A stretch of DNA of 64,000 nt from Edaphobacter sp. (GTDB lineage Bacteria > Acidobacteriota > Terriglobia > Terriglobales > Acidobacteriaceae). The DNA lies in contig JAOAPB010000101.1 of assembly GCA_025462645.1 (NCBI GenBank), positions 62,001 through 126,000 of the forward strand, written 5' to 3'. The notes beneath the pieces are model-generated. The model was not told where the DNA came from, searched no databases, and worked only from the letters and a program-made list of their open reading frames with translations. Positions within the stretch are counted from its first letter, which is position 1. Every line of letters starts with the position of its first letter. The position numbers and the translations under genes were made by a program. Positions 1-64,000 of the stretch are shown here, piece after piece.

Positions 1-294
1 CGTGGTTGCGATCTTGTAGGAGTGCCCTGAGAGTGGAGCGAAGGTACCGTTCGAGGCGACCGTGCCCGGCCTGTTGGTGCCGGTGCCGCCGTAGTAGTAG
101 CGGTATGAGGGGCGAAAGGGAGAGAGGGTACCGTCGCGTAGTCGACCTTCGGTGGGGTTCTGGCAGAGGTCGTTGTCGACGACGGTGTTCTGTGGGTCGA
201 CGCAGCGCTGCATCTCTGGCTTGCTGCAGCCGGTCGCCATGGCAAGGGCGGCTGCGGCTAGAAGAGGTGCGGCGACTTGGGTGGAGCGTTTCAT
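1..294 (-). CDS. Lipoprotein, 3' end cut by window edge
   Basis: This frame stays open for 98 codons from an ATG at 292-294 to base 1, so the C-terminus lies outside the window. The N-terminus has a short basic start (MKRST), an Ala-rich hydrophobic stretch and a lipobox-like ATGC with the lipid-carrying cysteine at residue 23. A Cys-rich stretch follows (residues 31-44, pattern CVDPQN...VVDNDLC), then a Tyr/Gly/Thr-rich region. This suggests an envelope lipoprotein exported by Sec. The CVD-N-VVD-C spacing recalls small YgiB-like lipoproteins, but that is only a resemblance. No strong ribosome binding site is visible before the ATG. Function unknown. Confidence 0.6.
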   Translation of the reverse strand, partial: MKRSTQVAAPLLAAAALAMATGCSKPEMQRCVDPQNTVVDNDLCQNPTEGRLRDGTLSPFRPSYRYYYGGTGTNRPGTVASNGTFAPLSGHSYKIATT

Positions 295-312
295 TAGGTG
301 TGGATAGAAGTA

Positions 313-753
313 TCAAGAACGAGAGACAGTGCTTCGAGCGCTCGTGGAGATGCGCCCTACTTCGAGTGAAGAAGCTATAACATTGACCACGACTTGCGGA
401 ATGATGCCACCAAAGCTAAGTAGGATTCCGTCTAGATAGCCTTGTTGATTTACTGTCACCCAACCCCAACCGAATTTCTGCTCAACCAGATCTTCCCAGA
501 TATCTCCTTGAGTCACACCGCTATCTTGTATCTCTTTGGAGCCGGAACTACTAATAGTCAAAAAGCTTATCGTGTCATCGTCCACATTCGCGTCCAGTAT
601 CAAGGCTTTCGAATCAAAATCAAGGATGATGCGAGATAGCGATCCATCTTCCTGAATCTGTCGGACGCACTTCAACGTCAAGCCATTCAATTCCTGAAAT
701 GAGGAAAGTAAAGGAAACAATGCCTCAGCGATTTTTATTTTCGCGTTGGCCAT
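313..753 (-). CDS. Hypothetical cytosolic protein, 146 aa
   Basis: The chosen ATG (751-753) gives a protein starting MANAKIKIAEALFPLL and is preceded by GAAAGGAAA at good spacing. An upstream ATG at 787-789 lacks such a site. There is no signal peptide or membrane helix. The sequence alternates acidic beta-strand-like segments (ILDFDSKALILDANVD) with a Gly/Trp-rich stretch near residues 95-115. I do not recognise the family. It lies 19 bases downstream of nothing coding on its own strand except the lipoprotein at 1-294, and it could share a transcript with it. No motif points to an activity. Confidence 0.7.
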   Translation of the reverse strand: MANAKIKIAEALFPLLSSFQELNGLTLKCVRQIQEDGSLSRIILDFDSKALILDANVDDDTISFLTISSSGSKEIQDSGVTQGDIWEDLVEQKFGWGWVTVNQQGYLDGILLSFGGIIPQVVVNVIASSLEVGRISTSARSTVSRS

Positions 754-821
754 TGTTTCCTTTCTCGAATCACTTTTGTAAATGCACACCGATTAGGTTT
801 GATTTCGCCGGATTGCTGATG

Positions 822-2003
822 CTATTTCGCGTGTGCGGCGAAGAGCTTTTGCGCGGCGATTAGGCCTTTGCCGAATTCGAAGTTGGGCAGCGGGAGTTTT
901 GCGGCTATGGCAACCTGTTCGAGTGCGCCGATGATGGCAATGGTGTCCATGTAGTCGAAGAAGCCGATGTGGGCGATGCGGAAGAGGGAGCCCTTCATCT
1001 CGCCCTGGCCGTCGGTGACGATGGCGGCGAACTTCGACTTGAGGCCCTTGACGATGACTCCGGAATCGGTGCCCTCGGGGGCCAGAATGGCCGTAGCGGC
1101 AGCGGCCTCGTAGCCCTTGGGGGCGAAGAGCTTCAGGCCCATGGCCTCGGCTGCGGCGCGGGTCATGGCGGCGCAGGTCTCAGCGTTGTCGACGAGCTTC
1201 TTGCGGCCTTCGGCTAGGTTGCCTTCGGCCTGCCCGGCGATGTAGTCGAGCGAGGCTCCGAGGGCGGCGATGAGGGCGACCGATGGGGTGTAGGCGGACT
1301 CGCCCTTGGCGGCGTTCTTGCGCTCCTTGCGGAGGTCGAAGTAGTAGCGCGGGTTGTAGGTGGCCTCCATGCGGTCCCAGGCGCGCTGGCTGATAGCGAT
1401 GTAGGCGAGACCCGGGGGGATCATGACGGCCTTCTGCGAGCCGCCGATGAAGACGTCCACACCCCAGCCGTCCATGTCGAGATGGGTGGTGCCGAGGCCG
1501 GTGATGGCGTCGACGATGAGGAGGGCCTCGGAGTTCTCGGCCTTGAGGAGCTTGGCGATGCCTTCGATGTCGTGGCGGACGCCAGTGGAGGACTCGGTGG
1601 CCTGGACGAAGACGGCGCGGGTCTCGAGCTTGAGGGCGGCTTTGACCTGATCGAGGGTGAAGGTGCTGCCGTAGGGGGCTTCAACGACGTCTACGTGGCA
1701 GCCGAAGGCCTTGGTAATGCCGCTCCAGCGCTCGCCGAACTTGCCGGCGGTCAGGACAAGAACGCGGTCTCCGGGAGACGTGAGGTTAGAGACGGAGGCT
1801 TCCATGGCTCCGGTTCCTCCGCTCGAGAGGATGATGACGTCGTTCTTGGTGCCGACGAACTCCTTGAGCTGGGCGAGGACACGGGTGTAGAGGGCGCGGA
1901 ATTCGGGGGTTCTGTGGTGGATGTCTGCGGCAGCCATTGCAAACTGGGCGGCGGGAAGGAGGGGCGTCGGACCAGGGGTGAACAGGCGAGTTTTGCGAAT
2001 CAT
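822..2003 (-). CDS. Class V aminotransferase (alanine-glyoxylate / serine-pyruvate type)
   Basis: A PLP-dependent transaminase of 393 residues, the usual length for the alanine-glyoxylate / serine-glyoxylate group. Visible landmarks are the N-terminal PGPTP (10-14) and the phosphate-binding SGGTGAMEAS (61-70). Asp165, in VDAITG, should contact the pyridine nitrogen. GGSQK places the Schiff-base lysine at 191 and is followed by PPGLA. The enzyme is soluble. Family members transfer an amino group between serine or alanine and glyoxylate or pyruvate, and some archaeal or cyanobacterial relatives have other roles, so the substrate is inferred. The gene stands alone, divergent from the YqeY-like gene at 2108. 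Confidence 0.88.
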   Translation of the reverse strand: MIRKTRLFTPGPTPLLPAAQFAMAAADIHHRTPEFRALYTRVLAQLKEFVGTKNDVIILSSGGTGAMEASVSNLTSPGDRVLVLTAGKFGERWSGITKAFGCHVDVVEAPYGSTFTLDQVKAALKLETRAVFVQATESSTGVRHDIEGIAKLLKAENSEALLIVDAITGLGTTHLDMDGWGVDVFIGGSQKAVMIPPGLAYIAISQRAWDRMEATYNPRYYFDLRKERKNAAKGESAYTPSVALIAALGASLDYIAGQAEGNLAEGRKKLVDNAETCAAMTRAAAEAMGLKLFAPKGYEAAAATAILAPEGTDSGVIVKGLKSKFAAIVTDGQGEMKGSLFRIAHIGFFDYMDTIAIIGALEQVAIAAKLPLPNFEFGKGLIAAQKLFAAHAK

Positions 2004-2107
2004 GTTGTTATTGTATCGAGTCGAGGGGTTGGGACGTCGGAGCCTGCGATGGTTATGCGAACTTATAATCTAATCAAATAATCGAAGGCGATGGCTGAGA
2101 GGGATTG

Positions 2108-2575
2108 ATGACGATTGGCGAGAGGGTGCAAGCGGATATTGTCGTGGCGATGAAGGCTCGCGATGAGCATAAGCTGACGACGCTGCGGATGGTGAAGTCC
2201 GCGCTGAAGAATAAAGAGATCGATAAACGCGAGAGGCTGACGGATGCGGAGGAGACGCAGATTCTGACGACGCTGATCAAGCAGCGGAAGGAGTCGGTGG
2301 AGTCGTTTACGAAGGGCAATCGGCCGGAGCTGGCGGAGAAGGAGCGGGTGGAGATTGGCCTGATCGAGACCTATCTGCCGCAGGCTGCGGGCGAGGATGA
2401 GATTCGTGCGGTGGTGCAGGCGGCGATTGCGCAGATCGCCGAGGGCGGGGCAAAGCCGGGGCCGAAGGATATGGGCTCGGTGATGAAGGGTGTGCAACAG
2501 CGGATTCAGGCCGGCGGTCTTCGCGCGGATGGAAGGCTGGTGAGTGAGTTGGTGAAGGCGGAGCTGGCGAAATAG
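2108..2575 (+). CDS. GatB/YqeY domain protein, 155 aa
   Basis: A YqeY-type protein of typical length. It opens with TIGERVQADIVVAMKARDE and has the helical core KSALKNKEIDKR. It then shows the family-typical KQRKESVESFTKGNRPELAEKE and ETYLPQ, and ends in a small helical domain (residues 95-155) resembling the tRNA-binding tail of GatB. YqeY proteins are presumed to help aminoacyl-tRNA or amidotransferase functions, but the exact role is not settled. The ATG at 2108 follows AGAGGG. A TTG three bases earlier is the only alternative. It is divergent from the aminotransferase, and no operon partner follows. Confidence 0.85.
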   Translation: MTIGERVQADIVVAMKARDEHKLTTLRMVKSALKNKEIDKRERLTDAEETQILTTLIKQRKESVESFTKGNRPELAEKERVEIGLIETYLPQAAGEDEIRAVVQAAIAQIAEGGAKPGPKDMGSVMKGVQQRIQAGGLRADGRLVSELVKAELAK

Positions 2576-2728
2576 CGGGTGGTTTCGACCTTGTGTTCGG
2601 GTCGTCGTTCGTCAGGATTATCCCCGGGTCGCCGAGAGTCGATTCCCAATGTTGCCGGTAAGAACATTCGCGAGCGTTCTGTTTCAAAAAAAGTTGTTGG
2701 CATAATTACGGCGGATTAGAATCGGCGG

Positions 2729-4270
2729 ATGCAAAAAGTAGCTGTCATCGGTGCGGGTCCGGGAGGACTGGCGACCGCTCGGTACTTGAGATCGGAAGGC
2801 CTGGAGCCAATCATCTTTGAGCAGGGCGAGCGTATCGGCGGCCAGTGGAGCGCGGATCCCGGCCATAGCGGCGTTTGGCCCGGCATGCGAACCAACACCA
2901 GCCGCATCATGACTTCGTTCAGCGATCTACCGCACGATGCCGACTCGCCCACCTATCCGACCAATGAGGCGATGGGCGAATACCTGCAGCGTTACGCGGA
3001 GCTGTTCGACCTCACCTCTCGTGTCCGGATGAAGACACCAGTGCGCGAACTCCGTCGCGGTGCGAATCATGCCTGGACTGTGCGAACCGATGCCGGCGAG
3101 GAGCAATTCGAGCAGGTCGTGATTGCTTCCGGCCGCTATCATAAGCCGGCGAGTCCCAATGTTCCCGGGCTGCAATCCTTCTCCGGTGCAGGCGGCGTGA
3201 GCCATGCCTTTTCTTACAAGCGTCCCGAAGACTATCGTGGCCTGCGGGTTCTTGTTGCCGGATGCAGCATCAGCTCCTTGGAGATTGCGAGCGACCTTGC
3301 AACCCTTGGCGCCGCACACGTCGTCGTCACCAATCGCAAGCAGCGCTACGTGCTGCCGAAGCTCGTCACCGGGGTGCCCCTGGACCACGTGGCTTTCACC
3401 CGCTTCTCCGCACTGGCCGAGGAGTCGTTCCCCCTGGCGGCTGTGGGGGATGAACTGAAACGGTTCGTGCTCGGCGCGGCAGGAAGTCCAGAGCAGTTCG
3501 GGGCTCCAAAGCCTAAGGACAATATCTTTGAGGCCAACGTCACACAGAGCCAGTTCTTCCTTCCCCTGGTGGCCGAAGGCCGCATCAAGGTCAAACCGTG
3601 GATCGAGTCTGTCGAAGGCAGGACCGTGCGCTTCTCCGATGGCAGTGCCGAGGTATTCGACGCTATTCTCTTCGGCACCGGCTATGATCTGCATCTTCCA
3701 TTCTTGAGCGAGGACGTCCGCAGAACTCTGGACGCGGATGCGCACCACCTGGACCTTCACAAATTCACCTTCCATCCGGAGCTACCCGGCCTGGCCTTCG
3801 TCGGATTGTTCGAGTTGGTCGGCCCGTACTATCCCGTCCTTGAACTGCAGGCCCGTTGGGTTGCGTATACCCTTAGCGGTGCCCAAGCTGCTCCTTCAAA
3901 GGATGAACTCGAAGCCGGCATAGCAGCGTATCGTGCGCGCCGGGGTGGTCCACAATCCCTGACCAACCATGCTGCGGCATTGCTCTTCTCACGCGCCGCC
4001 GGAGTGGAGCCCGAACTCGAGCGTTGGCCCGATCTCGCTCGCCCGCTGATGTTCGGCCCTCTCACCCCGATGTCGTTCCGCATGAGTGGCCACGATAGCC
4101 TTCCGGAGGCACCTCAGCGCTTTGCCGCAGAAGCCCGGGCCTTCGGTTGTACGCCGTCCAACCAACTGACGCCAATGCACATCGGGCAACTGCAGGCGCT
4201 TGCCAATGCCCGCGGCGACGAGGCGTTCAGTCGGTACGTTGCAGCCGTTGCTCCAGCCGGATCAAACTGA
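2729..4270 (+). CDS. Flavin-containing monooxygenase-like NAD(P)/FAD oxidoreductase
   Basis: The 513-residue protein starts with an FAD-binding fold: VAVIGAGPGG (GxGxxG at 8-13), the ribose-binding acid Glu31, and GGQW at 37-40 as in flavin monooxygenases. The linker motif ASGRYHKP sits at about 133-140. The second dinucleotide fold reads VLVAGCSISS (175-183), where the usual GxGxSG is degenerate (Gly-Cys-Ser-Ile-Ser-Ser), so the NADPH site may be altered. A typical FGTGYDLHLPFL near residue 316 supports the family. Likely role: NADPH- and O2-dependent oxygenation of a soft nucleophile, or a Baeyer-Villiger-type reaction. The substrate is unknown. The ribosome binding site is weak and the gene is apparently monocistronic. 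Confidence 0.82.
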   Translation: MQKVAVIGAGPGGLATARYLRSEGLEPIIFEQGERIGGQWSADPGHSGVWPGMRTNTSRIMTSFSDLPHDADSPTYPTNEAMGEYLQRYAELFDLTSRVRMKTPVRELRRGANHAWTVRTDAGEEQFEQVVIASGRYHKPASPNVPGLQSFSGAGGVSHAFSYKRPEDYRGLRVLVAGCSISSLEIASDLATLGAAHVVVTNRKQRYVLPKLVTGVPLDHVAFTRFSALAEESFPLAAVGDELKRFVLGAAGSPEQFGAPKPKDNIFEANVTQSQFFLPLVAEGRIKVKPWIESVEGRTVRFSDGSAEVFDAILFGTGYDLHLPFLSEDVRRTLDADAHHLDLHKFTFHPELPGLAFVGLFELVGPYYPVLELQARWVAYTLSGAQAAPSKDELEAGIAAYRARRGGPQSLTNHAAALLFSRAAGVEPELERWPDLARPLMFGPLTPMSFRMSGHDSLPEAPQRFAAEARAFGCTPSNQLTPMHIGQLQALANARGDEAFSRYVAAVAPAGSN

Positions 4271-4349
4271 ACCACTCCCTTTGCTGTTTGTTTTGATTGC
4301 CTTGCCGTTGAGGCCAGGAGTATAGTCCTCGGCCACGAGGTAACAAGCC

Positions 4350-4805
4350 ATGCGAAAGCTCCTCTGTGCATTCGTGCTATTGGCCTTCGCGACCCCGCTC
4401 CTGGCAAAGAATCCCTTTGTAGGGACGTGGACGCTCAACTCAGAAAAGTCGGAGTATACGACCGGCAGTCCAGCAAAGAATGTGACGATCGTTATTGAAG
4501 AGCAAGGCCCCAATCTTCAGGTGACTGTTAACGGCACCAACAACGACGGTTCGCCGATTTCTGTGAAATATATGGTTCCGACCCAAGGCGGGATGGGTAC
4601 CGTCCAAGAGGGCGACTTCGACAGTATTAACTCCAAGCAGATCAGCGATCACGTTCGCGAGAATAGCTACATGAAGAACGGGAAAGAGATCAGAACCCGA
4701 AGGTTTGTTGTCTCTGGGGACGGGAAGACCATGAGGTCGTCACAGAAGGGAACCAGCGTCGCAGGCAAGCCCGTGGTCGGGACAGACGTCTTCGACAAAC
4801 AGTAG
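4350..4805 (+). CDS. Exported lipocalin-like hypothetical protein, 151 aa
   Basis: A signal peptide is clear: MRKLLCAFVLLAFATPLLA, with cleavage before KNPFVGTW. The mature part begins with the FVGTWTLNSEKSEY motif seen at the start of many small lipocalin-like or DUF-type secreted proteins of Acidobacteria, followed by beta-strand-rich segments (VTIVIEEQG, LQVTVNGT, RRFVVSGDGKTM). No catalytic residues are evident. The protein is probably periplasmic. It lies convergent with the gene at 4852-5688 and 46 bases from it. Ligand and role unknown. Confidence 0.75.
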   Translation: MRKLLCAFVLLAFATPLLAKNPFVGTWTLNSEKSEYTTGSPAKNVTIVIEEQGPNLQVTVNGTNNDGSPISVKYMVPTQGGMGTVQEGDFDSINSKQISDHVRENSYMKNGKEIRTRRFVVSGDGKTMRSSQKGTSVAGKPVVGTDVFDKQ

Positions 4806-4851
4806 CTTTGCCGGAATGAAAGCTTGTAACGAGTTGGTTGGCTCTCTCCAG

Positions 4852-5688
4852 CTATTTCTTGACGCACTTTATTGTGGATGTGCCGTTTGGGTCGGAGATC
4901 CGGACGGCAGTAAAGCCAGGGTCACAGTGTGGGCTGGAGCTGGCAGCGGGCTTGACCGCAGCGGGTGCAACTGACTTGGCCTCTTTGAGGCAGTGGGCCG
5001 ATACCTTGATGGTGAATTGAAAGTTGGTGGGCAGCTCGGCAGGTTGTGTGAGCCTGACTTGAAGCTTATGACCGGCGGGCAGCTGCTTTCCGACGTGGAT
5101 CGGAGGGTAGACGACAGACTTCCAGGAGTTCCAGTCCGTTGGGAGGTCGGCCAGCTTTGTCCTTGTGGTGACGTCCCAGAGGGACAAGGGAATGGGGAGA
5201 GTCGTGGGGGTTCCGGCTGTGGTGGTGTAGTCCACCGAATTGAGGCTGCATGCCGAGGCCAGGGTAAGGGCTGTCGCGCTGGATGGGGAGAGGCCGACCG
5301 TTGAACCGATAAAGAGAGGAAGCGGGCCGGTCGCTTTTGACGGCCATACGCCGTTCCCTGAACTGAAGGAAATGTCGGTGAATGCTGCTCCAGAGAGGGC
5401 GTCGGCTGCGGCGGTGGCCGGGGTTGCGGCTGGCTTCGGGGTGTGGGCCGGGTCCGGGGGAGGCACTCCCTCGTTATTGGTTGTGCCCATTGCGCCTACG
5501 ACCTTGCCAGTGGGTACGGTGTAGTAGCAGTCGGTACAGCCTGGTACGGGTGGCTGAAAACGATTGGGCATCTGCTGAATCGCGGGAGGGACGGGACCGG
5601 CGTTGACATCAGGGCTCTTGCTCGTCTGGGCGAAGACTACCGCGGGCGCCATAGAGAGGAGTGTGACCGCTAGAAGCCTGAGACCCAT
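4852..5688 (-). CDS. Exported Pro/Ala-rich hypothetical protein, 278 aa
   Basis: The ATG at 5686-5688 is preceded by GGGAGGAG. The N-terminus is a signal peptide (MGLRLLAVTLLSMAPAVVFA), followed by a Pro-rich linker with a CxxC pair (CTDC, residues 51-54) and a low-complexity Ala/Thr/Pro stretch (about 75-95). The central part (about 100-240) looks beta-rich and includes a Cys in LASACSLN. The tail carries two more cysteines. Disulfides and a periplasmic or extracellular location are likely. I do not recognise the family, and the neighbours give no functional hint. Confidence 0.72.
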   Translation of the reverse strand: MGLRLLAVTLLSMAPAVVFAQTSKSPDVNAGPVPPAIQQMPNRFQPPVPGCTDCYYTVPTGKVVGAMGTTNNEGVPPPDPAHTPKPAATPATAAADALSGAAFTDISFSSGNGVWPSKATGPLPLFIGSTVGLSPSSATALTLASACSLNSVDYTTTAGTPTTLPIPLSLWDVTTRTKLADLPTDWNSWKSVVYPPIHVGKQLPAGHKLQVRLTQPAELPTNFQFTIKVSAHCLKEAKSVAPAAVKPAASSSPHCDPGFTAVRISDPNGTSTIKCVKK

Positions 5689-6046
5689 AATGTTTCTCCT
5701 CCCTATCTTACCGATGGGCTCTTACCTGCGTGATCGACTTGAGGGGATAGTTTAAACAGCTTGCAAAGTTGCGATGTCTGCGTGTTATATGTTCCTCACA
5801 CATTCGAGCGGCGAATCTGAAGCGGTTGGTCGCGCAAAAGAGAAGTGTCAAGTGCCTGCAAGCCGAATGGTCACCGTAAATACCTCATTTAATAGCCTTT
5901 AGACGAGTTTCTGGTTTGGCATATTAGTTATGGTCCCGTTGCTATTCTTATAAGAGGTAGCAAAAACTAAAGAGAAAGAGATCACTGTGGGAGGGACGCC
6001 GAGGGCGGGCTCTCCCGTTTTGCTTTGGACAGGAGAGGAAAGAGCA
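5689..6046. promoter_or_regulatory. Divergent intergenic region with a 6-bp inverted repeat and a GC-rich hairpin before the lysozyme
   Basis: No gene seen. The region separates the exported protein (leftward) from the lysozyme gene (rightward) and must carry both promoters. It contains an inverted repeat TTGCTA (5939-5944) / TAGCAA (5958-5963) around CTTATAAG. At about 5989-6016 a GC-rich stretch with GGGAG/CTCCC arms is followed by GTTTTGCTTT, which resembles an imperfect intrinsic terminator or attenuator in the lysozyme leader. These are visual calls only. Confidence 0.35.
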
Positions 6047-6490
6047 ATGGCGAAATTTACTTATAGCGATGCGGGTTTTGCGCTTACGAAGAACTTTGAA
6101 GGTGTGATGCTCTCTGCCTATGCGGATCAGGGCGGGGTTTGGACGGTAGGCTACGGCCATACAGGGCCGGGGGTTCATGCAGGGCTAACGATTACTCAGG
6201 AGCAGGCGGATATCTTTCTGCATAGCGATATTGCCGGAGCAGTGGCGTGCGTCAACAAGCTGGTGACCGGGAAGATCAACCAGAACCAGTTCGATGCCCT
6301 GGTGGACTTTGTGTTCAATCTGGGATGTGCGAGCCTGGCGACTTCGACACTGCTGCGGGATGTGAATTCGGGGAACTTCAATGATGCGTCGGGTCAGTTC
6401 CTGCGTTGGGACCATATTGGACGGGTTGTCATTCCGGGTCTGACGCGGCGGCGGCAGGCGGAGGCGACGTTGTTTAGTACTCCAGCCTGA
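6047..6490 (+). CDS. Phage-type lysozyme (GH24), 147 aa
   Basis: A compact glycoside hydrolase family 24 muramidase that would cleave the MurNAc-GlcNAc bond of peptidoglycan. The T4-lysozyme-type catalytic set is present with exact spacing: Glu18 (FEG), Asp27 (YADQGG) and Thr33 (WTVGYGHT). Later family landmarks are FDALVDFVFNLG and FLRWDH...GLTRRR. The start at 6047 gives MAKFTYSD and has AGGAAAG just upstream. There is no signal peptide, so it would need a holin-like or other exit route, or act on lysis. No phage genes surround it, which suggests a domesticated or effector-type enzyme. Confidence 0.88.
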   Translation: MAKFTYSDAGFALTKNFEGVMLSAYADQGGVWTVGYGHTGPGVHAGLTITQEQADIFLHSDIAGAVACVNKLVTGKINQNQFDALVDFVFNLGCASLATSTLLRDVNSGNFNDASGQFLRWDHIGRVVIPGLTRRRQAEATLFSTPA

Positions 6491-6506
6491 GGATTTAACC
6501 GCGGGG

Positions 6507-8384
6507 CTAGCGCTTCTGGGACCAGCTTATCTCGGTTCCGGCCATGATAGTGCGGCCCTGCAAGGGGACTCCGGGGATCTCCTGGTAGTTGGTGTTGCTG
6601 AGATTGAGGAGTCGGAGGTAGGGGCGGAGATGGCCGGTGTTGCGAGCGAGGGAGAGGTTCCAGAGGGGATAGGGGGTCTGGGTGGTCTTCTGGAGGATGG
6701 CGAGCTGGTTCTGGATGGTCAACTGATGGAGTTTTGCTGGTAGCGGACCACTCCACGCAAAGAGGGCGCTTTGGGCGGCGTAGTTGAAGGTGTACTCGGA
6801 GATGAGGCCGGGAGGTGGGGAGGTGGCCTGGACGGCGGTGTAGTTGAGCTGGAGCTGCTGGCTGGCAGGGAGGCGGAGGCGGAGGGAGGCTTCGGCTCCG
6901 GTGTAGGCGAAGTTGGCTACGTTGGTGGCCTGCCAGGGCTTGGTGAGGTCGTATTTGGAGTAGTCGATTCCATTCTTCTGGCGGAGGCGAAAGGCGGTGG
7001 CGGTGAGGGTGAAGGGGGCGCGGGAGGGGGTCCAGTCGGCTCCGGCCTCGTAGCTCCAGGAGGACTCGGGCTTGAGGCTTGGGTTGCCGATGGTGGAGGG
7101 GTCGGAGTAGTAGAGGTCGAGGTAGGTGGGGAGGCGGAAGCCGTGGCCGATGGAGGCTCGGGCACGGAGGGTGGAGGTAATGGTGAGGGCCGCGGCGAGA
7201 TTGGGGGAGAAAACGGATTCTCCTCCGGAGAAGACCTGTTCGCGGGCTCCGAGGGAGAGGGAGAGTCGGCCTAAGGAGCGGAGGGAGAGGTTGGCGTAGC
7301 CGGCTGCCTGGTTGCGGGCGTGCTTGCCGAGGTTGGTGCTGACGATGGAGTCGCCGTTGGCCTCGAGGCCGTAGGAGAGAGTGGTGTTGGAGCCGATGGG
7401 GTCGGCTCGACGGAGGGCGGACTGCCAGGCGGTGGTGACGTGGTTGTTGCGGTAGTAGTTGGGGCGATCGAGGAGGAGGACGAAGAGGTCGGTGTGGCGG
7501 CGGTAGGCGTAGCTGGCTGCGGTGCGCGCTCCGAGCTGCTGCTGGATGGAGGCGAACCATCCCTTGGTGCGCTCCCAGGAGTCGTAGGGGCCGTAGAACT
7601 GGTTGGCTCCGTAGGGGCGGTCGCTGGTGGCGAGGAGGATGTCGGTCGTGTATTGGGGGTCGCCGGGCTTCAGGTTAAACCAGGTCTCGGAGGCCAGGGC
7701 GTTGCTGGAGTAGTTGCGGTCGGGGATGAAGCCGTTGGAGGTGTCGCGGCTGGCCGTGAGCTGCTCGGAGAAGGGTTTGGAGGCGTAGTCGGCGCGGAGA
7801 TGCTGCTCGAGGGAGCCGTAGTTTCCGGCGCCGAGCCTGGCGGCGAGGCTGATGGTGCTGGGGCGTTCGGTGATGAGGTTGACGGCTCCGCCGATGGCGT
7901 CGGAGCCGTAGAAGGTGGAGCCGGAGCCGTGTAGGACTTCGATGCGGGAGATGGCTTCGAGAGGGACAGGGATATCGAGGTTGAGATGGCCGGTCTCGGG
8001 ATCGTTGATGCGGAGGCCGTTGAGGAGGATGAGGGACTGCTCGAAGGTGGTGCCGCGGATGGAGAGGTCGGCCTGGACGCCGTTTGGGCTGCGGGCCTGG
8101 AGGTTGAGGGAGGGGTCCTGGCGGAGGTAGTCGGTGAAGTTGTTGAAGAGGAGGGGCTGGTCGCGGGTGTCGAGGACGGTGACGGAGCGGTTGCTCTCGG
8201 AGAGGGGGATGGGCTCGATGGTGGTGGAGACGGAGACTGTCTGTTGGATGGGGGTTGGCTTTGACGCGGGTGACTGGGTGCCTTGCTGGGCAAAGGCGCT
8301 GGCGGCGCAGAGGCAGAGGGACAGGAGCCAGTGGCTCTTCGGCAATGTCTTGCTCTGTCGTTCTTGTGGGTTGTGGTGCGTCAT
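6507..8384 (-). CDS. TonB-dependent outer-membrane receptor (BtuB-like)
   Basis: 625 residues. The N-terminus has a signal peptide (LSLCLCAASAFA) after about 18 polar residues. A plug domain follows (about 65-175), with VTVLDTRDQPLLFNNFTDYLRQ, SIRGTTFEQSLILLNG and the typical IEVLHGSGSTFYGSDAIGGAVNLIT. The rest is a beta-barrel ending in an aromatic-poor SQKR tail. The closest recognisable group is the BtuB/colicin-I type that imports cobalamin or siderophores using TonB energy, but I cannot assign the ligand. No cobalamin riboswitch was recognised upstream. The gene is divergent from a MarR regulator, which may control it. Confidence 0.85.
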   Translation of the reverse strand: MTHHNPQERQSKTLPKSHWLLSLCLCAASAFAQQGTQSPASKPTPIQQTVSVSTTIEPIPLSESNRSVTVLDTRDQPLLFNNFTDYLRQDPSLNLQARSPNGVQADLSIRGTTFEQSLILLNGLRINDPETGHLNLDIPVPLEAISRIEVLHGSGSTFYGSDAIGGAVNLITERPSTISLAARLGAGNYGSLEQHLRADYASKPFSEQLTASRDTSNGFIPDRNYSSNALASETWFNLKPGDPQYTTDILLATSDRPYGANQFYGPYDSWERTKGWFASIQQQLGARTAASYAYRRHTDLFVLLLDRPNYYRNNHVTTAWQSALRRADPIGSNTTLSYGLEANGDSIVSTNLGKHARNQAAGYANLSLRSLGRLSLSLGAREQVFSGGESVFSPNLAAALTITSTLRARASIGHGFRLPTYLDLYYSDPSTIGNPSLKPESSWSYEAGADWTPSRAPFTLTATAFRLRQKNGIDYSKYDLTKPWQATNVANFAYTGAEASLRLRLPASQQLQLNYTAVQATSPPPGLISEYTFNYAAQSALFAWSGPLPAKLHQLTIQNQLAILQKTTQTPYPLWNLSLARNTGHLRPYLRLLNLSNTNYQEIPGVPLQGRTIMAGTEISWSQKR

Positions 8385-8476
8385 AGGGAGATCATCGGTT
8401 CAATTGCGGAGCTTGTGGGGATAGTTTTGTTCTATTGTAAGTAGTTGACTCTATAAACTATATAATCGACTGCGAT
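8385..8476. promoter_or_regulatory. TonB receptor / marR divergent control region
   Basis: The 92 bases between the two start codons are AT-rich near the MarR gene. They hold a TATAAT box at 8461-8466 only 11 bases before the MarR ATG, and a spaced inverted repeat TAGTT (8442-8446) / AACTA (8456-8460) overlapping it. That arrangement suits autoregulation by a MarR dimer that also controls the receptor. The -35 element is unclear. Confidence 0.4.
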
Positions 8477-8965
8477 ATGCGCATCGAGTCTTTCTTGCGA
8501 CAGAGCCCGATCTTTCAGGCGAGCCGGATCGCCCGCAAAATGGATGCTTCCCTGAACCTGATTCTTCGGGAGGAGGGGTTGACGTTCTTTGAGTCGTTGA
8601 CTCTAGCGGCTATCTTTTTTGAGAAGAAGGGGGCCATCAAGCCGTCGGATCTGGCGGTGACGTTTCAGACGACGCGCGGGAATGTGAGCCACTGCATCTC
8701 TTCTCTGGAGGCAAAGGGACTGGTGCAAAGAAGGATCGATCCGGAGGATGCGCGGGCCTTTCGGCTGGTGTTGCAGGCTGCGGGCAGGAAGCAGGCTGTG
8801 CGGGTGGTGGGGATTCTTGACCGGATGCAGGGTCACTTCGAAGAGACTGTTGGTGTGGCGAAGCTCGAAGCGATGTTGGAGCAGATGGATGCAATCGAAG
8901 GACTTTGCTCCCGCTTAGCGAAGTCGGCAACGCGAGTTTCGCGGACTCAAGCGGGTAACAGGTAG
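8477..8965 (+). CDS. MarR family transcriptional regulator, 162 aa
   Basis: The length and pattern fit a MarR dimer. An N-terminal dimerisation helix is followed by a winged helix-turn-helix at about 55-100 (IKPSDLAVTFQTTRGNVSHC, then SSLEAKGLVQRR and the wing DPEDARAFRLVL). C-terminal helices return to the dimer interface. No cysteine or redox signature stands out. Divergent transcription from the TonB receptor suggests that it represses that gene in response to an unknown small ligand. The gene starts very close to a TATAAT box and has no obvious ribosome binding site, so translation from a near-leaderless mRNA is possible. Confidence 0.85.
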   Translation: MRIESFLRQSPIFQASRIARKMDASLNLILREEGLTFFESLTLAAIFFEKKGAIKPSDLAVTFQTTRGNVSHCISSLEAKGLVQRRIDPEDARAFRLVLQAAGRKQAVRVVGILDRMQGHFEETVGVAKLEAMLEQMDAIEGLCSRLAKSATRVSRTQAGNR

Positions 8966-9039
8966 TTGTACTGCGGTATCCGTGAGAAGATTTTCTTACT
9001 GGACGTGGGTACTCAATACAAGCTTCATGGGTGGAATGG

Positions 9040-10065
9040 ATGAGTGTCGTGGCGCATGAGGCGGCTGCTCCAGCCGAACCAATCACTGGCGGCAGCCGGT
9101 CGAATATTGTCGACATCGTGAAGGGGCTTGCGATCTCGCTGATGACCTATGGGCACACGGCGCAGGGATTGAATAACCGTGGCTGGTGGTCCACGCCGAG
9201 GTTCCACTTCTCGAATGCGTTTGTCTACAGCTTTCATATGCCGGCCTTCTTTTTTGTCTCGGGCCTGTTCGTGATGCACAGCCTGAACCGGCGCGGCGTG
9301 AAGAACTTCACGGTTGAGAAGCTTAAGACGATCCTGTACCCGTATTTTCTGTGGGCGATTCTCTATGCGGTGCTGGAGCCCTTGATAACGCAGTTCAAAC
9401 GGTCGCATCACCCCTTTGACGCAAAGTTCTTTTTCGTCTCGCTGCTTGAAGGGGAGCAGGGCTGGTTTCTGTTTACGTTGTTCATGTGCCTGATGGTGGC
9501 CGTGCTGACACGCAAACTGCCGGCGTGGCTTCGTTTCCTGCTGGCGGTCGCGGTTGGAGTTTTGACGCCTGTCGGCGTGGTCTTCGGAACGGTGATTCAC
9601 GAGTTCTGCTTTATGGCGGCGGGAATGTGGGTCGGCACGCGCATTCATGTACTGGATCGCATGCGTGCGGGAACGGCAACCGCCATCCTGTTGGCGCTTA
9701 CTGCATTTCAGGCAGCGATGATTCTTCGTTTCGGGGGTGCTAACATCCGGGACTACATCCTGCTCGGACTGACGGGAACGGCCGGGTTGTGCATGCTTGC
9801 CCGGCTGATCGACCGGACAAAGATCGGAGATGGATTCGCTTGGGTCGGCCGTGCCTCTCTTGGCGTCTTCCTGATTGGGGCGTTCGTGCAGGGTGCGGCA
9901 CGAGAGATTCTGTTGCGTGTCTTCCATACGCGCGAGTTCTGGTTGCAACTGCTTGTGCCGACTATCGTCTCAACGATCATCCCAGCCTTTATCTGGTACC
10001 AACAGGATCTACTGCGGTTGGGATGGCTCTTCCACTGGCCGTCGCAAAAGACAGCGGGAGATTGA
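9040..10065 (+). CDS. Acyltransferase 3 family membrane protein, 341 aa
   Basis: A polytopic inner-membrane acyltransferase of the OafA/OpgC type. The first motif, NIVDIVKGLAISLMTYGHTAQG, contains the family's conserved histidine, followed by FHMPAFFFVSGLFV and then KTILYPYFLWAILYAV. About ten hydrophobic segments follow to the C-terminus. These enzymes move acetyl or succinyl groups from CoA donors to sugars across the membrane. The acceptor here is unknown. I prefer the ATG at 9040 (preceded by GGTGGA) over a GTG nine bases upstream. It ends 3 bases before the convergent RNase H gene. Confidence 0.82.
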   Translation: MSVVAHEAAAPAEPITGGSRSNIVDIVKGLAISLMTYGHTAQGLNNRGWWSTPRFHFSNAFVYSFHMPAFFFVSGLFVMHSLNRRGVKNFTVEKLKTILYPYFLWAILYAVLEPLITQFKRSHHPFDAKFFFVSLLEGEQGWFLFTLFMCLMVAVLTRKLPAWLRFLLAVAVGVLTPVGVVFGTVIHEFCFMAAGMWVGTRIHVLDRMRAGTATAILLALTAFQAAMILRFGGANIRDYILLGLTGTAGLCMLARLIDRTKIGDGFAWVGRASLGVFLIGAFVQGAAREILLRVFHTREFWLQLLVPTIVSTIIPAFIWYQQDLLRLGWLFHWPSQKTAGD

Positions 10066-10068
10066 AGG

Positions 10069-10752
10069 CTATTCGCGGATGATTTTGACGAAGATGCCGT
10101 CCGGGAGGGTTGTGCTGCCGAGGACGTGGATGACTCCGTCTTTGGTGAAGCCCCGAAGCATGGGATCGGGCTTGGCGTAAGGGTTGGGTGGGGCTTCGGA
10201 TTTTGTGGGGTAAGGGGTGGCTTTGGGCGGGGGTGGGGCAGGCTGGTTGGGGGCCTGGGGGCGGGTGTCGTCTCTAGGGGCGCGGCGCATTCCACGGTCC
10301 ATGGCCTCGTTGGCCAGACGATCGGCGTCCTTGTTCTTGTGGCGGAGGGCGTGGGTGATCTCGAAGGCTTCGAGTTTGGCGATGCGGTTCTTTGCCTCCT
10401 GCCAGAGAGGTTTTAGGTCGGGAGAGTTGACCTTGTACTTGCCCTGGATCTGCTTGACCATGAGCTCGGAGTCGGAGACGACGCGGAGGCGGGGGTAGTT
10501 GTGGTCGAGGGCGTACTGGAGGCAGCCGAGGAGGCCGGAGTACTCGGCGTAGTTGTTGGTGCGGATGCCGAGGAACTCGGAGAGCTCGGCGAGGACCGTG
10601 CCTTCATCGTTCTGGATAAGGGCCCCGTAGCCGGCTGGGCCGGGATTGCCGCGGGCTCCGCCATCGCAGTGGGCGTTGATCCAGTCTTTTTTAGCAGGGC
10701 GAAGGGTGGGCGTTTCGGCGAAGAGGCTGGGAATGGTGGGACGGTGGGGCAT
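10069..10752 (-). CDS. rnhA: Ribonuclease HI with Pro-rich C-terminal extension
   Basis: Hydrolyses the RNA strand of RNA-DNA hybrids. The four metal-binding acids of type 1 RNase H are present: Asp30 (HCDGGARGNPGPAG), Glu70 (NNYAEY), Asp94 (VSDSEL) and Asp144 (NKDADRLANEA). The first 20 residues are a short leader. After the catalytic domain (about 22-152) comes a Pro/Ala-rich linker (about 157-195) and a small conserved-looking tail (about 198-227, GFTKDGVIHVLGSTTLPDG). Standard bacterial enzymes are about 150-160 residues, so the tail is extra. No upstream ribosome binding site is evident. Confidence 0.9.
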   Translation of the reverse strand: MPHRPTIPSLFAETPTLRPAKKDWINAHCDGGARGNPGPAGYGALIQNDEGTVLAELSEFLGIRTNNYAEYSGLLGCLQYALDHNYPRLRVVSDSELMVKQIQGKYKVNSPDLKPLWQEAKNRIAKLEAFEITHALRHKNKDADRLANEAMDRGMRRAPRDDTRPQAPNQPAPPPPKATPYPTKSEAPPNPYAKPDPMLRGFTKDGVIHVLGSTTLPDGIFVKIIRE

Positions 10753-11020
10753 AAGGTGAGTTTACCGGGGAAAGCGATGGAATAGGGAGAGAGAACAGCA
10801 ACGGAAAGAGCAGGCAACAACAGAGGGGAGATCCTGGGGTTCTTCAACTGCGCGTTCGACAATGAAGCTAAAACGCTCATTCAGACGAGCGATACTTCGG
10901 TCGGTTTTTGCGAAAACAGGTTAAGACAACGCCGTTGGACGGGAGATGCCTGCTTACCTTTAGGTAGTCGGGTGGTCTATTGAAGTGATATCGATTTCCT
11001 GACCTCCCGGAGTCAGATGT

Positions 11021-11815
11021 ATGAATGCTGAAGCTTTAGGTATGGATTTTGGCGGCAAGCTCGCCACGCCGTCTGCAGGTGCTCGTGGTCGGCGGCCCAG
11101 CCCGTTCGCGATAGGGTTGCGGGAGTCTATGGCGGTAGAATCATTGCCAGAGATGGCAAAGGCTGCTGCCCAACCCGGTGCCAGAAATGGCGGAAAACTG
11201 ACCCAGGCGCAGATCGAGGCGCGCGCTCAGCAGCGGATCGAAGACGATGAGCTGATCCGCGAGGCCCAGAAGGGCCAACGAGCGGCCTTTGATGCCCTGG
11301 TGCGGCGATATGACCAGTCTGTGCTACGGCTGGCGCTGCATATGCTCGGCAACGAACAGGATGCGCAGGATGTACATCAGGAGGCCTTCATCAAGGCCTA
11401 CCGGCACCTGGGGAACTTCCGGTTCGAGTGCAGCTTCTACACGTGGCTGTATCGGATTGTGACGAACCTCTGCCTGGATCAGCTAAGGCGACGGAAGAGC
11501 CGGCGGGAAGACCCGGCTACCGTGCTGGACGCGAGCGGCGACGAGATGGACCTGATGGCGAATGTAACCGACGATCGGGCGATGGCGAATCCGGCGCGGG
11601 AGCTGGACCGGAAGGTGATGGGCGAAAAGATCAATGAGGCGTTGAGCAAGCTGACGCCGCGGGAACGTACGGTGTTTGAGCTGAAGCACTATCAGGGATT
11701 AAAGCTGCGCACGATCGGCGAGATGTTGAACACGACGGAGGAGACGGCGAAAAATACGCTGTTCCGTGCTACTCGGAAGTTGCGGGCTAATTTAGCTGAG
11801 TTGAAGGCTAAGTGA
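11021..11815 (+). CDS. ECF-type RNA polymerase sigma factor (RpoE-like)
   Basis: 264 residues with an unusual N-terminal extension of about 75 residues before region 2. Region 2 runs about 85-160: FDALVRRYDQSVLRLALHML, then DAQDVHQEAFIKAYRHL and FYTWLYRIVTNLCLDQLRRR. Region 4 runs about 205-260, with LTPRERTVFELKHYQGL, the helix-turn-helix LRTIGEMLNTTEETAKN and RATRKLRANL. The ATG at 11021 follows GGAG. The next gene encodes a zinc-finger anti-sigma factor and the one after it a PDZ protein, so this is probably an envelope-stress regulon leader. A small palindrome TACCT-TT-AGGTA lies at 10955-10966 in the promoter region. Confidence 0.9.
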   Translation: MNAEALGMDFGGKLATPSAGARGRRPSPFAIGLRESMAVESLPEMAKAAAQPGARNGGKLTQAQIEARAQQRIEDDELIREAQKGQRAAFDALVRRYDQSVLRLALHMLGNEQDAQDVHQEAFIKAYRHLGNFRFECSFYTWLYRIVTNLCLDQLRRRKSRREDPATVLDASGDEMDLMANVTDDRAMANPARELDRKVMGEKINEALSKLTPRERTVFELKHYQGLKLRTIGEMLNTTEETAKNTLFRATRKLRANLAELKAK

Positions 11816-11918
11816 ATACGGGTAGGGATATGAATTGCTACAGGTCTGGATACAAAGACGGGCGACACGATAGACCCGATAAGAACGACAAAATTTTGAG
11901 GCTAGTTGAGGTAGGGCG

Positions 11919-12884
11919 ATGAAGTGCGAGATGGTACAAGAGAACATTATCCTGGCGAACTACGGTGAGCTGCCGGATGAGTTCACGGAAAATTTGGAAC
12001 AACACCTTGCGGATTGTGAGGATTGTCGCAGAGAGCTGAATGCGATGCGGATTCTGGAAGAGCGGCTAGCACTGCTGCCAGTCGTGGAGCCCTCACCGAA
12101 TCTTCTGGCTCAGTCGCGGATGCGATTGGATGATGCGCTGGACATGATTCCGCCGCATGGTTTTTTTCATCGGCTGCGGACTAACTTCTTTGCCTGGGTC
12201 GGGCATGTGCAGAGTGCTCCGGCGCTGGCGACGTTGCTGGTGGGCGTGGGCTTCCTGACGGGGAACTTTATCAATCGATACCAGGTGGCGCACGCGCCGA
12301 AGCAGCTGCAGGGGCCGGTTAGGTTGAATAATCCAGCGGACGGTTCGATTGCGAATGTGACAGGGATTGTGAAGACGCCGAACTCCGAGCTGGTGCAGGT
12401 GAAGTACAACCGGGTCGTTCCGGAGTCGGTGGAGGGGTCGCTGGATTCACCGGCGATTCGAGAGCTGCTGTTGATGGGAACGAATCCGGCGACGGATAGC
12501 GGAGTTCGGGTGAACTCGGTTTCGCTATTGGCGAATGAGTGCAGAGCCGGCCATGCATGCGTGGGAGGGGCCGATCCGAAGGGGATCCGGAATCAGCTTC
12601 TGGTATCGATGCTGTACGACGAGGATGCGGCAGTTCGCCTAAAGGCGCTGGAGGGGCTGCAGCATTTTGTGGGTCAGGATCCGCGGGTGAGAGATGCGAT
12701 CGCGGAGGCGCTGTCACGCGACCCGAGCGCGGAGGTGCGCAAGGAGGCTATCGCCACTCTGGGACCGGTGAGGACCGATTCGACGGTACGGCAGGTGCTG
12801 CGAACGGTTTCGACGCAGGACGAGAATCCCTATATCCGGACGGCGTCATTCAATGCACTTCAGGGTGCGGCGGATATTCAGTAG
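11919..12884 (+). CDS. Membrane anti-sigma factor with zinc finger and HEAT-like repeats
   Basis: 321 residues. The N-terminal ZAS-type zinc finger shows the HxxxCxxC motif (QHLADCEDC, about 28-36), with an earlier Cys in MKCEMVQ. This should bind and hold the adjacent sigma factor. One membrane segment (about 98-120, ALATLLVGVGFLTGNFI) places the C-terminal part outside the cytoplasm. That part (about 165-321) has HEAT-type repeats: SPAIRELLLMG, DEDAAVRLKALEGL, DPSAEVRKEAIATL and NPYIRTASFNAL. The fusion suggests a scaffold or sensor acting on protein partners. The ribosome binding site is GGTAGGG. It follows the sigma gene by 103 bases and precedes the PDZ gene by 10. Confidence 0.85.
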   Translation: MKCEMVQENIILANYGELPDEFTENLEQHLADCEDCRRELNAMRILEERLALLPVVEPSPNLLAQSRMRLDDALDMIPPHGFFHRLRTNFFAWVGHVQSAPALATLLVGVGFLTGNFINRYQVAHAPKQLQGPVRLNNPADGSIANVTGIVKTPNSELVQVKYNRVVPESVEGSLDSPAIRELLLMGTNPATDSGVRVNSVSLLANECRAGHACVGGADPKGIRNQLLVSMLYDEDAAVRLKALEGLQHFVGQDPRVRDAIAEALSRDPSAEVRKEAIATLGPVRTDSTVRQVLRTVSTQDENPYIRTASFNALQGAADIQ

Positions 12885-12894
12885 GGGTGCGGTG

Positions 12895-14088
12895 ATGAAG
12901 TCGATGGAGAGAAAACACCGTATATCGTTTGGCGCGCTGGCCCTGGTGGTGGGCCTTGGTTTTTCGCTGGTTGGGTCCGCCTATGCGTCGCATGGTGGAT
13001 CAGGGATGTCTAGCCGTTCAACGCCCGGGTATCTGGGGGTGGAGATGCGGGATGTGAGTGGCGATCAGGTGGCGGTGCTGAAGTTGAAAGAGGCGCGCGG
13101 GGCGGAGGTCGTGAATGTGGACCACGATGGACCGGCGTGCAAGGCCGGGCTACAGGTTCATGATGTGATTCTGCAGCTGAATGGGCAGGCGGTGGATGGA
13201 ATTGATCAGATACGCCGGATGTTGCGGGAGTTGCCGGCGGGACGAACTATAAGTCTTGTGATCAGCCGTGATGGGCAACAACAGACGATATCGACGCAGA
13301 TGGCGAATCGTGACATGGTGGAGCGTCAGGCGTGGGAGCAGCGGTATAAAGTGCCTGATCCGTCGACGGCTTCCTCGTCGATCAATAGCACGCATAGTTC
13401 GCACGGTAATGGATTCTTGAGTTCGTCGACCGCGGGCGTGGTGACGAAGGGATACAAGAACTTGATGGGAGCGATGACGATGATTGTCAGCTCATCGTTT
13501 ACAGGAGCGAAGCTCGAGGTGATGGGACCGCAACTGGCGGAGTTCTTCGGGGCGCAAGGGAGCGCGGGATTGCTGGTGCGGAGCGTGGATGCGAACAGTC
13601 CTGCGTCGGCGGCGGGAATGCGGGCCGGAGACGTAGTCATAAAGGTGAACTCAGTTTCAATCGCGAGTGGAAACGACTGGACGAAGGCGATCCACGAAAA
13701 TAAGGGAAAACCAGTACCGGTGGTGGTATTGCGCGATAAGAAGGAGCAGACCTTGACGCTGACGCCCGATGGGAAGAAGCGGTCGAGTGTGGAGCCGGGA
13801 GTGGGGTTGGAGGAGTTCTTCGGCGGCGGGGAGCAGGCGGAGCGGACGCGGGAGATACTGGCCCAGCTGCAACCCCTGTTCGATACGATGGCCGGGGATG
13901 CGCGGCGGCGGATGGAGGCGGTGCGCTATTCTCCTGAGCTGGCGCGGCTGAAGGCGCGGCTGGAGGCGTTCGCAGCGAATCCTGAGCTTCAGACGGAGCT
14001 GGAGACGGCGCGGCGACAGGTGGAGGCGGCTGCGGATGCGGCCAAACGTGGGGTTGGTTTGCCGGAGTCCCGGCAGCGAATGAATTGA
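12895..14088 (+). CDS. Exported two-PDZ-domain protein without protease domain, 397 aa
   Basis: The start at 12895 gives MKSMERKHRISFGALALVVG, with a signal peptide ending near SAYASHG. The first PDZ domain is about 40-125 (GYLGVEMRDV, GPACKAGLQVHDVILQLNGQ). The second is about 195-285 (GLLVRSVDANSPASAAGMRA, GDVVIKVNSVSI). The tail (about 300-397) is helical and charged, probably a coiled coil (ARLKARLEAFAANPELQTEL). The trypsin-like domain of DegP/HtrA proteins is absent, so this is a binding or adaptor protein rather than a protease. It ends the sigma / anti-sigma operon and probably works in the periplasm on misfolded or outer-membrane proteins. Confidence 0.83.
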   Translation: MKSMERKHRISFGALALVVGLGFSLVGSAYASHGGSGMSSRSTPGYLGVEMRDVSGDQVAVLKLKEARGAEVVNVDHDGPACKAGLQVHDVILQLNGQAVDGIDQIRRMLRELPAGRTISLVISRDGQQQTISTQMANRDMVERQAWEQRYKVPDPSTASSSINSTHSSHGNGFLSSSTAGVVTKGYKNLMGAMTMIVSSSFTGAKLEVMGPQLAEFFGAQGSAGLLVRSVDANSPASAAGMRAGDVVIKVNSVSIASGNDWTKAIHENKGKPVPVVVLRDKKEQTLTLTPDGKKRSSVEPGVGLEEFFGGGEQAERTREILAQLQPLFDTMAGDARRRMEAVRYSPELARLKARLEAFAANPELQTELETARRQVEAAADAAKRGVGLPESRQRMN

Positions 14089-14189
14089 CGTGTAGCCAGT
14101 GATGTGTTTTGTGGAGTGATCAAGCGGCGGCCTTCTGGTCGTCGTTTCTGCGTGTGTGGGTGGGCGGTTCGATATACTTGAAAGTGACT

Positions 14190-15248
14190 ATGTCTTCTGT
14201 TTCTATAACTGCAACTGGCAGCCGACCGATGAGTGTGAAGCGCCGCTGGAAGGCGGCGACGCGCAAGATGCGTGAGTTGGCGTCGATCGGCTCAGCACTT
14301 GTCTCTACAGGCCACCCGTATATGGCGCATATCGTGCCGATGCGGCGGTGCAACCTGGCGTGTACGTACTGCAACGAGTTCGACGATGTCTCCGATCCGG
14401 TGCCGCTGGGTGAGATGCTGCGGCGCATCGATGACCTGGGGCGTTTGGGGACTTCGGTCATTACGATCTCGGGCGGCGAGCCGTTGCTGCATCCGGATCT
14501 GGACCAGATCATCGCGCGGATTCGCAGGACGGGCGCAATTGCGGGGATGATCACGAATGGCTATCTGCTGATGCCGGACCGGATTGAGCGGTTGAACAAG
14601 GCCGGCCTGGACCACATGCAGATCTCGATCGACAACGTGATGCCGGATGCGGTGTCGAAGAAGAGCTTGAAGGTGCTGGATAAGAAGTTGCAGATGCTGG
14701 CGGAACATGCGGACTTTCACGTCAACATCAATTCGGTGGTGGGGGGCGGGATCGCCAATCCGCAGGATGCCTTGACGGTGAGCCAGCGGGCGCTGGGGCT
14801 GGGATTCAGCTCGACGATCGGGATTATCCACGACGGCAGCGGGCAGTTGAAGCCGCTGGGCGAGGCGGAGCGCGAGGTCTGGGACAAGGTGCGTAATCTG
14901 ACGCGGCGGAGCTACTCGCGGTTCAATCACTTCCAGGAGGCGATTGCCAATGGGAAGACGAATGACTGGCGCTGCCGGGCGGGTAGCCGGTATCTGTATA
15001 TCTGCGAGTTTGGGCTGGTGCACTATTGCAGCCAGCAACGCGGGTATCCGGGGGTTCCGCTGTCGGGCTACAGGACTGCGGATGTGAAGCGGGAGTTTCT
15101 GACGGAGAAGAGCTGCGCGCCGAACTGCACGATCAGCTGTGTGCACCAGGTGAGCTATATCGACCACTGGCGGGCTCCGCAGCGGACTACGATTACTCCG
15201 GGTGCATCAGGATCGCATGAGGCTTCGGAGCTGGTGCAGATTCAGTAG
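14190..15248 (+). CDS. Radical SAM protein with Cys-rich C-terminal (auxiliary cluster) domain
   Basis: 352 residues from the ATG at 14190. The 4Fe-4S/SAM motif CNLACTYC has Cys54, Cys58 and Cys61 (CxxxCxxC). The SAM-binding GGE follows in ITISGGEPLL, then ITNGYLL and MQISIDN complete the partial barrel. The C-terminal third has clustered cysteines (WRCRAG, YICEFG, HYCSQQ, then CAPNCTISC), which suggests one or two auxiliary iron-sulfur clusters as in SPASM/Twitch enzymes. The reaction is unknown. No peptide precursor gene is visible next to it. Upstream in-frame sequence to 14109 lacks a good start. A terminator and candidate small RNA follow. Confidence 0.82.
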   Translation: MSSVSITATGSRPMSVKRRWKAATRKMRELASIGSALVSTGHPYMAHIVPMRRCNLACTYCNEFDDVSDPVPLGEMLRRIDDLGRLGTSVITISGGEPLLHPDLDQIIARIRRTGAIAGMITNGYLLMPDRIERLNKAGLDHMQISIDNVMPDAVSKKSLKVLDKKLQMLAEHADFHVNINSVVGGGIANPQDALTVSQRALGLGFSSTIGIIHDGSGQLKPLGEAEREVWDKVRNLTRRSYSRFNHFQEAIANGKTNDWRCRAGSRYLYICEFGLVHYCSQQRGYPGVPLSGYRTADVKREFLTEKSCAPNCTISCVHQVSYIDHWRAPQRTTITPGASGSHEASELVQIQ

Positions 15249-15282
15249 GTACCCCCCTCCCCCTACCTGTTGGCTAAACTGC

Positions 15283-15310
15283 TTGTATTCAATCACTTGC
15301 GCTGTATAGT
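15283..15310 (+). promoter_or_regulatory. Candidate sigma70 promoter
   Basis: TTGTAT (15283-15288) and TATAGT (15305-15310) are separated by 16 bases, a near-consensus arrangement in a gene-free stretch. Transcription would start near 15317 and run to the intrinsic terminator at 15388-15412. Confidence 0.4.
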
Positions 15311-15316
15311 TATGTG

Positions 15317-15412
15317 CAAAGTCGTCATTCTAAATGAGTTGCGGCTAAATTCTTCTCCTGATTGAAGTTACGGGTGATAATGGAAAACCCCGAGGGTTCT
15401 CGGGGCTTTCTT
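15317..15412 (+). ncRNA. Candidate orphan small RNA, about 95 nt
   Basis: The stretch between a near-consensus promoter (15283-15310) and a strong terminator hairpin (15388-15405) has no open frame with a ribosome binding site. It begins GTGCAAAGTCGTC and ends in the hairpin. I do not recognise a known RNA family. The alternative is that it is simply the 3' untranslated end of the radical SAM transcript. Promoter and terminator are visible; the RNA itself is inferred. Confidence 0.3.
15388..15412 (+). terminator. Intrinsic terminator
   Basis: Perfect 7-bp stem CCCCGAG (15388-15394) / CTCGGGG (15399-15405) with a GGTT loop, followed by a pyrimidine-rich CTTTCTT. It would end the radical SAM transcript or the candidate small RNA. 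Confidence 0.7.
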
Positions 15413-15546
15413 GATCTCTTGTTCCATTTTAGCGGATTGGGAATAACTAGTATGCCAATTCTATTTGCTTTGTTTGCCTGAAGTTAGATGGAATTGGGGC
15501 TTGACAGGATTTTTGCTGCGTCATTGGCGCTGTAGAAGAACGGACA

Positions 15547-15707
15547 ACGACAACCGCAATATGCGGGTCGTTGCGCCCTTCGGGCTTCACTCCAGCCTTC
15601 GGCAGAATGGAACCGCTTCGCGGTGGAGTTTGATGCTCGGGCTGAAGCCCGGGCCTAATCCCGAAAGGCAAGGACAAGGACAAAGCAAGGGCAAGGGCAA
15701 AAGCAAA
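15547..15707 (+). repeat. REP-like hairpin cluster with A/G-rich tandem tail
   Basis: Several hairpins stand in a row: ACGA..CCGCA-ATA-TGCGG..TCGT (15547-15571), GCCCTTCGGGC (15575-15585), CCGCTTCGCGG (15613-15623) enclosed by ACTCC/GGAGT arms (15589-15629), and GCTCGGGCTGAAGCCCGGGC (15635-15654). They are followed by an A/G-rich tandem tract of AGGACA/AGGGCA units (15667-15707). Such TTCG-loop hairpins plus AAGGGCA tails are typical of dispersed intergenic repeats in Acidobacteria genomes, as far as I know. No gene is supported from 15413 to 15857. Confidence 0.55.
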
Positions 15708-15857
15708 CTCTATTCTGTTTATTCTCCTATGTTTAGATGTTTTTGGGGCTTGATAAGGTTTTTAGCCGTCCTCCCAGATGGGACTAGTAAAGATTGGGCT
15801 GAGCTGGTTGAATTTGTTTCGGGCTGAGCTTGGCCGTTTCGTGGTGAGGAGGGGATT

Positions 15858-16523
15858 ATGCTTCGTCGATTTTTTGCCGGGATTCTGTTTTGTGTCGTCT
15901 TTACCGGGGTGGGGTTTGGACAGGCGGTGCAGGCTCCGACGCAAGGTCCGCCTCGGGCCACAAGCATGCCCTACTCGGGCGATCTATCGATCTTTGAGTA
16001 TCCGGATAGGGATAAGAAGCTGCAGATCGATCGGGTGATGGACCTGCTGGGGATCACGCCAGGGAAGAACGTCGGCGATCTTGGGGCGGGTTCGGGTTGG
16101 TTCACGGTGCGGGCGGCGAAGCGGGTGGGGCCGACTGGGGCGGTGCTGGCGCAGGACATCAATCCGGTGGCGATTGAGTTCATCGGCAAGCGGGTGGTAA
16201 GGGAGGGCCTGCCGAATGTGCGGACGGTGCTCGGGACGCCAGATGATCCGGGCTTTCCGGCGGGGAGTCTGGATGCCGTGCTGATGCTGAAGGTCTATCA
16301 CGAGATTGCGCATCCGGAGGTGGTGATGAAGCGGCTGAAGGGCTCGCTGCGACCGGGGGCCAGGGTGGGGATCATCGACCGCAATGGCAGCGGGACCGAC
16401 CATGGGCTGAACCACGGGGTGGTCGAGCGGGAGATGGGGGAGGCTGGGTACAAGCTGATGGCGACGTACGACTTCACCAAGGCGGATGGGCAGGACTATT
16501 TTCTGATCTTCGAGGTGAAGTAA
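15858..16523 (+). CDS. Exported class I SAM-dependent methyltransferase
   Basis: 221 residues with a clear signal peptide (MLRRFFAGILFCVVFTGVGFGQ). The mature part is a Rossmann methyltransferase: motif I VGDLGAGSGWFTV (about 74-86), the motif II acid in AQDINPVA, then SLDAVLMLKVYHEI and a PGARVGIIDRNG strand. Methyltransferases depend on cytoplasmic SAM, so export is puzzling, yet this architecture recurs in Acidobacteria and Planctomycetes. The substrate is unknown. The start at 15858 follows GAGGAGGGGATT. Downstream to 16791 only a promoter region for the PEP-CTERM gene is seen. Confidence 0.78.
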   Translation: MLRRFFAGILFCVVFTGVGFGQAVQAPTQGPPRATSMPYSGDLSIFEYPDRDKKLQIDRVMDLLGITPGKNVGDLGAGSGWFTVRAAKRVGPTGAVLAQDINPVAIEFIGKRVVREGLPNVRTVLGTPDDPGFPAGSLDAVLMLKVYHEIAHPEVVMKRLKGSLRPGARVGIIDRNGSGTDHGLNHGVVEREMGEAGYKLMATYDFTKADGQDYFLIFEVK

Positions 16524-16791
16524 TGAGAGGAAACAGGCAGGCAAGAGAACGGAGAAGTGGGCAAACAGTTTCTCGCATGGGCATTTATTTGCTTAGATTT
16601 TCCCAGATATGCCTGATGCTGCGGGCTCGACAAGGATAGAGCTTGTAAATATCACAGGTAATTGAGAGCCCTCTTTGGCATGCAAAGTGCTTTGAACAAG
16701 GCATCCTTACTGGTTCGGGCAATTTGTTTGTTTTTGGTGCCAAGGTGTGCCGCCTCGACTATTGAGGAAAATCTCGTACGAAGAGGAACCC

Positions 16792-17430
16792 ATGTTCAAG
16801 AAGGCACTTTTACTTGCAGGTATTGTAGTTATTGCTTCCAGTGTAGTTGCGAAGGCCGACACTATCGGTCCTGGCAGTTGCGCCAGCTGCCTCGGTTCAA
16901 GCTATACGCTTAGCTATGCCACTACTGCCAACCCGAATGTCTTCGATGTGACGTTGGTGGTTAATGCGGTCGGATTTACCAACAGCAGTTCGGATTCTCT
17001 GAACTCCGTGTCGCTCAAGCTTTCGTCATCGACGCCTACGGCCTCACTTATTTCGGCACCGGCCGGATTCAGCACGACGGTTGCCGGCGGACTGAATGCG
17101 AATGGCTGCAGCGGCGCTGGATCAGGGTACTTCTGCTCTGAGAGCAGTGGGAATGGTGTACAGGTAGGTCATGCCGGCAACATCTATACATTCGTGTGGG
17201 CGGTTACGGTTGGCGCACCGGGGAGTCTTTTTACGGGTGATGACCAGGCATCTGTCAAAGCCCTGTATGTAAACGTCGATGGCAAGCAGAACGGGATTAC
17301 GTCTGAGGAGATCACACTCGATCCCGCAACTGTAACAACATCCTCCGTACCTGAGCCCGGTTCTCTGGTTCTGCTGGGAACTGGAATCCTGGGTGCAGCT
17401 GGAGCGATCAAGCGCAGACTCCTGGCCTAG
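16792..17430 (+). CDS. PEP-CTERM sorting-domain exported protein, 212 aa
   Basis: The ATG at 16792, preceded by AAGAGGAA, gives the signal peptide MFKKALLLAGIVVIASSVVA. The body is Ser/Thr/Gly-rich and beta-like, with four cysteines (GSCASC near the N-terminus, GCSGAG and YFCSES centrally). The C-terminus is a canonical PEP-CTERM tag: VPEPGSLVLLGTGILG, a hydrophobic helix and the basic tail KRRLLA. Such proteins are processed by exosortase and delivered to the envelope or exopolysaccharide matrix. This links the cell to an exosortase system outside the window. An intrinsic terminator follows. Confidence 0.88.
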   Translation: MFKKALLLAGIVVIASSVVAKADTIGPGSCASCLGSSYTLSYATTANPNVFDVTLVVNAVGFTNSSSDSLNSVSLKLSSSTPTASLISAPAGFSTTVAGGLNANGCSGAGSGYFCSESSGNGVQVGHAGNIYTFVWAVTVGAPGSLFTGDDQASVKALYVNVDGKQNGITSEEITLDPATVTTSSVPEPGSLVLLGTGILGAAGAIKRRLLA

Positions 17431-17467
17431 CTTCGAGCCTTCGCCCCGGATATAAGTTAAGTGCACG

Positions 17468-17499
17468 GCCCCTTCGTCAAATGCGGAGGGGCTTTTTAT
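17468..17499 (+). terminator. Intrinsic terminator of the PEP-CTERM gene
   Basis: GCCCC (17468-17472) pairs with GGGGC (17488-17492), extended by TTCG/CGGA near-pairing, and is followed by TTTTTATTT. Confidence 0.8.
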
Positions 17500-17554
17500 T
17501 TCCGGCCTTGCGGGTGTGGGCAGTCTGGCATTAGGCGGTTATGCTGGATCACCT

Positions 17555-18904
17555 ATGCCTAAGCTTAAGTTTCTGCCTGCCTTTGCATTGACCTCCGTAA
17601 CGCTTGTCTCCTGCCCTCTCTTCGCGGCTGCGTCTGCGAAGACGCATAAGATGGTTCGTCTGCCTACGTGGTCACAGCAGATTGCGATTCGCGAGCAGTG
17701 GCTGGTGAAGCGTCACGCCATGCTGCTGGATATGATGCGGCGGCACAACATCGATATGTGGGTGGTGGTGAATGAGGAGTTTCATAACGATCCTCTGACG
17801 GAGTACATCGCTCCTCCGCGGCCTTATACGGGCAATCGCGACATCTTCGTGTTCATCGATACGGGGACGACGCTGCGCAAGGTGGCGATCACGGGGTACG
17901 CGGAAGAGAACGTGAAGCGCTTCTTCGAGGAGGAGGACGAGCCTAAGTCAGCGGATCAGCAGCTTGCGGCTTTGTATGCGCAGTACCATCCGAAGCGGAT
18001 CGGGCTCTCGATCGATGCCCGGCGGGGAGTGCAGCGGTCGCTGACGAGGGACAGCTACCTGTTGCTGGCGAAGAGCATGGGCGAGGGAGCGGAGAGCCAC
18101 TTCGTGAGTGCGGCGGACCTGATCGAGGAGTACTCGGATACACGACTGCCGGAGGAGTTCGAGAGCTTCAAGACGCTGGTGGAGCTGACGGACCAGATTA
18201 CGAAACGGGCATTTTCGAACGAGGTGATCACTCCGGGCAAGACGACGGTGGGCGATGTGCGGCGGTGGCTGTATGACGCGATGTGGGCTGCCGGCGTGGG
18301 GACATGGTTCCAACAGGATCTGAGGCTGCAGCGGAAGGGGCTGGTTCCGACTACTTCGCGGGGCTTCCTGGGGATTGCGGCGGAGAAGACGGTGATTCAG
18401 CCGGGCGATGTGCTGCATGTCGACTTCGGGATCAGCTGCATGGGGTTCAGCACGGACTGGCAGAAGATGGCCTATGTGCTGAAGCCGGGGGAGAGGGATG
18501 TTCCCGAGGGATTGAAGAAGGCGATGGCCAATACGAATACGCTGCAGGAGACGCTGATGAGCGCGTCGCGTCCGGGGAAGGTGGCGGGCGAGGTGTACAA
18601 GGAGACCATGGACGAGATGACGAAGCGCGGGATCGAGGCGAAGGTGTACAGCCATCCGATCGGCGACCAGGGGCATGGGCTGGGCGCGGGGCTGGACTAT
18701 CGAGCGGCGCAGCAGAGCGCCTCGGAGGGGAAGCGGCTGCGGAGGGGATCATATATCTCGATTGAGTTGAACAGCGCTACGGCTGTGCCGGAGTGGGATG
18801 GGCAGAGGGTCTTCGTGATGATGGAGGACGATGCGTATCTTACGGACGATGGGTTCAAGACGTTTCTGCCGCGGCAGACGAGCTATTACCTGATTCATCC
18901 GTAG
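17555..18904 (+). CDS. Exported M24-family peptidase (Xaa-Pro aminopeptidase-like), 449 aa
   Basis: The ATG at 17555 gives a signal peptide (PAFALTSVTLVSCPLFAAASA). An N-terminal creatinase-like domain (about 45-200) precedes the pita-bread metallopeptidase fold (about 210-449). The five metal ligands expected in M24 enzymes can be placed: Asp in HVDFGI, Asp in STDWQKMAYV, His in SHPIGDQGHG, Glu in SIELN and Glu in MMEDDAYL. It probably removes an N-terminal residue preceding proline in the periplasm. A GTG 39 bases upstream is possible but would disrupt the signal peptide. The preceding terminator suggests its own promoter. Confidence 0.83.
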   Translation: MPKLKFLPAFALTSVTLVSCPLFAAASAKTHKMVRLPTWSQQIAIREQWLVKRHAMLLDMMRRHNIDMWVVVNEEFHNDPLTEYIAPPRPYTGNRDIFVFIDTGTTLRKVAITGYAEENVKRFFEEEDEPKSADQQLAALYAQYHPKRIGLSIDARRGVQRSLTRDSYLLLAKSMGEGAESHFVSAADLIEEYSDTRLPEEFESFKTLVELTDQITKRAFSNEVITPGKTTVGDVRRWLYDAMWAAGVGTWFQQDLRLQRKGLVPTTSRGFLGIAAEKTVIQPGDVLHVDFGISCMGFSTDWQKMAYVLKPGERDVPEGLKKAMANTNTLQETLMSASRPGKVAGEVYKETMDEMTKRGIEAKVYSHPIGDQGHGLGAGLDYRAAQQSASEGKRLRRGSYISIELNSATAVPEWDGQRVFVMMEDDAYLTDDGFKTFLPRQTSYYLIHP

Positions 18905-19010
18905 CGAGGAGACGGCAAGACTTTTTTCTGGTGCTTAACCGTGATGAAGGATAGGCTGCTGCATGTAACGGACACCATGGGCTCAGGCAGGCTGTGAAAA
19001 GGATGGTCAC

Positions 19011-19643
19011 ATGCTCCAGGCTCTCCCTCCAGTTTCTCCTACATCCTCTCCGCATCCGTGGCTGCCGATTGCGGACTTCGTCGCCAAAGTGGCGATCGCT
19101 CTCGTGGGTGCAGTGTGGGCATGGATCAACTATGTACGCGGCCGCACGTTCTATCGAAGGCTTGAGCCAAAGATATCGGGGGAGATCTTTGCCGTGGATG
19201 ACGCCTGGTTCATTTCGATCGATCCGTCGGTGAAGAATGTGGGGTTATCGCGAGCGCTCATCATTCAGGAGGGGACGTGGATCGAACTTCTCGTGCTCCA
19301 GAGAGATGGAACGACGAAACACGTTGCTGAACCTATTGAAGTCGCTCTTGGCAAGCCGCCCGTCTTCGAAAAACATGGGTGGGTCGAAGCCGGGGAAGAG
19401 ATCCATGATGTTCGCCTCGTGCAGCTTCCAGAGAAGACAACAGAAGATGTTGCCGTTAGAGCCAATTTGAGAGTAGTTTCCAAGGAACTCGCCTGGGTTT
19501 GGAAAGAGGATGTGTCTTCTGACCGCGATGATTCGGGAGAGTTGAAGATCATTCGGGAACGAAGACTCGAATGGAATGCCGGTTGTGTCGTGATGTTTCA
19601 AAGACCAGTTCTACCCGAAGCGGGGAAAGGAGTTGCGCCATGA
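19011..19643 (+). CDS. Membrane-anchored hypothetical protein, 210 aa
   Basis: A single N-terminal membrane helix (about 22-42, ADFVAKVAIALVGAVWAWIN) is followed by a soluble domain rich in beta strands and charged residues (AWFISIDPSVKNVGLSRAL, ERRLEWNAGCVVMFQRP). No catalytic motif is recognised. The stop codon overlaps the ATG of the next small gene (ATGA), and the end of this gene supplies that gene's very strong ribosome binding site (GGGGAAAGGAG). The two are therefore translationally coupled. Family and role unknown. Confidence 0.7.
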   Translation: MLQALPPVSPTSSPHPWLPIADFVAKVAIALVGAVWAWINYVRGRTFYRRLEPKISGEIFAVDDAWFISIDPSVKNVGLSRALIIQEGTWIELLVLQRDGTTKHVAEPIEVALGKPPVFEKHGWVEAGEEIHDVRLVQLPEKTTEDVAVRANLRVVSKELAWVWKEDVSSDRDDSGELKIIRERRLEWNAGCVVMFQRPVLPEAGKGVAP

Positions 19644-19777
19644 ACTTAGCTGATCGTAGTAAGAGAGGACTTCTCCAGTCAGCTCAACCACCCCACAGAC
19701 CTTTGCAAGAGGAGGATCGCGAGAAGACCAGAGACGGGGAAGGCGAGAAGAAGACCTGGCCTAAGCGGCCGAAGTAG
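19640..19777 (+). CDS. Small charged protein, 45 aa (first of two paralogues)
   Basis: The ATG at 19640 overlaps the stop of the membrane protein and follows GGGGAAAGGAG at 19622-19632. The product is short and extremely polar, with Gln/Pro followed by Glu/Asp/Lys/Arg runs. It ends DGEGEKKTWPKRPK. The same pattern, a GE-E-K/R run followed by WP-R, recurs in the next small gene. There are no hydrophobic segments. Probably a cytoplasmic partner of the membrane protein or a nucleic-acid-binding peptide. Function unknown. Confidence 0.6.
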   Translation: MNLADRSKRGLLQSAQPPHRPLQEEDREKTRDGEGEKKTWPKRPK

Positions 19778-19835
19778 TCAATTTGGCCTGGGAAGTAGTG
19801 TTCAGGACGGATGAACCGTGTCTTGCGAGGCGATT

Positions 19836-20003
19836 ATGAGAGATGACCAGTGGAGTGGACGAGATCCATCGAAGCTACCGCGTGACCAGCAGGTAGAAGA
19901 TCCTCAAACAACCGAGAAGGGCGAAGAGGAGAAGCGACGCTGGCCGCGTCGTACGGAAGACAGCGTCCCTGAGAGCGCTCCCCAGCCAGAGACGATAGTC
20001 TGA
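19836..20003 (+). CDS. Small charged protein, 55 aa (second paralogue)
   Basis: Reads MRDDQWSGRDPSKL at the start and contains EKGEEEKRRWPRRTEDS, matching the GEGEKKTWPKRPK end of the preceding 45-residue product. The ATG at 19836 is preceded by GCGAGGCG. It has the same extreme Glu/Lys/Arg/Pro bias and no hydrophobic core. The pair looks like a small tandem duplication. A 6-codon upstream ATG extension is possible but less well placed. A terminator hairpin lies 23 bases downstream. Confidence 0.5.
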   Translation: MRDDQWSGRDPSKLPRDQQVEDPQTTEKGEEEKRRWPRRTEDSVPESAPQPETIV

Positions 20004-20025
20004 TTCAGAGGGCGGTTAAATGCAA

Positions 20026-20052
20026 AAGCGCGAGGACGTGATCCTCGCGCTT
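20026..20052 (-). terminator. Perfect hairpin terminator between convergent genes
   Basis: An 11-bp perfect stem AAGCGCGAGGA / TCCTCGCGCTT with a CGTGA loop. On the minus strand it is followed by a TTTT run, so it serves the DsbA-like gene best. It may also stop rightward transcripts. Confidence 0.8.
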
Positions 20053-20064
20053 GCGGGACTGCGC

Positions 20065-20766
20065 CTACTTCTGAACAGTTGCGGGGTGGCGCAGCTTGGA
20101 GTTGGCGGCGGTTGACTTGGGTGCTGCGGTGTTAGCCTCGGCCAAGGCGGCGTCGATGGTCTGGTAGAGCTGGTTGACGTCCGTGACCTGGATCCAGTTC
20201 TTCTGGGTGACGACCCAGATGGTGGGGGTCTGGGTCAGACCGATGCGCTCGCCGAGGGCGTAGTCTGCCTGGACTTCCTTGGTGAAGACGCCCTGGGGGT
20301 CGACGACGAAGGGCATGTTCAGCTTGTGCGATTGAAACCAGCGCCGCGTGAAGTTGTTGAGGTCTTCCTTGGAGGCGATTGAGGTCTGGGAGGCGAAGAC
20401 GGCTCCGCGGTACTCTTCGGCGGTTTTGGGAGAGACCTTGTCCTGGATGTAGCGGGCATTGACGGCGGCGTCGAAGCTCCAGAGGTGCATCTTGAGCGGG
20501 AAGTCGTGGCGGACGAGGGGGATCTTGTAGTGCTCGATAGCGCCCTGGACCATGGGGAAGGCGTGGGAGCAGGCGGGGCACTCGAGGTCTTCAAAGACGA
20601 AGATGGCGACCTTGGCTCCGGCGGGGGGCTTGAGCATGGAGGTGTCTTTGAAGGTGGTGCCGCTGTTGGGTGGTGCGGAGTACTGGGCGTTGGCGGGGGC
20701 CAGGAGGGCGAAGAACAGGGCCGGGACGGCGGCCAGGGCGAGACGGTTCATAGAGGTAAGACGCAT
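20065..20766 (-). CDS. Periplasmic DsbA/DsbG-like thioredoxin-fold protein
   Basis: 233 residues. Signal peptide at the N-terminus (LALAAVPALFFALLAPANA), then a thioredoxin fold with the CxxC active site Cys63-Pro-Ala-Cys66 (ECPACSHAF). The cis-proline loop reads TQTPTIWV. The helical insert between (FPLKMHLWSFDAAVNARYI) is as in DsbA-family thiol oxidoreductases. Likely role: forming or reshuffling disulfides in exported proteins, and several Cys-containing exported proteins are encoded in this window. The C-terminal 25 residues are an Ala/Thr/Lys-rich tail. The start (20766, or Met6) is uncertain, as neither has a good ribosome binding site. Confidence 0.83.
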   Translation of the reverse strand: MRLTSMNRLALAAVPALFFALLAPANAQYSAPPNSGTTFKDTSMLKPPAGAKVAIFVFEDLECPACSHAFPMVQGAIEHYKIPLVRHDFPLKMHLWSFDAAVNARYIQDKVSPKTAEEYRGAVFASQTSIASKEDLNNFTRRWFQSHKLNMPFVVDPQGVFTKEVQADYALGERIGLTQTPTIWVVTQKNWIQVTDVNQLYQTIDAALAEANTAAPKSTAANSKLRHPATVQK

Positions 20767-21167
20767 AGGCTTATGTTTTGTATTTTAGCCGGAGGAGATT
20801 CTGTCATGGTTGGAAAGAGTTTAGATTCGGGATTTATGTAGGGTTCACGGCCGCTCAGCCATGCACGGGTGGATTCCCGAGTACTGCGATGATGAGGAGG
20901 GTGAGGAGCAGTTCGCATCGATGGCTGGGGGGCTGGAGGTATCCGGCGACAGTGAGTACCGCAAAGGCAAGAGGCAGCGGCTTTTTGAACATTTGGCCGA
21001 TAGTCCCTGCAGCCTATTAGAATATCGGCTGCAGGCGAGATTTTATGCCTACATGCAGGGAATGGTCTTTTGAATCTCTCCTGGAAGGCACATCCGGATG
21101 ATTTGAAGGATTTCGCAACCGCTAAGGGGTCAGAGGACTCTAACTTACGAGAGGGTTACAGGTTCCT
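20767..21167. other. Intergenic, 401 bp, with one hairpin
   Basis: No gene can be supported. A 70-codon rightward frame (20861-21073, acidic N-terminus) lacks a ribosome binding site and any recognisable motif. A perfect 8-bp hairpin CTGCAGCC (21007-21014) / GGCTGCAG (21027-21034) lies about 130 bases before the TolC-like gene. Confidence 0.4.
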
Positions 21168-22628
21168 TTGGATATTGCGTCGATACGATTGAGGGTTTGG
21201 GCGGTGGCTCTTGTCTGCCTGGGGATGGGTGTATCTCCTTTGGTTGCCGCAGCTCAGGATGCAAATGCGCTGCCGTCAGCGCCAGCGCCGAATGTTCCCA
21301 TGATAAAGCTGCCGGGGGGCGTGGTGGTGGAGAAGGCTGGTCCGGGTGCGTTGCCTTTGAGCCTGGATGATGCGATTGAACGCGGACAGAAGCACAATCT
21401 GCAGATGGAGCTTAGCCGGCAGAATGAGCGGCTGGTGCATGGGCAGGTGTTGACGGTGAAGAACAACCTGCTGCCAAGCCTGACGGCGCAGGCGAAGACG
21501 GCGACGCAGGAGATCAATCTGGCGGCGATGGGGTTCAAGCCGGAATCGCTGGCTGGGCTTGGGCTTCCGCCGGGGTCTTTCAAAGAGATTGTGAAGGTGG
21601 ATACGACGTCCGCGCAGATGAATATCAACCAGCAGCTGTTCAACGTGCCGGCCTATTATCTTTACCGGGCGGCGCAGAAGGCGGATACGGTGGCCTCGCT
21701 GACCACGTTGAATACTCGGGGGTCCGTGACGCTCTCCGTGGGGACACAGTATCTTCTGGCGTTGGCGGATGCCTCACAGATCGAGAATGCGCAGGCACTG
21801 GTGAAGTCCGATGAGGTAGCGCTGCGGCAGGCGACGGCTTCGCACGATGCGGGAGTCGGGACGAAGCTGGATATGCTGCGGGCGCGGGTGCAGTTGCAGA
21901 CGCAGCAACAGGTGCTGATCAACGCGGAGAACACGTTTGCGAAGGACAAGATCGCGCTGAACCGGATGATCGGTCTGCCGGCCGAGCAGGAGTTGAAGCT
22001 GACGGACACGGCTCCTTACGCGGAGTTTGCCGGGCTGCCGCTGGAGCAGGCGATGGCATTGGCGTTTGAACGGAGGAAGGACCTGCTGAGCCTGCAAGCA
22101 CAACTGGAGGTTGCGGATCGGACTCGGAAGGCGGTGAAGGCGGAGCGGCTGCCGTCACTGGCGTTCGATGGATACTATGGCGTGCTGGGTGAGACGCACG
22201 GCCTGTACCACGGGGTATTTTCTGCGGCTGGGAAGCTGACGTTCCCGATCTTCCAGGAGGGCCAGCTGCGGGGGGAGCGCGAGGTCGCTGAGGCACAGAA
22301 ACATGCGCTACAGCAGCAGATCGAGTCTCTGAAGGTGACGATCGAGCAGCAGATTCGGGCGTCGATGATGGACGTGCAGTCGTCGTCGGAGCTGGTGAAG
22401 GTGGCCCGCAGCAATGTGGACCTGGCTACGGAGCAGCTGCAGCAGACGATAGACCGGTTTACGGCGGGTGTGGATGACAATCTGCCGGTCGTACGGGCCC
22501 AGGCGACGTTGGCGGATGCACAGACCCGGTTGGTGGGGACGCTGTACCAGTTCAACCAGTCGAAGCTGGCGCTTGCCCGGAATACGGGTGTGGTGGAGAC
22601 GCAGTACAAGGTTTATCTGGGGCGGTAG
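21168..22628 (+). CDS. TolC family outer-membrane efflux protein
   Basis: 486 residues starting at a TTG (21168). No in-frame ATG or GTG exists between the upstream stop (21141) and the signal peptide, and GAGAGGG lies about 12 bases upstream. Signal peptide VWAVALVCLGMGVSPLVAAAQ. The body shows two internal repeats of the TolC type with long amphipathic helices (KLDMLRARVQLQTQQQVL; SSSELVKVARSNVDLATEQL) and the family-typical LPVVRAQATLADAQTRLV. It would form a trimeric channel through the outer membrane. No adaptor or pump gene is adjacent; the MFS exporter at 22665 is the nearest transporter and could be a partner. Confidence 0.85.
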   Translation: MDIASIRLRVWAVALVCLGMGVSPLVAAAQDANALPSAPAPNVPMIKLPGGVVVEKAGPGALPLSLDDAIERGQKHNLQMELSRQNERLVHGQVLTVKNNLLPSLTAQAKTATQEINLAAMGFKPESLAGLGLPPGSFKEIVKVDTTSAQMNINQQLFNVPAYYLYRAAQKADTVASLTTLNTRGSVTLSVGTQYLLALADASQIENAQALVKSDEVALRQATASHDAGVGTKLDMLRARVQLQTQQQVLINAENTFAKDKIALNRMIGLPAEQELKLTDTAPYAEFAGLPLEQAMALAFERRKDLLSLQAQLEVADRTRKAVKAERLPSLAFDGYYGVLGETHGLYHGVFSAAGKLTFPIFQEGQLRGEREVAEAQKHALQQQIESLKVTIEQQIRASMMDVQSSSELVKVARSNVDLATEQLQQTIDRFTAGVDDNLPVVRAQATLADAQTRLVGTLYQFNQSKLALARNTGVVETQYKVYLGR

Positions 22629-22664
22629 GTGGTGAGACGCCTGCGAGTATGAAAGCATACGGGC

Positions 22665-24008
22665 ATGGCTGAGGGTGGTTGTACAGAGTCGGCAAGAGCG
22701 GCGGCGGGGATTGCGTTTGAATCGCGAAACTTCCGTTTGTATCAGTCCGCACGATTGATGGTCATTTTGGGGGCGGAAGCGCAGTCGGTTGCGGTTGCGT
22801 GGCAGGTGTATCAGATCACCCACTCGGCTCTGGACCTGGGGCTCACGGGGCTGGCGTTGTTTATGCCGGGGTTATTTCTGATGCTGGCGGCGGGCCATGC
22901 GGCGGATCGGTACGACCGAAGGAAGATCATCCTAGCGTGCTATGGGCTACAGGCGGTTTGTACAGGAGTGCTGCTGTGGCTGTCGATGAGTACGACGGCG
23001 CTGCGAGTGGGGCGGATATGGCCGGTCTATGCGGTACTGGTGGGGATTGGGATGGGCAGGGCCTTTAGCGGGCCCGCGGCGAGTGCGATGCTGCCGAGCC
23101 TGGTTCCGAAGGACCACTTCGTGAATGCGGTGACGTGGGGCGCGACGATCTACCAGATTGCGAATATGTCGGGGCCTGCGGTGGGTGGACTGTTGTTTAC
23201 CCTGCCGCTGGTGGGAGCGATGGCACGCTGGAACGGGGCGGCGATCGTGTATGCGTTCACGCTGGTGATGCTGATGGGCTTTCTGGTGCTTGTGGGGATG
23301 ATCCGGTTGCCGCAGGTCCCGGTGGCGAAGAAGGGCTTCAGCGCGAGAACGATACTGGCCGGTCTCGAGTATGTGTGGCGGACGAAGCTGCTGCTGGGAT
23401 CGATCTCGCTGGACCTTTTTGCGGTGATGCTGGGTGGAGCGGTGGCGCTGCTGCCGATCTTTGCCACGGAGATTCTTCATGCCGGTCCGCGAGGGCTGGG
23501 GCTGCTGCGGGCGATGCCTTCGGTGGGTGCGCTGGTGGTCTCGCTGACGATGCTGGTGAGGCCGATCAAGCGGCGTGCCGGAAAGGTGATGCTGACCTGT
23601 GTGGGGATCTTCGGTGCGGCTACGGTGGTCTTTGGGTTGTCGAAGAGCATGTGGGTGAGCCTGGTGGCGTTGCTGGTGGTGGGTGCGAGCGATATGGTGA
23701 GTGTCGTGGTGCGGTCGAGTATTCTGCAGCTGGCGACGCCGCCGGAGATGCGCGGGCGAGTGAGCGCGGTGAACTGGCTGTTCATCGGGGCTTCGAATGA
23801 GTTTGGAGAGTTTGAGAGTGGGTTGACGGCTAGCTGGTGGGGAGCGGTGCGGTCGGTTGTCGTGGGAGGGATTGGGTCTTTGGTGGTGACGGCGATGGCT
23901 GCGGGGCTGTTCCCGGAGCTGCGAGGGGCGGATGCTTTGACGGCGGAGTCGCTGAGAGAGTCGGGGCGGGAGTTGAGTGTAGTAGAGCCAGGGATCAGAC
24001 AGTCCTGA
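22665..24008 (+). CDS. MFS exporter (EntS-like), 447 aa
   Basis: About twelve hydrophobic segments. After the first helices comes the MFS signature GHAADRYDRRKIILACYG (about 84-101). The overall pattern (FRLYQSARLMVILGAEAQSV, WQVYQITHSALDLGLTGLA, LVPKDHFVNAVTW) matches the enterobactin-exporter/bacillibactin-type group of drug or siderophore exporters. The gene starts 36 bases after the TolC-like gene, in the same direction, so the two are probably co-transcribed. The substrate is not determinable. Confidence 0.84.
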   Translation: MAEGGCTESARAAAGIAFESRNFRLYQSARLMVILGAEAQSVAVAWQVYQITHSALDLGLTGLALFMPGLFLMLAAGHAADRYDRRKIILACYGLQAVCTGVLLWLSMSTTALRVGRIWPVYAVLVGIGMGRAFSGPAASAMLPSLVPKDHFVNAVTWGATIYQIANMSGPAVGGLLFTLPLVGAMARWNGAAIVYAFTLVMLMGFLVLVGMIRLPQVPVAKKGFSARTILAGLEYVWRTKLLLGSISLDLFAVMLGGAVALLPIFATEILHAGPRGLGLLRAMPSVGALVVSLTMLVRPIKRRAGKVMLTCVGIFGAATVVFGLSKSMWVSLVALLVVGASDMVSVVVRSSILQLATPPEMRGRVSAVNWLFIGASNEFGEFESGLTASWWGAVRSVVVGGIGSLVVTAMAAGLFPELRGADALTAESLRESGRELSVVEPGIRQS

Positions 24009-24042
24009 TGTATTGTGGGGTGAGATTTAGGAGGGGTTACGG

Positions 24043-24774
24043 ATGCAGAATGGGGTGAAGGCGGCGATCGGGGCTACGGTGGTTCTGGTGCTTGCGGTTG
24101 GGGTGCGGGTGGGGCTGATCTATCGAGAGCGCAATAAGCCCATGGTGATCAAGGCTCCGGAGCGAGAGAAGATAGCGGATGATGACCTGGTCTTCCTGAA
24201 GCAGAAGCGGCCCTCTTCGATCAAGGATGTGAAGGAGCTGGTGGGCTCGACCGTGTGGGTTTCGGCTGGAGGGCAGCTGGACTTCTATCCGTATGGCGGG
24301 CATCAGGCGAACTATGGGAAGGCTGCCGGAACGCTGGTGGGGGCGGAGCCTGTGGTGGTGAAGGACTTCGTGGAGCAGGTGGCCCCGAAGTCGGCTACGT
24401 ACCGGATTCCGGGTGGAGATAAGCAGGTGCTGATGGTATTTGCTCGGCCGAACGATAAGAAGGAGTATGCGGTGCCGATGGGGTATCGGCAGGCGGGACA
24501 GTACACCTTCTATACCGATGAGGTTCTGTTCTACGACGACCCGCATGAGCTGTACAAGCACTGGGGGCCGGAGATCTGGAAGGCGGTCGATGAGCACCGG
24601 GTGATCCTGGGGATGAACGAGCGGCAGGTTCAGTTAGCGCTTGGGCAGGTGAGCAAGAGTACGAGTAAGGACTATGGGAACCGGATGGTGGTCTTTGCGA
24701 ATCTTGGGCATGCGCAGGCGGTGACGTTTGTGATGAACAAGGTGACGGCGTTTCGGGATGATCAGGGGTATTGA
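24043..24774 (+). CDS. Membrane-anchored hypothetical protein, 243 aa
   Basis: One N-terminal membrane helix (about 6-26, AIGATVVLVLAVGVRVGLIY) and a soluble domain outside, with SH3-like beta segments (VKELVGSTVWVSAGGQLDFY) and a C-terminal helix-rich part (ILGMNERQVQLALGQVSKST). The latter resembles the SmpA/OmlA-like motif used in outer-membrane assembly proteins, where a short helix is followed by GN/ vVF strands. That is a weak resemblance. It follows the MFS gene by 34 bases (RBS GGAGGGG) and is likely in the same operon. Function unknown. Confidence 0.7.
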   Translation: MQNGVKAAIGATVVLVLAVGVRVGLIYRERNKPMVIKAPEREKIADDDLVFLKQKRPSSIKDVKELVGSTVWVSAGGQLDFYPYGGHQANYGKAAGTLVGAEPVVVKDFVEQVAPKSATYRIPGGDKQVLMVFARPNDKKEYAVPMGYRQAGQYTFYTDEVLFYDDPHELYKHWGPEIWKAVDEHRVILGMNERQVQLALGQVSKSTSKDYGNRMVVFANLGHAQAVTFVMNKVTAFRDDQGY

Positions 24775-24814
24775 GGGTTGAGGCCGGTTGTGAGCGTCGT
24801 ATCATAGACGTTAG

Positions 24815-25036
24815 ATGCCTTTTCCGATCAAAGTCTGCGCCGTCTGCTCAGAAGAGTTCGAGCTGAAGCCGGATAAACCCGGTTTCGCCAACCGCTGCCC
24901 AGAGTGCAGCACCCCCGAACACGATGACTCCGTAACGAAGCTCCGCATGGACGCTGACGAACGCAAGAGCGTGAGCGAAGCAAACGAGGCTCGGAGGAAG
25001 GCGATGCGCGAGCTGCTTTACCGCAAGGATAGCTAG
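24815..25036 (+). CDS. Small zinc-ribbon-like protein, 73 aa
   Basis: Two CxxC pairs (CAVC at 8-11 and CPEC at 28-31) frame a compact ribbon, followed by a charged C-terminal helix (MDADERKSVSEANEARRKAM). It is probably a cytoplasmic zinc-binding protein; the N-terminal ribbon resembles Zn-ribbons found in regulator or FmdB-like proteins, but the CxxC spacing is its own. No upstream ribosome binding site is clear. The protein is short but well structured in composition. Confidence 0.65.
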   Translation: MPFPIKVCAVCSEEFELKPDKPGFANRCPECSTPEHDDSVTKLRMDADERKSVSEANEARRKAMRELLYRKDS

Positions 25037-25147
25037 TGCTTTCGCAAGTTCACCCCGCGTTCACCCTTCGATAGTGGTGGTGTGTCCCAGCCCGGAGTAG
25101 ATGCTGAGACACTGCCGCGTGGTCGATGTTCCTTATCAATCCTTCGC

Positions 25148-27238
25148 TTAGTGTTTGACGACTGTGATGGTGAGGGTGCTGGGGTACTGGGTGGAGTGGT
25201 GGATCTGGGTGTGGGCGACTACGCCGGTGGTCTCGTCGTAGTTGTTGCCGCCGGTGTTGAGGTTGCGGTCGAAGCGGGGGAAGTTTGATCCGGCTACTTC
25301 GATGCGAATGCTGTGGCCGGCGGCGAAGAGGTTGCTAGTGACCATGGGCGAGAGGGTGACCTTGTAGACCTTGTCCTTCTCCATCCATACGGTGTGGTCG
25401 TCGCCATCACGATAGCGCAGGCGCTGGATGGTCTCGTCGAGGTTGTAGGCTGTGCCGTCGGGGAGGACGTCGATGACTTTGACGGTGACGTCGGTGTCCT
25501 TTACGTCGGAGGAGACGTAGAGGGTGGCGGTGATGGGGCCGGAGACCTCGGTGTCTTCCTTGAAGGGCTCAGAGGTATAGACGAGGATGTCGGGGCGCTC
25601 TTCCATCTTGCGCTGGTCGAGAGCACCGCCCATGCCGGGGATGGTGTTGGCGGCGCAGCAGACGTTGCCGCCGTAGCTGGGGGTGGGATGCATGGGATCG
25701 TAGGTGAAGAGGTCGGGAAGATCGGCTTTCAGGGATGTGAGGGTGCGGGTCGTGGCTGGAGGAGAAGCAGGTCTCTCCGCTACGGCGGCAAAGTGCGCCG
25801 CCTCCGGTCGAGATGACACTTCTTTCTTATGGACTGATTTACCGGCTGAAGGAGGGCCGAAGAGGAGTACGCCGTCGCCGTGGAGGGTGTTGGCGTGGCC
25901 GCCGCTGGTGAGGGTGAGGGTGACGGGCTTCGCGCCCTCCGGCGGCCAGGACTTGGAGTGCTGCCACTTGTTGCTGCCCATGGTGAAGTAGGTGACCTTG
26001 GCCTGCTTCTCGAGGAAACCGTTGTCCTCTCCCTTGAGGAAGTGATCGAACCATGCGTAGGTGAGGGCGTCGTAGTCGAGGCGGGCATCGCCCATGCTGC
26101 GTTCGCCGACTACCGTGTTCTCCGTCGCGCGCTTGTACTGGCAGTGAAGGGTTGGGGCGATGACGGCATACTGCTCGTTGGCGGCTTCGCCTTTGGCGTG
26201 CTCGCGGACGAAGTTATAGGCGGCGAGGTTGGGGCCAGTGGAGACGTCGTACCAGGTCATGAACCAGAAGCCGGGGACGTTGATGGGCATGGTGTCGGAC
26301 TGCCAGATGCCGCCCTTGCGCCAGGCCGGATCGTTCGGAGTGCGTTCGATCATGGCTCCGCCGGTGGTGTTGTCCATCTTGTCGGAGTAGATGCCCTTGG
26401 GACCGTCTACGTTTGAGACGATCTCCTGCTCGGGGAGGTGCTCGAAGGCTTTGGCCCAGTCGACGGGGGGCATGGCGGGGGCGAGGTCGAACATCTTCGA
26501 GGCCTTGATGAGGTCGGCCTGGGTGGTGCCTTTGGGGAAGGTGGGGCGGACCTGATTCTGCTCGCCATAGAGCCAGTCTATGAAGAGCATCTGAACGGCT
26601 CCGCCGCGGTACCAGTTGCCCTGCTCGTTGTAGGGGCCGACCTTGCCGACGCCGGCGCCGAAGCTCTGCGGGATGATGGTGGTGAGGGCCTTGTTGCCGA
26701 GGGATGCGGCGGCGAGCTGCCACTCGGCGGTGGAGGAGCAGCCGATGAGGCCGATCTTGCCGGAGGACCAGGGCTGGGTCGCCATCCAGGTGAACTGGTC
26801 GTCGGCGTCGGTGAGGGGCGCGCCGAGGATGTCGTAGTTGCCCTCGGAGAAGAAGTGGCCGCGCTCGTTCATCTCGACGATGGTGTAGCCGCGTTTGACG
26901 GCGTCGAGCTCGGTGGACATGTCGCGGTAGGTGCCGAGCTTTACGTCCCAGAAGTTGAAGTTGTAGGGGGTGCGGGAGAAGATGATGGGGTACTTCTTGC
27001 TGGAGTCGTTGGAGTCTTTGGGGCGGTAGATGTCGGCGGCCATGCGGACGCCGTCGCGCATGGGGACCATGACCTTGCGGTCGATGATGGCGATGTCTTC
27101 GAGCTGCTTCTCGATGGACTCGCGCTTTTCGATGAGGGCCTTGCGCTCCTCAGGCGTGAGGTTCGGCTGGAGGCGTTGTGCGAGGGTTGGGATGGCGAGA
27201 GCGCAGAGGAGTGCAAAGGCGACGGGACAAGGGCGCAT
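25148..27238 (-). CDS. Exported CocE/NonD family hydrolase (X-Pro dipeptidyl-peptidase-like)
   Basis: 696 residues. Signal peptide [20 protein letters not shown], then an alpha/beta hydrolase core ([28 protein letters not shown]). The nucleophile elbow has Ser168 in [11 protein letters not shown], where the usual GxSYxG is GCSSTA. A C-terminal jelly-roll domain carries [13 protein letters not shown] and [16 protein letters not shown]. The family cleaves esters or amides (cocaine esterase, glutaryl acylase, X-Pro peptidase). A segment of about 35 residues near 475-510 is encoded by a palindromic repeat (25769-25819) and looks inserted in frame. Substrate unknown. Confidence 0.83.
25769..25819. 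repeat. Imperfect palindrome inserted in frame in the hydrolase gene
   Basis: Perfect inner arms GGCGGC (25784-25789) / GCCGCC (25797-25802), extended outward by GGTCTCTCCG and CCGGTCGAGATGAC, which are near reverse complements. It encodes a low-complexity, charged segment (about [20 protein letters not shown]) that interrupts an otherwise normal hydrolase. I have seen this CATCTCGACCGGAGG-type sequence as a dispersed element in Acidobacteria; that recollection is not checked. Confidence 0.5.
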
Positions 27239-27386
27239 GATGGTGGGAACTCCCTGGTTTTATGTGATGTCAGCGTAACAGAGGCCATAGGTTGTATGTA
27301 TGGGGAGGAAGCGGCTGGAGCAGTCCGGGTGAGTGGGTCGGATTTGCGAATAGTGAGGATGAGCCGCCTCTGCTAGCGAAAAGAAT

Positions 27387-27567
27387 AAAGCCTGGCAGCT
27401 CACGAGATATAACCCATCTTGGGCGTAGGGTAGCAACTATCACGTATCACGCGCGATTCAGGGAGAACGCGCATCACGGCCCAGAGGAATCTATGTCAGC
27501 TGAAGCGTCTGTAATTTTGGGATCTTCTCAACCGGCGACTTTCCTATATCTCGTGCTGTAAGGCTTT
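27387..27567. mobile_element. MITE-like element with terminal inverted repeats, 181 bp
   Basis: Left end AAAGCCTGGCAGCTCACG (27387-27404) continuing to AGATATA (27411). The right end, read in reverse complement, is AAAGCCTTACAGCACG followed by AGATATA (27567 back to 27545). The two share AAAGCCT, CAGC and an 11-bp perfect block CACGAGATATA / TATATCTCGTG. The interior of about 130 bp codes for nothing I can support. No target-site duplication is evident. The rest of 27239-27678 holds only the leader (RBS AAGGAG) of the hydrolase remnant. Confidence 0.45.
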
Positions 27568-27678
27568 CAGTGGCGGCGCGGCAATGGTAGCGACGATGGG
27601 CCTATCGATAACTGCATCAGCTTAATCCCAACCCACGAATGATCTCGATTCGCATGACAACCTATAAGGAGATTCGAA

Positions 27679-28126
27679 ATGAACACAATGACGACCAAAG
27701 GTCGCTCGGGACAGACCTGGAGGGGGAACGACATGGACACCTATGCCGACGACCTCGCTGAACTGTTTGAGAAGCTCGATCTGAAGGACGTCACGATGGT
27801 GGGTCAATCGACCGGTGGCGGCGAGGTCGCTCGCCATATTGGCAGGCATGGCACCAAGCGCGTCTCCAAAGCCGTGCTGATTAGTGCGGTGCCGCCGATC
27901 ATTCTCCGAGCCGGACTTCACGGAAGACCTGAAGAAGATCGATGTTCCCACGTTGATCCTGCATGGGGATGCGGATCAGATTGTACCAATCGCCGATGCC
28001 GCGCCTCTGTCGTCGAAGATTGTCAAGGATGCGAAGCTGAAGGTCTATCCGGGGGCTCCGCACGGCATGTGCACCACCCTCGCGGATGAAGTCAACGCCG
28101 ATCTGCTCGCGTTCCTGCAGTCCTGA
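27679..28126 (+). pseudogene. Degraded alpha/beta hydrolase (non-heme chloroperoxidase type)
   Basis: Three pieces of a chloroperoxidase-like alpha/beta hydrolase survive. MNTMTTK is joined directly to [18 protein letters not shown], so about 50 residues including the first HG-containing strand are missing. The nucleophile region [18 protein letters not shown] follows to VPPIILRA. A second join then skips roughly 90 residues (the cap) and shifts frame to [20 protein letters not shown]. The normal end follows, with [10 protein letters not shown] and the catalytic-histidine motif [10 protein letters not shown], ending at 28126. Both deletions start and stop inside otherwise well-conserved sequence, so the decay is recent. 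It keeps a ribosome binding site (AAGGAG), but no full-length enzyme can be made. Confidence 0.85.
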
Positions 28127-28129
28127 TGT

Positions 28130-28166
28130 TGCGGAAGGCGGGCGTACCTTCGACCGCCCTTCCGCA
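28130..28166 (+). terminator. Strong hairpin after the hydrolase remnant
   Basis: TGCGGAAGG (28130-28138) pairs with CCTTCCGCA (28158-28166), extended by GC-rich near-pairing inside. There is no T-run, so it is terminator-like but may instead be a 3' mRNA stabiliser. Confidence 0.5.
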
Positions 28167-28281
28167 TCTCAGCGGAGATGCTAAGGAACAGCAGCGCTAC
28201 TCCCATGACCTGCATGCGTAAGCGCGTCGACAGAAAGCGTCACTATGCTCTATTATCTGATTCTTAGCACAACCCGGTTTG

Positions 28282-28293
28282 TCAACCGGTTGA
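28282..28293. promoter_or_regulatory. LacI-type operator-like palindrome TCAACCGGTTGA
   Basis: A perfect 12-bp palindrome with a central CG, the hallmark of LacI/GalR-family operators. A related AACCCGGTTT lies just before it. It sits about 85 bases upstream of the phospholipase-like gene at 28379 and may control that operon. No LacI gene is in the window. Confidence 0.45.
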
Positions 28294-28378
28294 ACCCTGG
28301 TCGGAGCATGCTTACACGATTCGTAGACGCTGCTAACAATGAGGTGCATACCGGGCCCCTGATCGAGGTTTCAAATCA

Positions 28379-29599
28379 ATGTCTGCTGATAAATCAAAAG
28401 CTGGTATCCAGCAACTGAAGCATGTGATTGTTCTTATGATGGAGAATCGCTCCTTCGACCACATGCTTGGTGCGTTACACGCAATGAATCCTGCTATCGA
28501 CGGGATAACTGGACAGGAGTCGAACCCGGATACAACGGGGGCGGTCGTTCCAGTTCTCCCCAAGGCGGAGTTCCAGAGTCAGCTTGATCCAGATCCTGAC
28601 CATCACTTTCCCGCAGTGGATCTTCAGATTTATGGTGGACAGACCAGCCCAGATCGCCAGGCCAATATGCAGGGATTCGTGAAGAGTTACTTCAACCAGC
28701 AGCATAATGTCTCTCACTCTCAAAAGATCCTGTACTACTTCACCCCAGACAAACTTCCTGTTCTGACGACCCTGGCAAAAGAGTTTGCCGTCTTCAATCG
28801 CTGGTTCTCCTCGATACCGGGTCCCACGCTCTGCAATCGAGCGTTCGCTCACTATGGCACCTCCTTCGGCAATGTCAGTATGGAGTTGTTTTACTGGAAC
28901 AAGATCTACAAGAGCATCTACGAACGCCTTTTCGCTGCCAAACGGAGTGTCAAGCTCTTCTACTTCGATCAGGCGAGTTCAACGCTTGAGGTCGTCAACC
29001 TGCTTAAGAATCAGCCTGATTTATTCGGAACTTTCGACGATTTTCTGCACGCCTGCGACAGCAATAAGCTGCCCGAGTACAGTTTCATCGAGCCCAACTA
29101 CACAGATCATGATGCTATCGACGGATCTGGAGAGGCCATTGCGTCCGACCAGCATCCCGATCACGATGTCCGCGCCGGCGAGCAGTTTATCGCTACCGTG
29201 TACAACAAGATTCGCCAGAATCCCGCACTCTGGAGGAGCACTGCGCTCTTGATTGTCTATGACGAGCACGGTGGCATCTTCGATCATGTGCCTCCACCTT
29301 CCTGCCCGCCGGATGGCTTCGTCGCCCAGCCAAAGGAGACGGGTACTCCAGAGCCCTTCCACTTCGATCGGCTGGGCGTTCGCGTGCCAGCCATTCTCGT
29401 CTCGCCATGGGTGCAGAAGGGACTTGTGATCAATGACGTGTTCGAGCACGCATCGATTCCAGCGACGATCACTGACTTCTTTATCGGCCCTTACGATGCG
29501 CGTTCGCCGCGCGAGAAGACGGCTAACACCTTTCTCGATCATGTGACGCTCGATACCATGCGTGCTGATGGAGATTGTCCAGTTTTCGCGATCGACTGA
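28379..29599 (+). CDS. Phospholipase C / acid phosphatase-type phosphoesterase, 406 aa
   Basis: Belongs to the alkaline-phosphatase-like phosphoesterase family that includes bacterial phospholipase C and AcpA. Diagnostic motifs are VLMMENRSFDHMLG (18-31, metal and nucleophile region), RWFSSIPGPTLCNRAF, FIEPNYTDHD, and YDEHGGIFDHVPPP, which supplies further metal ligands. AILVSPWVQKG and FEHASIPATITDFF complete the core. No signal peptide is visible at MSADKSKAGI, so the protein is cytoplasmic or exported by another route. It heads a three-gene unit with the small protein at 29616 and the beta-barrel at 30017. The substrate, a phosphodiester or phosphomonoester, is inferred. Confidence 0.86.
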   Translation: MSADKSKAGIQQLKHVIVLMMENRSFDHMLGALHAMNPAIDGITGQESNPDTTGAVVPVLPKAEFQSQLDPDPDHHFPAVDLQIYGGQTSPDRQANMQGFVKSYFNQQHNVSHSQKILYYFTPDKLPVLTTLAKEFAVFNRWFSSIPGPTLCNRAFAHYGTSFGNVSMELFYWNKIYKSIYERLFAAKRSVKLFYFDQASSTLEVVNLLKNQPDLFGTFDDFLHACDSNKLPEYSFIEPNYTDHDAIDGSGEAIASDQHPDHDVRAGEQFIATVYNKIRQNPALWRSTALLIVYDEHGGIFDHVPPPSCPPDGFVAQPKETGTPEPFHFDRLGVRVPAILVSPWVQKGLVINDVFEHASIPATITDFFIGPYDARSPREKTANTFLDHVTLDTMRADGDCPVFAID

Positions 29600-29615
29600 A
29601 TGCAGGAGGCGCAAC

Positions 29616-30020
29616 TTGGATCCAATTCGCGTTCCCCGACCACCACAGCTAGCCTTCAATAAGAATCGCCCGATCTCGGACCTGCTTAAAGCGCAGATTA
29701 AGCACTTTCAGCATCTGGAGGACAAGCTCCACCCGGATATGCGGAGCTCGATGCCAGCACATGAACTTACTACGGAGTCAGCGGCTGCGCGGTACATAGC
29801 CCATATGACCGAAACGCTTCGCAGTGAGTCGCTTGCACGGTCACTTCCGCAGCCTCGCCGCATCCGCACCGTCACGACAGATGCCAGCCGACCGAAGAGC
29901 GGACTTGCGATAGCCGCAGCCGAGGATAACGGAAGAGCAACAAAGCCATCTCGGACGAAGAAATCCGTCTCCAAACCTAAGGGTTCCGCGAAAGATAAAA
30001 AGCAAGGGAAGCGGTCATGA
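29616..30020 (+). CDS. Hypothetical protein with Lys-rich tail, 134 aa
   Basis: I place the start at the TTG at 29616, preceded by GCAGGAGGCG at good spacing and 16 bases after the phosphoesterase stop. An ATG further upstream would overlap that gene. The body contains a helical segment (SDLLKAQIKHFQHLEDKLHP) and ends in a Lys/Arg/Ser-rich tail from about residue 110 (SRTKKSVSKPKGSAKDKKQG). The ATG of the next gene overlaps its stop (ATGA), so the two are translationally coupled. It could be a nucleic-acid- or membrane-binding partner of the phosphoesterase. Family not recognised. Confidence 0.6.
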   Translation: MDPIRVPRPPQLAFNKNRPISDLLKAQIKHFQHLEDKLHPDMRSSMPAHELTTESAAARYIAHMTETLRSESLARSLPQPRRIRTVTTDASRPKSGLAIAAAEDNGRATKPSRTKKSVSKPKGSAKDKKQGKRS

Positions 30021-31444
30021 TCGTCACGACGCGGCTTTCCGTCATGATGGGCGTTGTTCTGTGCGTTTCCTCTGCGTGCGCTCAAAACGAAGGCCGGATT
30101 GCTTCAGATTTCCGACGTGAAGGCAAAGCTCTTCAGTCCTGTAAGACTTTTAAGCTTGGAAGTATCGCGAGCTGCGGAGAGACACTGGTTACGGGTCAAC
30201 CCTTGCACATTGCGGTCGGCAGTCTTGCTCCTCAAAACGGGATTGGCGCTGGACTCGCGTTTGTCGAACACAAGAACCTTCCCTCGGAGTGGCGTCTCAA
30301 CTGGAATGCCGATGCGGTCGGCACCGGCAACGGCTCATGGCGAGCCGGAGCCTATATGAAGGCCTACCGTCTTCCAGGAGGACCGATTCGTGTTATTTAT
30401 CCCGGGCCATCATCCAGTCCAACCAAGAAGAGCGCTCCGCTCTACCGTTCCGCACCTGTGTTCAACCTCTATGCTCAGGCAATCTCTCTTCAGCACGTCG
30501 ATTACTTCGGTCTGGGACCAGCGTCGACTCCCGCTGGACACAGCGTATTCGGGATCAGGCAGACAATCGTCGGCGTAAATGCGCTCATTCCGGTCTCAGG
30601 GAAGGCCAACATCAGCTTGTTAGGAGAGCTCAATGGCCGCTTTCCATCGATCAGGGGCAATCACACAGATACATACCCATCGATCGAGCAAGTCTACAAC
30701 GAAGCCACAGCGCCTGGTCTAACCCAGGAGGCCGCATTTATTCAGGCGGGAGAAGGAGTCCGCTTACGGCCATCACTGTTAGGTGACCGCTTTCGTCTCA
30801 ACTATATTCTCCAGTTCCAACAGTTCATCGCGCCGTCTGCGTCGCAATATTCTTTCCGCCGATGGAGCGCAGACTTCGAGCATCAGATTCCCTTGTATCG
30901 TAATGTCCGTCTCACTGCAGCTCGGGACCAAAATGGACCAGATGATTGTTCATCGTCCTCGTCGCCGACCGATGTAGCGCGTCCTTGCCCACACATCTCA
31001 TTGACTCAGAATCTGGAAGGTTCCATCAGTATTCGTCTCCTAATGACTGGCTCCATTGCTAATGCTGGTCACGTAGTGCCGTTTTATTTCGATCCCACCC
31101 TTGGTGGTTCCGATATCAATGGCGTACCCATGCTGGCGAGTTATCCTGACTACCGCTTCAGGGCTCCTAATTTGATTTTGCTGCGTGAGACCTTCGAACA
31201 CTCTATCGGTAAGCTACCGATCGGTTTCATTTTTTCTATTGATGAAGCAAAGGTGGGCCTTCGACGTGGAGACATTGAGTTCACACATCTACAGCACACC
31301 TTTTCCACGGGCCTTACCGTTCGTGCAGGAGGACTACCTGTAGTTTCGTTCCTCTTTTCCTGGGGTGGGAACGAAGGCAACCACACGACAGCCAGCGTCA
31401 ACAATGCCCTACTTGGAGGGTCAAGCCGTCCTTCCCTTTTCTGA
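30017..31444 (+). CDS. Outer-membrane beta-barrel protein (bacterial surface antigen type)
   Basis: 475 residues. Signal peptide RLSVMMGVVLCVSSACAQ, then alternating amphipathic strands typical of a barrel (GIGAGLAFVEHKN, EWRLNWNADAVGTGNG, RLNYILQFQQF, FRRWSADFEHQIPL). A late segment LPVVSFLFSWGGNEGNHTT is close to the C-terminus. The pattern resembles Omp85-type surface antigen barrels without POTRA domains. The final residues (SSRPSLF) end in Phe as expected for barrel insertion. Translationally coupled to the preceding gene, so the phosphoesterase, the Lys-rich protein and the barrel likely act together at the envelope. Confidence 0.7.
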   Translation: MIVTTRLSVMMGVVLCVSSACAQNEGRIASDFRREGKALQSCKTFKLGSIASCGETLVTGQPLHIAVGSLAPQNGIGAGLAFVEHKNLPSEWRLNWNADAVGTGNGSWRAGAYMKAYRLPGGPIRVIYPGPSSSPTKKSAPLYRSAPVFNLYAQAISLQHVDYFGLGPASTPAGHSVFGIRQTIVGVNALIPVSGKANISLLGELNGRFPSIRGNHTDTYPSIEQVYNEATAPGLTQEAAFIQAGEGVRLRPSLLGDRFRLNYILQFQQFIAPSASQYSFRRWSADFEHQIPLYRNVRLTAARDQNGPDDCSSSSSPTDVARPCPHISLTQNLEGSISIRLLMTGSIANAGHVVPFYFDPTLGGSDINGVPMLASYPDYRFRAPNLILLRETFEHSIGKLPIGFIFSIDEAKVGLRRGDIEFTHLQHTFSTGLTVRAGGLPVVSFLFSWGGNEGNHTTASVNNALLGGSSRPSLF

Positions 31445-31537
31445 AGTACGGATAACAGATTGCGTGTCGGCTTCCGCTAGACGAGCTCGCGCGCTCTGTC
31501 ATGCAAGTTGGTTAGTGCAATGTCCATCCTGTTCGGC

Positions 31538-31850
31538 TCACCACGAACCAAAGCCATCCGCGAGCTTCAAAGCCTGAGATGCTTTGACTCTGGCCGGCAT
31601 CGGCGGGGTGAACTGATCGACCACAGCTTCAATCAACGCTAGCTCGCGGCGACCAAGCACGCCATCCAGCTAAGCTCCGCACGTGTCTTGATCTTCGATC
31701 CTGATGGCTTCAATGCCCGCTCCGCGTGCGATGGTTACAAAATGGGCGGGTATAAGGTCGCATTTTATATTCAGGATCTCCCGAAAAGACCATCTGCTCC
31801 CATTTGATTCTGTCCCAATGTATTGTTCTTGATCAAAAGCCAGGCGGCCA
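31538..31850 (-). pseudogene. C-terminal remnant of a TPP-dependent pyruvate oxidase/acetolactate-synthase-like enzyme
   Basis: Read leftward, the conserved C-terminal sequence of PoxB-type enzymes appears in three frames. LLIKNNTLGQ (about 31810-31840) continues one base out of frame as IKWEQMVFSGDPEYK. After a second shift it continues as CDLIPAHFVTIARGAGIEAI. An in-frame TAG then breaks the frame after DTCGA, and the rest reads LDGVLGRRELALIEAVVDQF followed by TPPMPARVKASQALKLADG up to a stop at 31538-31540. The thiamine diphosphate NNxxLG motif is intact, but two frameshifts and a stop make the gene dead. The N-terminal part, several hundred residues, is missing where the membrane-protein gene (31863) begins. 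Confidence 0.85.
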
Positions 31851-31862
31851 CTTGATGGCATC

Positions 31863-32270
31863 TCAGGTACTTATGCGCTCCTGGTGTGCCCGATCGCTGT
31901 TCCAATCGGTCATGCCGACGACAGATGCTTCTGCAAGAGAGTTCATCTCGAAGATCTTTGCGGCGGGCGTATCTCTGAAACCGAAGGCCAGAGGAAACAG
32001 CCATGAGCTCGAGGCGAAGACGTAGTCCATCTTTCCGTGCGTCTCGAAGGAGATAACTGGCTTTACACCGTACCGATAGTCGGTGAGGAGGGATTGAACC
32101 AAGATGAAGCCGCTGGTCGCGAACGCCGCGCATGCTGCACGTTTGTTCGAGCGGCTACAAAGTAGCCCCACGGTGAAGAAGAACGCGGAGTGCGCGTAAT
32201 CGATCACACCATGTGCCGTTGGGCTGATGACCTTTGGAAATTTTCTTTCCAAACCTTGTCCTATGAGCAT
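31863..32270 (-). CDS. Small membrane protein, 135 aa
   Basis: Four hydrophobic segments (VIDYAHSAFFFTVGLLC, AACAAFATSGFILVQSLL, VFASSSWLFPLAFGF and a weaker last one) around the conserved-looking TAHGVIDY and PVISFETHGKMDYV. I recall similar DUF-type proteins next to SRPBCC and alcohol dehydrogenase genes in Acidobacteria. Function unknown. ATG at 32268-32270 with AAAGGAG upstream. It follows the alcohol dehydrogenase by 63 bases in the same direction. Confidence 0.75.
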   Translation of the reverse strand: MLIGQGLERKFPKVISPTAHGVIDYAHSAFFFTVGLLCSRSNKRAACAAFATSGFILVQSLLTDYRYGVKPVISFETHGKMDYVFASSSWLFPLAFGFRDTPAAKIFEMNSLAEASVVGMTDWNSDRAHQERIST

Positions 32271-32333
32271 CGCGTGCTCCTTTCCTGCAAGGTTGGGTAG
32301 AGGCCATCTGTGTGATGGCCTCTACCTGTATAT

Positions 32334-33527
32334 TTATGCAGCTGCTGTCTCTTCCCAAGGCTTCAAGACGACCTTTGTGCATCGGTCTCTCTTGTCCCGG
32401 AACATCCGGTACGCATCAGGTGCCGCATCTAGCGGCAAAGTGTGACTGATGACGAACGAAGGGTCTATATCGCCCGCTTGAACGCGATCGAGTAGAGGCT
32501 GCATGTAGCGCATCATGTGGGTCTGGCCGGTCTTCATCGTCAATCCCTTGTTCATGAACGCACCCATCGGCAACTTGTCGATGAAGCCAGCATAGACTCC
32601 GGGCACAGAGACTGTGCCTCCCTTTTTGCATGCCATGATGGCCTGACGCAGAACAATGGGGCGGTCCATCTGCATACGTGTCATCTGCTTGGCGCGGTCC
32701 ATCGCAAACAGCACGCCGTGACCGGAAGCTTCCATTCCGACTACATCCATGCAGGAATCCGGTCCGTGATTCCCGGTGAGATCGTGGAGGGCTTCCACGA
32801 CATCGACTTCCTCGAAGTTCAACGTTTCAGCTCCTGCCGCCCGGGCCATCTCCAGGCGCTCGGGAACGCGGTCGATCGCGATGACGCGACCTGCGCCTAA
32901 CATGAAGCAGCTGCGAATCGCGAACTGGCCTACAGGTCCACATCCCCATAGCGCAACAGTATCGCCAGGCCGTATATTGCAGTTCTCCGCCCCCATATAG
33001 CCGGTTGGAAAGATGTCTGAAAGAAAGACCACCTTTTCGTCAGGTAGGCCGTTTGGGATTTTGATTGGCCCAACATCGGCAAAAGGAACACGGGCATACT
33101 GAGCCTGCCCGCCCGAGTAGCCGCCCAACATATGGGTATAGCCGAAGAGACCGGATGGGGAGTAGCCCATCATCTTCTCCGCGATCCAGGCATTTGGGTT
33201 GGAGTTATCGCAACATGACCAAAGCTGGTCCTTGCAGGACTGACACTGTCCGCAGGCGATGGTAAACGGAACAACAACCCGATCGCCTACGTTCAGTCTT
33301 TCCTTGTCGATTCCGGGTCCGACTTCGACGACCTCGCCCATGAACTCGTGGCCAAGGATGTCCCCTTGCTCCAGAGTCGGAACAAAGCCATCATATAGAT
33401 GTAGATCGGAACCGCAGATGCATGTGGTGGTGATGCGAACGATAGCGTCGCGCGGGTTCAATATTTTCGGGTCAGGCACATCATGCACCTGCATCTTCTC
33501 TTTGCCCATCCAACAGACTGCTTTCAT
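32334..33527 (-). CDS. Zinc-dependent alcohol dehydrogenase (formaldehyde dehydrogenase-like), 397 aa
   Basis: Medium-chain dehydrogenase. Catalytic zinc ligands Cys38 (CICGSDLH) and His60-Glu61 (GHEFMG); structural zinc ligands Cys92, Cys95, Cys98 and Cys106. The NAD-binding Rossmann fold has [15 protein letters not shown] (about 187-201). The extended insert ([20 protein letters not shown]) and overall pattern match the glutathione-independent formaldehyde/alcohol dehydrogenase group. The ATG at 33525-33527 has CAAAGGAGCTG upstream. The gene is the middle member of a leftward SRPBCC - ADH - membrane protein operon. Likely role: NAD-dependent oxidation of a short aldehyde or alcohol; the substrate is inferred. 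Confidence 0.86.
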
Positions 33528-33564
33528 AACAGCTCCTTTGCTTCGTGTAGGTTGTAGTCGGAGG

Positions 33565-34320
33565 TCAGGCACTTCTGCGAAGCTCGGGAGGTGCCTGTGG
33601 CTCGGGGTGATTGCTGGTTTCGCGAAAGAGAATCTGCTCGGTATGACCGTGAATGCCACGGGGCCCGTGCGTTTGTCCTACAGTAGTCGGCGTCTCGCCA
33701 GTCTCCACCAACGCCTTGAAGCGTCGGAGGTCTTCTCGGACAACAAACTCTGGATGCTTGCCAAGCGCTGTGGCAAGGCCAACCGCAGCCGGTCCACCGG
33801 GAAGACTGTACTGAACTTCGGCCGTGACAAAAGTTCCACGATTCTGCGGGTCGGGTCGGAACGTCACAGAGCCACTATTCTCGATCTCGGAGCCAGGGAG
33901 AGAGCGCCACGAGATTCGTTCGTTCTGACGCTCCTCTGTGATCTCCGCGTTCCAGCGGACCTCCCGGTCCATGGGACCACGGGCTACCCACTCTGATCGT
34001 TGGCCATCAAGCACTCGCACCGATTTCAGGTGACTCATAAAACGAGGTAAGTTTTCGAAGTTGCGCCATAAGTCATACGCCTTCTGCGGGGACGAATTGA
34101 TCAGGAAGGTGGCTTTTGCTGAACTTCGATGAGAGGATAACTGTGATTTCGCGGTCCTAAAGGCAAGGACTCCGCCGGCTGTTGCGAGCATCGTCCCAGG
34201 CTTGGACCGGCGGCTGAGACCATAGACGATGAGTGCCCCTGCCCCAAACAGCAGGCCTTTGGGACCGAATGGTAGTTGAGATGAAAATCGCGGAGGGGAT
34301 CCGCCTGAATGCTGTTTCAT
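33565..34320 (-). CDS. SRPBCC (START/polyketide-cyclase-like) protein with N-terminal membrane segment, 251 aa
   Basis: Start at 34320 ([11 protein letters not shown]), preceded by AAAGGAG. Near residues 18-55 two hydrophobic stretches ([19 protein letters not shown] and [14 protein letters not shown]) are separated by basic residues. The SRPBCC domain follows (about 68-200: [69 protein letters not shown]). It ends in a His/Pro-rich tail. Such domains bind hydrophobic ligands. First gene of the operon with the alcohol dehydrogenase. A longer version starting at 34443 exists, but the ribosome binding site favours this one. Confidence 0.82.
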
Positions 34321-34657
34321 GAGATGCTCCTTTACTTTCGAAGTACCAAACAACTCCGTCATCTGATAGCTGATAGCGAAGGCCTTAACGAGTAAGTTGT
34401 GAGCAACTTCCGGATGCGAAGATAGAACGCACGCCGCAGTCATCGGCTGACAGCGGACGCCATCACGTGTAGCGAGAGCTCACCGAAAGATGCCGAATTA
34501 CTAACGGACGAACCTGCCGAATCCGAAGAGATGGTCCGCCCGGGCCAATCATTCAGGGATGGATGATCGTCGTGGACTTTGCGTTGGCCAACAAAACCAA
34601 CTAATAATTGGAGTCGGGAATGGTTGCTAAGTGAGGTGTGGAGATGTGACCTGCCGA
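34321..34657. other. Intergenic region, about 340 bp
   Basis: Promoter region for the SRPBCC operon, between two leftward genes. It includes an open stretch upstream of the SRPBCC start (34321-34443) that could encode extra residues but has no separate start signal. I see no clear RNA or repeat here. Confidence 0.4.
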
Positions 34658-36292
34658 CTATGGAGTGATAGACGGCTGTGAGGGATTGCGGAGTGTGGGG
34701 CCATCAATGATTCCAAAACGACCGTTGTCAAGTCGGATCAGGGTCGGGGCATAGGCGCCAAGAAATTGGCGCTGCCACCATACTCCCTCTCTATGTTTCT
34801 GTTCCAAACTGCTGAACCAATATTGCCAGAGCACAGCGCGAACGACATGTGGTGGGGCATCGGGAAAAGGGTTGCCGGCAAAGAGTCTGAGCACGTCACG
34901 ATCCTCTTCGAGGAGGAGTTCTTCGGTTCGTGGAACGATGGGATTCTGCTGCCATGGCCCAAGAGAAGCGAACCAGAGATTCCAGTCGAAGCGGGGCTGA
35001 TAGGGGGCATAGATGCGTGGGCGCTCGTTCAATGCCTGCGGCTTATAGCGGAACGGATAGGCAACCCAATGGAGACCGTCATTGGAACCCTGAAACTCGA
35101 TTTCATAACGATGCGGCGTCATGACGGCAAACAGACCATACTGGTTCGCGATGCGAAAGGGTTCGAGTACGGCCAGGGGTTTTGTGGGGAGCGGAGCGTC
35201 ATGCCAGAACATCCGGACAAGGGGAATGGCGGTCGCGTAGAAGATCCATGTGAGGACAACAGCGAGCAGCCCTGACCTAAAGAAAGGAAGCGACTTCGGC
35301 TTCGTCGGGATCCTCGTTTCCTCATTCGCGTAAGCCGGATCCTCGAACTCTGAAACTGGCGACTGGAGAGCTTTCTGGACAAGAGAGTTTTTCCAGCGTG
35401 ATGGGACGAAACGCTGCAGGAACTTATCATCCAGCAGCAGAATTGCCAGGATAAGGACAAGGTAATTGAGGAAGGCATAGTTTGCGGTGGAGATGACACC
35501 GACCTGCCATACGGTGACGATGAAAAAACACGCGATCTTCCATCGACGAGGTAGAAACGCCATCCAGACAAGAACGAGTTCCATCATGAGTGTGGCAACG
35601 GCTGTGGCGATGTGAAACCAGTGCGGCAGATGCTGTAGATACCAGCCGATCCAAGTGGGTAGCGGCCCGTTCTGGTAGTACTCGTACATTGCGGTCAGAT
35701 TTCGCCAGGTCGGGTCGCCGCTCTCGAGTTTGACGACACCCGATTGAAAGTAGATCCGAAACCACTCCCACAGCAGGAGAAAGATTGCTGCCCGCACGGG
35801 AGGATGTCGCCTCCCCCAACCGGGGTAGATGCCGAAAGGTGCGAGGAATAGTGAGAGGAAGCCCGCTTCCAGCAGCATGCCATCTGACTGGTAGCCAGAG
35901 AAGTCCTGCGCCGTACTGACAAACGATAGAAAGCATAAGAAGCAAACAAGCAGCATGACGCGTGGCCAGACATTGACGACGAGGATCAGTGCGGCGATGA
36001 GACCGATCCAGCATAGGGCCATCAGCATACGGTCGCTGCTGGAGAGCCAGAGCAGAGAAGGGATATACCAGAAGCGTAGAACCCCCAGACTGTGTGCAGA
36101 CCGCAGGTAGTCCGCAGCAGGAAGAATGCCTTGCGACCCGATCAGTCCGCGCACTTGAAAGAGAAGTGCGAAGAAGGCCGAAAAGTAAATTAAACCTAGA
36201 GCACGCAGGAATAGCCAGCGCGCAATGAAGTGGCTGGTTGAACCGTGCGCCGAATCGAAAAGATAGCGATAACTATGCTTGATTTTTTGCAT
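34658..36292 (-). CDS. Lipase maturation factor-like membrane protein, 544 aa
   Basis: Polytopic. After MQKIKHSYRYL there are about eight membrane segments (WLFLRALGLIYFSAFFALLF, MLMALCWIGLIAALILVVNV and others) with the lipase-maturation-factor landmarks SQGILPAADYL, FSGYQSDGMLLEAGFLSLF, WEWFRIYFQSGVVKLESGDP and TWRNLTAMYEYYQ. The large C-terminal domain carries YEIEFQGSNDGLHWVAYPF and PPHVVRAVLWQYWFSS. Eukaryotic LMF1 matures lipases in the ER; bacterial homologues have no proven role. The start at 36292 (GAAGGCG upstream) is chosen over 36577. Divergent from the oxidoreductase at 36441. Confidence 0.83.
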   Translation of the reverse strand: MQKIKHSYRYLFDSAHGSTSHFIARWLFLRALGLIYFSAFFALLFQVRGLIGSQGILPAADYLRSAHSLGVLRFWYIPSLLWLSSSDRMLMALCWIGLIAALILVVNVWPRVMLLVCFLCFLSFVSTAQDFSGYQSDGMLLEAGFLSLFLAPFGIYPGWGRRHPPVRAAIFLLLWEWFRIYFQSGVVKLESGDPTWRNLTAMYEYYQNGPLPTWIGWYLQHLPHWFHIATAVATLMMELVLVWMAFLPRRWKIACFFIVTVWQVGVISTANYAFLNYLVLILAILLLDDKFLQRFVPSRWKNSLVQKALQSPVSEFEDPAYANEETRIPTKPKSLPFFRSGLLAVVLTWIFYATAIPLVRMFWHDAPLPTKPLAVLEPFRIANQYGLFAVMTPHRYEIEFQGSNDGLHWVAYPFRYKPQALNERPRIYAPYQPRFDWNLWFASLGPWQQNPIVPRTEELLLEEDRDVLRLFAGNPFPDAPPHVVRAVLWQYWFSSLEQKHREGVWWQRQFLGAYAPTLIRLDNGRFGIIDGPTLRNPSQPSITP

Positions 36293-36440
36293 CGCACGCC
36301 TTCGCGTGAGAGTTTGGATGCTGTAGATGTTAGTCGCGGCATTTCGTCTGTGGGCTGGTATTTTTGCCTCTCGGACAATTGTGCATCTGATTAATCGATT
36401 GCAGGAATATTGGCATCGGTGCAGAGTCCTCACATTTTCT

Positions 36441-37826
36441 ATGAAAACGGCTACCATCATCGGTTCCGGCCCAAACGGACTTTCGGCCGCGATCACGCTT
36501 GCATCTGCCGGGATCTCAACCACGGTTGTCGAACGCAACCGGCAGATCGGCGGAGCCTGCTGCACTGCCGAGACCACAATCCCAGGCTACCGCCATGACC
36601 TCGGCTCATCGGTTTACCCGATGGGCGTGGCGAGTCCGTTCTTCCGGTCTCTTCCCGTTGACATACCCTGGATCGAACCTACTGCTCCGTGCGCGCATCC
36701 ACTCGATGACGGCACTGCCGTACTGCTCGAGCATTCCATCGAAGACACCGTCGCCAATCTCGACGCTTGCGACGGCCGAAAGTATCGTTCTTTGCTCGAT
36801 CCCCTAGCTCGTGGTTTTGTCGAGCTTGCCGCAGAGCTTCTTGGACCCTTTCAGCATATTCCGCAACATCCGGTTCTGCTCGCCCGTTTTGGCTTTTCAG
36901 CGCTTTTGCCGGGAGCATCGCTCGCTCGTTCCCGCTTTTTGGGTGTCCGGGGTCGCGCGCTCTTCGCAGGAATGACTGCTCATTCAGCGTTATCTCTGGA
37001 AGCGCCAGCTTCCGCCGCAGTCGGCCTTATCCTGATGGCTGCGGGACATAGCAGCGGCTGGCCCATCGTTCGTGGGGGGGCTCAGACGCTCGCTGATGCC
37101 TTAGCTGGTCACCTTGAATCATTAGGTGGACGCATCGAGGTTGGTCGCGAAGTGATGCAGTTGCCGGAAGCAGATTTAATCCTCGCCGATGTGACTCCAC
37201 GTCAGCTTCTCCATATCGCTGGGTCCGAGTTGCCGTCTGCCTACCGTCGAAAGCTTGAGCGTTTCCGGTACGGAGCCGGCACGTTCAAGATCGACTATGC
37301 TCTCAGCTCGCCTATTCCGTGGGCTGCAAGCGAATGCTCACGTGCGGCGACGGTCCATCTCGGAGGAACGCTGGAGGAGATCGTTGCGTCCGAGCGGCAC
37401 TTCACCTCAGACGCTCCCTTCGTGATGCTCGTCCAACCCTCGCTCTTCGATCCGTCCCGCGCTCCGGACGACCAACATACAGCTTGGGCCTATTGCCACA
37501 CCCCTAATGGCAGTACCGTTGATCGTATTGAAGCTATCGAGCGACAGATAACACGCTTTGCTCCCAACTTCCGCGACTGCATTCTCGCGCGTTCTATCTC
37601 TCCTCCTGTAGCGCTTGAGCGGTGGAATCCGAATCTAGTGGGTGGCGATCTCTCCGCGGGCGCCATGAACCTGCGGCAACTTCTCTTTCGCCCAACTGCA
37701 TCGCTGTACCACACACCCGTGAATGGCCTTTTTCTCTGCGGGGCTTCAACGCCGCCCGGCGGCGGTGTACATGGTATGGCTGGCTTTCACGCTGCACAGG
37801 CTGCCTTACGGTCCCTAGTTCATTAA
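36441..37826 (+). CDS. Phytoene-desaturase-like FAD-dependent oxidoreductase, 461 aa
   Basis: Amino-oxidase / CrtI-type flavoprotein. The N-terminal FAD fold is TATIIGSGPNGLSAAITLAS (GxGxxG) with ERNRQIGGACCTAE, the typical GGxC/GGRA region. SSVYPMGVASPFFRSLP follows. The C-terminal FAD motif reads NGLFLCGASTPPGGGVHGMA, ending with AGFHAAQAAL. These enzymes desaturate or isomerise polyenes, and this subgroup has many uncharacterised members. The ATG at 36441 has no ribosome binding site. Longer in-frame starts upstream begin within AT-rich leader sequence and are less likely. Carotenoid or hopanoid partners are not visible in the window. Confidence 0.82.
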   Translation: MKTATIIGSGPNGLSAAITLASAGISTTVVERNRQIGGACCTAETTIPGYRHDLGSSVYPMGVASPFFRSLPVDIPWIEPTAPCAHPLDDGTAVLLEHSIEDTVANLDACDGRKYRSLLDPLARGFVELAAELLGPFQHIPQHPVLLARFGFSALLPGASLARSRFLGVRGRALFAGMTAHSALSLEAPASAAVGLILMAAGHSSGWPIVRGGAQTLADALAGHLESLGGRIEVGREVMQLPEADLILADVTPRQLLHIAGSELPSAYRRKLERFRYGAGTFKIDYALSSPIPWAASECSRAATVHLGGTLEEIVASERHFTSDAPFVMLVQPSLFDPSRAPDDQHTAWAYCHTPNGSTVDRIEAIERQITRFAPNFRDCILARSISPPVALERWNPNLVGGDLSAGAMNLRQLLFRPTASLYHTPVNGLFLCGASTPPGGGVHGMAGFHAAQAALRSLVH

Positions 37827-38049
37827 GCTATGACTCTGCCGGTGATTACAACGTTGACTGCGCGCTCGGGACTCCTTACTTAGGGCAGTACGGTCCGTCG
37901 GCGCTTTCTATTGGACGGCGAACCGTCTCGAACCCTCTTGCCACGACGTACCGATTCAAATATGCGAATCGCGGCAGATGAGCCTTGATTGACTTCTGCC
38001 GTCTCGCTTCATACAGTTCACCATATGGATGACAAGGATGAATTCATGA

Positions 38050-38274
38050 GCCGATGAATATCGTACGCACATGAGCCTCTGGGCGATGTTGGCTGCGGCA
38101 TTGTTGGCCGGCAACGACCTGAACAAGATGAGTCCGGAGACGCTCGCAGTCCTCGAGAACCGCAACGTTATCGCTATCGATCAGGATCCCATGGGTATGG
38201 TATCTATAGCGCGGTTGTACCAAGGCATGGAGTGGTACTTTTACGCATTTCGCATCATTGAAACGCAACCTTAG
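38050..38274 (+). pseudogene. Fragment of a GH27 alpha-galactosidase
   Basis: The frame from 38050 reads DEYRTHMSLWAMLAAALLAG, then NDLNKMSPETLAVLENRNV and IAIDQDPMG. This is a stretch highly typical of GH27 alpha-galactosidases just after the catalytic acid/base region. A stop at 38047-38049 lies right before it, and after DQDPMG the resemblance fades until the stop at 38272-38274. The N-terminal catalytic Asp residues and the C-terminal beta domain are absent. It overlaps the last 20 bases of the convergent multicopper oxidase gene. Sequence between 37827 and 38050 is uninformative. Confidence 0.75.
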
Positions 38275-39730
38275 CCATCATTCCCTTATCTTCGTGGTTC
38301 AGGAGATGGCAGTGAAACAGCGACATACCTCGGATAATTGGATCGGTGAAGTCCATGACAAGATCTACGGAGCCTCTGGTCGGCACGTTGACTGTGTCCA
38401 GCCATTCCGGCTGATGTAGCCGCTCTCCATTCCTGGCATACACCAAAAAATGAACCTGATGAATGTGAAATGGATGTACTTCGTTTGTCTGATTGGAGAC
38501 GCGCCAATGCTCGTACGAGCCGATTTGAACCGTCAACATTGGAGGGGAATCCATGGTGAATTTTTTGCCGTTGATGTAGAAACCATTTTTATCTTCCGTA
38601 AAGACAGCCGTAAACTGCGGCTCGGCCTGCTCCACTGAATGCTCTATCGCGAGGGGCACCGGCTCATACACGGGCGCACCTGTATCCTTGACGATCCTTC
38701 GCGAAGAATGCTGAATGCGGTTCGGCACAAGATCGGCGAGCACCATGGCAGGATTTGGATCGCCATCTGAGCCTGTGTCGAAGCAACGTGTATGAAGCGT
38801 CGCATGCTCTCCCGCCGGAGGTCCGATCACGATCGCTTCCATTCGTCCAGCGGGTGCAAGTAGCACGTGGTTGAGCCTGCGGCTGCGGATATTCGGCTCG
38901 TGAAAGGCGAACGGCATTCCGTCCAGTGCGACGACGTCGAAGGAGCTACCGTCGATCTGGATATCAGCGTAGAGATCGGGACTGGCGTTCACGATTCTCC
39001 AAAACTGATGCTCTCCCGGAGAGATGTCGATCTCTGGCCGAACCATACCATTGACAGTGAACACGCGCTCCGGCTGTTCCGCCGACGAACCGCATCCCGG
39101 CGCCTGCAGTGATACTCTACGCATCAGTGCAGATCGTTCCGGACCCTGTTCATCGAGTTCAGCATCGCGAAGCACCATGATTCGCTCCTCCATATACCGG
39201 AGTTCTGGAAAGTAACGATCGATTCCTTCCACGACAATGGCTCCGGACATCCCATCCAGATCTTGGCGATAACTCTCCATATGTTGGTGGGTGTGGTACC
39301 AGTAGAGGCCAGGGGGTTGGTTAGGCGGCACGCTAACGGTGTATCGAAGCGTCTCACCCGGAGCGGCAGACATGGTGAGTACATCGTCCTGGGGGCTCTG
39401 GGGTGAGACATGCAAACCGTGAAAATGAAGATTGCTTCGGTTGCTGCACGGCATCATGACGCACCGCTCTTTCGAGACGCGTGATAAGGCGTTGATGTAC
39501 TCCACATGGATGCTCTGGCCTGGCCGCACACGTATCGTAGGTGGAACGTCGCTGCCGTTATAACGGAAGTGAGATTTGCCAGAACCACTGTCGGTGATAG
39601 CAGTTAGAGTGAGCGGACCAGTGACCTGAGGAAGCTGCGGGAGCGTAATGACCTGTCCGAGAACGGCCGGGCCTGACATACCGAAGAAGGGTAAGGCCGC
39701 TAACAGTATGAATACTATGCGTCTGAACAT
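38255..39730 (-). CDS. Exported multicopper oxidase, 491 aa
   Basis: Laccase-type oxidase. The copper ligands are clear: HFHG (102-105), WYHTH (144-148), HPFHIH (419-424) and HCHLLNHEDKGMM (473-485). That gives Cys474 and His479 for the type 1 site, with Met484 as the likely axial ligand. A signal peptide (FRRIVFILLAALPFFGMSGP) places it in the periplasm. Start at 39728-39730 with CAGGAGGGG upstream. It oxidises small organics or metals by reducing O2 to water; the substrate is unknown. The gene is not part of a copper-resistance cluster here. Its 3' end overlaps the alpha-galactosidase remnant. Confidence 0.88.
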   Translation of the reverse strand: MFRRIVFILLAALPFFGMSGPAVLGQVITLPQLPQVTGPLTLTAITDSGSGKSHFRYNGSDVPPTIRVRPGQSIHVEYINALSRVSKERCVMMPCSNRSNLHFHGLHVSPQSPQDDVLTMSAAPGETLRYTVSVPPNQPPGLYWYHTHQHMESYRQDLDGMSGAIVVEGIDRYFPELRYMEERIMVLRDAELDEQGPERSALMRRVSLQAPGCGSSAEQPERVFTVNGMVRPEIDISPGEHQFWRIVNASPDLYADIQIDGSSFDVVALDGMPFAFHEPNIRSRRLNHVLLAPAGRMEAIVIGPPAGEHATLHTRCFDTGSDGDPNPAMVLADLVPNRIQHSSRRIVKDTGAPVYEPVPLAIEHSVEQAEPQFTAVFTEDKNGFYINGKKFTMDSPPMLTVQIGSYEHWRVSNQTNEVHPFHIHQVHFLVYARNGERLHQPEWLDTVNVPTRGSVDLVMDFTDPIIRGMSLFHCHLLNHEDKGMMAKVAFQ

Positions 39731-40004
39731 TTCCCCTCCTGTAGTGAGATTTCTGCTTGAAGTCACCTTTAAAGGTTCTAGCGATTTCGGGTGAATGCGA
39801 GGCTGCTCAACATGCTTTCGCGGATGAGCGCGGCCGGCAGCGCAGGACAGAAGAGATAACCAAGACTTGCTCGGCGGTAGCGAAATTTTGGCCTGTGTTT
39901 CGAGATGTGCCTTTTGAATATATACTCCTTTATCTGAGAAGAGTGAGCAACAGTTCCAAGGACTGGTCTCGTTATGAACGAACGCCGGAATTCCAAAACT
40001 GCAC

Positions 40005-41429
40005 TTACCAGCTTCCGCCGAGAGCTCTAATCAAAGCGACAGTGGCTTCCATGCGCTGACCCTGTACCTGCATTGAGATCTGTTGATTCGAGAGCAGCGT
40101 CTGCTGGGCAAAGACAACGTCCAGATAGCTGACCAGGCCGGCGTTGTAACGGTTGCTTGCAATCTCTTCGGCACGCATGGCATCAGCGACGGCGTTGTTT
40201 TCCGCGTCGAACTGGCGGGAGAGGTAGTGGAGTGCGGCGAGCTGGTCTTCAACTTCTTGATAGGCGACAAGGACGGTCTTCTCGTATTGCAGGAGAGACT
40301 GGCGATACGACGCCTGCGCCTGGTCGACATTCGCCTTAAGGCGTCCCCCGGTAAAGATGGGGGCGATAGCAGAAGTAGCCAGCGAGGCGATAGTGTTCTG
40401 CCAGTTGAGCAGCGTTCCGGGATTCGTGCTCTCATAGCCTGCCACTCCAGTAAGTGAGATTTGAGGCAGGTAGGCTGCCTTTGCAACGCCGATCTGGGCG
40501 CTGGCGGCGGCAGCTAACCGTTCGGCAGAGGCGATATCTGGACGACGTCCGAGAACATCGGCAGGCATTCCAGCCGGAATAACGGGAGGCAGAGGGAGAG
40601 TTGATGCCTCGGCAATAGAGAAACCGGCTACAGGACGCCCAAGGAGAACCGCAATGGCGTGCTCCGACTGAGAGCGCTGAATGTGAAGAGCCTCGATGCG
40701 AGCGCGCGTCTGATCAAGGATCGTCTGTGCTTGTCTGACCGCAAGTTCGCTGATGAGTCCGCGGCGAAACTGATTATTCGTGATCTCGTAGCCACGTTCG
40801 AGATCAACAATGGTGGTCTGCAGGATATTGATCTCTGCGTCAGCCTCGCGCAGAGTGTAGTAGTCGGTGGCCACAGACGCAGCCACTGAAAGTTGAACGA
40901 AGCGGAGGTCGGCTTCGGTAGCCTGCTGGGAGGCCGTAGCCGACTGCACCATACGGCGGATGCGTCCCCAGGCATCGATCTCGTAACTGAGGCTGAGAGG
41001 AAGCTGGAAATCATTGAACGTGGCAGCCCGACCGCTGGTGTTGCCATTGTTGGGTCGCTGCTGCGCCTCGCGAGTGCGTGAGACAGAAGCGCCTGCCGCA
41101 ACGGTGGGGAGCTGCGCGGAGTGAATCGAGCGCCGGACGGCATCGGCTTGGTCCACGCGGGCGACGGCAATCTGGACGTCTGGATTGGCGGCAATAGCCT
41201 GCTTTTCCAGGTCGTCCAGCGTGGCATCGTTGAAAACGTTCCACCAGTCCTTGCCCGCGGGAACTGACGAAGCCGGTGCGGGGGCAGGCTCCTTGTATGC
41301 AGGTGGCGTGGGCACGGCAGGCGCATGGTAGTTCGGGCCGACCATGCAGCCGCTAAGCGATGCACACAACAGACCGACGGCGAGGAGTCGTGGAGCGGGG
41401 AAGGAGGAATATTTCGAGGAGTTTGTCAT
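40005..41429 (-). CDS. RND efflux outer-membrane lipoprotein (NodT/OprM type)
   Basis: 474 residues. Lipobox LSGC with lipid-carrying Cys28, followed by MVGPNYHAPAVPTPPAYKEP as in OprM-type proteins. Two OEP repeats make the helical tunnel (ISELAVRQAQTILDQTRARI; VALIRALGGSW at the end), and DVLGRRPDIASAERLAAAAS is the family signature. It is the last gene of the leftward operon, 3 bases after the adaptor gene (41433). It would form the outer-membrane duct of the RND pump encoded upstream. Confidence 0.9.
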   Translation of the reverse strand: MTNSSKYSSFPAPRLLAVGLLCASLSGCMVGPNYHAPAVPTPPAYKEPAPAPASSVPAGKDWWNVFNDATLDDLEKQAIAANPDVQIAVARVDQADAVRRSIHSAQLPTVAAGASVSRTREAQQRPNNGNTSGRAATFNDFQLPLSLSYEIDAWGRIRRMVQSATASQQATEADLRFVQLSVAASVATDYYTLREADAEINILQTTIVDLERGYEITNNQFRRGLISELAVRQAQTILDQTRARIEALHIQRSQSEHAIAVLLGRPVAGFSIAEASTLPLPPVIPAGMPADVLGRRPDIASAERLAAAASAQIGVAKAAYLPQISLTGVAGYESTNPGTLLNWQNTIASLATSAIAPIFTGGRLKANVDQAQASYRQSLLQYEKTVLVAYQEVEDQLAALHYLSRQFDAENNAVADAMRAEEIASNRYNAGLVSYLDVVFAQQTLLSNQQISMQVQGQRMEATVALIRALGGSW

Positions 41430-41432
41430 GAG

Positions 41433-42680
41433 CTAGCTCCTCTTAGGTGTTGTCGGCGGTTGCACGTCGGTATGGCCCTGTACAGTAACGGGCATGCCGT
41501 TGACGAGGTAGTCCGGCGGGCTGGCGACAATAGAATCCTGTGAGCTGATCCCGTTTGTGATCTCCATTGTGTTGCCGAAGTCTCGACCAATGACTACCTT
41601 GCGAAGTTCCACCGTGTTATTGGCATTTACAACTGCAACCTGCGGACCGGCGGATTGGAATAGGACGCTGCCGGAAGGAACGATGAGAGGACGTGTAGGA
41701 GAAGCAAGTTTGAAGTGGACCTGGCCATAGGCACCGGGCAGCAGTTTGCCGCCGGGATTGGGAACATCGACTTCAACCATCAGTGTGCGCGTGGCGAGAT
41801 TGATAGAGTGATTGTTTCGTGCCACCAGGCCATCGAAGGTCTGGTTGGGAAGTTCAGTGAGCTGTACCCTGACGTGCATACCCGTGGAGATCTGTTGGCT
41901 GTACGCCTCAGGGACCGAGACGAAGATGCGCATGACGTCGATCCTGGAGAGACGGAACAGCTCGGCTCCGATACCGCTGTTACCGGCGTTGATGAGGTCG
42001 CCGATGTCGGTGCGCCGTTCGGTGACCACGCCGGAAAAGGGAGCTGTCACGCGCTCGTAGCTTTGCTGTTGCTCAAGCTGTTTTACATCCGCGCCAGCCG
42101 ATACGACGGCAGCCTGCTGAGAGGTGAGATTCTGATTATTCTGATCTACCTCCTGTTGAGCGACCGAGTTGGATTTGATCAGATCCTGATAGCGCTGAGT
42201 CGTTACACCGGCAAGCGTGAGATTGGCCTGCGATTGATTGAGTGTTGCGCGTGCGCGTATGAGTTGCTGGTCTACTTCGGGAGAGTCGATTTGAGCGAGA
42301 ACCTCGCCGCTCCTTACGTGCTGGCCTATATCCGCGTACCAGTGGGAGATATATCCGTTGGTGCGAGCATAGATCGGCGCATCCGAGAACGCCTGCAGGG
42401 TCGCGGGTAGAACGAGTTCGTCGCTCAGATCGCCCGTCTGCGGATGCAGCACGCTCACAGGCTCAGCAGCAGAGGCATTCGTGCTAGCCGCGAGCGCCTT
42501 TTGAGTGTGTGATTTGCCGACCCAGGTGAACAGTCCAAATGCACAGAGCATCAGAGGGATAATCAGGAACCAGAGCAGACGGCCGTGCTTTCGGGCGGCG
42601 CTGGTCCCTGGAAGTGAAGCGGCGGTAGGCGGAGTTGAAGGTTGCTCTTGCGAGTGGTTTGAGACATCCTTATGCAACAT
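41433..42680 (-). CDS. RND efflux membrane fusion (adaptor) protein, 415 aa
   Basis: N-terminal cytosolic tail, one membrane helix (about 34-55, GRLLWFLIIPLMLCAFGLF), then the adaptor domains. The lipoyl/barrel-sandwich part reads APIYARTNGYISHWYADIGQ and VRSGEVLAQIDSPEVDQQL. A coiled-coil hairpin follows (ARATLNQSQANLTLAGVTTQ; SQQAAVVSAGADVKQLEQQQ), then APFSGVVTERRTDIGDLINA and the beta-barrel. The ATG at 42680 (GGAGGAACC upstream) overlaps the end of the permease gene by 11 bases. It bridges permease and outer-membrane duct. Confidence 0.9.
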   Translation of the reverse strand: MLHKDVSNHSQEQPSTPPTAASLPGTSAARKHGRLLWFLIIPLMLCAFGLFTWVGKSHTQKALAASTNASAAEPVSVLHPQTGDLSDELVLPATLQAFSDAPIYARTNGYISHWYADIGQHVRSGEVLAQIDSPEVDQQLIRARATLNQSQANLTLAGVTTQRYQDLIKSNSVAQQEVDQNNQNLTSQQAAVVSAGADVKQLEQQQSYERVTAPFSGVVTERRTDIGDLINAGNSGIGAELFRLSRIDVMRIFVSVPEAYSQQISTGMHVRVQLTELPNQTFDGLVARNNHSINLATRTLMVEVDVPNPGGKLLPGAYGQVHFKLASPTRPLIVPSGSVLFQSAGPQVAVVNANNTVELRKVVIGRDFGNTMEITNGISSQDSIVASPPDYLVNGMPVTVQGHTDVQPPTTPKRS

Positions 42681-45600
42681 GGGGTTCCTCCGTATTAGCT
42701 TTTTGTCCAGTAGTCCGCGAGCGGATGATGGCGAAGACAGTGGGGACAAAGAAGAGTGTGGCGATAGTGGCAAATAGAAGCCCGCCGATGACGGCGCGGC
42801 CGAGAGGGGCATTTTGTTCGCCACCCTCTCCCAGGCCCAGGGCCATGGGCACCATACCGATGATCATGGCCGTCGCCGTCATGATGACGGGGCGCAATCG
42901 CGTAGCGCCGGCTTCAAGAGAGGAACGGAAGGCATCTCTTGTTTCTGCGAAGCGTTCATTTGCAAAAGTGATGACCAGCACGCTGTTCGCGGTCGCAACA
43001 CCGATACTCATAATGGCGCCCATCAAGGCAGGAACGCTGAGCGGCGTGTGCGTGATAAAGAGAATCCAGCAGATGCCAGCAAGCGCGCCGGGCAGGGCGG
43101 TGATGATGATGAAGGCCTCGCTCCATGATTGGAAGTTGATGACAAGGAGCATGTAGACCAATGCGATGGCAAATGCGAGTCCGATGTATAAGCCCGTGAA
43201 CGAGGAGTGCATGGTTGCTACCTGTCCACGAATCACAAGGTGACTGCCGCCGGGGAGATGCTTCTGCGCTTCATTTGTGATTTTGGCTACCTGAGAAGCG
43301 ACGTTGCCAAGGTCGGTACCTTGTACGCTTGCATAGATATCGATGACGGGTTGGACATTATAGTGACTTGCGACTGCCGGTTCCTGCATGCGAGTCATCG
43401 TGGTGAGGTTTTCAAAGAGCTGTGCACCAGATGTGGAAGACGACGAGGTGACGGGAATCGTTCTGAGATCATCCAGTGAGGCGACTTTATATTGTGGCGT
43501 CTGGACGGCGATGATGTAGGAGACGCCATTCTTCGTATTGAGCCAGAGATTCGGTGCGGTCTGGTAGCTTGAACTGAGAGAGACGAGCAAGCTGCTGGAG
43601 ACATCACGGGTTGTCAGCCCTACCTGTTGAGCTCGGACGCGATCTACATCGAATTGAAGCCGTGGCTGATCGAACTGCTGCTGGATGTGTACGTCCACTG
43701 CGCCGGGAATATCCCGCATCTTCGCGGCAATCTGCGACGCAGCCAAGAAGTTCGCTGCTGTGTCACGCCCCACGATCTGGACGTCAAGCGGAGCGGGAAG
43801 GCCGAAGTTGAGTGTCTGGCTGACGATGTCCGCAGGCTCAAAAAAGAAGGATGTGCCAGGAAACTCCTTTGGAAGCTCCTCGCGAAGGCGAGCGACGTAA
43901 TCTGCAGTGGGATGATGCTTCGTTTGGAGGGAGCCGAGAATCTCGGCGTCGGCGTTGCCGATCGTTCCACTATTGCTGTATGAGAGATTAATGCCGCTGG
44001 TGGGCAGGCCGATATTGTCGAGAATGCCGCTCAACTCAGAAGCAGGAATTTTGTTGCGTATGGAGCGTTCGATCTGGTCGACCAGACGGGCGGTCTCCTC
44101 AATGCGAGTGCCGGTTTTGGCGCGAATATGGAGGCGGAACTGACCGGCGTCTACCGTAGGGAAGAAGTCGTTGCCTAGAGTCGGCAATAGCAGCAGGCTA
44201 GCAATACAGAAGACAAGAAAGAATGCGGCAAATAGAAGGCGACGATCGAGGCAAAGCTGCAGGATGCCGGTGTAGCCATGCTGAAACTTTTGGAACGCAT
44301 ATTCAAAACGGTGGTGTAGCCGCTCGAACCAGCCGCGCTCCTGCTCAGCATTCGGTCGCCGGTGACGGTCCACCTCCTTCCGCAGGAGGAACAGCACCAT
44401 GGTCGGAATAATAGTGCGTGAAAAGAAATACGATGCAAGCAGCGCGAAGACCACGGCTTCTGCCAAGGGCACGAAGAGATAACGTGGAACACCTGACAGG
44501 AAGAACATGGGCACAAAGACGATGCTGATGCAGATAGTAGAGACAAACGCGGGGACAGCTATCTGCTGCGCGCCGTCAAGTATTGCCTGACGAAGATCTT
44601 TCCCCATTCCGAGTTGACGCTCAATGTTCTCGATCTCGACGGTAGCATCGTCCACTAAGATACCGACGGCAAGAGCGAGACCACCCAGCGTCATGATGTT
44701 GATGGTCTCGCCCAGCGCGCTGAGGATCAAGACCGAGGTGAGAATGGAGAGTGGGATAGAGACGCAGATGATCAGGGTGCTTCGCCAACTCCCGAGGAAC
44801 ACCAGGATGAGAATGGACGTAAGCGCGCCAGCGATGAGACCCTCGCGGAGGACTCCAACGAGCGATGCACGTACGAAGATGGACTGGTCGAGAAGGGTCC
44901 TCATGACGAGCTGTGAAGGCAGAGTGGCAGCGATTTTAGGAAGAGCGGCCCGCACAGCAGAGACGATGGAGAGTGTAGACGCATTGCCCGATTTCTGAAT
45001 ACTGAGCAGCACGCCGCGCTGCCCATCCTGACGGACAATATTCTGTTGCACCGCATAGCCGTCACGAACATGGGCGACGTCATGGATATAAACTGTGGCG
45101 CCATTCACTGTTTTGACGGGAATATTGTTCAGCTCTTCGACAGAGACTGGCGTACCGTTGAGGCCGACATTATATTCGGTGGGACCTATCTTAGCGGTGC
45201 CTGACGGCAGAATGACGTTCTGGGTATTGACTGCGTTCACTATGTCTGTTGCGGAAAGACCCTTTGCCGTGAGCTGCTGAGAGTCAATATCAACCATGAT
45301 CTGTCGAACCTTGCCACCATAAGGTATAGGCACAGCCGCTCCCGGAACGGTGGCTAGTTGCGGACGGATAAAGTTGACTCCAAGATCGTTCAGCTGCTGT
45401 TCAGATAGACCTCTGCCACTAAGACCGAGCTGCAGGATGGGAACGGTCGACGCGTCATAACGAATGACTAGCGGTGGAGTGATGCCTGGAGGCAGAAGCT
45501 TCACGATAGACTGCGCCTCGGCGATCACCTCGGCGATGGCTCCGTCAACATTGGCCTGCGGTTGCAGGTAGACCTTGACGATCGACACGCCATTGAGAGA

Positions 45601-45852
45601 CTGCGACTCGATGTGCTCGATGTTGTCGACGGTAGTCGTAAGTGCCCGTTCGTAGATGGAGGTGATGCGGGTTTCCATCTCGGCCGGAACCAGACCCGTA
45701 TAGGTCCAGATGATGCTAACTACAGGTACATTGATGGCTGGAAAGATGTCGACCGGGGTGCGTAGCAGCATGACCGGCGCTGCCAGGAACAGAAGCAGCG
45801 CGAGAACGACAAAGGTATAAGGGCGCGAGAGCGCGATACGTACGATCCACAT
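42670..45852 (-). CDS. RND efflux permease (HAE1-type), 1060 aa
   Basis: Starts MWIVRIALSRPYTF with the first membrane helix. The typical DIFPAINVPVVSIIW, QSIVKLLPPGITPPLVIRYD and proton-relay helix region GETINIMTLGGLALAVGILV followed by DDATVEIENIER are present, with a periplasmic domain duplicated after the seventh helix. The two Asp residues of the proton relay sit in that VDDATVE motif. Length and pattern match hydrophobe/drug exporters. The start at 45852 (GAGGTC upstream) is preferred over 45921. Follows the response regulator by 141 bases and shares an overlap with the adaptor gene. Confidence 0.9.
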   Translation of the reverse strand: MWIVRIALSRPYTFVVLALLLFLAAPVMLLRTPVDIFPAINVPVVSIIWTYTGLVPAEMETRITSIYERALTTTVDNIEHIESQSLNGVSIVKVYLQPQANVDGAIAEVIAEAQSIVKLLPPGITPPLVIRYDASTVPILQLGLSGRGLSEQQLNDLGVNFIRPQLATVPGAAVPIPYGGKVRQIMVDIDSQQLTAKGLSATDIVNAVNTQNVILPSGTAKIGPTEYNVGLNGTPVSVEELNNIPVKTVNGATVYIHDVAHVRDGYAVQQNIVRQDGQRGVLLSIQKSGNASTLSIVSAVRAALPKIAATLPSQLVMRTLLDQSIFVRASLVGVLREGLIAGALTSILILVFLGSWRSTLIICVSIPLSILTSVLILSALGETINIMTLGGLALAVGILVDDATVEIENIERQLGMGKDLRQAILDGAQQIAVPAFVSTICISIVFVPMFFLSGVPRYLFVPLAEAVVFALLASYFFSRTIIPTMVLFLLRKEVDRHRRPNAEQERGWFERLHHRFEYAFQKFQHGYTGILQLCLDRRLLFAAFFLVFCIASLLLLPTLGNDFFPTVDAGQFRLHIRAKTGTRIEETARLVDQIERSIRNKIPASELSGILDNIGLPTSGINLSYSNSGTIGNADAEILGSLQTKHHPTADYVARLREELPKEFPGTSFFFEPADIVSQTLNFGLPAPLDVQIVGRDTAANFLAASQIAAKMRDIPGAVDVHIQQQFDQPRLQFDVDRVRAQQVGLTTRDVSSSLLVSLSSSYQTAPNLWLNTKNGVSYIIAVQTPQYKVASLDDLRTIPVTSSSSTSGAQLFENLTTMTRMQEPAVASHYNVQPVIDIYASVQGTDLGNVASQVAKITNEAQKHLPGGSHLVIRGQVATMHSSFTGLYIGLAFAIALVYMLLVINFQSWSEAFIIITALPGALAGICWILFITHTPLSVPALMGAIMSIGVATANSVLVITFANERFAETRDAFRSSLEAGATRLRPVIMTATAMIIGMVPMALGLGEGGEQNAPLGRAVIGGLLFATIATLFFVPTVFAIIRSRTTGQKANTEEPHVA

Positions 45853-45993
45853 AGAAGACCTCAGGCGATGCCATGTACCCAGCTGTACCTGCCATACTGG
45901 ATTCAAGCTCTGCTGAGACAAATCTATAGATAGGAAAGCGCCGACAAAACGCCAGACTAGGCGTAGAAAACATAACTCATTCGGGTGTATGAG

Positions 45994-46626
45994 CTATTGC
46001 AGGTGGATGATGCCGCGAGTCAGTGCGATGGTTACAGCTTCCGTGCGATCGTTGACACCGAGTTTCATAAGAATACTCTTGACGTGCATCTTCACTGTGT
46101 CTTCAGCGATCAACAACGCTGCGCCGATTTCCTTGTTGCGCTTGCCTTTCGCGACCTCCTTCAGCACGTCCAACTCTCTCTGTGTGAGCTTTTCCGAGGC
46201 GAGATGATCGACTAGTTTAGCTGCGATCGCCGAAGGAACATGCCGCTTGCCGGCGTGGACGGCACGAATAGCTTCAAGTAGCTCTTCACGCACCATGCCC
46301 TTTACCACATAGCCCTTTGCACCCGCGGCCAGAGCACGTTCAATGTCTACGTCGCCTTCAAAGGATGTGAGAACGATAGTGCGGGCAGAGGGAGAGAGCA
46401 CCAGGATGTCTCGGATCAGTTCGAACCCGGTTGTATCGCGAAGACGAAGGTCGATAAGCGTTATGTCCGGGCTCAATTCACGGAACAACCTGAGCGCTTC
46501 TGCACCGGATTCGGCAGCACCCACAATCTCCATATCCGACTGAAACGTCACAAGACTCGTCAGGCCTTCTCGGACGATGGGGTGGTCGTCTACACAGAGA
46601 ACGCGAATTCTTTGCCCGTTACTCAT
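45994..46626 (-). CDS. NarL/LuxR-type response regulator, 210 aa
   Basis: Receiver domain with acidic pair Asp13/Asp14, phospho-acceptor Asp59 (LIDLRLRD) and Lys109 (GYVVKG). The C-terminal LuxR helix-turn-helix has LTQRELDVLKEVAKGKRNKE and EDTVKMHVKSILMKLGVNDR (about 147-195). The start at 46626 has GGAGAAGGAG upstream and overlaps the end of the propeller kinase gene by 8 bases (ATGAGTAA), so kinase and regulator are translationally coupled. It very probably controls the RND efflux genes that follow on the same strand. Confidence 0.92.
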   Translation of the reverse strand: MSNGQRIRVLCVDDHPIVREGLTSLVTFQSDMEIVGAAESGAEALRLFRELSPDITLIDLRLRDTTGFELIRDILVLSPSARTIVLTSFEGDVDIERALAAGAKGYVVKGMVREELLEAIRAVHAGKRHVPSAIAAKLVDHLASEKLTQRELDVLKEVAKGKRNKEIGAALLIAEDTVKMHVKSILMKLGVNDRTEAVTIALTRGIIHLQ

Positions 46627-49552
46627 CCTGGCTCGCTCCTTCTCCAACAGACCGCTTTCTCCGCGTCCATCTTGCCATGAACATGGTCCACAGACCTGTT
46701 GTCGTTTCGAACCCGGAATATGCCATGCGCGCGGGGACGCTAAGTTGTACGTTAGTTCCGCCATTCACTTTAGACTCAATCGTAAGCGTGGAGGCAATCC
46801 TTATCGCACGCTCTCGCATGCCCCTCAACCCGAAATGCCCCGGAACACTTAATTCCAAGTTCGTTGGACTGATGCCTTGCCCTTCATCATCTATCACTAG
46901 ACAAAAGCGGCTTGGGGCATAATGAATGCCGACGTGGATAGGAGCACGAGTATGTTGCAGCGCATTTCGCAATGCTTCTCGTCCAATCTGGATGATCTCT
47001 TCGCCAACGCCGGCTCGCACGGGGAGTTCCGTCCCATCAGTAGTGAATTGGACAGCTCGCCGCCGCTCTTCGGAGAATGCCGTTGCCGCAAAAGTAAGTG
47101 CCTGGTATATGTCCTGGCGTGTAAGCGCGGTCGTGCGTAGAGTGGTGAGAGCGCCCCGGCCCTGCCTCAACGCTGATTCGGAGAGTTGGAGCGCTCGTCT
47201 GAGTATCGGTTTGCCCGCGGCTGCTGGAGGCGTCAGTTCATCAGCGATCTCGAGTTGCAGGCTGATTCCCATCACCTCTTGCAACAGATTGTCATGTAGG
47301 TCCTGCGCCACACGCGCGCGTTCGTCCAGCCTCTCTTCAAAACGTAGGCGAAGTTTATTTGCGGCAAGCCGAACTCTGAGTCGAAACAACAAAATGCCCG
47401 CCAGAATCAACGCAAGAACACAAAGCACGAGAAACCACCTCGTCTGATAAAAGGCGGGGGATAGCATAAATGTGAGCGTGTCGGGCGTTTCGTTCCATAC
47501 GCCATCCTCATTCGCAGCCATCACTTCAAAGCGGTACTTACCGACTGGAAGGTTGGTATAAGTGGCAAAACGCCTTGTTGACGCCTGGGTCCACGGTGAA
47601 TCGAAGCCTAGCAGCCGATAGCGAAACGTCACCTTTCTAGGGTCGGTCAAACTTAAACCGGAATAGTTGATCTCGACACGGTGTGTGTGGGGAGGGAGAG
47701 TGATTAAATGTTTAAGGTCTACGTCAACATCATCGGCCGTGAGTTGAAGGATATGGACCGGCGGAGGGAGGAGGTTCTTGCGGAGATGCGCAGGATCGAT
47801 GCTGGCTAGCCCTTCTGAAGTGGTGAGCCAAATGCGACCGTCGGGCGCTACTGCGACGGGAGTGCTACCGTGCAACTCAGGATTGGTTTTTAGACCATCC
47901 CCGTCATCATAGAAGTCGTATGGAACTAGAAAATGCGCGTCAGATGCGGCATGGCGTAGATCTTCTATGCGTATTGAAGCGATACCTATGTTGTAGCCGA
48001 CCCACAGCGTTCCAGTCGACGCGGGTAGAGCCCAAAGCACTCGATTGCCCGGTAAACCATTCTTCCTTGACCACGAGGCAAACCTGTTCCCCGTAAATAG
48101 CGCGAGTCCGCGTTCCGATGCGATCCAGACGCTGCCGTCCTTGCCGGCAAAGATAGAGTGGAGCACGCCTCCCGGAAGGTTGTCTGCCTCGGTGAACATT
48201 CGGAATCCAGCTCCATCGTAGAGCACGATCTCGCCGGTCGTGAGTCCGAGCCACACTCGCCCGTAAGAGTCCGCAACCATAACCGAGATGCTCTTGTTAT
48301 TAAGGGCGGGATCAATGACTCGGCTTGCAGTATGCCCTTCCCGCCACCGAAAGAGACCCTCATCCTGATCGTAGAACCAGAGCTCTCGAGAGGCTCCTTG
48401 CAAAAGAATCGTAATGTGAGTGGCGTCTACTCCGAGCGGGACGAGGCGAGCTTTACCTTGATTGAGCTGGGATAGTCCGAGCGACGTCGCGAAAAGGAGA
48501 GAGCCGTCGCTGGCACGCGCAAGCGAGAAGATGCTTCCATGGAGAACCGTTTCGGAATGTGTATCGGTCACTTTGTCCAAACCGAGACTTGAACCGGCAA
48601 AGATGCCGCTCCCCACAGAGACAAGAGAGCTTATATCGTTGCTGAGGAGACCGGTTCGACGAGTAACTATGGAGAACTTATCGTCGCGAAGACGATTGAG
48701 GCCGTTTTGGGTTGCGACCCAGAGATTGTGCTCGCGGTCCTCAAAAATATCCCAAACTGAATCGCTCGAAAGCCCTTCATTGGTCGAAAGCCTATCGATT
48801 TTCGGTGTGGCGAATGACGATGCACTTGATTTTGCGATACGAATAACGCCGCTTTCCCTTGTTGCGATCCATACATTTCCATCATTGTCGCGCATTGCCG
48901 TGCGAATCTGGTCCTGGCTCAGATTTACGTGTTTGAGAAGCGATGAAGTAATATCCAGCGATGCACATTGAGGACACGTGGAAAATTTGTATCTTATTGA
49001 GTGGCCGGAAGAAGAAGACGCCAGCTTTCTATGATGATCCTCACCGACCGCATCCAGGTCTTCTGATTCAGGCTCCATACTGTCGGCGTCAAAGCGAATG
49101 AGATGATCCGAGGTCTCTACTTGGATGGACGAATCTGCACGTTCACGAATGGCAACAATCGGCACGTGAAGCATGACAATCTTCGTCGAGCGACCATCCA
49201 TTCGGACGAGGCTTCCGCTCTCAGTGCCTATCCACATCGCACCAGTTCGGTCCACCCTTAGCGCCTGTACTCGGCCGAACGCCACATCACCGGTCTTCGA
49301 GAGCGGTACCTGAACGAAGCGAAGTCCGTCGAAACGGACAAGTCCGTCCGAGGTTCCAAGCCAAAGGAAACCATCCGGGGTCTGGGCGACCGCATAAATA
49401 GCGGTGGAGGGTAAACCATCGCGATGTCCCCATTGCGTGAGCGAATATTGTGTGATTCTTTGTGCGGGATTGAGTGCTTCAGCTGTCCTTGCGATAATGC
49501 ACAACGAGGCGCACAGATAAGCACATACACGGAATGGCCACCATGCCTTCAC
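46619..49552 (-). CDS. Two-component sensor kinase with periplasmic beta-propeller, 977 aa
   Basis: A signal-anchor N-terminus is followed by many two-component-regulator propeller repeats (GLPSTAIYAVAQTPDGFLWL, GLSSDSVWDIFEDREHNLWV, NLPGGVLHSIFAGKDGSVWI; about 45-600) and a Y_Y_Y domain (RVEINYSGLSLTDPRKVTFR, about 630-700). One membrane helix follows (WFLVLCVLALILAGILLF), then HisKA_3 with the phospho-acceptor in RVAQDLHDNLLQEV. The HATPase_c domain carries EALRNALQHT, DDEGQGIS and GHFGLRGMRERA. It starts at GTG (49550-49552) with a weak ribosome binding site. Architecture as in Bacteroidetes/Acidobacteria glycan or stress sensors; here it is tied to efflux. Confidence 0.88.
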   Translation of the reverse strand: MKAWWPFRVCAYLCASLCIIARTAEALNPAQRITQYSLTQWGHRDGLPSTAIYAVAQTPDGFLWLGTSDGLVRFDGLRFVQVPLSKTGDVAFGRVQALRVDRTGAMWIGTESGSLVRMDGRSTKIVMLHVPIVAIRERADSSIQVETSDHLIRFDADSMEPESEDLDAVGEDHHRKLASSSSGHSIRYKFSTCPQCASLDITSSLLKHVNLSQDQIRTAMRDNDGNVWIATRESGVIRIAKSSASSFATPKIDRLSTNEGLSSDSVWDIFEDREHNLWVATQNGLNRLRDDKFSIVTRRTGLLSNDISSLVSVGSGIFAGSSLGLDKVTDTHSETVLHGSIFSLARASDGSLLFATSLGLSQLNQGKARLVPLGVDATHITILLQGASRELWFYDQDEGLFRWREGHTASRVIDPALNNKSISVMVADSYGRVWLGLTTGEIVLYDGAGFRMFTEADNLPGGVLHSIFAGKDGSVWIASERGLALFTGNRFASWSRKNGLPGNRVLWALPASTGTLWVGYNIGIASIRIEDLRHAASDAHFLVPYDFYDDGDGLKTNPELHGSTPVAVAPDGRIWLTTSEGLASIDPAHLRKNLLPPPVHILQLTADDVDVDLKHLITLPPHTHRVEINYSGLSLTDPRKVTFRYRLLGFDSPWTQASTRRFATYTNLPVGKYRFEVMAANEDGVWNETPDTLTFMLSPAFYQTRWFLVLCVLALILAGILLFRLRVRLAANKLRLRFEERLDERARVAQDLHDNLLQEVMGISLQLEIADELTPPAAAGKPILRRALQLSESALRQGRGALTTLRTTALTRQDIYQALTFAATAFSEERRRAVQFTTDGTELPVRAGVGEEIIQIGREALRNALQHTRAPIHVGIHYAPSRFCLVIDDEGQGISPTNLELSVPGHFGLRGMRERAIRIASTLTIESKVNGGTNVQLSVPARMAYSGFETTTGLWTMFMARWTRRKRSVGEGASQDE

Positions 49553-49660
49553 GTATTCATTCTAACGGGCCTGTATGAATAGCTATACGGGCAGGTGGTC
49601 ATGGACCTCTTTGATATCTCCGCTCGCTCTCATCACTTGTTCTTGTTAGCACAGAACGCG

Positions 49661-50929
49661 CTACCTCATTAACACTTCCTGCTTCTCGGCCGGGATCTTC
49701 CTGATTGTTGCTTCATCGATATTCAGGTGTGAGGTCACCATCTGCGGCGGCAGACGTCTAATCCAGTTGTTCAACGAGAAGTCCTCAAATTTGTCGGCCT
49801 TGAACATCTCGAGAAATACCAGGTCTGTGGTTCCGGTGTTCTCAATGTAATGCCCGGCAACTGCGGGTACGAAACCCACGTCGTTGGCAGTGAAGTCCAT
49901 GGTGCGCGCCCTTCCCGGCGGCATGTATATGGTCATGCGGCCCTTGCCGGCGATATAGAACTGCCACTCAGAAGCATTGGGGTGCCAGTGCAACTCGCGC
50001 ATGCCTCCTGGCTTGACGGTCACCAGAGCAGCCGCAATATGTTTGGAGGCCGAGAAAATGTGGGAGTCTACCACGCGCACCTCGCCCCCTTGTGTTTTCT
50101 TCGTCGGCGTCATCGCTCTCATCTTGAACGTGTATTGCTGTGCGGCCTGGACACTGCGGCCGCCGACAGCATCTCGATCTTGCGCCAACGATCGAGGCAG
50201 ATCCGCTGGAAAAATGTAGAGTTCGTCCTTTGGCAGCTTGGCGATGTCACTGGGGCCTAGGTTGGAGTTCTTCGACAGCACTTCTGGCGGTGTGTGTGCC
50301 ACCCATTCTGATATCAGGAACGTATTGTCTTCGGAGAACAAACCTTCATCGAACACCAGCAGGAACTCGCAGCCATCCGGACCAAGACCCTGGATGGAGT
50401 GCGGAAATCCGGCTGGGAAGTACCAGAGATCGCCCTTGCCTACATCATCGATGAAGACCGTTCCATCGGGATTCAATACCGTAACGCGAGCGTTCCCATA
50501 GAGCATGTACGCCCACTCGTCGGCTGTGTGCCAATGCAATTCGCGGAAGCTGCCTGCGGTCAGCCTCATGTTGACGCCCGTAAGGTCCGTCGAGGGGGGT
50601 AGCTCGCGTTGCGTTACCTGGTGCGTCCAGCCTCCTTCCTCCACGCGCTTTCGCGCAAGATCAAAGGAGTACCAGATCGGACCGATGTCGCCATGATCCG
50701 TCGGTGGAGGTGTGTTGGTGTTCGGGTTTTGATGGAGCAACACGTCGTTCTCCTGCCCCGGATTGCTGGAGGAATGATCGCCCTCGGCTTTCTGTGTATC
50801 TTCGCGCTGCTGGGCCTGAGCGGCCAATCCGCCGAACGCCGCTGTTGCCAAGGCGACAGACCCTACTTCCAAGAAGCTTCTCCTCGACACTCGCTCCGCG
50901 ATTGTTGTGCTTTTCATTTCATCATTCAT
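49661..50929 (-). CDS. Tat-exported bicupin, oxalate decarboxylase-like, 422 aa
   Basis: N-terminal twin-arginine signal (RRSFL at 16-20, then ALATAAFGGLAAQAQ). Two cupin domains each carry Mn-type ligands: RELHWHTADEW (first) and RELHWHPNASEW (second), with later GCEFLL and HYIENTG strands. This is the oxalate decarboxylase / oxidase bicupin pattern (oxalate to formate and CO2). The first domain has a SEDNTFLISEW segment where the catalytic lid lies in known enzymes (SENST in B. subtilis, from memory), so the exact activity is uncertain. Folded export by Tat suits a metal enzyme loaded in the cytoplasm. ATG at 50929 with AAGGAGAA upstream. Confidence 0.84.
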   Translation of the reverse strand: MNDEMKSTTIAERVSRRSFLEVGSVALATAAFGGLAAQAQQREDTQKAEGDHSSSNPGQENDVLLHQNPNTNTPPPTDHGDIGPIWYSFDLARKRVEEGGWTHQVTQRELPPSTDLTGVNMRLTAGSFRELHWHTADEWAYMLYGNARVTVLNPDGTVFIDDVGKGDLWYFPAGFPHSIQGLGPDGCEFLLVFDEGLFSEDNTFLISEWVAHTPPEVLSKNSNLGPSDIAKLPKDELYIFPADLPRSLAQDRDAVGGRSVQAAQQYTFKMRAMTPTKKTQGGEVRVVDSHIFSASKHIAAALVTVKPGGMRELHWHPNASEWQFYIAGKGRMTIYMPPGRARTMDFTANDVGFVPAVAGHYIENTGTTDLVFLEMFKADKFEDFSLNNWIRRLPPQMVTSHLNIDEATIRKIPAEKQEVLMR

Positions 50930-50958
50930 TGTCAGTTCTCCTTGTTCGTAGCAATTAG

Positions 50959-51023
50959 CCGTCTCTCTATTGAAGAGACGGACGGCGAAATAGGTCCAAT
51001 CGTATGTACCTCACTCAGTGAGG
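50959..51023. promoter_or_regulatory. Two palindromes in the bicupin leader
   Basis: CCGTCTCT (50959-50966) / AGAGACGG (50974-50981) forms a perfect 8-bp hairpin about 30 bases before the bicupin start. CCTCACT-C-AGTGAGG (51009-51023) is a near-perfect palindrome. They could be operators for the bicupin or the terminator of the response regulator at 51200. Confidence 0.4.
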
Positions 51024-51199
51024 GGTGCAGCCGAATACACCGCGAACTTACGACCGCTCCTATCAAAAGGCCTCGGCTACCCGGATAGGATTCGATGAGT
51101 GAAGAGCTATCAATTCTCCTGACATCAATCGGTATCTCTGAGAATCTTGCCGAGAAAGGCTTAGCTGCTCTGCTACGGCCACAAACGACTCTCTCTCTC

Positions 51200-51640
51200 T
51201 TACCCGCGCGGGCGCTCAGTCATCTTTCGCGGATCGGTACCTATAGCCGAGTGAATAGCTCCAAGCAGATCATTGGGATCAAAAGGCTTGTAAAAGAAGA
51301 AGGCAGCACCGTCAGACAATGCGCTCTGCCTGATTCGCTCGTCACGATGGGCAGTAATAATGATCACGGGCAAGTTTGGATACTCGCATTTGAAGCGGCG
51401 CTGCAGCTCGACACCTTGGATTCCTGGCATGCGCACGTCGGTGATGAGACAGCTTGCCTCGGTGAGGAGACCGGAATGCAGGACGTCTTCGGCAGAGGAG
51501 AACGCTGCGGCGCTGAATTCTGCTGACTTCAATAAGCTTTCAAGAGACTCTCGAATCTGGGAGTCGTCATCCATAACAATCACTAGTTGTTTCGTTGCGT
51601 CCACTCGCTCTACTCTATCGGGGGTGAGAAGCGATGCCAA
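51200..51640 (-). CDS. Receiver-only response regulator, 146 aa
   Basis: A single receiver domain: acidic patch Asp24-26 (VMDDDSQI), phospho-acceptor Asp68 (LITDVRMPGIQG), Thr/Ser in IIITAHRD and Lys118 (FFYKPF). No output domain follows, so it is CheY-like or a phosphorelay intermediate. The FixJ-type pattern (DVRMPGIQGVELQRR) links it to the two FixJ-type regulators nearby. The frame starts at TTG (51640); a GTG at 51604 is an alternative and neither has a good ribosome binding site. The 270-bp gap to the bicupin has no gene. Confidence 0.8.
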   Translation of the reverse strand: MASLLTPDRVERVDATKQLVIVMDDDSQIRESLESLLKSAEFSAAAFSSAEDVLHSGLLTEASCLITDVRMPGIQGVELQRRFKCEYPNLPVIIITAHRDERIRQSALSDGAAFFFYKPFDPNDLLGAIHSAIGTDPRKMTERPRG

Positions 51641-51667
51641 TTATGTCTTGGTATGAGTGTAGTTAGG

Positions 51668-52279
51668 CTAGAGGATACCTAGCTTGCCGGCCATTCTCAC
51701 TAGTTCGGGCACTGACTGTGCGCCCATCTTGCGCATGATCTGCGCGCGATGGACCTGGAGAGTTATCTCGGCGATGCCTAATTTTGCAGCACTCTGCTTG
51801 TTTGTGAGGCCAGCGACGACCAAGGGCAAGACCTCACGCTCCCGGGTCGACAATAAAGCGTAGAACTTTTGAACTTCAGCGAGTTCCGACCTGGTCCGTC
51901 GCGCACCTTGATCCTGGACTATGGCACTGTGGACGGCCGTCAGCAACTCCTGATCGCTGAAGGGCTTGGGTAAAAACTCGACGGCCCCGGCTTTCATGGC
52001 TCGCACCGACGAGGGGATATCTCCATGACCGGAGATAAAGACGATAGGCGGTCCATTCGCTTGGGCGAGTTCCCGCTGTAACTCCAGTCCGCTGATGTCT
52101 GGCAATTGCAGGTCCAGGACGAGACAGGCAGGAGAGTCGCGCGTTTTTGCTTGCAGGAATTCCGCTGCGGATTCAAATACCGAGACTCGTAACCCTGCGG
52201 AGCGAAGAAGGCTGGAGAGCGCCTCGCGTACGCTCGGATCGTCATCCAGCACAAAAACAACAGGACACTCGGAGTTCAT
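51668..52279 (-). CDS. FixJ-type response regulator, 203 aa
   Basis: Receiver with Asp12/Asp13, phospho-acceptor Asp56 (LVLDLQLPDISG) and Lys105 (FLPKPF), then a linker and a LuxR/FixJ helix-turn-helix with LSTREREVLPLVVAGLTNKQ and AEITLQVHRAQIMRKMGAQS (about 138-185). It probably activates transcription on phosphorylation by a PAS kinase such as the one at 54092. It ends 27 bases before the receiver-only gene and may be co-transcribed. It is a paralogue of the gene at 52439, facing the opposite way. Confidence 0.9.
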   Translation of the reverse strand: MNSECPVVFVLDDDPSVREALSSLLRSAGLRVSVFESAAEFLQAKTRDSPACLVLDLQLPDISGLELQRELAQANGPPIVFISGHGDIPSSVRAMKAGAVEFLPKPFSDQELLTAVHSAIVQDQGARRTRSELAEVQKFYALLSTREREVLPLVVAGLTNKQSAAKLGIAEITLQVHRAQIMRKMGAQSVPELVRMAGKLGIL

Positions 52280-52438
52280 AATAACGCGGGACCGCAGCCT
52301 TCTCAGGAATGCTGGATAGCAGCGCCTCTGTTCCGAATTATCGACCGGCTTTGGAAATTATGAAGCCAGCGGCACTCCAGACCGCTGGATTTTAGCATAA
52401 TAAATAAGCACACGGTTGCAGAGAGCGGATGGCACAAG

Positions 52439-53068
52439 ATGAGTGAACACATTCCGACGGTCTTCGTCGTGGAGGACGAAAGCTCTGTTCGCGAAGCGCT
52501 GGATAGTTTACTGCGTTCTGCTGGATTTCGTGTGCAGCTTTTCGCGTCAGCCAGCGACTTCCTTCTCGGCTGGAGTCCAGGTGACTCTGGTTGCCTTATA
52601 TTGGATGTGCGCCTGCCGGGAGTAGATGGTTTGGAGTTGCAGCAGGAGCTTATCAGGGCAGACATCCACATACCGACGATCTTCATTACCGGCCACGGTG
52701 ATATACGCATGTCTGTGCAAGCCATGAAAGCCGGCGCAGTTGAATTTCTTACCAAACCCGTAAATTATCCGGATCTTGTGAATGCGATTCATCGATCAAT
52801 GGAGAAAGACCAGGCCGGGCGCAAAAACAGGGAAGAGGTGGAACGTCTTCGCAGGAGATTCGACACCTTAACACCGCGAGAGCGCGAAGTCATGCGGTTG
52901 GTAGTCGCAGGATTATTAAATAAACAAGTCGCGGCCGAGATTGGCATAAGTGAGATAACCGTGAAGATTCACAGGGGACATGTTATGAGGAAGATGGAGG
53001 CCAATTCCCTGGCTGAGCTTGTAAAAATGGCGGAGCAGCTGAGGCTCGCGGCGGGCGGGACGAATTAA
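52439..53068 (+). CDS. FixJ-type response regulator, 209 aa
   Basis: Receiver with Glu12/Asp13, phospho-acceptor Asp56 ([12 protein letters not shown]) and Lys106 (FLTKPV). The C-terminal LuxR-type domain reads [20 protein letters not shown] and [20 protein letters not shown]. The first acid of the usual DD pair is Glu, which is acceptable. It is divergent from the FixJ paralogue at 51668 (about 160 bases apart) and likely shares its control region. A kinase partner may be the PAS kinase at 54092. Confidence 0.9.
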
Positions 53069-53134
53069 CCAACAACCGCCATGGCGCTACGCTAACTTAT
53101 GGGCACAGACAAGGGCCCGCTCGCACAGAGATGA

Positions 53135-53575
53135 TCAATCGCACGCTTCACAAGGCTCCCGTACTTGCAATGGTGGTACGTCGAGAAACTTCGCCACTTC
53201 GTTTTCAGACGAACGGATGAAGGACCTCAGCATAAATGCCAAGCGGGGAAGATCAGGAAACTCACCAGAACCTGGCTGTAAGATCTGATTCTCCTCATCT
53301 TCTTTGCGCGTCGCTGCCAGTACATCGAGCGCTTGGGTAATGAGGATTTCTCGAGCCTGATTGTAGGCCAGGAGAGGGGCGGAAACGTCGAATGGAGTTG
53401 TATCGAACTGCGTCATTGTGCGCGAGAATGTTTCTTCGACGAGCTTGCCATCTGCCACCAGGTACCATACCAGGGTCGCGAATTCTTCCAGGTACTCGAG
53501 GAGCAGGAAGCACCACGTAGTGTTCTTTGGTGATGCGCTTGCTGGTAGAGCGAACGAACTTTGCTCGGCTGCCAT
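53135..53575 (-). CDS. Sigma-like hypothetical protein, 146 aa
   Basis: The start at 53575 (TAGGAGAGTCC upstream) gives MAAEQSSFALPASAS. The middle part (about 20-110) is helical (CFLLLEYLEEFATLVWYLVA, FSRTMTQFDTTPFDVSAPLL, NQAREILITQALDVLAATRK). The end, LPRLAFMLRSFIRSSENEVA followed by KFLDVPPLQVREPCEACD, resembles region 4 of ECF sigma factors (EVAKFLDVPxxxV), but the recognition helix is incomplete. It could be a degenerate sigma or a sigma-associated regulator. It is probably transcribed with the omega-like gene 58 bases upstream. Confidence 0.6.
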   Translation of the reverse strand: MAAEQSSFALPASASPKNTTWCFLLLEYLEEFATLVWYLVADGKLVEETFSRTMTQFDTTPFDVSAPLLAYNQAREILITQALDVLAATRKEDEENQILQPGSGEFPDLPRLAFMLRSFIRSSENEVAKFLDVPPLQVREPCEACD

Positions 53576-53633
53576 TGTGGACTCTCCTATCCTTACGGTA
53601 GAGGTCGAGGTTTGGCGATGGATTACGGCGTCG

Positions 53634-53849
53634 TCAGGCAGCACGGCGCTGCTGAACCGATGCAGGCTCCGGGACCACGGCGGCAACCGGCTGGCTAGAG
53701 CCGCCTATGCGCTCGAGCGCATCGTTCATCGTCTCCTGTACCCTTGTGTTGGGGCGGTGCAGTTTGCGGGTTGCCTTTGCTACCACTCGGCATAGTAGAA
53801 AGCGGTTCGATTCACGGGCGACGGTCTTGAAGGTCAATTCGGCACGCAT
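53634..53849 (-). CDS. RNA polymerase omega-like small protein, 71 aa
   Basis: Start at 53847-53849 (GGAAG upstream). The sequence runs MRAELTFKTVARESNRFLLC, then RVVAKATRKLHRPNTRVQET and MNDALERIG. The central pattern NRFLLCRVVAKATRKL fits the omega subunit (R/K-L-A-x-R-A-R) and I recall Acidobacteria proteins of this type annotated as omega. The C-terminal part is Pro/Ala-rich. It would be an extra omega copy next to a sigma-like gene. A longer upstream start (53936) is less likely. Confidence 0.5.
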   Translation of the reverse strand: MRAELTFKTVARESNRFLLCRVVAKATRKLHRPNTRVQETMNDALERIGGSSQPVAAVVPEPASVQQRRAA

Positions 53850-54091
53850 GGTTTTCTTCCTGGAGCCACTGTTGATTGTCCATGGTGCGAGAGGTGCGAA
53901 TTTCTCTATTCCATGATCAACTCTGTTCGTGAACATAGCAGCCGCACATCCAAGCGCACAATTATGTGTTGGTATGAGTCGCCGCTGTCATAGAATCCGT
54001 TCCCTACGAGATGCGCCTGGACGAGCGGCTGCTGCTTAGGGATGCCTTCCATGGCTGGGAAAATCGCCGAATCTCCAGGAGGTGTCTACGA

Positions 54092-56278
54092 ATGAGACTC
54101 ACTTCAAACATTCAGCGCTACGGACTAGCGACAATCGCCTCTGGCCTTGCACTCGCATTGGCTTGGCTGTGGGATGCTCCGTCGTCGTGTTTTGTTCTCG
54201 CCGTCATGGTGAGCGGTCTTTATGGAGGTAGAGGGCCGGGCCTTTGGTGCGCCGGGCTTTCGGGTCTTGCCTTTGGCTACTTTTTTTGGACGCAGCGGTT
54301 CCAACCGGCAGTGGGACTATCCAGCTATTCGCGTTTCGCTGTCTTCGTCGGGGCGCTGCTGCTGGTCAACTATTTAGTCTCGGCAAAGCGGCGCTCGGAT
54401 GAGGCGCGACGTCAAAGCGATGAACACTATCGAGTCGTCGCGGAGACCGCTCTCGATGCCATCCTGACAATCGACGATAAGGGACAAATTTTGTTCGCTA
54501 ACGCGGCAGCCACCAAAATCTTCGGGTGGAATGTATCAGACCTTATTGGCAGCTCGGTGACGATGGTTATGGCGGGATTTCCTTCCGGCGGCACTTCGAT
54601 CGTCACCGAGCTGGCCGGCCGACGCAAGGATGGAACCGAGTTCACCGCTGAGGTCTCGTTCGTAGAGATAACGAGAGATGGTCGCCGCGGTTTCACCGGC
54701 TTCGTCCGAGACATCACCGAACGAAAGCGCGCTGAGGAAGCCCTTCGCGCGAGCGAGCACAATCTTCGCTTGATCGTCGATTGCATCCCTGCTCTCGTAT
54801 CTACCATGACTGCGGCTGGTGAGGCCGAACTGGTGAATGAGCAAGTCATGGACTATACCGGCAAGACTCTTGAGGAGATGAAGGATGGGTTGTCAACGAT
54901 ACATCCGGAGGATCGCGAACTCGTAGCCAACTGTTGGTGGCAATCGGTGGAAACCGGGAATCCGTACGATGTTGAAGAGCGTATCCAGCGTGTCGATGGC
55001 GTGTACCGCTGGTTCCATGCACGGGGTTTGCCGCTGCGTGACGCGGAAGGCCATATCGTCCGCTGGTATGTTCTGCTTACTGATATTGAAGACCGGAAGC
55101 GCACCGAGGAAGCGCTCCGTGCGAGCGAAAGAGATCTCGGCCTGATCGTCGAGACCATACCCGCTCTAGTGTGGTGCGCCGCTCCGGATGGCGAGCTTAC
55201 CTATGTGAATCAACGTGTACTGGATTACACCGGCACTACCCTTGACGCCTTAGCACAGGCGGGCTGGACCAATTTCCTCCACCCCGACGACTTCGAGCCG
55301 ACAGTGCGCGCGTGGACGCATGCAGTCTCAACGGGCCAGCCGCACGAAATTCAATACCGGCTCCGCCGGTCGGATGGCGTCTACCGGTGGTTCCAAGTAC
55401 TCGGTCAGCCGTTTCGTGACAGTGAAGGCCGTATGACCCGCTGGTACGGCTTGCTGATCGATATCGATGACCGGAAGAATATGGAGGATGCTTTGCGCAG
55501 CACGCAGGCACGACTTTCGCGAGCGACGCAGATTGCCACCGTCGGCGAACTTGCCGCCTCCATCGCGCATGAAGTCAACCAACCGCTCACAGCCGTGGTC
55601 ACGAATGGTCATACCTGCCTTCGATGGCTCTCGGCACAGCCGCCGAACGTGGCCGAAGCGAACCAGGCAGCCGACAGAATGATCCGCAGCGCCAATAGCG
55701 CTGCAGAAGTGGTGCGACGTATCCGGGCGCTTTTCAAGCAGGCCGAGTCGGAGAAGACCCCAATCGATCTGAACGAGGCCCTCGCAGAGGTCGTCCGTCT
55801 GATGAAAAGTGAGATCGCGAGAGAAGGGATTGTTGTGCAAACCGACCTAGAAGAAGATCTTCCGCGCGTAATGGCCGATCGACTGCAACTCCAGCAGGTG
55901 ATCTTTAATTTGCTGCAGAATGGAATCGAGGCAATGGATACGCTGACCAACCGTCCAAAGAAGCTTGTTATTCGGTCGAAACGCCAGAACACAAATACCA
56001 TTTTGATCGAGATACGCGACTACGGTGCTGGCCTGAACGATTTTGACAGATCCTTTGAAGCTTTTTACACCACCAAGCAAAATGGAATGGGCATGGGCCT
56101 GGCGATTTGCCGCTCCATCATAGATGCGCATCACGGCCGTCTTTGGGCCGCTCCGACCGAAGGTCCAGGAGCGACGTTCTGCTTTACGCTTCCTTTCCAA
56201 AGCACGCTCGGCAAACCCATGGTTTCCGTAGTTCGTGACGATTACTCAAATTGTGATGTGCCAGAGCTGGATAACTGA
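54092..56278 (+). CDS. PAS-domain sensor histidine kinase, 728 aa
   Basis: AGGAGGTGTCTACGA precedes the ATG at 54092. The N-terminal region has about four membrane helices with GGRGPGLWCAGLSGLAFGY (DUF4118-like). Three PAS domains follow: AETALDAILTIDDKGQILFA, then LIVDCIPALVSTMTAAGEAE and LIVETIPALVWCAAPDGELT, with PAC motifs RRGFTGFVRDITERKRAEEA and FRDSEGRMTRWYGLLIDIDD. HisKA has His493 (HEVNQPLTAVV), and HATPase_c has NLLQNGIEAM, DYGAGL and GMGMGLAICRSI. FixL/TodS type. Partner regulators are probably the FixJ-type genes at 51668 and 52439. Confidence 0.9.
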   Translation: MRLTSNIQRYGLATIASGLALALAWLWDAPSSCFVLAVMVSGLYGGRGPGLWCAGLSGLAFGYFFWTQRFQPAVGLSSYSRFAVFVGALLLVNYLVSAKRRSDEARRQSDEHYRVVAETALDAILTIDDKGQILFANAAATKIFGWNVSDLIGSSVTMVMAGFPSGGTSIVTELAGRRKDGTEFTAEVSFVEITRDGRRGFTGFVRDITERKRAEEALRASEHNLRLIVDCIPALVSTMTAAGEAELVNEQVMDYTGKTLEEMKDGLSTIHPEDRELVANCWWQSVETGNPYDVEERIQRVDGVYRWFHARGLPLRDAEGHIVRWYVLLTDIEDRKRTEEALRASERDLGLIVETIPALVWCAAPDGELTYVNQRVLDYTGTTLDALAQAGWTNFLHPDDFEPTVRAWTHAVSTGQPHEIQYRLRRSDGVYRWFQVLGQPFRDSEGRMTRWYGLLIDIDDRKNMEDALRSTQARLSRATQIATVGELAASIAHEVNQPLTAVVTNGHTCLRWLSAQPPNVAEANQAADRMIRSANSAAEVVRRIRALFKQAESEKTPIDLNEALAEVVRLMKSEIAREGIVVQTDLEEDLPRVMADRLQLQQVIFNLLQNGIEAMDTLTNRPKKLVIRSKRQNTNTILIEIRDYGAGLNDFDRSFEAFYTTKQNGMGMGLAICRSIIDAHHGRLWAAPTEGPGATFCFTLPFQSTLGKPMVSVVRDDYSNCDVPELDN

Positions 56279-57186
56279 AGACCGTGCAGTCGTCTCGCGA
56301 TGAAGCAGGTCGGAGCCGATGTAGAAGGGTAGTGCACGCCACCCTCATCTTCCTTTTGTCCTCTGCCCCTGAGCCCCGCTCCCTGTTTTTTCCTGTCAAG
56401 CCCCTGGAGCCGAAACTAATACGCAGCTCTGTACGCAAATCAAACAAAAACAAGAGCTTAGCCTCCGAAAATGATCTTCCGCAAAGTGGCATACTAGTTT
56501 TACTCAATCGGCTATAGTTAATACAGAGTCAGAGAAAGCCCCCGGCCACCATCGGGGGCTTTTCTCTTTAAAACCAATAAACCTTTTAGAAAGACGACTT
56601 TAGCTCTAACCAGTTTAGAATGACGAATTTGCAGCAATAGATTCGTTTAAGTCGCTGAATTCAGATGACTAGCAGGTAAAGTACCACCCGGCGGTGAGGG
56701 GGTCCTAAGTCGCCTGCGCAATCCACAGATAGGCGCATCTTCGGTGGCAACTTCAACATTCTTCCCTCGCATCCCATCCAAACGGATTTGTATCACAGTA
56801 CACCGGTACAACAGGTCCAGCAGCGCGCGAAAGCCCTTGGCGCCTTCATCGTTACGAGCCACCCGGCGGAAAGGAGCTTTTTAAGGCTGTACTGCATGCG
56901 ATGGAACGCGGTGAGGGGTTCACGCGCGAAGCCTACGTACCGCAACTCATGGTGCTGTTTTGTCCTCTAGTGAGCCGATCCCCACAGCGGTTAGGGAACT
57001 CCAATCTAATTAAAGTAGATATTACCTATCTACAGATTTCAGCTACGTCAGCGTCACCGCAACGTTGAAGAGTCGCAAGACCCTCCGTGTCGAATCGGGC
57101 GAAGCGCCGTAGCTCAACTTATTGCTTTCAACCTGTTTTAGAACAATCGTGAAGAGACATAACCGATAGAAGTACAGGAGGAGATC
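56279..57186. other. Gene-free stretch of about 0.9 kb with one terminator
   Basis: Only the terminator at 56535-56567 and the leader of the DUF4136 gene (57075-57186, ending AGGAGGAG) are clear. Between 56845 and 56975 a rightward frame encodes ELFKAVLHAMERGEGFTREA, reminiscent of the last helix of a receiver domain, but there is no start, ribosome binding site or continuation. It is perhaps a remnant. Confidence 0.4.
56535..56567 (+). terminator. Intrinsic terminator
   Basis: A perfect 10-bp stem AAAGCCCCCG (56535-56544) / CGGGGGCTTT (56553-56562) with loop GCCACCAT, then TTCTCTTT. It serves the PAS kinase transcript. Confidence 0.85.
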
Positions 57187-57765
57187 ATGGAACAAAATAC
57201 GCGGCGGAATATCGGACTCATCTTCGGCGCCCTATTGGTTGAGGCTGTTCTGGTAACTGGTGTTGCGCAGGCGCAGAGTGTGCAGACGGACTACGATCAC
57301 AGTGCCGACTTTAGTCAATATCACACATTTTCCTTTTACAAGGTACAGACTACCGACCCGCTTGAGGCGGACCGAATTAAGGCGGAGATTGCCAAGGACC
57401 TGACCGCTAAGGGTCTCCAGATGGTTCCATCTGGCGGAGACATGACTGTGACCGCCATCGAAAGCACGAAGGATAAGCAGGAATACAACACATTCTACGA
57501 CGGACTTGGCGGGGCTGGCTTCGGCTATCGGGGCTGGCGCGGCTGGGGTGGTGGCTGGGGCGGCGGGATAGGTGATGCAACTACGACGGTCAACCAGGTG
57601 CCGGTAGGAACGCTGATGATCGATCTCTACGACGGAAAGACGCACCAGCTCGTATGGCGAGGTAGCTCGCACCAGGATTTATCCACCAAGGCATCGAAGA
57701 ACACTTCGAAGTTCGATAAGGCAGTGGACAAGATGCTCAAAGAGTATCCGCCAAAAAAGAAGTAG
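57187..57765 (+). CDS. DUF4136-family exported protein, 192 aa
   Basis: ATG with AGGAGGAGATC upstream. Signal peptide RNIGLIFGALLVEAVLVTGV-AQAQ. The mature domain shows the DUF4136 pattern (TDYDHSADFSQYHTFSFYKV, IKAEIAKDLTAKGLQMVPSG, MIDLYDGKTHQLVWRGSSHQ) with a Gly/Trp-rich loop (GWRGWGGGWGGG). Such proteins are periplasmic, often lipoproteins; here no lipobox is seen. Role unknown, possibly envelope stress. Followed after 48 bases by the alginate-export-type gene, perhaps co-transcribed. Confidence 0.84.
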   Translation: MEQNTRRNIGLIFGALLVEAVLVTGVAQAQSVQTDYDHSADFSQYHTFSFYKVQTTDPLEADRIKAEIAKDLTAKGLQMVPSGGDMTVTAIESTKDKQEYNTFYDGLGGAGFGYRGWRGWGGGWGGGIGDATTTVNQVPVGTLMIDLYDGKTHQLVWRGSSHQDLSTKASKNTSKFDKAVDKMLKEYPPKKK

Positions 57766-57813
57766 AACGTCGCCCAGGTAGCGTTTGCAAGTGACTTGCA
57801 TAGGAGGTCAACC

Positions 57814-59229
57814 TTGAGGAGGGCACTTGCAGCTGTAGCAAGTTGTTTGGGTTGGTTTTCTGAAGTCACGGTGAGACGCGGCCACTTTCGCAGGAACGCT
57901 GCTTGGGCGATCGGGTTGGTGACGCTGGTTTTGTGCGTGGGTTATGGGCGGGCGCAGACGCCTCAGTACATCGAATACCCGCTACTTGCTGGAACGACGC
58001 ACGAGTACCACTGGAGCAGTCTCCCTTCGTGGCTAAAGTTCGATTCGGAGATCCGCGGACGGCTCGACGGGCAGACAGCATACAACAATGTGTCTGGAGA
58101 CGGTGAGGTTTACGGCCTCACTCGCGTCCGAGGAGGCGTGATTCTGGACGCTACGAACTATCTGACGCTTCACCTCCAGTTTCAGGACACTCATGCCCCG
58201 GGCCTCGCCTCTAATCTGATTGCCTCTAATATGCACGATACCTTCGATCTACGCGAAGGATGGGTTGAACTGCACCAGCAACACGTAAAACTTTATGTGG
58301 GCCGCCAAGAGCTGAAGTTCGGCGGTGAACGACTGGCCGGAGTTAGCGATTTCACCAACAATAGTCGGACCTTCGATGGCATTGACCTTCGACTTGGCGA
58401 GAAGAATACTGTCGATATCTTCAGTACTTCGGTCGTGATCACACATCCCACATCTCTCGACACCCATGGCGGAGGCCTGACTTTCCATGGGGTTTATGGG
58501 CGGTTTAATGCAGGAAATAAGGAGACCAGCGTGCAGCCGTTTTTGTTCATCAAGGCTTTGCCTCATGTTCGGAACAGTCGAGGACAGCAGGGGAATGAAC
58601 TGGCGACAACCTTCGGCGCGGAGGTGCAGGGTAACGTGCGCCGCATCTTCGAGTTCGACGGTATGGCTGCTTTGCAGCGCGGATCCTTTGCCGGCGATTC
58701 GATAGAGGCTGGCGCCTTCTATATCAAGGCGTTCTATGCGACTCCACACCTTCCATGGAGCCCACGCTTCGGCGGGGAGTACGACTGGGCGAGCGGCAAC
58801 TCGGCGCTCCCTTCCCAAACTGTTGGCACCTTCGATCAGCAATATCCCAGCAATCACAATGCCTTTGGCCTGGGGGATATCTTCGGCTTCGAGAACATTC
58901 GCGAGACGAGAGTGAGCCTTGATCTTGCCCCTGCGGAGCATGTCACTCTTCTCATCCAGGCTGAGGCACTGAATTTAGCCTCGGTGCACGATGCGATCTA
59001 CGCGAGCGCCGGAACCTCTTTGGTGGAAGCGCCCACGGGCGGCTTCTTGAGCGACCGGATCGGCTTCGGCGTGGATGTTTCCGCCAAGTACGTCTTTCGT
59101 CAGGCGCTTGTCTGGAACGCAGGGATGGGAAGACTTCAGGGTGCGAACACTTTGAGTTTGGCGGGTCTTGCGCAGGACCAGACTTATGCCTATCTTTCGT
59201 TGACTTACCGTTTTCGTATTGAAAAATAA
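57814..59229 (+). CDS. Alginate-export-type outer-membrane porin, 471 aa, TTG start
   Basis: TAGGAGGTCAACC places the TTG at 57814 as start; a TTG at 57796 lies before this ribosome binding site and no ATG fits. After about 20 residues come a basic stretch and a signal-like helix (AAWAIGLVTLVLCVGYGRAQ). The body matches the alginate_exp/AlgE-like barrel: LKFDSEIRGRLDGQTAYNNV, DATNYLTLHLQFQDTHAPGL, LREGWVELHQQHVKLYVGRQ, ELKFGGERL and RTFDGIDLRLGEK. Ends in aromatic-rich AYLSLTYRFRIEK. Likely a porin or exporter for an anionic polysaccharide, fitting the exopolysaccharide locus downstream. Confidence 0.83.
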   Translation: MRRALAAVASCLGWFSEVTVRRGHFRRNAAWAIGLVTLVLCVGYGRAQTPQYIEYPLLAGTTHEYHWSSLPSWLKFDSEIRGRLDGQTAYNNVSGDGEVYGLTRVRGGVILDATNYLTLHLQFQDTHAPGLASNLIASNMHDTFDLREGWVELHQQHVKLYVGRQELKFGGERLAGVSDFTNNSRTFDGIDLRLGEKNTVDIFSTSVVITHPTSLDTHGGGLTFHGVYGRFNAGNKETSVQPFLFIKALPHVRNSRGQQGNELATTFGAEVQGNVRRIFEFDGMAALQRGSFAGDSIEAGAFYIKAFYATPHLPWSPRFGGEYDWASGNSALPSQTVGTFDQQYPSNHNAFGLGDIFGFENIRETRVSLDLAPAEHVTLLIQAEALNLASVHDAIYASAGTSLVEAPTGGFLSDRIGFGVDVSAKYVFRQALVWNAGMGRLQGANTLSLAGLAQDQTYAYLSLTYRFRIEK

Positions 59230-59868
59230 GGAAGATAAGAAGGCTGGAAATTCTTCTATGCCCCAACACATTTTTTGCTTGCTGTGGGCGATATATTGCA
59301 GGAACGTAGCGGCAAGACAGGCACTATGAACCGCCGAAGCCGAAGCTGCTATGCCAGTGGGCTCCCTTCGCGTGGTGACGGGTTTCTCTGCTGCGACGAC
59401 GACGATGGGCGTTGCCAGGCAGACCGCTCACAGCGCACATGCCATCTCCAATACGGCCCATGTTGAATGCGTGGATAGAATTCACCTGAGTGGCCAATAT
59501 ATTCCTTCTTGTCTCGGCAGGACGGGCTTAAGGAATAAATCAGGCGCTTGCGTGTCTAAATTACCAGAGTGAATCACACCAGAGCAGGCGCCGGTCGATT
59601 TGTTGAAGGAGATCCGGCCGCAGTTGGATGAGGTGCAGAAGTCGCTGATTGCGGAACTAGTGGAAACAGCAGCGGTTCGTATGAGTGCCACGCGGATGTT
59701 GCTAAGGCGGTCGGGAAGTTTCGGCTTCAGACGTTTGTCGATCATGCGCCTTGCCAAGCAGTCTGTGCCCGATCTGGACCCTAAGATCCGGCTCGTGAGG
59801 GTGCCCGCTGCCCATATCGCCGAATTACTACGACTAGGAAGCTCCATAGATTTATTGCCTGTGGTCCT
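59230..59868. other. Intergenic region of about 640 bp, possible decayed coding sequence
   Basis: No gene is supported. A rightward frame from 59588 (EQAPVDLLKEIRPQLDEVQK and on to 59872) reads like real protein but begins at TTG without a ribosome binding site and ends overlapping the Wza-like gene. I do not recognise it. Confidence 0.35.
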
Positions 59869-60831
59869 TTAGTAAGGACGGTATACCGCGAGACCCGTTG
59901 CGGTTTGCAAAATTGCTTCGAGACCTCGGCGAGTAGCAGATTTCGCCAGACTGTTAGGTACGAAGACAATGTCATCCGGTTGCAACTCTAGATCCGGCGC
60001 CTTCGCCGCGAGGATTGTATTCAAAGGTATCGGGATCTCCTGCGGAGCGTTGCTGGTGGCTTTACGTATCAGCTTGGCCGACCCCAAGGCCGCGGTAGAG
60101 TTCGTGCCATGTGCCATAGCTACTGCCTGAAGAATAGTCAGGTGCGGATTCTCCATTATGATTCCGGTGGGTTCCTTAACGTCCCCCACGACATAGACCA
60201 TTCCCGCTTTGGAAACCACAATGGTGTCGCCTGGATAGATGATCCTGTTGGTCATCGTCCCCTTATCCTCGTGAACTAACTGTAGTGTCTCGTTGCTATC
60301 GGGCTGATCCCTATGCGTAATGCTTACCGTTTTTCCCGCTTTTGGCCCTGTGCCCCCTGCAGCAGATATCGCATCGAGCAACGTCCGGTGTCCTGGCAGG
60401 GGGTAGATGCCGGGCTTTTGAACTTCTCCAAGGACTGAGATGCCACTCGCGGCGTACTCTTTCACGAATACTTGGACCTCGGGTTCGTTGAAGAAGCCAT
60501 TCTTCTTCAGGCTTTTCGCTATTGTATCTTCAGCTTGAAAAGTTGAAAGGCCAGCCAGCCTAATGTTGCCTACCATAGGTAGTGAGGTGTCACCGTGCGA
60601 GTTGACACGTACGTCATAACGATACTCAGGTGCTCCAGTTACACTCACCGTAAGCAGGTCTCCACTACTCACAAATACCTCTTGCGATGTGTCTAAGCTC
60701 TTGACAGGAGAGATCCCTTGGGGAGGCATCGGTGCATTCTGCGCGGGGCAATTAGAAGCAAATACTGCCAGAGCCGCGGTAAGGATTAATACGCTTTGAA
60801 CCCGGTTTATATCTTCGATCCTTGTAGCCAC
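59869..60831 (-). CDS. Polysaccharide export protein (Wza-like), 320 aa
   Basis: N-terminal hydrophobic export segment (VLILTAALAVFASNCPAQ), no clear lipobox. The Poly_export domain carries EVFVSSGDLLTVSVTGAPEY, SLPMVGNIRLAGLSTFQAED and EVQVFVKEYAASGISVLGEV. Two SLBB-type domains follow (GIYPLPGHRTLLDAISAAGG; VGDVKEPTGIIMENPHLTIL). It would form the outer-membrane part of a Wzx/Wzy-type secretion channel. It stands at the low-coordinate end of the exopolysaccharide genes, 84 bases after the glycosyltransferase with a terminator hairpin between, so it has its own promoter. Confidence 0.87.
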   Translation of the reverse strand: MATRIEDINRVQSVLILTAALAVFASNCPAQNAPMPPQGISPVKSLDTSQEVFVSSGDLLTVSVTGAPEYRYDVRVNSHGDTSLPMVGNIRLAGLSTFQAEDTIAKSLKKNGFFNEPEVQVFVKEYAASGISVLGEVQKPGIYPLPGHRTLLDAISAAGGTGPKAGKTVSITHRDQPDSNETLQLVHEDKGTMTNRIIYPGDTIVVSKAGMVYVVGDVKEPTGIIMENPHLTILQAVAMAHGTNSTAALGSAKLIRKATSNAPQEIPIPLNTILAAKAPDLELQPDDIVFVPNSLAKSATRRGLEAILQTATGLAVYRPY

Positions 60832-60895
60832 ATCACACCGCCTATTAAATCATCACCTCACTGAAGAGTGTGATCTCACCGACAACTTCATCCTT

Positions 60896-60917
60896 AAACC
60901 TCTCTTCTGAGAGGTTT
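60896..60917 (-). terminator. Hairpin terminator after the glycosyltransferase
   Basis: AAACCTCTC (60896-60904) / GAGAGGTTT (60909-60917) with a TTCT loop. It overlaps the glycosyltransferase stop codon. The T-run is modest. Confidence 0.55.
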
Positions 60918-62028
60918 AAGGAATCGGAGTTGAAGGGTCATGAATGCCCGCCTCGTTTGGGCGCAGACTAGGTTCGCCGGGCGGAAGCTGCGCGTTGATC
61001 GTAATCGCTGTGAGTGCTCCGGCTCCATAGCAGGTATGCAAAGTGAAAAAGACGAGTGGAGTTAGGAACGCTATGACAGCTCTTTCTCGTGACGCAATGT
61101 GAAATGCCGCTCCAAAACTTGCGATTGCATATGCAATGATTAGCGAAAACAGCGGAAGGCGCAGCCATCCTCCGGCTTGACCTGGGAAACTGCTTGCGAA
61201 CACGTAAGCCACTAAGCAGGCCATAAGCCCTGCGACGAAGGCTCCTGGCACAAAATGGCGTAGCGACATTGAGAGTCTATTCCTCTTGAAGCTGATGATG
61301 TTCCAGAAGCCTGTTTTGAATGCGTACTTGGATAACGAAGCGAGTGTCGGACTTACAAAATATTCGCAGTATGTTTGGTCAGTCATGTACAGCTTGTGTC
61401 CGCGAGCTCTAAGCCGTTGACTAAGATCGTTGTCCTGATTGCGGTGTAATTGGGGGTCATAGGACCCCACTTCAAGAAGTGTGCTCTTGAGAAAGATCGG
61501 GTAGGGAATCGTATCTGCGAAGCCCGCTTTTCTTGTCCGCATCGAGCCAGTCGAAGTTCCAAACGGGTGCGCCAGCACCCAGGCAATCAGTCGTGCTTGA
61601 AAGCTATCGCCGCTCGGCCGGGTAATCTCGATTCCGCTGCATCCGCCAGCATGGTGAAGGTGCAACTCTCGAAGACAAGTTGCAACATAATCCTTTGAAT
61701 AGACGGTGTGCGCACCAAGAATGCAAACGTACTGACCTATGGCTGAACGAATGCCAATGTTAAAGGCATAGGGAGTTTTCCTCTGATGGTTGACCAATAG
61801 CTTTACGCGGCTGTCCCGGCGCACTATTCGCTTGACGATCGCTTGGGTCGCGTCCGAGGAGTCTCCATCCACCACAATAATCTCAAGATCGCAGATTGAG
61901 GTGTCTTGTAGTAAAAGAGACTGTAACACTGCCTCGATATAACGCTCCTCATTGCGAACAGCCAAAACTGCTGAGACTAACGGACGAGATTGAAACTCTA
62001 GTCGAATGTTGTCGGGTTTTAAGTCCAT
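60916..62028 (-). CDS. Family 2 glycosyltransferase with C-terminal membrane helices, 370 aa
   Basis: GT-A fold: VSAVLAVRNEERYIEAVLQS, DLEIIVVDGDSSDATQAIVK and KTPYAFNIGIRSAIGQYVCI followed by LGAHTVYS, the usual nucleotide-sugar region. NQDNDLSQRLRARGHKLYMT is the ED-type catalytic segment. Three membrane helices follow (FVPGAFVAGLMACLVAYVFA; LPLFSLIIAYAIASFGAAF; IAFLTPLVFFTLHTC), as in ExoA-type exopolysaccharide synthases. It adds sugars to a lipid-linked chain at the inner membrane. Donor and linkage unknown. It lies 46 bases from the sugar dehydrogenase gene, same direction. Confidence 0.87.
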   Translation of the reverse strand: MDLKPDNIRLEFQSRPLVSAVLAVRNEERYIEAVLQSLLLQDTSICDLEIIVVDGDSSDATQAIVKRIVRRDSRVKLLVNHQRKTPYAFNIGIRSAIGQYVCILGAHTVYSKDYVATCLRELHLHHAGGCSGIEITRPSGDSFQARLIAWVLAHPFGTSTGSMRTRKAGFADTIPYPIFLKSTLLEVGSYDPQLHRNQDNDLSQRLRARGHKLYMTDQTYCEYFVSPTLASLSKYAFKTGFWNIISFKRNRLSMSLRHFVPGAFVAGLMACLVAYVFASSFPGQAGGWLRLPLFSLIIAYAIASFGAAFHIASRERAVIAFLTPLVFFTLHTCYGAGALTAITINAQLPPGEPSLRPNEAGIHDPSTPIP

Positions 62029-62074
62029 TTTTATTCGCTATTTCTCGCGTACCAAATGCGATAGGGCACATCGC

Positions 62075-63451
62075 CTAGCAGCGAGCAATCTTTTCGGAAG
62101 ATATGCCCGCAGTCGCATTGCGCGTGTCAATTATGAGTTGAGCCTCTCTAACTATCTCCGGATAGTTGTAGTTGGAATGGTCAGTAACTATCACGATGCA
62201 GTCGTATTGTCCAAGGTTATCAAGGGGTACGCAGCACATCTGGAGGTTATACTTACGACCCTTTCCTATCTTTGCGAAGTAAGGGTCGTTGTAACTGACG
62301 ATGGCACCCCGTTCCTGTAACACTTCAATGATCGTGATAGCAGGCGACTCACGGAGATCGTCGATATCTTTCTTATAGGAGACGCCAAGTATCATCACTT
62401 TCGCTTCCTTGAGTGCCTTGCAACGGAAGTTCAGAGTTTCAGCAATAAAGTCGACCATGTGATACGGCATGGCCATATTAATCTCTCCAGCAAGCTGGAT
62501 GAAACGCGTAGAAAAGTCATATTCCTTCGCCTTCCAAGACAGATAAAACGGATCTACCGGAATACAGTGACCGCCGAGGCCAGGGCCAGGATAGAACGGG
62601 TGAAATCCGAACGGCTTCGTGGACGCAGCGGCGATGACTTCCCAGATATCGATGCCCATACGAAGGCACAACAGCTTTAGCTCATTGACCAGCGCGATGT
62701 TAACACAACGGTAGATGTTCTCCAGTAGCTTCGTCATCTCTGCGACGGCCGTGCTGGATACTGCAACTGTCTGATGAAAGATAGCCCCATACAATGCAGT
62801 TGCAATCTGACTCGAATAAACGTCTATGCCTCCGACAATCTTCGGAATATCGCAACGCGCAACCGCATTGTTTCCTGGATCTTCTCGCTCTGGTGAAAAA
62901 GCGAGAAAGATAACATCGTTAGCCTTCGGATCGCCCTTTGAAACAGATAATCCCCGACTCGCTCCTCTCTCAATAAGAGGTAACACGACTTCCTCGGTTG
63001 TCCCTGGATACGTGGTGCTTTCGAGTATAACTAACTGGCCAGCCTTTAGATGTGGTGCGATGGACTTTATGGTGTCAATAATAAAACTCAGATCGGGTTC
63101 ACGGTATTCGGTAAGTGGGGTAGGCACGCAGATAATTATGACGTCCATCTTCTCCACACGTGCAAAGTCCGAAGTTGCTCTGAACCCACGATCCCTAGCC
63201 AGAGCAATTTCAGTCTCCGGAATCCGACCAATGTACGACCGTGATGTGGAGAGAACATCTATCTTTGTCGTGTCGATGTCGAATCCCGTTACGGCAAAGC
63301 CTTCTTCTATGAAGAGCAGCGCCAGTGGTAGGCCGACATAGCCTAACCCAATCACGCCGACATTTGAAGTTTTAGAATGACATCGCTCGATTGCTCCATC
63401 CTTCAAAGCAATGGCATTGTATGCAGAAGTTCTAGTTGATGTTTGCATCAT
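62075..63451 (-). CDS. Nucleotide-sugar dehydrogenase (WecC/WbpA type), 458 aa
   Basis: UDP-sugar 6-dehydrogenase fold: VGVIGLGYVGLPLALLF (NAD site, near 31-47), VIIICVPTPL, ESTTYPGTTEEVVLP, and the central domain with TKLLENIYRCVNIALVNEL. The catalytic cysteine is in LGGHCIPVDPFYL. The C-terminal domain binds UDP (VMILGVSYKKDIDDLRESPA). It oxidises a UDP-sugar such as UDP-GlcNAc or UDP-ManNAc to the uronic acid, consistent with an acidic exopolysaccharide and with the alginate-export-type porin nearby. No ribosome binding site is obvious at the ATG (63449-63451). Confidence 0.9.
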   Translation of the reverse strand: MMQTSTRTSAYNAIALKDGAIERCHSKTSNVGVIGLGYVGLPLALLFIEEGFAVTGFDIDTTKIDVLSTSRSYIGRIPETEIALARDRGFRATSDFARVEKMDVIIICVPTPLTEYREPDLSFIIDTIKSIAPHLKAGQLVILESTTYPGTTEEVVLPLIERGASRGLSVSKGDPKANDVIFLAFSPEREDPGNNAVARCDIPKIVGGIDVYSSQIATALYGAIFHQTVAVSSTAVAEMTKLLENIYRCVNIALVNELKLLCLRMGIDIWEVIAAASTKPFGFHPFYPGPGLGGHCIPVDPFYLSWKAKEYDFSTRFIQLAGEINMAMPYHMVDFIAETLNFRCKALKEAKVMILGVSYKKDIDDLRESPAITIIEVLQERGAIVSYNDPYFAKIGKGRKYNLQMCCVPLDNLGQYDCIVIVTDHSNYNYPEIVREAQLIIDTRNATAGISSEKIARC

Positions 63452-63506
63452 TAGTTCCTATCAAAATTTATCTGATTTCGAGCCTGCTGTTATGAGCGTC
63501 AGTTAG

Positions 63507-64000
63507 CTAACTAGCGAGTTGTATTTCTTCTGCATCCAACTCGACCACAATCGCGCTTTGAATAAAGTCCAAAGAAAGCACAAGTCGCATCGCACCTTTG
63601 CGACGAAGTATTTTCCCTTTCATGCCAGCAAACGGTCCTAATTTGATCTGGACACATCGTCCAACAGTAAGAAACGGATAAGGTTCCGCCCTAAAAATTT
63701 GCAGTGACACCTTCAACCTATTAATTTCATCGTCGGATAGGACTACAGCATTGCCGTTAAAGCTGACCAACCTAATAGCACCTGTGAGTGACAGAACACG
63801 TCTTTTCTCTGAAAGACGCATCTTCACAAACATATAGCTTGGGAACAGGGGTAGCTCTACACGGGCTTTTCGACCGTGCCAGACGCGAAGCGCGGAATAG
63901 AGTGGTAGATAATTTTCAATATCTTGAGCAGCCAGTCGTTCCGCGATAGCTTTCTCGTGTCGGGGGATGGTGTAGAGAGCGTACCAACAAGAACACCTGC
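63507..64000 (-). CDS. UpxY/RfaH-type NusG-like antiterminator, 5' end cut by window edge
   Basis: The frame stays open from 63507 to the last base. It reads CWYALYTIPRHEKAIAERLA early, then NYLPLYSALRVWHGRKARVE and LPLFPSYMFVKM, the NGN domain of NusG paralogues. The KOW domain follows (GRCVQIKLGPFAGMKGKILR). Specialised NusG proteins of this kind head polysaccharide operons and suppress termination within them. A shorter start at the internal ATG (63831-63833) would cut the NGN domain, so the gene very probably begins outside the window. It is the first visible gene of the leftward exopolysaccharide locus. Confidence 0.9.
   Translation of the reverse strand, partial: RCSCWYALYTIPRHEKAIAERLAAQDIENYLPLYSALRVWHGRKARVELPLFPSYMFVKMRLSEKRRVLSLTGAIRLVSFNGNAVVLSDDEINRLKVSLQIFRAEPYPFLTVGRCVQIKLGPFAGMKGKILRRKGAMRLVLSLDFIQSAIVVELDAEEIQLAS

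Follow-up and report, generated by a model that had tools for sequence, protein, structure and literature searches.

A dispersed palindromic repeat inserted in frame in a CocE-type hydrolase gene of Edaphobacter, and the orientation of its copies along the local GC skew

Results and Discussion

A lengthened linker in a CocE-type hydrolase

The window, a 64-kb stretch of an Edaphobacter sp. draft genome (G000) in which every position equals the position on contig C70 minus 62000, carries on its minus strand an uninterrupted open reading frame of 696 residues (25148 to 27238). We assigned this gene to the CocE/X-Pro dipeptidyl-peptidase type of hydrolases from the reading frame itself, its Pfam domains PF02129 (Peptidase_S15) and PF08530 (PepX_C), and its nearest solved relatives, the cocaine esterases being the closest structures by sequence match. 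The closest named orthologues belong to Acidobacteriaceae bacteria, Granulicella and Edaphobacter. Aligning the orthologues from the conserved HGDG motif to the YDP motif delimits an inter-domain linker of 56 residues (25706 to 25873, minus strand), which is 16 residues long in 71 of 80 named orthologues and 17 to 47 residues long in the other nine.

The initial annotation had proposed an in-frame insertion between 25739 and 25850, in an otherwise normal gene. Its location holds, as the core of the repeat described below (25767 to 25820) falls inside that interval, the frame runs through it unbroken and the two Pfam domains flank it on both sides. Homologues lack the insert: the repeat tag, exact in the window copy, was absent at up to 2 mismatches from the aligned coding sequences of all 80 orthologues, and the segment is likewise absent from the CocE homologues of congeners. 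Yet the site is a lengthened linker in close relatives as well, eight of the nearest orthologues having 22 to 47 residues there, with no repeat tag. Because the linker around the repeat is too divergent in these nearest orthologues, neither an exact empty site nor a target duplication was definable from them.

An AlphaFold2 model of the protein, obtained with 39 orthologues as input, has a mean pLDDT of 73.4. Residues 465 to 503 fall below 50, with strands predicted at 455 to 459 and 508 to 513 on either side, and given these low values the insert probably sits in a disordered inter-domain loop.

A repeat family with covarying stems

Taken by itself, the window copy is within chance as a palindrome. 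The self-complementarity of the 51-bp imperfect palindrome first noted here is matched by 1008 of 3000 segments of 51 nt drawn at random from the window; the 112-nt stretch from 25739 to 25850 folds as DNA no better than its shuffles (z = -0.08), and the core folds as RNA slightly better (z = -1.29; 16 of 200 shuffles equal or better). It is the genome-wide family that carries the case. The 16-base tag occurs 48 times in G000 at up to 2 mismatches, against 6 matches for the reversed control, and a covariance model built from 26 copies gave at least 45 matches at E < 0.01, a lower bound since 150 of 4590 first-look candidates were scored. Two covariance-model matches at E values of 0.04 and 0.08 were left out, as were tag matches lacking the full element, such as one in a helicase-like open reading frame (L004). 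Contigs C70, with the window, and C26 hold three of the 45 copies each, and every other tag match within the 64-kb window has at least 3 mismatches.

In the CocE gene, the covariance model matches 25767 to 25820 on the minus strand (G000:C70:87767-87820) with 75.1 bits, a core made of a TGTC tag, outer stem arms, an inner hairpin and a closing arm. The RNA fold of this core places the inner hairpin at 25784 to 25802 (minus strand), with a 7-bp stem formed by 25796 to 25802 and 25784 to 25790 and a 5-nt loop. Flank conservation in column profiles of 37 copies from the same genome extends the full repeat to a probable 25755 to 25830 (minus strand), its ends being approximate. An element is therefore present, as first annotated, but its size is not 51 bp: the core measures 54 bp and the repeat with its conserved flanks about 76 bp. 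The segment further has 69-nt BLAST relatives elsewhere in G000, at 88 to 93% identity.

Could the linker instead have grown by ordinary lineage-specific expansion of low-complexity sequence, with a coincidental likeness to the repeat? The eight lengthened, tag-free linkers of the nearest orthologues are what such growth would produce, but a 75-bit match to a model that finds 45 matches in the genome, the BLAST relatives and the seven other genes that hold the same repeat (see below) make this explanation extremely improbable.

The repeat combines a (C/T)GTC tag with a covarying outer stem that encloses a variable inner hairpin, and measures 54 to 62 nt, or 42 nt in a short form. Among the 37 profiled copies, the base 5' of GTC is C in 27, T in 9 and A in 1, the G of GTC is present in 36, the tail reads C(C/T)GCTTCTC in most, and the 20 nt 5' of the tag are G-poor. 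The outer stem comprises 8 pairs with internal loops between them; its first A is paired in 11 of 26 copies (10 A-T, 1 G-T), its second position is T-A in 25 of 26, and one pair varies between T-A (15/26) and C-G (10/26). The inner hairpin occupies the loop region, which retains about 12 nt even in the 42-nt forms. There were 24 doubly changed stem cells, where shuffling predicts 7.9 and none of 500 shuffles reached the observed number; in this comparison, kinship among copies can beat the shuffles without any structure. Pairs with a double change and extra pair types showed no excess over shuffles, of which 253 and 331 in 500, respectively, reached the observed values.

In-frame copies in housekeeping genes

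Eight of the 45 copies in G000 lie inside genes, the coding sequence to either side of each copy sharing a single frame, and a second gene caller returned the same eight. Besides the CocE gene, the hosts encode UvrA, a B12-type ribonucleotide reductase, GlmS, AsnRS, MetRS, PolX and an abhydrolase. PDB matches back the identities of UvrA, GlmS, MetRS and PolX, whereas those of the reductase, AsnRS and abhydrolase are putative assignments from sequence. All eight copies are in frame and in sense orientation, with the tag 5', and they are read in two frames, one used in UvrA, the reductase, GlmS and the abhydrolase and the other, of the (V/L)SxRPx type, in CocE, AsnRS, MetRS and PolX. Over the 45 copies, 108 of 135 frames are stop-free on the tag strand and 80 of 135 on the opposite strand. 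Two of the hosts carry additional repeat-derived or palindromic stretches: in MetRS (L023) we observed VILSEAKNPRISP, from a related GTCATTCTGAGCG repeat, and in AsnRS (L020) GAPSFAPSAKGG, from an unrelated GGTGCCCCATCC palindrome.

In three relatives we examined 66 of 75 exact-tag copies (G003), 31 of 57 (G001) and 60 of 89 (G060), of which 2, 0 and 1 were intragenic. The G060 copy (L467, near position 7287), within a 769-residue open reading frame, is the sole antisense in-frame copy found.

G000 is a draft of 136 contigs, 96.39% complete and with 5.29% contamination. It holds second copies of the UvrA, MetRS and reductase genes, at about 68 to 86% identity, on contigs C60, C26 and C111, which may be contamination; AsnRS, PolX, the abhydrolase and GlmS have a single close match each, GlmS with one distant match in addition. 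Since the draft is contaminated and contains these second copies, some of the 45 repeat copies may come from another strain. The diverged copies themselves point to a mixture of related strains in the draft.

From these results it is very probable that the CocE segment is a copy of a short palindromic repeat of the Acidobacteriaceae that is dispersed and non-autonomous, REP-like and nearest to the CGTC class discussed below, and that this copy was inserted in the linker and is tolerated as a disordered loop. Copies presumably spread by transposition. A copy would enter the linker that joins the catalytic domain of the hydrolase to its C-terminal domain; with the tag strand usually stop-free, a net insertion that keeps the frame would be read as about 20 to 25 additional residues, which would be translated into a disordered loop that the enzyme tolerates, while gene-breaking insertions would presumably be purged by selection.

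The same sites in congeners

We compared 70 homologue sequences from 10 congeners with the G000 hosts. Repeat DNA is absent at the aligned site in 9 of 11 UvrA, 10 of 10 abhydrolase, 10 of 11 MetRS and 8 of 10 PolX homologues, and these four inserts are therefore not ancestral to the genus. DNA of the same or a related tag repeat occupies the same site in UvrA of G018 and G014, MetRS and AsnRS of G024, and PolX of G001 and G014, and GlmS of G018 has a repeat-like stretch at the insert site. The reductase insert is not recent, given that repeat DNA is present in that linker in 7 of 9 congeners. The differing repeat families found at one site in the reductase and in AsnRS argue for repeated events, and like repeats at one site possibly reflect shared ancestry. 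The reductase linker (L244, L257 to L262) is hypervariable, its repeat families differing between species. Tags within the 70 homologue reading frames are 19 sense and 0 antisense, counts that are nonindependent and for which positions within the frames were partly checked.

Selection for a function in place, such as mRNA stability or protein tuning, rather than mere tolerance, would account for same-place inserts across species in UvrA, MetRS, PolX, the reductase and AsnRS, and would suit hosts several of which are DNA-repair or tRNA-charging genes, as in other bacteria according to the consulted portion of Di Nocera, De Gregorio and Rocco (2013, PMC3733652). However, most congeners lack the insert at several of these sites, the peptides vary with the frame read and the family of repeat, and the loop that holds the CocE insert is modeled with low confidence, so that we hold such selection to be improbable.

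Distribution and the search for a mobilizer

Of 60 genomes sampled from the genus, 35 contain the exact tag, with up to 89 copies and 0 control matches. In a phylum-wide sample of 199 genomes it occurred in 13, all of them among the 20 that belong to the same family (one control match).

Matches to the Y1-transposase domain PF01797 lie at 63 places in 23 of 31 genus genomes. At the 30 of these places that we examined there was no real copy of the repeat; two tag-like matches with 2 mismatches, neither of them repeat-like, compare with one in the reversed control. Repeat copy number and PF01797 did not correlate across the 31 genomes (Spearman 0.12, p = 0.52), and five genomes have the repeat with no PF01797 match, one of the five being just 73% complete. 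A Y1 transposase as mobilizer is thus unsupported both as a neighbor (30 of 63 places) and as a correlate. The only PF01797 match in G000 (L089) is cut by the end of contig C87; close to it lie another fragment of the same kind and a repeat of the GGGTGCCCCA type.

Relation to known repeat families

Repeats of the CGTC class, which includes RPE-4 and RPE-6 of Rickettsia, are described in the consulted portion of Di Nocera et al. (2013, PMC3733652) as having a CGTC, TGTC or CCTC terminal tag, an 8- to 9-bp stem that opens with complementary A-T pairs, a 4- to 5-nt loop and a mostly CCA unpaired tail; intragenic units occur, head-to-head dimers predominate, and the class is reported there from five phyla, Acidobacteria not being among those named in that portion. 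The repeat described here resembles the class in its CGTC/TGTC tag outside the stem, in being a dispersed palindrome for which, as for the class in that portion of text, no dedicated transposase was found, and in its in-frame intragenic copies, UvrA and tRNA synthetase genes included. It differs in its length of 54 to 62 nt (42 nt in the short form), in a variable inner hairpin where the class has its 4- to 5-nt loop, and in a C(C/T)GC rather than a CCA tail. By its sequence features it appears nearest to the CGTC class, with the loop and the tail as two class features that it lacks.

The initial annotation had likened the segment to the palindromic elements of Rickettsia. The comparison is apt as a likeness of mode rather than as a claim of family membership: in both cases palindromic repeats lie dispersed and in frame in unrelated protein genes and are, here presumably, tolerated by the proteins. 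Such elements, RPE-1 and others, were reportedly described by Ogata in 2000 and 2002. In the accessible parts of the sources they are given as 105 to 146 or about 150 bp, and one RPE-bearing enzyme was demonstrated to be translated and active (via PMC10969869 and PMC2229807). The present repeat differs from them in size and host lineage, and apparently in sequence family.

Inverted pairs are known for REP dimers. Like the GTAG REPs and REPINs associated with RAYT (TnpA_REP), this repeat is a short palindrome, and in relatives some copies form inverted pairs about 150 to 200 bp apart; in contrast to those families, it has no GTAG tag and no real copy beside the 30 examined Y1-transposase loci. 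Close pairs in opposite orientation are few among the listed copies (2 in G003, 4 in G060, 3 in G064 and 0 in G001), the two of G003 being tag-inward or tag-outward. At G003 loci L384 and L407, two copies in inverted orientation, separated by about 200 bp, have matching inner flanks, resembling REP doublets.

Our literature search on repeats of Acidobacteria, in-frame palindromes and strand bias, with most subscription papers outside it, found no description of this repeat family among the entries listed. Granulicella aggregans is named in a repeat-count table in the part of RepRanger (2025, PMC12306157) that we consulted. The family indicates that soil Acidobacteriota, too, have in-frame repeat inserts in housekeeping enzymes, in addition to intracellular Rickettsia and the other groups on record. 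It also offers naturally occurring insertion sites in enzymes that have been studied well.

Orientation relative to genes and to local GC skew

Inside genes, 10 copies are sense and 1 is antisense, compared with 62 and 49 between co-directional genes (Fisher p = 0.026), a sense bias that is suggestive only and that arises in part because tag strands are more often stop-free. A first gene caller, trained on the longest open reading frames, gave sense/antisense counts between co-directional genes of 17/5 in G000, 20/18 in G003 and 8/11 in G001. A caller trained on the repeat-bearing genes and their homologues (66 sense, 6 antisense) was rejected, as it called 14 window genes only and missed plus-strand genes, among them that at 22665 to 24008. 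The caller that we adopted is blind to C versus G at third positions and gave 43 sense and 36 antisense copies between co-directional genes and 11 and 0 inside; one of the 11 (L373) adjoins a doubtful start and was removed, as was a copy near a start (G003 L408) that an earlier caller had called intragenic. A fourth genome then added 0 sense and 1 antisense copy inside genes and 19 and 13 between them.

The orientation of the copies follows the local GC skew. The host gene lies in a strongly skewed domain (1 to 28000 in the window), with values of +0.10 to +0.36 in 2-kb steps of the skew profile; beyond 28 kb the skew is close to zero. In G000, 44 of 45 copies have their tag on the strand that is locally richer in C, as do 61 of 66 in G003, 27 of 31 in G001 and 50 of 60 in G060, or 182 of 202 pooled (p = 7e-34 assuming independence, which neighboring copies violate). 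Among pairs of neighbors 0.6 to 60 kb apart, G003 has 37 of 44 co-oriented, G001 20 of 26 and G060 44 of 57, and the tendency is weaker in G064 (27 of 42, from the listed copy positions); of 2000 shuffles, 0, 5, 0 and 96, respectively, were as high. Along the G001 stretch L418, the copies switch from the plus to the minus strand at the point where the sign of the skew reverses.

At third positions of the coding strand, the skew is +0.61 in a plus-strand MFS-like gene and -0.55 in the adjoining minus-strand CocE gene, and it is therefore a property of the region, not of transcription. All eight G000 hosts have values of -0.52 to -0.69. Among the 70 homologues, the 14 with a tag at up to 1 mismatch are all at or below -0.47, and the 56 others average -0.38 (p = 0.034).

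The bias of the tag toward the C-rich strand suggests strand-specific insertion. Insertion into single-stranded DNA, as is known for IS608 and ISDra2 in the consulted part of PMC6006769, would explain the strand pattern, as would a preference for G-poor targets, which are commoner on the C-rich strand and need no link to replication. The G-poor 20 nt 5' of the tag in the 37 profiled copies and a skew sign that flips repeatedly within a single contig, a pattern other than that of two simple replication arms, make such a preference quite possible, though by itself it leaves the strong skew at repeat loci unexplained (on one G003 contig, mean absolute skew of 0.18 at 25 repeat loci versus 0.064 for 20 samples of 10 kb taken at even spacing, a rough comparison between loci that differ in length). 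As for single-strand insertion, we tentatively propose that the repeats may enter one strand only of strongly skewed domains, and that a single-strand-specific enzyme, not a flanking RAYT, could spread CGTC-type repeats. In-frame protein inserts would then be a by-product, expected chiefly in genes that have the target strand as their coding strand, and the association of the repeats with islands of strand asymmetry would stem from the same process or from a shared domain history. For CGTC-type repeats no dedicated transposase is reported in the portion of Di Nocera et al. (2013, PMC3733652) cited above, and an orientation that follows the skew makes single-strand insertion testable.

Origin-like skew switches from minus to plus, several per contig, were also seen and were set aside, as inversions likewise give alternating signs. 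In evenly spaced samples of G023 the skew was mixed as well. The skew islands, which reach 0.36 in the window and occur also in relatives at L389, L418 and L380, do not depend on gene direction; they have abrupt edges and unskewed stretches between them, and the repeats sit in them and match their sign. Across species, the abhydrolase homologues (L247 to L256) range in third-position skew from -0.64 to +0.55, so the skew domains are not tied to genes.
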